Part shown: piece after piece, positions 1-13,152 of the stretch
Layout of the letters: each line of letters starts with the position of its first letter
Position numbering within the stretch: position 1 is the stretch's first letter
NCBI GenBank assembly: GCA_021789715.1
Contig: JAJYJE010000007.1
Location: 1 to 13,152, forward strand
Length of the DNA stretch: 13,152 bases
From: a bacterium
GTDB taxonomy: Bacteria > Patescibacteriota > Doudnabacteria > UBA920
Reading direction: 5' to 3'
Position numbers and translations under genes: made by a program
Notes under the pieces: generated by a model
What the model saw: only the letters and a program-made list of their open reading frames with translations
Databases searched by the model: none
What the model was told of the DNA's origin: nothing

Positions 1-696
1 TATCCACGCGGAATAAGTGAAGGAATTTAAATCTTGCAAGGTCGTGCCGCTGGCAACCAAATAATTGGAGCCGCTGAATCCCGCGGCAACGCCGTCAACC
101 TGCCCCACTCCGGCTGATAGACTGCCGGCTGCGGTCATCGAGGCATTATTTGAGGTCGAATCTCCAACATTTAAACTACTGCCATTGCCAAAATGCCAAA
201 CGCCCCTAAAATTACTGTCCCAAACTGATACGGAAAAACCCTGAGGCTCGGTAATGGCGGCATTATCGTAGCACATGTAAAAATTCAGGCCGGCCGAGGG
301 AGACAGCGTTCCGTTATTTACCCACGCCTGGATTTCCCCTGTGGAAGAATTGTAATGTTCGATTTCCCAACCTGTAGACGTGGCGGCACAACCATCCCCG
401 GTGGAAAAAATCAAATCCAAAGGCGTACCACTCGAACTCAAGTTTTGAATGGTACCGCCTGATGATGAAGCGGCCAAATCCGGCAGCGTAGCGGAAACTA
501 AAATGGGAAAATTTGACAAAGACGTGCCGCTGGCGGTACTGACTTTGCCCGAATTGATGACAATGGGCCGCTCGTAAACAAAACCGTTAAAAGAAGCCTG
601 GGAAATTTTAGGCAAGAAAAAAAGACCGGCGCCTAGAAAAACAAAAAAAAGCGGCAACTTGGCGGAAAAAAAAATTCCGTGATTGAATTTAAGCAT
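1..696 (-). CDS. Secreted DUF2341 / LamG-domain surface protein (partial, 3' end missing)
   Basis: The reading frame is open from an ATG at 696 down to position 1 and leaves the window, so 232 N-terminal residues are visible. Residues 1-34 look like a Sec signal peptide: basic start (MLKFNHG), a long hydrophobic stretch (LPLFFVFLGAGLFFLP) and a likely signal peptidase I site after SQA. Residues about 40-155 match the DUF2341 pattern (SLSNFPILVSATLPDL, then GWEIEHYNSSTGEIQAWV and a LNFYMCYDNA strand). From about 165 a concanavalin A-like LamG domain begins (RGVWHFGNG, VGDSTSNNAS, FTYSAWI). DUF2341 followed by LamG is common in large extracellular proteins, often adhesins or glycan binders; the ligand cannot be inferred. 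No clear Shine-Dalgarno site precedes the ATG. The gene lies 71 bp downstream of tgt in the same direction and could share its transcript. Confidence 0.85.
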   Translation of the reverse strand, partial: MLKFNHGIFFSAKLPLFFVFLGAGLFFLPKISQASFNGFVYERPIVINSGKVSTASGTSLSNFPILVSATLPDLAASSSGGTIQNLSSSGTPLDLIFSTGDGCAATSTGWEIEHYNSSTGEIQAWVNNGTLSPSAGLNFYMCYDNAAITEPQGFSVSVWDSNFRGVWHFGNGSSLNVGDSTSNNASMTAAGSLSAGVGQVDGVAAGFSGSNYLVASGTTLQDLNSFTYSAWI

Positions 697-767
697 GTTT
701 TTTGCGTTATTTAAATACGCCGCGCTTCCACCTCTGGATGCCGCGCGCAAACATAATTTTAAGCGGT

Positions 768-1955
768 TTAGTCTTTGTTGTCGTTAACGGAGTAATCCTG
801 ATAATATTTTACCATATCGCCAAAATAATCGTAAGCTATGGCGGTGCGGATTTTTTGCATTAAGTTGAGATAAAAACGCAGGTTATGCATGGTGGCCAGG
901 CGTATGGCCAGCGGCTCGCCGCTGGCGAACAAGTGGCGAAGATAAGATCTGGTATGGTGGAGGCATAAGTAACAATCACAAGTGTTGTCAACGGGAGTAA
1001 AATCTTCCTTGTATTTCTCCAGGCGGATGTCCATGGTCTTGTAACCGTCAACCTGACCCTTGCCGCTTACATTATTTGTTTTGCCGTTGATATATAACCG
1101 CCCGTGTCTTGCTTCTCTTGTCGGAATCACGCAGTCAAACGTATCACAGCCGCGCGCTACGGCTTGGATTATATCATACGGCGTGCCCACGCCGAGCAGA
1201 TGTTTGGGCGCGGCTTCCGGCAAATGCGGGATCGTCGCCTCCACCGCCTTCATCATTTCTTCATGCGGCTCCCCGACCGCCACGCCGCCGATGGCGAACG
1301 CTTCGAATCCCAAGCCGGCCATATCTTTGGCGCTCCGCTCCCGCAAATCCGGAAAATTAGCGCCCTGCACTATCCCCCACAATTTTTGCCCCGGGTTTAC
1401 CGGGTCGCCATGCTGAAGTATGTTCAAAAACTCTTTTTGCGCCCGCTCCGCCCAACGCCTGGTCTGCCCGATGGACTGCTTGGAGCGCTCGTATTCAAAC
1501 GGAAAGCCGGGGAAATCGTCCAAAATTAACGCGATATCGCTGCCTAAATTAGCCTGGATTTGCACCGACTTTTCCGGTGAAAGTATTTCCTGCTTGCCGT
1601 CGAGGTCAAACTGGAACAGTACGCCGGCCTCCATGACTTTTCTCATCTTGGCCAAAGAAAAAACCTGAAAGCCGCCGCTATCGGTAAAAATCGGGCCGCT
1701 CCAATTCATAAACTTATGCAGGCCGCCGGCTTTGTAAATAAGCGCGTCTCCCGGCCGCTGCCACAAGTGATAGGTGTTGGCCAAAATAATTTCCGCACCC
1801 CAAAATTTCAGCTCTTCGCTCGTTACCGCCTTGACCGTGCCTTTGGTGCCAATCGGCAAAAAAATCGGCGTATGAACATCGCCGTGCGCCGTATGGATTA
1901 CGCCGGTGCGGGCGCTGGATGATGGGTCTTTTTTGAGAATGTCGAAGTAAGGCAT
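768..1955 (-). CDS. tgt: Queuine/preQ1 tRNA-guanine transglycosylase
   Basis: The enzyme swaps the wobble guanine of GUN-anticodon tRNAs (Asp, Asn, His, Tyr) for the queuosine precursor preQ1, or for queuine. At 395 residues it has the usual bacterial length. The general-acid Asp is D92 in the FTDSGGFQVFSL motif, and the covalent nucleophile is D274 in FDCVIPTREARHG. The substrate-pocket motifs GIVQGA (about 194-199) and GGVAVGE (about 223-229) are present. The C-terminal zinc site is complete: C326, C328 and C331 in CDCYLC, plus H357 in ATMHNLRF. The start is the ATG at 1955; the N-terminal PYFDILKKD matches the family, though no good ribosome binding site is close to it. No queuosine biosynthesis gene (queCDEF, queA, queG) lies in the window, so the precursor may be made elsewhere or salvaged. 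The family assignment is secure; preQ1 versus queuine cannot be decided from this sequence. Confidence 0.97.
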   Translation of the reverse strand: MPYFDILKKDPSSSARTGVIHTAHGDVHTPIFLPIGTKGTVKAVTSEELKFWGAEIILANTYHLWQRPGDALIYKAGGLHKFMNWSGPIFTDSGGFQVFSLAKMRKVMEAGVLFQFDLDGKQEILSPEKSVQIQANLGSDIALILDDFPGFPFEYERSKQSIGQTRRWAERAQKEFLNILQHGDPVNPGQKLWGIVQGANFPDLRERSAKDMAGLGFEAFAIGGVAVGEPHEEMMKAVEATIPHLPEAAPKHLLGVGTPYDIIQAVARGCDTFDCVIPTREARHGRLYINGKTNNVSGKGQVDGYKTMDIRLEKYKEDFTPVDNTCDCYLCLHHTRSYLRHLFASGEPLAIRLATMHNLRFYLNLMQKIRTAIAYDYFGDMVKYYQDYSVNDNKD

Positions 1956-1971
1956 AACTTAGAAAAATATC

Positions 1972-2007
1972 CCCTCCCCTTTTAAAGGGAGGGTTAGGGA
2001 GAGGTTG
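1972..2007. repeat. GGGAGAGGTTG-type hairpin repeat, left side of the DUF559 gene
   Basis: CCCTCCC (1972-1978) pairs with GGGAGGG (1987-1993) around a CTTTTAAA loop and is followed by TTAGGGAGAGGTTG. The terminal GAGAGGTTG (1999-2007) is the exact reverse complement of CAACCTCTC at 2377-2385, so a 9-bp inverted repeat encloses the nuclease gene almost precisely. Read on the minus strand, the repeat can encode the string QPLPNPPFKRGG, a translation signature that I recall from similar dispersed repeats; it is not a gene. It lies between the nuclease stop codon and the tgt start codon. Confidence 0.75.
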
Positions 2008-2009
2008 TG

Positions 2010-2369
2010 TCAAACGCCACAAGCTTTTCTTATCGTATCCAAAACTCCTGGCAGATTACCCCCGACATCTGAATTCCAAAAACGCAAGATTTTATAACCC
2101 CGGCTTTCTGTAAATCGTTGTTTGTTCCGATCCTTGTTTGCGATAGCGGGGGACGGATGCTGGCCGCCGTCTAACTCAATTAGCAGCATCTTTTCCCGGC
2201 AGCCAAAATCCAAAATCCATAAACCAACCTGGACCTGCCGTTTAAACTTTAAATCGTAAAATCTCCCGGCTCGTAAATATTTCCATAGCCGATCTTCCCA
2301 AGGTGTCTGCCGCTTTCGTAAGTTGCGTGCATGGGATAAAAACGGTTCAGGGATTATTCGCTTGACCAT
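2010..2369 (-). CDS. DUF559 family Vsr-like endonuclease
   Basis: This 119-residue protein has the single-domain layout of DUF559, a PD-(D/E)XK nuclease group related to very-short-patch-repair endonucleases. Visible marks are the N-terminal TPWEDRLWKYLR helix (E25), the LKFKRQVQVGLWILDF strand pair with D54, the core IELDGGQH (E65, D67, H71), the K84/R85 region and the C-terminal KILRFWNSDV strand. D54, E65 and D67 fit the expected metal-binding acidic set. The gene is enclosed by a 9-bp inverted repeat (1999-2007 and 2377-2385), with hairpins on both sides, and it sits alone between tgt and an unrelated gene. Stand-alone DUF559 genes often occur as scattered, mobile-looking units, so a selfish or repeat-associated role is plausible. 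Cleavage specificity is unknown. It ends in TGA, which supports standard code use. Confidence 0.85.
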   Translation of the reverse strand: MVKRIIPEPFLSHARNLRKRQTPWEDRLWKYLRAGRFYDLKFKRQVQVGLWILDFGCREKMLLIELDGGQHPSPAIANKDRNKQRFTESRGYKILRFWNSDVGGNLPGVLDTIRKACGV

Positions 2370-2376
2370 GAAGTTG

Positions 2377-2454
2377 CAACCTCTCTGTCACCGAAAGCTA
2401 AGTTAACACTTTTGACTTTCGGTGACACCTCTCCTTAAAAGGAGAGAAAGGTTG
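2377..2454. repeat. Compound hairpin repeat, right side of the DUF559 gene
   Basis: Three nested or adjacent elements lie just upstream of the nuclease start. CAACCTCTC (2377-2385) pairs with GAGAG at 2442-2446 and GGTTG at 2450-2454, or with the left-flank GAGAGGTTG. TGTCACCGAAAG (2386-2397) and CTTTCGGTGACA (2416-2427) form a perfect 12-bp stem, and its loop holds a further AAGT/ACTT pairing (2400-2403 and 2408-2411). CTCTCCTT/AAGGAGAG (2429-2436 and 2439-2446) form an 8-bp stem with an AA loop. The CTCTCCTT/AAGGAGAG arms recur in the palindrome at 12512-12527. The hairpins may be terminal structures of a mobile unit, a terminator, or an RNA element upstream of the nuclease. Confidence 0.7.
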
Positions 2455-2468
2455 TTCTCAGTATACCA

Positions 2469-2498
2469 AAACAGCGCCCCGCGGTCGAGGCGCTGTTT
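2469..2498 (-). terminator. Rho-independent terminator after the 124-residue hypothetical gene
   Basis: AAACAGCGCC (2469-2478) and GGCGCTGTTT (2489-2498) form a perfect 10-bp stem with a 10-nt loop, directly downstream of the stop codon at 2505. On the minus strand the stem ends in a short run of four T residues. On the plus strand it is followed by TTTAAATTTTT, so it may stop transcription in both directions. Confidence 0.75.
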
Positions 2499-2504
2499 AA
2501 ATTT

Positions 2505-2879
2505 TTAGTTAGGAAAAAGTTTATTTACTTGTTCATATCGGCTATCCCGACTTTTATCTTCCAGACGTACCCTGATCATTGAGATCATCTCAGGAGGCCA
2601 GGAAAGTGGCACGCCGAACGTCTTTAGCTTCTGTCTTGCGGCGGCTGCATTTTCAGGAGTGCCAATTTCAGCAATATTTAATGCCTCCATCATTCTTTCC
2701 CTCATGCTAGGATTTAGCTGGCCATAAGTAGCGGCTACTGATTCAATTTGCGACTGGATGGCTTCTTGCGCTGTTGGGCCTTGTTCGAATTGCGGGGACT
2801 TAGGCAAGTCTTGATACGCGCCGGCGTCCCTGGCAAGACTTCTGGCTTGCCGCTGTTCCGAACTCGATGATCGTGACAT
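2505..2879 (-). CDS. Hypothetical protein, 124 residues
   Basis: I do not recognise this protein. It is soluble, with no signal peptide or membrane segment. Residues 1-40 are polar and probably disordered, rich in Ser, Arg and Gln (SRSSSSEQRQARS). Residues about 40-120 look mostly helical: AIQSQIESVAATYGQL, PSMRERMMEALNIAEI, PENAAAARQKLKTF and PPEMISMIRVRLED. There are no cysteines or obvious catalytic motifs. It is a genuine single-gene unit: a near-consensus promoter with an extended -10 lies at 2920-2948, and a strong stem-loop terminator follows at 2469-2498. No Shine-Dalgarno site is visible before the ATG; the leader there is A-rich. A small regulatory or adaptor protein is possible, but nothing in the sequence shows this. 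Confidence 0.8.
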   Translation of the reverse strand: MSRSSSSEQRQARSLARDAGAYQDLPKSPQFEQGPTAQEAIQSQIESVAATYGQLNPSMRERMMEALNIAEIGTPENAAAARQKLKTFGVPLSWPPEMISMIRVRLEDKSRDSRYEQVNKLFPN

Positions 2880-2919
2880 ATTTTTATTTTTGTTTCGTTA
2901 ATTTAATTAATCTACAACT

Positions 2920-2948
2920 ATTATAGCATAAATTATGGTTTCTGTCCA
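2920..2948 (-). promoter_or_regulatory. Sigma70-type promoter with extended -10 for the 124-residue gene
   Basis: On the minus strand TGGACA (2948-2943) and TATAAT (2925-2920) are separated by exactly 17 bp. The -10 box is preceded by TGC, giving the extended form TGCTATAAT. The start of transcription is expected near 2913, about 33 nt before the ATG at 2879. The -35 box lies a few bases past the T-tract of the pnp terminator. Confidence 0.8.
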
Positions 2949-2949
2949 T

Positions 2950-2982
2950 AAAAAATCCGCTCCCGTGATTGGAAGCGGATTT
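2950..2982 (-). terminator. Rho-independent terminator of pnp
   Basis: AAATCCGCT (2953-2961) pairs with AGCGGATTT (2974-2982), and the stem extends inward by CC/GG with one mismatch. On the minus strand the stem is followed by a run of six T residues (2955-2950). It begins 7 bp after the pnp stop codon at 2990. Confidence 0.85.
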
Positions 2983-2989
2983 GAATTTA

Positions 2990-5257
2990 TTAACTGTCAA
3001 AATTCCTTCGTGGCGGCCGGCCGTTGCCGTTGCCGCGATGGTTGCCAAATCCGCCGCGATGGTTATTGCGCGGACGGTAGTCATCGTAACCGCGATCGCT
3101 GGCTGCCACCTGTTCCGGAGTCGGCTGGGGAGCGAACGGCTTATGAGTCAGGTTAATCCTTCCCTGCTCGTCTATCTCCGTAACCTGAACTTTCATGGCA
3201 TCGCCGATCTTGCAAACGTCTTCCACGCGGCCGACGCGGTAATTGGCGAGCTGCGAAATATGCACCAGGCCTTCCTTGCCCGGCAGGACTTCCACGAACG
3301 CGCCGAAATCCATTATGCGGGTAACCTTGCCTTCGTAAACCTCGCCCGGTTCCACTTCCTTAACAATATTCTGAATCCACTCCACGGCCTTTTTGGCGGA
3401 CTCCGCGTCAGTGGATGTGACCATCACCAAGCCGCTGTCTTCAATGTCAATTTTCACGCCGGGACAGTTGGCGATAATTTCATTGATGGTCTTGCCGCCG
3501 CTGCCGATAACTTCGCGGATCTTATCCGGCTTAATCATAAAGCTGGTGATGCGCGGCGCGTACGGCGACAAGTCCGGCCGCGGAGCGGCAATAGCTTCCT
3601 TCATTTTGCTCAAAATATGGATACGTGCCGGCTTGGCCTGCTGCAAAGCGGCGGCCAAAATATCGGCCGACAAGCCCTTAAGTTTCATATCCAGCTGCAA
3701 AGCCGTAACGCCGGTTTCATTGCCTGTAACCTTAAAATCCATATGTCCGTTAAAATCCTCAATACCCGCTATGTCGGTCAATACTTTAAAACGCTCGGGG
3801 TTCTCCTCATCCATAACCAAACCCATAGCGCAGCCGCCGATAATCTCCCGGATCGGCACGCCCGCGTCCATAAGCGCCAGCGTGCTGCCGCAAGTGCTTG
3901 CCATGGAAGTGGAGCCGTTGCTGGACATAATCTCGCTGACCAAGCGCATGGTATACGGAAACTCCTCCTGCGGCGGCAACACCACCTCCACCGCGCGCTC
4001 CGCTAAAGCTCCGTGGCCGATTTCACGCCGGCCCGGCCCGCGGACGGGCGCAACTTCCCCAACGGAATAGCCCGGCATATTATAATGATGGATGTAGCGC
4101 TTGGCGCGTCCTTCGGTCGGATCTTCCATGCCGTCGAGCATTTGTTCGTCGCCTTTACTGCCCAATGTTACGGTAGTTAGCGCTTGGGTTTCGCCGCGAG
4201 TGAATAACGCGCTGCCATGGGTACGCGGTAAAACGCCCACCTCGCAGGTAATAGGACGGGTTTCGGTAAGCTTCCGGCCGTCAACGCGGCGTTCATGTTC
4301 CAAAATCTGTTTCTGCTGGAACTTCTTTAAAACTTTATCCACGGCTTTATAGGCATCCTTTTCCACATCCGCCCATTCTGCGCCGGCAGGCGGATCGCCG
4401 AGCGCCGCTTTTACCGCGGCAACGGTTTCCGTAGTCAATCGCTCAATATTCTGCTCGCGCAGCTCCTTGCCTGTAACATAAACAGCTGCCTCAATTTTGT
4501 CGGCAGTCAGTAATTCTTTAACCTTATCGGCAACCGCCTGGCGCGGCAGGACAATTATAGGTTGCGCCTTGTCTTTGCCGATCTGTTTGCGGAATTCATG
4601 CTGGATATCGCAAAGCTGGCCCAAAAAAGGCTGGGCGAATTTAATTCCTTCGACTATTTCCTCTTCCGCTACGAGCTTGGCGCCCATTTCCACCATCATA
4701 ATGTGATCGCGCGTTCCGCAAACCACAAGATCCATAGCGGACTGATCCTGCTGTTCACGCGTGGGGTTAACAACGTACTGGCCGTTAACTTTTCCCACAC
4801 GCACGCCGGCAACCGGTCCGTCAAAAGGTACTTTACTGATGTGGAGCGCCATTGAAGCGGCGGTAACCGCCAAAATATCCGGTTCGTTCACGCCATCGAC
4901 GGATAACACCGTGGAAATGATTTGCACGTCATTTCGCATACCGTCCGGGAATAGCGGCCGCAGAGTGCGGTCCACGACCCGACCCTTCAATATGGCTTCG
5001 TCGGTAGCGCGGCCTTCGCGCTTGACCCAGCGGCTGCCCTTAATTTTCCCCGCGGCGTAAAGCCGTTCTTCGTAATCCACAAGTAGCGGGAAAAAATCAA
5101 TTCCTTCCCGGGCCTCCTTGCTCATTACGGCCGTCGCCAAAACCACCGTATCCCCTAATCGGGCGACTACGGCGCCGTCGGCCTGGCCGGCCAGTTTGCC
5201 TGTTTCAAAACTGAAATCTCCCTCGCCTATGCTGACACTAATCTTTTTAGCTTCCAT
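2990..5257 (-). CDS. pnp: Polyribonucleotide nucleotidyltransferase (PNPase)
   Basis: This is the phosphorolytic 3'-5' exoribonuclease of mRNA decay, normally a homotrimer. The 755 residues hold the full domain set: RNase PH-like 1 (about 10-145), helical linker (about 200-310), RNase PH-like 2 (about 320-550), KH (about 567-625, with GSGG at 585-588) and S1 (about 636-706, with IMDFGAFVEVLPGKEGLVHIS). The second PH domain has the catalytic marks GRREIGHGALAERA (409-422), SSNGSTSMASTCG (445-457), and D501 and D507 in IEDFNGHMDF. The tail from about 707 is low-complexity and rich in Arg, Gly and Asn (NNHRGGFGNHRGNGNGRPPRR), suggesting RNA or partner binding. AAAGGA lies 7 nt before the ATG at 5257, a good ribosome binding site and one of few in this window. 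A structured 120-bp leader separates it from the upstream receiver gene. rpsO, its usual neighbour, is about 7.7 kb upstream. Confidence 0.98.
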   Translation of the reverse strand: MEAKKISVSIGEGDFSFETGKLAGQADGAVVARLGDTVVLATAVMSKEAREGIDFFPLLVDYEERLYAAGKIKGSRWVKREGRATDEAILKGRVVDRTLRPLFPDGMRNDVQIISTVLSVDGVNEPDILAVTAASMALHISKVPFDGPVAGVRVGKVNGQYVVNPTREQQDQSAMDLVVCGTRDHIMMVEMGAKLVAEEEIVEGIKFAQPFLGQLCDIQHEFRKQIGKDKAQPIIVLPRQAVADKVKELLTADKIEAAVYVTGKELREQNIERLTTETVAAVKAALGDPPAGAEWADVEKDAYKAVDKVLKKFQQKQILEHERRVDGRKLTETRPITCEVGVLPRTHGSALFTRGETQALTTVTLGSKGDEQMLDGMEDPTEGRAKRYIHHYNMPGYSVGEVAPVRGPGRREIGHGALAERAVEVVLPPQEEFPYTMRLVSEIMSSNGSTSMASTCGSTLALMDAGVPIREIIGGCAMGLVMDEENPERFKVLTDIAGIEDFNGHMDFKVTGNETGVTALQLDMKLKGLSADILAAALQQAKPARIHILSKMKEAIAAPRPDLSPYAPRITSFMIKPDKIREVIGSGGKTINEIIANCPGVKIDIEDSGLVMVTSTDAESAKKAVEWIQNIVKEVEPGEVYEGKVTRIMDFGAFVEVLPGKEGLVHISQLANYRVGRVEDVCKIGDAMKVQVTEIDEQGRINLTHKPFAPQPTPEQVAASDRGYDDYRPRNNHRGGFGNHRGNGNGRPPRRNFDS

Positions 5258-5260
5258 GAA

Positions 5261-5366
5261 GCATTCCTTTTGGCTTAAAGAATGCCTTACGCGTTGACGA
5301 GGACTTTAAACGGTGCCTAAAATCTTGAGGCATCTAAATCCTTCGCTATACCCGTAAGCCATTCTT
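5261..5366 (-). promoter_or_regulatory. pnp: pnp leader with two mutually exclusive hairpins, one masking the Shine-Dalgarno site
   Basis: In the transcript, AAGAAUGGCUUACG (5366-5353) can pair with CGUAAGGCAUUCUU (5291-5278): 13 of 14 positions match, closing a long hairpin with an inner UGCCU/AGGCA stem (5332-5328 and 5318-5314). The same downstream arm contains GCAUUC (5285-5280). That can instead pair with GAAUGC (5266-5261), which overlaps the end of the AAAGGA ribosome binding site (5270-5265). The two pairings share bases and cannot form together. The layout recalls the RNase III-cleaved stem in the E. coli pnp leader, whose processing lets PNPase repress its own synthesis. The pairings are seen in the sequence; the regulation is inferred. 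Confidence 0.6.
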
Positions 5367-5377
5367 AAACCTTAATT

Positions 5378-5782
5378 TTAAGGCTGAATTTTAGCCTGGC
5401 GCCTAGCCAGGACTTCTTTAATTTTACCTAAAATCTCATCCGGTGTAAAGTAGGCTTTCACCAAATATTCATCGACGTTATATGACTTTACCCGCAGTAT
5501 GTCGTTACTGCTCCAAATGTTGCTTAACACGATAATCGGCACGTTCGCGATCTGGGGATCGGGATTCTTTCGCAGCGCTTCCAAAACCGCGAAACCGTCC
5601 ATTTCCGGCATCATTAAATCGAGCATTACCAGATCCGGTTTCTCCCTTTCGATAACGGCGAGCCCTTCCTTGCCGTCCTGGGCGTCATGAACTGTAAAAC
5701 CGGCGGACGATAGCTTTCTAACGCTTATTTCCCGCATGGCATTGTCATCTTCCACAACAATGACTTTTGTTTGTTTTGGCAT
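5378..5782 (-). CDS. Single-domain response regulator (CheY-like receiver)
   Basis: This stand-alone receiver domain accepts phosphate from a histidine kinase and has no output domain, so it must act by protein contact or as a phosphorelay step. Numbered from the upstream ATG at 5788, the acidic pocket is E13/D14/D15 (VVEDD), the phosphoacceptor is D57 (VMLDLMMPEMDG), the switch Ser is S89 (IIVLSN) and the conserved Lys is K111 (YLVKAYFTPDEI). Subtract 2 for the start chosen here. The second ATG (5782) is preferred because AGAAAGGA lies 5 nt before it, whereas that site overlaps the first ATG. The gene shares a short divergent promoter region with the plus-strand dehydrogenase operon and lies 120 bp upstream of pnp. 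A membrane histidine kinase on the other strand (10848-12521) is a possible partner. Confidence 0.92.
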   Translation of the reverse strand: MPKQTKVIVVEDDNAMREISVRKLSSAGFTVHDAQDGKEGLAVIEREKPDLVMLDLMMPEMDGFAVLEALRKNPDPQIANVPIIVLSNIWSSNDILRVKSYNVDEYLVKAYFTPDEILGKIKEVLARRQAKIQP

Positions 5783-5800
5783 AGTCATCCTTTCTACCCT

Positions 5801-5829
5801 ATTTTAGCACGAGTTATTAATTTTAGAAA
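5801..5829 (-). promoter_or_regulatory. Probable promoter of the response regulator
   Basis: On the minus strand TGCTAAAAT (5809-5801) gives an extended -10 with TAAAAT at 5806-5801. A weak -35 (TTTCTA, 5829-5824) lies 17 bp upstream. It overlaps the divergent promoter of the dehydrogenase operon, so the two could compete. Confidence 0.5.
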
Positions 5830-5842
5830 AGTGTGATATAAT
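5814..5842 (+). promoter_or_regulatory. Probable promoter of the dehydrogenase-ANL-ThiF-nitroreductase run
   Basis: TATAAT (5837-5842) is preceded by TG with one base between, giving TGATATAAT, an extended -10. The -35 position 17 bp upstream (TTATTA, 5814-5819) is poor. The transcript should begin near 5849, leaving a leader of only about 23 nt without a Shine-Dalgarno site before the ATGATG start. Confidence 0.6.
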
Positions 5843-5871
5843 AACACCATAAATATAGCGCCTTCAGGCCG

Positions 5872-6954
5872 ATGATGCCAAAATACAAACAATTTCCGGA
5901 ATATAAAAATCACGAAAAGATAATCGCACTCGATGACCCACCCTCCGGACTAAAGGGTTTTATAGCCATCCATAGCACTATGCGCGGTCCGGCGTTGGGG
6001 GGAACCAGGATTTTCCCTTACAAAAACCCAAATCAGGCTCTCAAAGATGCCCTTAAATTGTCTTCGGCCATGACCAACAAGTGCGTCATGGCCAAACTGC
6101 GTTTCGGCGGAGGCAAAGGCGTTATTATAGCGGATCCCAAAAGCAAAAACCTTTCCAGCCTGCTTCGCGCTTACGCCAAAAAAATCTCGGAACTCAAAGG
6201 TGAATTTTACACCGGAGAGGATGTCGGCTTAAACGAAACCGACGTTCAATACATGCTAAAATTCAGCCCCTACTTTATAGGAAAATCCGGCCAAGCCGGC
6301 GATCCTTCGCCGTTTGCCGCCCAAAGCGCTTTCCTCTGCGCCAGAACAGCCTGGAAGAGTCTCCGGGGCAGCAGCAATCTTTCCGGCTTGACCGTAGCCA
6401 TTAAAGGTGTGGGCAAGACCGGCAGCGCGCTGGCCAAACTCTTTGCCGCGGCCGGCAGCAAAGTAACGGTTGCGGACATTAATCCGCACGCAGTGAGAAC
6501 CCTGCAAAAAAGCCATCCCGCCATTTCCGCAATATCGATTAAAGCACTGCCCGATCTTCGCGCTGATATTTACGCTCCATGCGCTTTAGGATCCGATATT
6601 ACCCTAAAAAATTATAAACGGATAAAAGCGCGGCTCGTAGTGGGCACAGCCAACAACCAGTTGGAAAACCCGGAAGTCGCCCGACATTTGCATAACAACC
6701 ATATTTTACACGTACCTGACTATATAGCCAACGCTGGCGGCCTGATTGATGTGGCTGACGAGCTCTTGCCCGGCGGTTACAACGAACAACGAGTGCTCAA
6801 GAGCATTGCCAAACTTGAAGCGGTATTGGAACGAATTCTGGCTTTATCAAAAAAAGCAGGTATTAATCCTGACCAAGCGGCCGAACAAGAAGCCCAGCGC
6901 GTTCTGGCTCCAAAACAACCGCGCGTCAAAGCCGCGGAATCGGTTATCGCTTAA
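5872..6954 (+). CDS. Glu/Leu/Phe/Val dehydrogenase, leucine-dehydrogenase type
   Basis: NAD-dependent oxidative deamination of an amino acid to its 2-oxo acid, or the reverse reductive amination. At 360 residues it matches the leucine/phenylalanine/valine dehydrogenases and is shorter than glutamate dehydrogenases (about 410-450). The N-terminal catalytic domain has GPALGGTRI (39-47), K70 in SAMTNKCVMAK (substrate carboxylate), K82 in RFGGGKGVI (catalytic Lys) and D117 in YTGEDVG. The Rossmann domain has GVGKTG (179-184), and D202 in VADIN implies NAD rather than NADP. The motifs IYAPCALG, TANNQL and PDYIANAGGLIDVADEL complete the match. Leu/Val versus Phe preference cannot be read off. Two ATGs are adjacent (5872 and 5875). 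It is the first gene of a tight same-strand run, and the next gene starts 4 bp after its stop. It may supply or consume a 2-oxo acid or amino acid used by the following enzymes. Confidence 0.92.
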   Translation: MMPKYKQFPEYKNHEKIIALDDPPSGLKGFIAIHSTMRGPALGGTRIFPYKNPNQALKDALKLSSAMTNKCVMAKLRFGGGKGVIIADPKSKNLSSLLRAYAKKISELKGEFYTGEDVGLNETDVQYMLKFSPYFIGKSGQAGDPSPFAAQSAFLCARTAWKSLRGSSNLSGLTVAIKGVGKTGSALAKLFAAAGSKVTVADINPHAVRTLQKSHPAISAISIKALPDLRADIYAPCALGSDITLKNYKRIKARLVVGTANNQLENPEVARHLHNNHILHVPDYIANAGGLIDVADELLPGGYNEQRVLKSIAKLEAVLERILALSKKAGINPDQAAEQEAQRVLAPKQPRVKAAESVIA

Positions 6955-6958
6955 CGCT

Positions 6959-8446
6959 ATGAACAAAAAACACCCGCAAAGCCCTTCGGCGATTTTAGCT
7001 TCTTACTCGGCCAGACTTCCGTCGCTTTGGTCCAAACGGCAGCAAGCGTTTATGATGCGGCTATTTCGGCGCATGAGCCGGGAAATCCCGGCTTATAAAA
7101 AATTTTTGAGCGGCGCGGGCTTTAATCCAAAACGGGTAAAAACATTTGCCGACCTGGCCGCGGTGCCGCCTGCCAGCAAAGCGACCTACTTCCGCCGGTA
7201 TGCGCTTTCCGAATTATCCTGGGCCGGCGCGATGAAACAGAAAGGGCTGATTTTTACTTCCACTTCCGGCTCCACCGGCGAAGCGACGTATTTCGGACGC
7301 GATGATGCTGTGGATTGGCAATATTCGGTATTGTCGGAATTTTTCCTGCGCAACGGCCCCAAACGTCCGACGCTGCTGATTGACTGCTTCGGCATGGGCG
7401 TCTGGATCGGCGGCCTCATTACCTACCAGGCGTTCCGCTATGCGGCACTCCGCGGTTGGCCGGTAACTATCATTACTCCGGGCATCAATAAAAAAGAAAT
7501 TTTTCACGCACTCGAAAAGTTGGCACCGCAATTTGGCAGCGTTATTATAGCCGGCTACCCTCCGTTCGTAAAAGATATTATGGATGAAGCGGCCGCCGAA
7601 GGCATAAATTTTAAGCGATTGCACGTGCGGTTGCTATTCGCGGCGGAGAGCTTTACCGAAACGTTTCGCGACCACGCAGCCAAGCTCGCTGGAATAAAAA
7701 ACGTTTACCGCGACACCTTGAACCTCTACGGCAGCGCCGAACTTGGCGCCATGGCGTTTGAAACTCCGCTCGCCATCTTGATCCGGCGGCTCGCAACCCG
7801 GCATCCGGAAATTTACAAGAAACTGTTTGGGACCAGCCGCCTTCCGACCCTGGCCCAATATAATCCAGACTTTGTCAGCTTTACCGAAGAAAACCGCGAA
7901 ATCCTGATTAGCGCCGACAGCGCGGCGCCTTTCTTTAAATACAGCATCGGAGACAACGGCGGGGTCCATACCCTGGAAAATATTGAAAATATTTTTGGCA
8001 GCCATGGCCTAAATCTCCGGATTCTGGCCCGGCGCGAAGGCGTGGCTGTAACCACGTTGCCGTTCGTCTACATCCACGAGCGTTCCGACTTCAGCACAAA
8101 ACTCTACGGGGCCATTATCTACCCCCAGCATATCCGGGAAGCGCTTTACCAGCCGAAAATCTCCCGCTATGTCACGGGCAAATTCCACATGAAGACGACA
8201 ACCGACGCCAAACACAACCAGTTTCTGCAAATCGATCTGGAATTGCGCCGCGGCATTACGGAATCCTTGGCTGTCCTGAAACTTTGCCAAAAATCAATTG
8301 TTGCTTCGCTGCTGAAACACAACGCCGAATACAAAAATAATTATCAGGCAATCCCGGCTAAGGTCGTGCCCCGGATCAAATTTTGGCCGCATGAAGACCA
8401 TTCTTACTTTAAGCCGGGAATCAAGCAAACGTGGATCAGCAAATAA
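6959..8446 (+). CDS. Adenylate-forming enzyme, PaaK/CapK-like (phenylacetate-CoA ligase family)
   Basis: A 495-residue ANL-superfamily protein that should activate a carboxylate as an acyl-adenylate and may pass it to CoA or another acceptor. Motifs occur in order: the phosphate-binding loop STSGSTGEAT (101-110), YGSAELG (257-263, the Y-G-x-x-E motif) and YSIGDNGG (328-335) with the ribose-binding Asp D332. A C-terminal part follows, with KLYGAIIYPQHI (381-392) and a Lys-containing end (FKPGIKQTW). The shape resembles phenylacetate-CoA ligase/CapK-like proteins of cell-surface or secondary-metabolite loci more than acetyl-CoA synthetases. The frame is open further upstream into the dehydrogenase gene. 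The ATG at 6959, 4 bp after the dehydrogenase stop, is chosen because family similarity begins there. The substrate is unknown. Placement directly before a ThiF-like adenylating enzyme and a nitroreductase suggests a shared small-molecule pathway. Confidence 0.85.
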   Translation: MNKKHPQSPSAILASYSARLPSLWSKRQQAFMMRLFRRMSREIPAYKKFLSGAGFNPKRVKTFADLAAVPPASKATYFRRYALSELSWAGAMKQKGLIFTSTSGSTGEATYFGRDDAVDWQYSVLSEFFLRNGPKRPTLLIDCFGMGVWIGGLITYQAFRYAALRGWPVTIITPGINKKEIFHALEKLAPQFGSVIIAGYPPFVKDIMDEAAAEGINFKRLHVRLLFAAESFTETFRDHAAKLAGIKNVYRDTLNLYGSAELGAMAFETPLAILIRRLATRHPEIYKKLFGTSRLPTLAQYNPDFVSFTEENREILISADSAAPFFKYSIGDNGGVHTLENIENIFGSHGLNLRILARREGVAVTTLPFVYIHERSDFSTKLYGAIIYPQHIREALYQPKISRYVTGKFHMKTTTDAKHNQFLQIDLELRRGITESLAVLKLCQKSIVASLLKHNAEYKNNYQAIPAKVVPRIKFWPHEDHSYFKPGIKQTWISK

Positions 8447-8476
8447 TTTCTCTGCATTAAGCTGCGCCTTGAACTT

Positions 8477-9664
8477 ATGAAGAACCCACTCCAATCGCAT
8501 TTGCATAAAATCACTGGCGACGACAGGCGGCTACAGCCGATCTTTTACCGTCTACAGCGGCGGCAAGACGCTGCCGCATTGCGCAAACTGCTCAAAAGCC
8601 GGCAAGTGCTGGGCGTGAGCGATGATTATTCGGAACAGCTTAAGGAATTATATGCTATCAATCACCCCACCGAAGTCTACCAGCCCGACTTTCAACAACG
8701 CTTCCAAAAATTCCTTGCCTCGCTTGGCCCGCTGGCTGATCAGGGCGTGTGGGTGTATTTTCCCTGGAACGGCAACTTGGTTCACATTCTCCCGGAGCGC
8801 GACTTCTTTAAAGTCAGAACGGCGCGCAATCGCTATCTGATTAACGAAAAAGAGCAACAAAAATATTATGACGCGGTTATTGGAATCGGCGGCTTGAGCG
8901 TAGGAAATAGCGTCCTGCTGTCCATTGTCCTGCAAGGCGGCGGCCGGCACATCCGCATTGCCGACTTTGACCGCCTGGCGCTAAGCAATACCAATCGCGT
9001 GCGCGGCAGCATTACCGCCCTTGGCATGAAAAAGGCGGAGATGACCGCCAGACAAATTTACGAAATCAACCCCTTTGCCAAGATCGAGATTTTTGGCGAA
9101 GGGCTGACCCCGTCAAACATCGGAAAATTTTTTATCGGGCCGCCCAAACTCGATATCGTAATCGATGAGCTGGACAACATTGCCGTCAAATTTCTTATCC
9201 GCCAACAGGCGAAACAGCACCGCGTTCCCGTAATCATGGGGGCTGATGATGGCGATAACGCGGTTATCGATATTGAACGCTACGATTTAAAACCGGCGCC
9301 CAAATTCTTTCATGGCCGGCTCGGCAACGTAACCTACGAGCAACTGCGCGGCCTGGACAAATTCGGCATCGGCAAAACCATAACCCAGCACATTGGCCCG
9401 GAAAATATTACCGAACGGATGCAGCAATCGCTCCTTGCCATGGGAAAAACCATCGTATCGTGGCCGCAGCTCGGCGGCGCCGCCCTGCTTAACGGCTCTG
9501 CGGTGGCTTACTGCGTGCGCCGGATCGTTAACGGGCAAACTTTGGAACGAAACCGCAGCATCATTTCTTTGGACGAAAAGCTTATCCCCGATTACAATTC
9601 AAAAACCCAGCGCCGCAATCGAAACAAAATCGCCAATCAATTTAAAAAAATGTTCGGCCTATAA
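8477..9664 (+). CDS. E1/ThiF-like adenylating enzyme of the Rv1355c type
   Basis: The 395-residue protein has an N-terminal region of about 130 residues (with PWNGNLVHILPERDFFKVRT) and then an E1-like Rossmann domain. The ATP site is intact: GIGGLSVG (136-143), D163 and D165 in IADFDRLALSNTNR, R174, K185/K186 in GMKKAEMTARQI, and D233 in DELDN. The later IDIERYDLKPAPKFFHG region also fits the family. The pattern recalls the ThiF part of mycobacterial Rv1355c (labelled MoeY in some annotations), where it is fused to a nitroreductase domain; here that domain is the next gene. Only one Cys is present (C346), near the C-terminal dimer helix. There is no CxxC zinc pair and no cysteine in the crossover loop, so sulfur transfer or ubiquitin-like thioester chemistry is unlikely. 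Adenylation of a small-molecule or peptide carboxylate is a better guess. It starts 30 bp after the ANL gene. Confidence 0.85.
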   Translation: MKNPLQSHLHKITGDDRRLQPIFYRLQRRQDAAALRKLLKSRQVLGVSDDYSEQLKELYAINHPTEVYQPDFQQRFQKFLASLGPLADQGVWVYFPWNGNLVHILPERDFFKVRTARNRYLINEKEQQKYYDAVIGIGGLSVGNSVLLSIVLQGGGRHIRIADFDRLALSNTNRVRGSITALGMKKAEMTARQIYEINPFAKIEIFGEGLTPSNIGKFFIGPPKLDIVIDELDNIAVKFLIRQQAKQHRVPVIMGADDGDNAVIDIERYDLKPAPKFFHGRLGNVTYEQLRGLDKFGIGKTITQHIGPENITERMQQSLLAMGKTIVSWPQLGGAALLNGSAVAYCVRRIVNGQTLERNRSIISLDEKLIPDYNSKTQRRNRNKIANQFKKMFGL

Positions 9665-9668
9665 ACGC

Positions 9669-10706
9669 ATGGCTAAAAAAAACTACGAGTCCTGGAACAT
9701 AAAAATCGAAGATTTTCCCGCTGCCGGAACCCAACACGAACAGATCGAATTTCTAACCAGATTCGCGCTGCTCGCGCCTTCCGGCCACAACTCCCAACCG
9801 TGGCGCATACACGCTTCGGACAGTCAAGTCGCCCTCTATATTAATACCGGGCGCAACCTAAACCAAAGCGACCCGCAAGGCAGGCAGCTTTATATCAGCC
9901 TGGGCTGCTTTTTGGAAAATCTCTTTACAGCGGCGGATTTTTTCGGCTTTGCATTTCTGCCAACTTACAATTACCCGGACCCTTCGGACGGCGCCACACC
10001 GGTAGCTGAAATAACTTTCCAGAAACGTACACCCGCCGAACATAAAGACCGCCGCATGGTCCGCGCTATCATAGAGCGAAATTCCAACCGTTACCCCTAT
10101 CGGGACGAACCGTTACCGCAATCATTTATCGACTATGCCGGTACAATTATCGAGCCGCAAATCAAAATCTTCTTGCTGACCGATACGGCACAAAAAGATC
10201 AGGCTGCCAATATAATGGAAGATGCCCAGATTTACGCTATGGACAGCGCGGATTTCCGCAAAGAGCTTTCGGAATACATAAAATCCAGTTACACCGAAGA
10301 ACCGTACGGCATGCCGGGATTCACCCTGAATATCCCCGGACCAGTATCGATACTCGCCCCAAAACTCGCTAAAAATATCAACTTATCCCGGCTTTCAAAA
10401 AAACAAGACAGCGAACTCCTGCTGCGCCGCACCCCGGCCTTAGGGGTTATCTGCGCCAGCCAAGACTCCAGAGAAAACTGGCTGAGCGTCGGGCGCGTTT
10501 TCGAACGCGTATGGCTCCGGGCAACCTCTGACGGGATAGCTTTCTCCGTATGGGCGGCAGCCATTCAGCATGAAACCTTCCGCGCACGCCTCCAAAAAAT
10601 TCTTAATACTCCTTTGCTGCCCATGGCGGCTTTTCGGGCAGGTCTCCCAAAAACAAAACCCGGACACAGTCCGCGCTTTTCGCTCAAAGATCTTGCTGTA
10701 AGATAA
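9669..10706 (+). CDS. Nitroreductase-fold FMN enzyme (Acg / Rv1355c C-terminal type)
   Basis: A 345-residue protein of the Acg-like branch of the nitroreductase superfamily. Marks are LLAPSGHNSQPWRI (about 34-47, FMN phosphate and ring contacts), RNSNRYPYRDEPLP (middle region), a PYGMPGFTL loop and the late LSVGRVFERVWLRATSDGIAFSVW helix that closes the flavin pocket. The long two-half layout fits Acg and the C-terminal part of Rv1355c better than classic 200-residue NfsB enzymes. No export signal is present, so it should be cytoplasmic. The frame is open upstream inside the ThiF-like gene. The ATG at 9669, 4 bp after that stop, is chosen because the conserved part starts there, giving an almost continuous ThiF-nitroreductase unit. 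The expected chemistry is FMN-dependent oxidation or reduction of an activated substrate, or storage of FMN as proposed for Acg. The substrate is unknown. Confidence 0.85.
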   Translation: MAKKNYESWNIKIEDFPAAGTQHEQIEFLTRFALLAPSGHNSQPWRIHASDSQVALYINTGRNLNQSDPQGRQLYISLGCFLENLFTAADFFGFAFLPTYNYPDPSDGATPVAEITFQKRTPAEHKDRRMVRAIIERNSNRYPYRDEPLPQSFIDYAGTIIEPQIKIFLLTDTAQKDQAANIMEDAQIYAMDSADFRKELSEYIKSSYTEEPYGMPGFTLNIPGPVSILAPKLAKNINLSRLSKKQDSELLLRRTPALGVICASQDSRENWLSVGRVFERVWLRATSDGIAFSVWAAAIQHETFRARLQKILNTPLLPMAAFRAGLPKTKPGHSPRFSLKDLAVR

Positions 10707-10707
10707 C

Positions 10708-10813
10708 AATGCCGGGCAGCAAGCTTTAAAGTTATCCGCCGGCATTACCGGCTGCTTTGCGCGGCGCCGGATCGGCATCAACCTCTTGCCTCTTTTAATC
10801 CGGCGCCATGCCG
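10708..10813. other. Structured intergenic element with two crossing inverted-repeat sets
   Basis: Set one: AATGCCGG (10708-10715) pairs with CCGGCATT (10739-10746), and the adjacent GCAGC (10716-10720) pairs with GCTGC (10751-10755). Set two: GGCGCCGGAT (10763-10772) pairs with ATCCGGCGCC (10798-10807), a perfect 10-bp stem. CGGCAT (10773-10778) in its loop pairs with ATGCCG (10808-10813) just outside it. In both sets the arms interleave, the topology of an H-type pseudoknot or of two alternative folds. The ATGCCG/CGGCAT unit occurs four times. A smaller competing hairpin, GCCGG/CCGGC (10738-10742 and 10748-10752), is also possible. No U-tract follows, so it is not a simple terminator. It lies between the nitroreductase and the kinase. 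Confidence 0.6.
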
Positions 10814-10847
10814 AATCAGACTCGATCACGCCGTTAATAAACTTCTT

Positions 10848-12521
10848 ATGCCATTAAATCTAGGTTCTTTTTCCGTAACGATCGCCATTGTCGGCAACCT
10901 CATTCTCGGTTTTATCGTATTCTTCTCCAGGAAAAAAAGCGCCACCTCGGTACTGTTTTTATTGCTGACAATATCAATATCGTTATGGAGCCTTGTTAAT
11001 TTTTTATCATACCAAAATGCCGATCCGGCTACGGTCGCGGTTCTAGTGAGGCTGGTGATGTTCTTTGCCGTGCCTATTGGCACGCTGTTTTTGTTTTTTA
11101 CCTACACCTTCCCGCACGATAAATTCGCCGTTCGCAAAGAGTACGCGGCCGTACTTATTTCCTATTCCATTTTTGTGATGATCGCGACTTTGACTCCGTT
11201 GATATTTTCCCAAGTAAACGTTTCCACTGGCTCCGCCCCGGAACCGGTTATCGCGCCGGGGATATTGATGTTTATTATAATCCCCGTACTGGCTATCCTG
11301 CTGGGTATTCTCTTATTGGCAAAACGCACGCTGCAGTCCCCGCCTGATACCAAAAAGCAATATCGCCTATTCTCCGCCGGCGCATCCATAATGTTCGGGC
11401 TCATTCTTATATTTAATTTTTTACTGCCCTCATTTTTTAACAATTCTCGGTTTATCCCCTTTAGCGCCATTTTTACTTTGCCTTTTGTCGCTTTTACGGC
11501 TTACGCCATATTCAAGCACCATCTGCTAAATTTAAAGATTATCACCACTGAAGTACTGACTTTTCTTTTGGTTCTGGCGACAGCGGCGGAGATTATCTTA
11601 TCCTCCAACTTACCGGAAATTATATTCCGCTTCAGCATAGTACTTTTGGTGTTAGGGGTAGGCATTTCGCTCATCCGCAGCGTGCGGAAGGAAGTCGAAC
11701 AGCGCGAATTATTGGAAAGGCTTACCGCCCAGCTCGAGAACGCCAACGGGAAGCTCAAGGCCTTGGACCAAGCCCGAAGCGAATTTATCACCATCGCCTC
11801 CCACCAGTTACGCACGCCGCCGGCAACTATCAAGTGGTTCCTGAGCTCCTTGTTGGGCGGCGATTACGGGCCGCTGACCGATGACCAAAAACAAGCCCTG
11901 ACCAAAGCGGAACGGACCAATAATTCCCAAATCTCGCTTATTGAAGATATGCTAAACGTCTCCCGCATCGAACGCGGCAAAATGGAATTTTTGTTCGAAC
12001 CCGCCGATCTGCTCGATCTGGCGGATACCACGTGCGAACAATTGCTGCCGATCGCCCAAGAAAAACACTTAGAACTGATCTTTGAAAAACCCGCGTTCAA
12101 TCCGCCCCAGATAACCGTAGATAAAGAAAAAATCCGCCAGGTTATGAACAACCTGATCGACAATGCCATTAAATACACCAAAAGCGGACAAATTACCGTA
12201 CGGCTAACCTTTGACTTTAACGAACTGCGATTTAGCGTTACAGACACCGGAAAGGGTTTTGGACCCGAAGAAAAAAACGCGATGTTTGACAAATTCTCCC
12301 GCGGCAAAGAGTCTATAAAACATAGCGCCGGACTGGGCCTCGGGCTGTATGTGGCCAAAGTCATTATCGACCAACATAAAGGCAAGATATGGGCTGAAAG
12401 CCCGGGCGAAGGACAGGGTTCAACCTTTACTTTTGCCATACCCATTAATAACGGGCTTTCCGCCACGACCCTTATTGATCTTACCCGGCAACAGCCGGCC
12501 ATAACAAAAGCCTCTCCTTAA
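10848..12521 (+). CDS. Membrane sensor histidine kinase
   Basis: A 557-residue kinase with a multi-pass N-terminal sensor and a complete cytoplasmic core. Residues 8-275 hold about eight hydrophobic segments (roughly 8-27, 33-53, 65-87, 98-120, 138-158, 175-195, 203-222 and 236-275), in the manner of 7TM-type kinase sensor regions. A coiled linker (about 278-308, EVEQRELLERLTAQLENANGK) leads to the phosphoacceptor H319 in ASHQLRTPP. The ATPase domain has the N box (NNLIDNAIKYT, N439), G1 (DTGKGFG, 466-472), an F box (FDKFSRG) and G2 (GLGLGLYVAK, 495-504). The H box reads HQLRTPPATIKW, where HQLRTPLTAIKW is more usual. No receiver gene is adjacent; the single-domain regulator at 5378-5782 is the only candidate in the window. 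The last codons lie inside a terminator palindrome and overlap the convergent gene by 4 bp. Confidence 0.93.
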   Translation: MPLNLGSFSVTIAIVGNLILGFIVFFSRKKSATSVLFLLLTISISLWSLVNFLSYQNADPATVAVLVRLVMFFAVPIGTLFLFFTYTFPHDKFAVRKEYAAVLISYSIFVMIATLTPLIFSQVNVSTGSAPEPVIAPGILMFIIIPVLAILLGILLLAKRTLQSPPDTKKQYRLFSAGASIMFGLILIFNFLLPSFFNNSRFIPFSAIFTLPFVAFTAYAIFKHHLLNLKIITTEVLTFLLVLATAAEIILSSNLPEIIFRFSIVLLVLGVGISLIRSVRKEVEQRELLERLTAQLENANGKLKALDQARSEFITIASHQLRTPPATIKWFLSSLLGGDYGPLTDDQKQALTKAERTNNSQISLIEDMLNVSRIERGKMEFLFEPADLLDLADTTCEQLLPIAQEKHLELIFEKPAFNPPQITVDKEKIRQVMNNLIDNAIKYTKSGQITVRLTFDFNELRFSVTDTGKGFGPEEKNAMFDKFSRGKESIKHSAGLGLGLYVAKVIIDQHKGKIWAESPGEGQGSTFTFAIPINNGLSATTLIDLTRQQPAITKASP

Positions 12522-12533
12522 GGAGAGGCTTTT
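12506..12533. terminator. Perfect 28-bp palindrome, two-way terminator inside overlapping 3' ends
   Basis: AAAAGCCTCTCCTT (12506-12519) is followed at once by its exact reverse complement (12520-12533). In RNA this gives a GC-rich stem ending in UUUU in either direction. It contains the stop codons of both convergent genes (12519-12521 plus, 12520-12518 minus). The CTCTCCTT/AAGGAGAG core is the same as in the hairpin at 2429-2446. Confidence 0.85.
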
Positions 12534-12919
12534 AAATCTTTCATGCTGCCCAAAATTTCTTCCTCGAAGTGAAGCAGGAAGGGAGCGGGATCGGGAGTGC
12601 TGCCGAACAAAATGTGCTCCACGCTATTGCGCTGGCCGCGGTTTTTGGCGCTGCCTACGCCTTTATTCTGGAACCATTCCTGCCATTTTTCGCTAAACTC
12701 CTTATAGCCCTCGCTGCCTTCGGGACCATACGTCGCGTAGATCACGTCATATTTGGTCTTGTCGCAAATATTAATGAACTCGCTTTTTTCTTCCAAGCTA
12801 AGAAATCCGTTTTTCTGCAAATTAGCCTTTAAGATCTGGGTTTTGGGATTGGTGTAAATCGCCTGGCTGATCTTAATGCCCAGAGTGATCCATTCTCTCT
12901 CAAACTTATTGATATCCAT
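12518..12919 (-). CDS. Hypothetical protein, 133 residues
   Basis: I do not recognise this protein. It is soluble and mixed alpha/beta in appearance, with no signal peptide or membrane segment. Notable stretches are MDINKFEREWITLGIKISQA, then FLSLEEKSEFINICDKTKYD, an aromatic YKEFSEKWQEWFQNKGVG region, and a C-terminal VEHILFGSTPDPAPFLLHFE before EEILGSMKDLKASP. It has one Cys, in INICDK. The ATG at 12919 is chosen. The frame also opens at a TTG at 12982, which would add 21 residues and leave almost no gap to rpsO, but the added segment looks like translated intergenic DNA and no ribosome binding site supports either start. It follows rpsO in the same direction and may be read from the rpsO transcript. 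Its last four residues (KASP) match those of the convergent kinase because both stops lie in one palindrome. Confidence 0.75.
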   Translation of the reverse strand: MDINKFEREWITLGIKISQAIYTNPKTQILKANLQKNGFLSLEEKSEFINICDKTKYDVIYATYGPEGSEGYKEFSEKWQEWFQNKGVGSAKNRGQRNSVEHILFGSTPDPAPFLLHFEEEILGSMKDLKASP

Positions 12920-12930
12920 AAAGTGACGTT

Positions 12931-12942
12931 TGGCAGCTGCCA
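12931..12942. repeat. 12-bp perfect palindrome between rpsO and the hypothetical gene
   Basis: TGGCAGCTGCCA lies 11 bp upstream of the ATG at 12919. It could be a small RNA hairpin or a protein-binding site. No T-run follows in the minus direction, so it is not an obvious terminator. Confidence 0.4.
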
Positions 12943-12988
12943 CGCGGCTCTTGGCTGTAAAATTCCAAAGGTTAAATATCAAATGCTT

Positions 12989-13152
12989 CTAAGCGGTTAC
13001 CTTAAGTTTCAGCTTATCCGCGATTTTTTCAAACCGTTTTTGATCCTCATTCTTAAGATAACGGAGCAAGCGGCGGCGGTTGCCGACCATTTTAAGCAAG
13101 CCGCGGCGGGAGTGGTTGTCTTTGCGGTGGGTCTTTAAGTGCTCGCCGACAA
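12989..13152 (-). CDS. rpsO: 30S ribosomal protein S15 (partial, 5' end missing)
   Basis: The visible 54 C-terminal residues carry the S15 signature: [20 protein letters not shown] followed by [20 protein letters not shown]. This part includes the helix-loop region that contacts helices h20-h22 of 16S rRNA and the central-domain junction. S15 is a primary binder in assembly of the 30S platform. The N-terminal third and the start codon lie beyond the right edge. In many bacteria rpsO directly precedes pnp; here the next genes are an unknown protein and then a convergent plus-strand block, with pnp about 7.7 kb further on in the same direction. Confidence 0.97.

Follow-up and report, generated by a model that had tools for sequence, protein, structure and literature searches.

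A conserved Patescibacteria gene run with a linked 7TM histidine kinase: a possible synthase and sensor of an oxazolone-type signal

The gene run and its neighbourhood in relatives

The window, as we call the whole stretch of 13,152 nucleotides that was analysed, comes from an 834 kb Patescibacteria-type MAG that is 78% complete. It carries four same-strand genes at 5872-10706 with gaps of 4, 30 and 4 bp, an arrangement that was confirmed on re-analysis (Table 1). In ORFs called by script, starts were set mechanically at the first ATG, GTG or TTG. The extended -10 element is present in three copies in the window, compared with 0.27 expected from shuffling.

Table 1. Genes and other features of the window
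Feature	Position	Strand	Evidence
Single-domain response regulator, candidate partner	5378..5788	- (divergent)	PF00072 82.2 bits
Extended -10 promoter element TGATATAAT	5834..5842	+	Exact match
ELFV amino acid dehydrogenase, leucine/phenylalanine/tryptophan-type	5872..6954	+	PF02812 80.8 bits, PF00208 60.4 bits, both above cut-off
PaaK-like ANL adenylating ligase	6959..8446	+	Fold and adenylation motifs
ThiF/E1-like cyclase, TrzS (Rv1355c N-half) family	8477..9664	+	NF005901 match
Nitroreductase-fold FMN oxidoreductase, Acg type	9669..10706	+	NF047509 214.7 bits, cut-off 199
7TM sensor histidine kinase, candidate receptor	10848..12521	+	HisKA_7TM, HisKA and HATPase_c above cut-off

The preliminary description had treated the four enzyme genes as one unit, an idea that would have failed if the four were adjacent only here. 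Their adjacency is kept elsewhere: all 19 other genomes with a strong ThiF match in a sample of relatives have the ANL and nitroreductase genes in the same run, and 18 of the 19 have the kinase there as well (truncated in one of them where the contig stops), the contig of the remaining genome stopping just past the nitroreductase gene. We also compared 70 evaluable loci, each a distinct neighbourhood of a ThiF homologue that extends 4.5 kb or more to either side; one set of neighbourhood loci consisted of the best 80 of 141 relatives. A PaaK-like ANL gene is linked to the ThiF gene in 64 of the 70 loci and a 7TM histidine kinase gene in 58, in every case on the ThiF strand, and a nitroreductase gene lies within 5 kb in 58; kinase and nitroreductase are each missing from 12 loci. 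The four together are complete in 49 of the 70, and in 19 a response regulator gene lies 5 kb or less from the ThiF gene. The commoner core is ANL ligase, ThiF, nitroreductase and histidine kinase, with the dehydrogenase as an exchangeable accessory. The linkage first described therefore stands, but the four-gene unit was drawn too narrowly and we rejected it: the kinase, which had been missed, belongs to the module with the enzyme run, and the dehydrogenase is optional. A further cluster protein, of the L014/L060 type and 303-349 aa long, matches methyltransferases weakly at best (0.0067) or not at all.

The housekeeping genes tgt and pnp flank the run in the window, and nothing else favours the view that housekeeping enzymes came together here by chance or only locally. 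Such an arrangement is very improbable given linkage that is conserved across Patescibacteria lineages, and the neighbourhood data refute it. The same comparative evidence supports the earlier proposal of a dedicated pathway for a small molecule that derives from an amino acid.

Enzymes of the run

The ThiF-like protein matches NF005901, the TrzS family model, with 321.8 bits over residues 14-386, nearly its full length and including the N-terminal region, a score below the cut-off of 476 bits of a model that also includes the flavin half. The family is that of the N-half of Rv1355c (TrzS). NF005901 is matched at 1e-10 by 42 of 42 relatives, and the tie to TrzS, TyzB and OxzB is made through this NCBIfam model. 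TcdA, MccB and PaaA are also matched by the window protein, and the closest solved relative is AclA (9egb, named by its title). We did not adopt molybdopterin or thiamine activation (MoeB, MoeZ and ThiF models give 34-61 bits vs 322 for the TrzS family) or sulfur-carrier activation (no cysteine is among the conserved ThiF columns). As described in PMC10404671 and PMC12856293, the known oxazolone synthetase pair consists of a ThiF protein and a nitroreductase-fold oxidase (OxzB, TyzBC, TrzS), and TrzS is a proven ThiF cyclase and flavin desaturase whose products are tryptazolones (PMC12856293). The preliminary description knew of no named pathway with this set of enzymes; that view has to be given up for ThiF plus nitroreductase, for which oxazolone synthesis (OxzAB, TyzACB, TrzAS) is the precedent in the same papers.

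The main caveat of an oxazolone reading is the flavin enzyme, since by its model scores the window nitroreductase is of the Acg type (214.7 bits vs 69.1 for the TrzS family model), unlike 7 of the 10 hand-picked cluster nitroreductases scanned from relatives, which are nearer the C-half of TrzS; the other three are nearer Acg. Compared with the window's enzyme, 9 of 39 other cluster nitroreductases have 29-40% identity and 30 have 19-24%. On current data the Acg-type group (FDO-B) has no part in oxazolone synthesis, according to PMC10404671, and the published desaturases require O2. The pathway might therefore be real and its product not an oxazolone, the ThiF-like enzyme cyclising or activating some other carboxylate and the Acg-type enzyme performing some other redox step, as the varied chemistry of the ThiF fold and the 12 loci without a nitroreductase would also allow. 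We consider this unlikely, because the window ThiF belongs specifically to the TrzS family, because most of the scanned flavin enzymes are closer to TrzS than to Acg, and because ThiF and flavin domain form a single fusion protein in L031/L085 (one genome) and in L094.

Among solved chains, those closest to the dehydrogenase belong to leucine dehydrogenases, for example 3vpx and 1leh, and the tryptophan dehydrogenase 5b37 ranks sixth; the score with the ScyB (tryptophan dehydrogenase) equivalog NF035922 is 262.3 bits, below its cut-off of 600. It is the sole ELFV gene found in the window's incomplete genome, and K70 and K82, which we take to be the catalytic lysines, are conserved in 24 sequences. 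The slot it occupies is filled by a dehydrogenase in 22 of the evaluable loci, an aromatic lyase in 6 and an aminotransferase in 6, and never (0/70) by two deaminase types together. On a quick ThiF tree with long branches (48 labelled tips) these types require at least 10 swaps, compared with a mean of 17.4 (range 12-19) in 500 shuffles. The two lyase variants scanned are nearest the FlxA type (594 and 610 bits vs FlxA, a tyrosine ammonia-lyase, cut-off 700), and two scanned aminotransferase variants resemble HisC, with 245 and 227 bits (cut-off 276). Our guess is that the amino acid substrate of the pathway is aromatic. The remaining 36 loci have no deaminase gene, which counts against the proposed pathway.

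The ANL ligase has a PaaK-like fold with the adenylation motifs, but is not placed in the phenylacetate-CoA ligase equivalog TIGR02155 (37.9 vs 646.3 bits) and matches the FlxY model weakly (18 bits). PaaK relatives usually make CoA thioesters, which counts against the role proposed for it here. The predicted fold is similar to GH3 as well as to other PaaK-family ligases, from which we would guess that the enzyme may form an amide. The window contains no amino acid N-acyltransferase, and a FeeM/LuxI-type model built from 4 sequences finds no acyltransferase at 60 bits within 5 kb of the ThiF gene in any of 103 ThiF loci. When 90 same-strand neighbours that lacked a label (70 loci) were scanned against Pfam, no acyltransferase family with at least two members was among the matches listed, which cover 25 of 78 families, so that a lone acyltransferase is possible. 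In one locus, L147, a low-scoring acyltransferase match (35.7 bits) lies between the ThiF and kinase genes; its ThiF better fits the short-ThiF model. In addition, neither CoaE nor a ketoacyl synthase was found in any of 19 ThiF-containing genomes of the window's order (19 of 20, G015 being omitted; 18 are at least 90% complete). With no linked N-acyltransferase and no CoaE or ketoacyl synthase, the ANL ligase probably replaces the acyl-CoA N-acyltransferase of the known oxazolone pathways. Uptake of CoA from outside is possible and weighs against a CoA-free reading.

The linked sensor kinase family

The kinase scores 54.4 bits with HisKA_7TM, 48.5 with HisKA and 95 with HATPase_c, and H319, N435, D466, G468 and G470 are conserved in 58 sequences. 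This ThiF occurs in 37 of 286 genomes of the phylum. The kinase lies no more than 6 kb away in 31 of the 37, or in 24 of 37 when identified with Pfam model PF16927, which is independent of the cluster; alignment A5 of the sensor was made from cluster kinases, and its scores favour them. Genomes with this ThiF have the sensor in 32 of 37 cases, those without it in 60 of 249 (Fisher p 2.6e-13, uncorrected for kinship). In the latter, kinases of the same family lie directly downstream of other small-molecule enzymes. Among 90 ORFs upstream of 55 kinases (from 65 kinases in 62 loci, part of all sensor matches) we found 14 ThiF, 12 methyltransferase, 6 FeeM, 5 Autoind_synth (LuxI-type) and 5 acyltransferase matches. 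The control was 90 distant ORFs of the same loci, drawn randomly from 179 and each at least 150 aa, a floor that the upstream set lacks; it gave at most 4 methyltransferases, and, since the 25 of 152 families listed all have at least two members, at most 2 ThiF proteins in 90. A linked kinase may respond to a molecule other than the operon's product.

Alternatively, the operon might yield an N-acyl amino acid product, of the oxazolone type or another, that acts as an antimicrobial, in the membrane as a lipid, or as a metabolite of stress, with the kinase regulating the operon in response to another cue such as a host metabolite. The kinase was not found in the 12 loci noted above, so the enzymes may stand alone; the 60 genomes that have the sensor and lack this ThiF fit the same idea, and stress and antimicrobial roles are discussed in PMC12856293. 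We nevertheless regard it as rather unlikely, because the sensor family also accompanies signal-type synthases of unrelated kinds, including LuxI/FeeM-like acyltransferases, which points to product sensing.

A possible signalling module and its relation to known systems

What the analysis shows is gene content, conservation, family relationships and predicted folds. We think it possible, at slightly below an even chance, that the run and the kinase are one module, a CoA-independent synthase of a cyclised N-acyl amino acid of the oxazolone type and the kinase that senses it. The dehydrogenase (elsewhere the aromatic ammonia-lyase or aminotransferase) would deaminate an amino acid, probably an aromatic one, to a 2-oxo or acrylic acid, and the PaaK-like ligase would use ATP to activate that or another free acid and couple it to an amino acid at the amino group of the latter. 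By the chemistry of published homologues, the ThiF-like enzyme would then adenylate the N-acyl amino acid at its carboxylate and close a five-membered ring, which the flavin enzyme would desaturate. Finally, the 7TM histidine kinase would detect the product and signal to a response regulator. We infer both the amino-acid-derived, oxazolone-type identity of the product and its sensing by the kinase.

The conserved pairing of synthase and kinase suggests that cells as minimal as these produce a chemical signal of their own and respond to it. A wider and more tentative proposal is that Patescibacteria commonly signal, by a system that the papers found do not describe, with a CoA-free oxazolone-type autoinducer made from amino acids by the ANL ligase, TrzS-like cyclase and flavin enzyme and received by the dedicated 7TM kinase, related kinases being a general receptor family with interchangeable synthases; these would be the ANL/ThiF/flavin set, a LuxI/FeeM-like enzyme plus short ThiF, a methyltransferase plus short ThiF, and a ketosynthase III-like enzyme. 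A December 2025 paper (PMC12856293) names what bacterial oxazolones do in physiology as a major unresolved question. With genes of the oxazolone-synthetase type conserved next to a single family of sensor kinases, a part in signalling can be put directly to the test. If the proposal is true, the oxazolone class would gain its first receptor and a first clear function, judging by the papers found. The linkage also bears on possible communication of Patescibacteria, which are genome-reduced and mostly uncultured, among themselves or with hosts, and it gives a simple search rule, namely to look for candidate signal synthases upstream of this 7TM kinase. Our open-access literature search found no paper joining Patescibacteria, ThiF and nitroreductase, and none joining oxazolone, ThiF and histidine kinase.

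We compared the module with the nearest known systems. The TrzAS tryptazolone pathway (Rv1356c-Rv1355c, PMC12856293) shares the NCBIfam ThiF cyclase family, an adjacent or fused nitroreductase-fold flavin enzyme and a predicted amino acid substrate; it differs in that here an N-acyltransferase was not found, an ANL ligase and a deaminase are present instead, the window's flavin enzyme is Acg-type, a 7TM kinase is linked and CoaE was not found in the 19 genomes. OxzAB and TyzACB (PMC10404671) follow the same logic of acylation, ATP-dependent cyclisation and flavin desaturation, and tyz likewise has ThiF and FDO as separate genes, whereas here the acyltransferase (OxzA/TyzA) is apparently replaced and a kinase gene is linked. 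In the predicted CPR quorum-sensing pairs (PMC7567580) a signal synthase gene also adjoins a sensory kinase gene, but the enzymes are others (CqsA, LuxI and PpyS homologues), and the words "ThiF" and "oxazolone" are absent from the main text of that paper. Finally, the flexirubin enzymes FlxA and FlxY recall the lyase variants and, weakly, the ANL ligase, but here lyase and ligase adjoin the ThiF/flavin pair.

Conservation of the run and its variable deaminase slot

The dehydrogenase (LDH), adenylating ligase (ANL), ThiF and nitroreductase (NTR) genes occupy a single strand at 5872–10706 with gaps of 4, 30 and 4 bp, as the preliminary description stated, and the extended -10 promoter it placed ahead of them matches exactly at 5834–5842 (the window is contig C110 in an assembly of 834 kb, completeness 78%). 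When ThiF was searched for in 60 genomes, that of the window and those of its relatives, 21 gave matches, including the window's own genome and one with a weak match (1e-5). The remaining 19 bear out the linkage for which a co-occurrence check in related genomes had been proposed, since ANL and nitroreductase share the run with ThiF in all 19. The gene that follows the four in the window, a 7TM histidine kinase (HK), belongs to the run in 18 of these, although one copy is truncated where its contig ends; the nineteenth (locus L016) lies on a contig that stops just past the nitroreductase. We collected 103 distinct ThiF loci, 70 of them evaluable (at least 4.5 kb on each side of ThiF). Within 5 kb of ThiF, these 70 have ANL in 64 (6 are without it), nitroreductase in 58 and the kinase in 58 (none seen in 12 in either case), all three together in 49, and a response regulator in 19; the commonest orders are ANL-ThiF-NTR-HK (n=17) and LDH-ANL-ThiF-NTR-HK (n=13). 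The run is almost certainly a real, conserved pathway module; this likelihood, like those given below for product, sensing and the two combined, is a judgement and was not computed.

From a scan of public genomes that found 141 relatives we retained the best 80; we take the lineage-named members of these 80 to be Patescibacteria candidate phyla, apart from two MAG contigs, one labelled Planctomycetota and the other Nitrospirae. The former (L080) carries the ANL-ThiF-NTR cluster and a 7TM kinase and the latter (L086) the ANL-ThiF-NTR cluster; their labels may reflect either misbinned Patescibacteria contigs or gene transfer.

The deaminase position varies. The 19 ThiF genomes have a dehydrogenase in 10, an aromatic amino acid lyase instead in 8 (PF00221 in both of two scanned) and neither in one, at a contig edge. 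The 70 evaluable loci have, within 5 kb of ThiF, a dehydrogenase in 22, a lyase in 6, an aminotransferase in 6 and none in 36, and no locus (0/70) has two. Mapped on the ThiF tree, the slot has switched at least 10 times among three enzyme classes; it would provide acids derived from amino acids.

Other genes were also seen. Downstream of the window kinase lies an ORF of 154 aa that matches nothing in Pfam and is kept in 6 of 20 relative loci (65–77% identity), and a DUF559 protein gene (106 bits) is flanked by tgt and pnp. A protein of ~303–349 aa recurs either downstream of NTR or between the ThiF and kinase genes (L014, L039, L057, L060, L086, L092); its similarity to methyltransferases is very weak at best. 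Alpha/beta hydrolase families matched 4 of 90 unlabelled cluster neighbours, a scan that included two ~290 aa proteins (L144, L148), hydrolase-like by eye, between ThiF and kinase.

Probable oxazolone-type chemistry without a linked N-acyltransferase

In the TyzACB (PMC10404671) and TrzAS (PMC12856293) systems, N-acyl amino acids become oxazolones through ring closure by a ThiF homologue and desaturation by an oxidase of the nitroreductase fold. The window ThiF belongs by match to the family of TrzS, which is Rv1355c. Whereas the first step in both systems is an acyl-CoA N-acyltransferase, no linked one was found at our loci: a model from four FeeM/LuxI-type sequences gave no match at 60 bits within 5 kb of ThiF (0/103 loci), and when 90 unlabelled neighbours on ThiF's strand in the 70 loci were scanned with Pfam, no acyltransferase family with two or more members was among the matches listed. 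The sole weak match (35.7 bits, some masked letters) is at L147, one of the 103 loci, which resembles the short-ThiF kind described below: it has a 7TM kinase, lacks both ANL and nitroreductase, and its ThiF better fits the short-ThiF model (136 vs 119 bits). CoaE and ketoacyl synthase gave no match in 19 cluster-bearing genomes (of 20 in the order), 18 of them at least 90% complete; control searches matched in 10/14 and 14/14, respectively. An ATP-dependent ligase using free acids would suit such cells, which may alternatively take up CoA. On balance we consider an oxazolone-type product fairly probable.

The window nitroreductase scores 214.7 bits as Acg-type vs 69.1 with the TrzS family model. 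Ten other cluster nitroreductases scanned comprise 3 of Acg type and 7 that score higher as TrzS than as Acg (best match PRK14851 in six, TrzS in one). Since Acg-type enzymes (FDO-B) have, according to PMC10404671, no role in oxazolone synthesis on current data, the window may hold a modified version of the pathway. Thirty-nine cluster nitroreductases compared with the window's (9669–10706) fall into two types, nine that group with it at 29–40% identity (L019, L028, L032, L047, L052, L054, L056, L074, L078) and 30 at 19–24%. ThiF and nitroreductase do not always travel together, since their identities to the window are 66% and 24% at L023 vs 53% and 39% at L028.

The linked 7TM kinase and its other neighbours

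Window-type ThiF is present in 37 of 286 phylum genomes, and the sensor kinase lies within 6 kb of it in 31 of the 37 (24 by the cluster-independent Pfam model PF16927). It was not found there in G085, G112, G137, G176, G178 and G194; in G178 a weaker kinase relative adjoins ANL and ThiF. The sensor is also present in 60 of the 249 phylum genomes without window-type ThiF. Among 21 relatives lacking ThiF, a near full-length kinase match occurs in G041 only, that of G012 is partial and lies at the end of its contig, 10 more match in the kinase core alone, and nine have none at 1e-40. Sensing of the product by the linked kinase seems marginally favoured; CoA-free synthesis of an oxazolone-type product combined with such sensing is a more tentative proposal, against which we counted the O2 requirement of the oxazolone desaturases studied.

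Signalling is among the possible oxazolone roles already raised in PMC12856293. Quorum sensing has been predicted for CPR bacteria, with CqsA, LuxI and PpyS homologues adjoining sensory kinases, in a paper (PMC7567580) whose main text lacks the words ThiF and oxazolone. Our open-access literature search found no paper that links oxazolone and ThiF to a histidine kinase, and none that brings Patescibacteria together with ThiF and nitroreductase; the novelty apparently lies in the conserved, seemingly CoA-free cluster plus its kinase.

In the genomes without window-type ThiF we examined 65 kinases in 62 loci, and 55 of these kinases are preceded within 150 bp by a gene on their own strand. Taking up to two upstream ORFs per kinase gave 90 ORFs, including as candidate synthases ThiF (14), methyltransferase (12), FeeM (6), Autoind_synth (5) and acyltransferase (5); the control, 90 of the 179 distant ORFs in these loci, contained no more than 2 ThiF and 4 methyltransferases. 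Four upstream neighbours scanned singly exceeded the FeeM cut-off, and two also the Autoind_synth cut-off.

Coordinates of candidate synthase genes beside sensor-family kinases and of other genes noted
Feature	Location	Strand	Remark
Short ThiF (259–283 aa) + FeeM/LuxI-type acyltransferase, immediately 5' of sensor-family 7TM kinase	L119:6272-7796		genome without window-type ThiF
Short ThiF (259–283 aa) + FeeM/LuxI-type acyltransferase, immediately 5' of sensor-family 7TM kinase	L123:6150-7631		genome without window-type ThiF
Short ThiF (259–283 aa) + FeeM/LuxI-type acyltransferase, immediately 5' of sensor-family 7TM kinase	L134:5532-6996		genome without window-type ThiF
Ketosynthase III-like protein upstream of sensor-family kinase	L125:8010-9143	-	
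PlsC-type acyltransferase + 385 aa reductase-like protein upstream of sensor-family kinase	L035:5202-7064		
PlsC-type acyltransferase + reductase-like gene upstream of sensor-family kinase	L136:5234-7080		models partly built from L136 itself
ThiF, weak acyltransferase match, 7TM kinase	L147:3726-7841	-	
~303–349 aa protein	L014:10148-11062		
~290 aa protein	L144:8480-9355	+	
~290 aa protein	L148:6350-7234	-	
154 aa ORF	window 12518-12982	-	
DUF559 protein gene	window 2010-2369	-	

At L159, L161, L174 and L183 the kinase is immediately preceded by a short ThiF and a weakly methyltransferase-like gene, a pair that may represent another kind of synthase.
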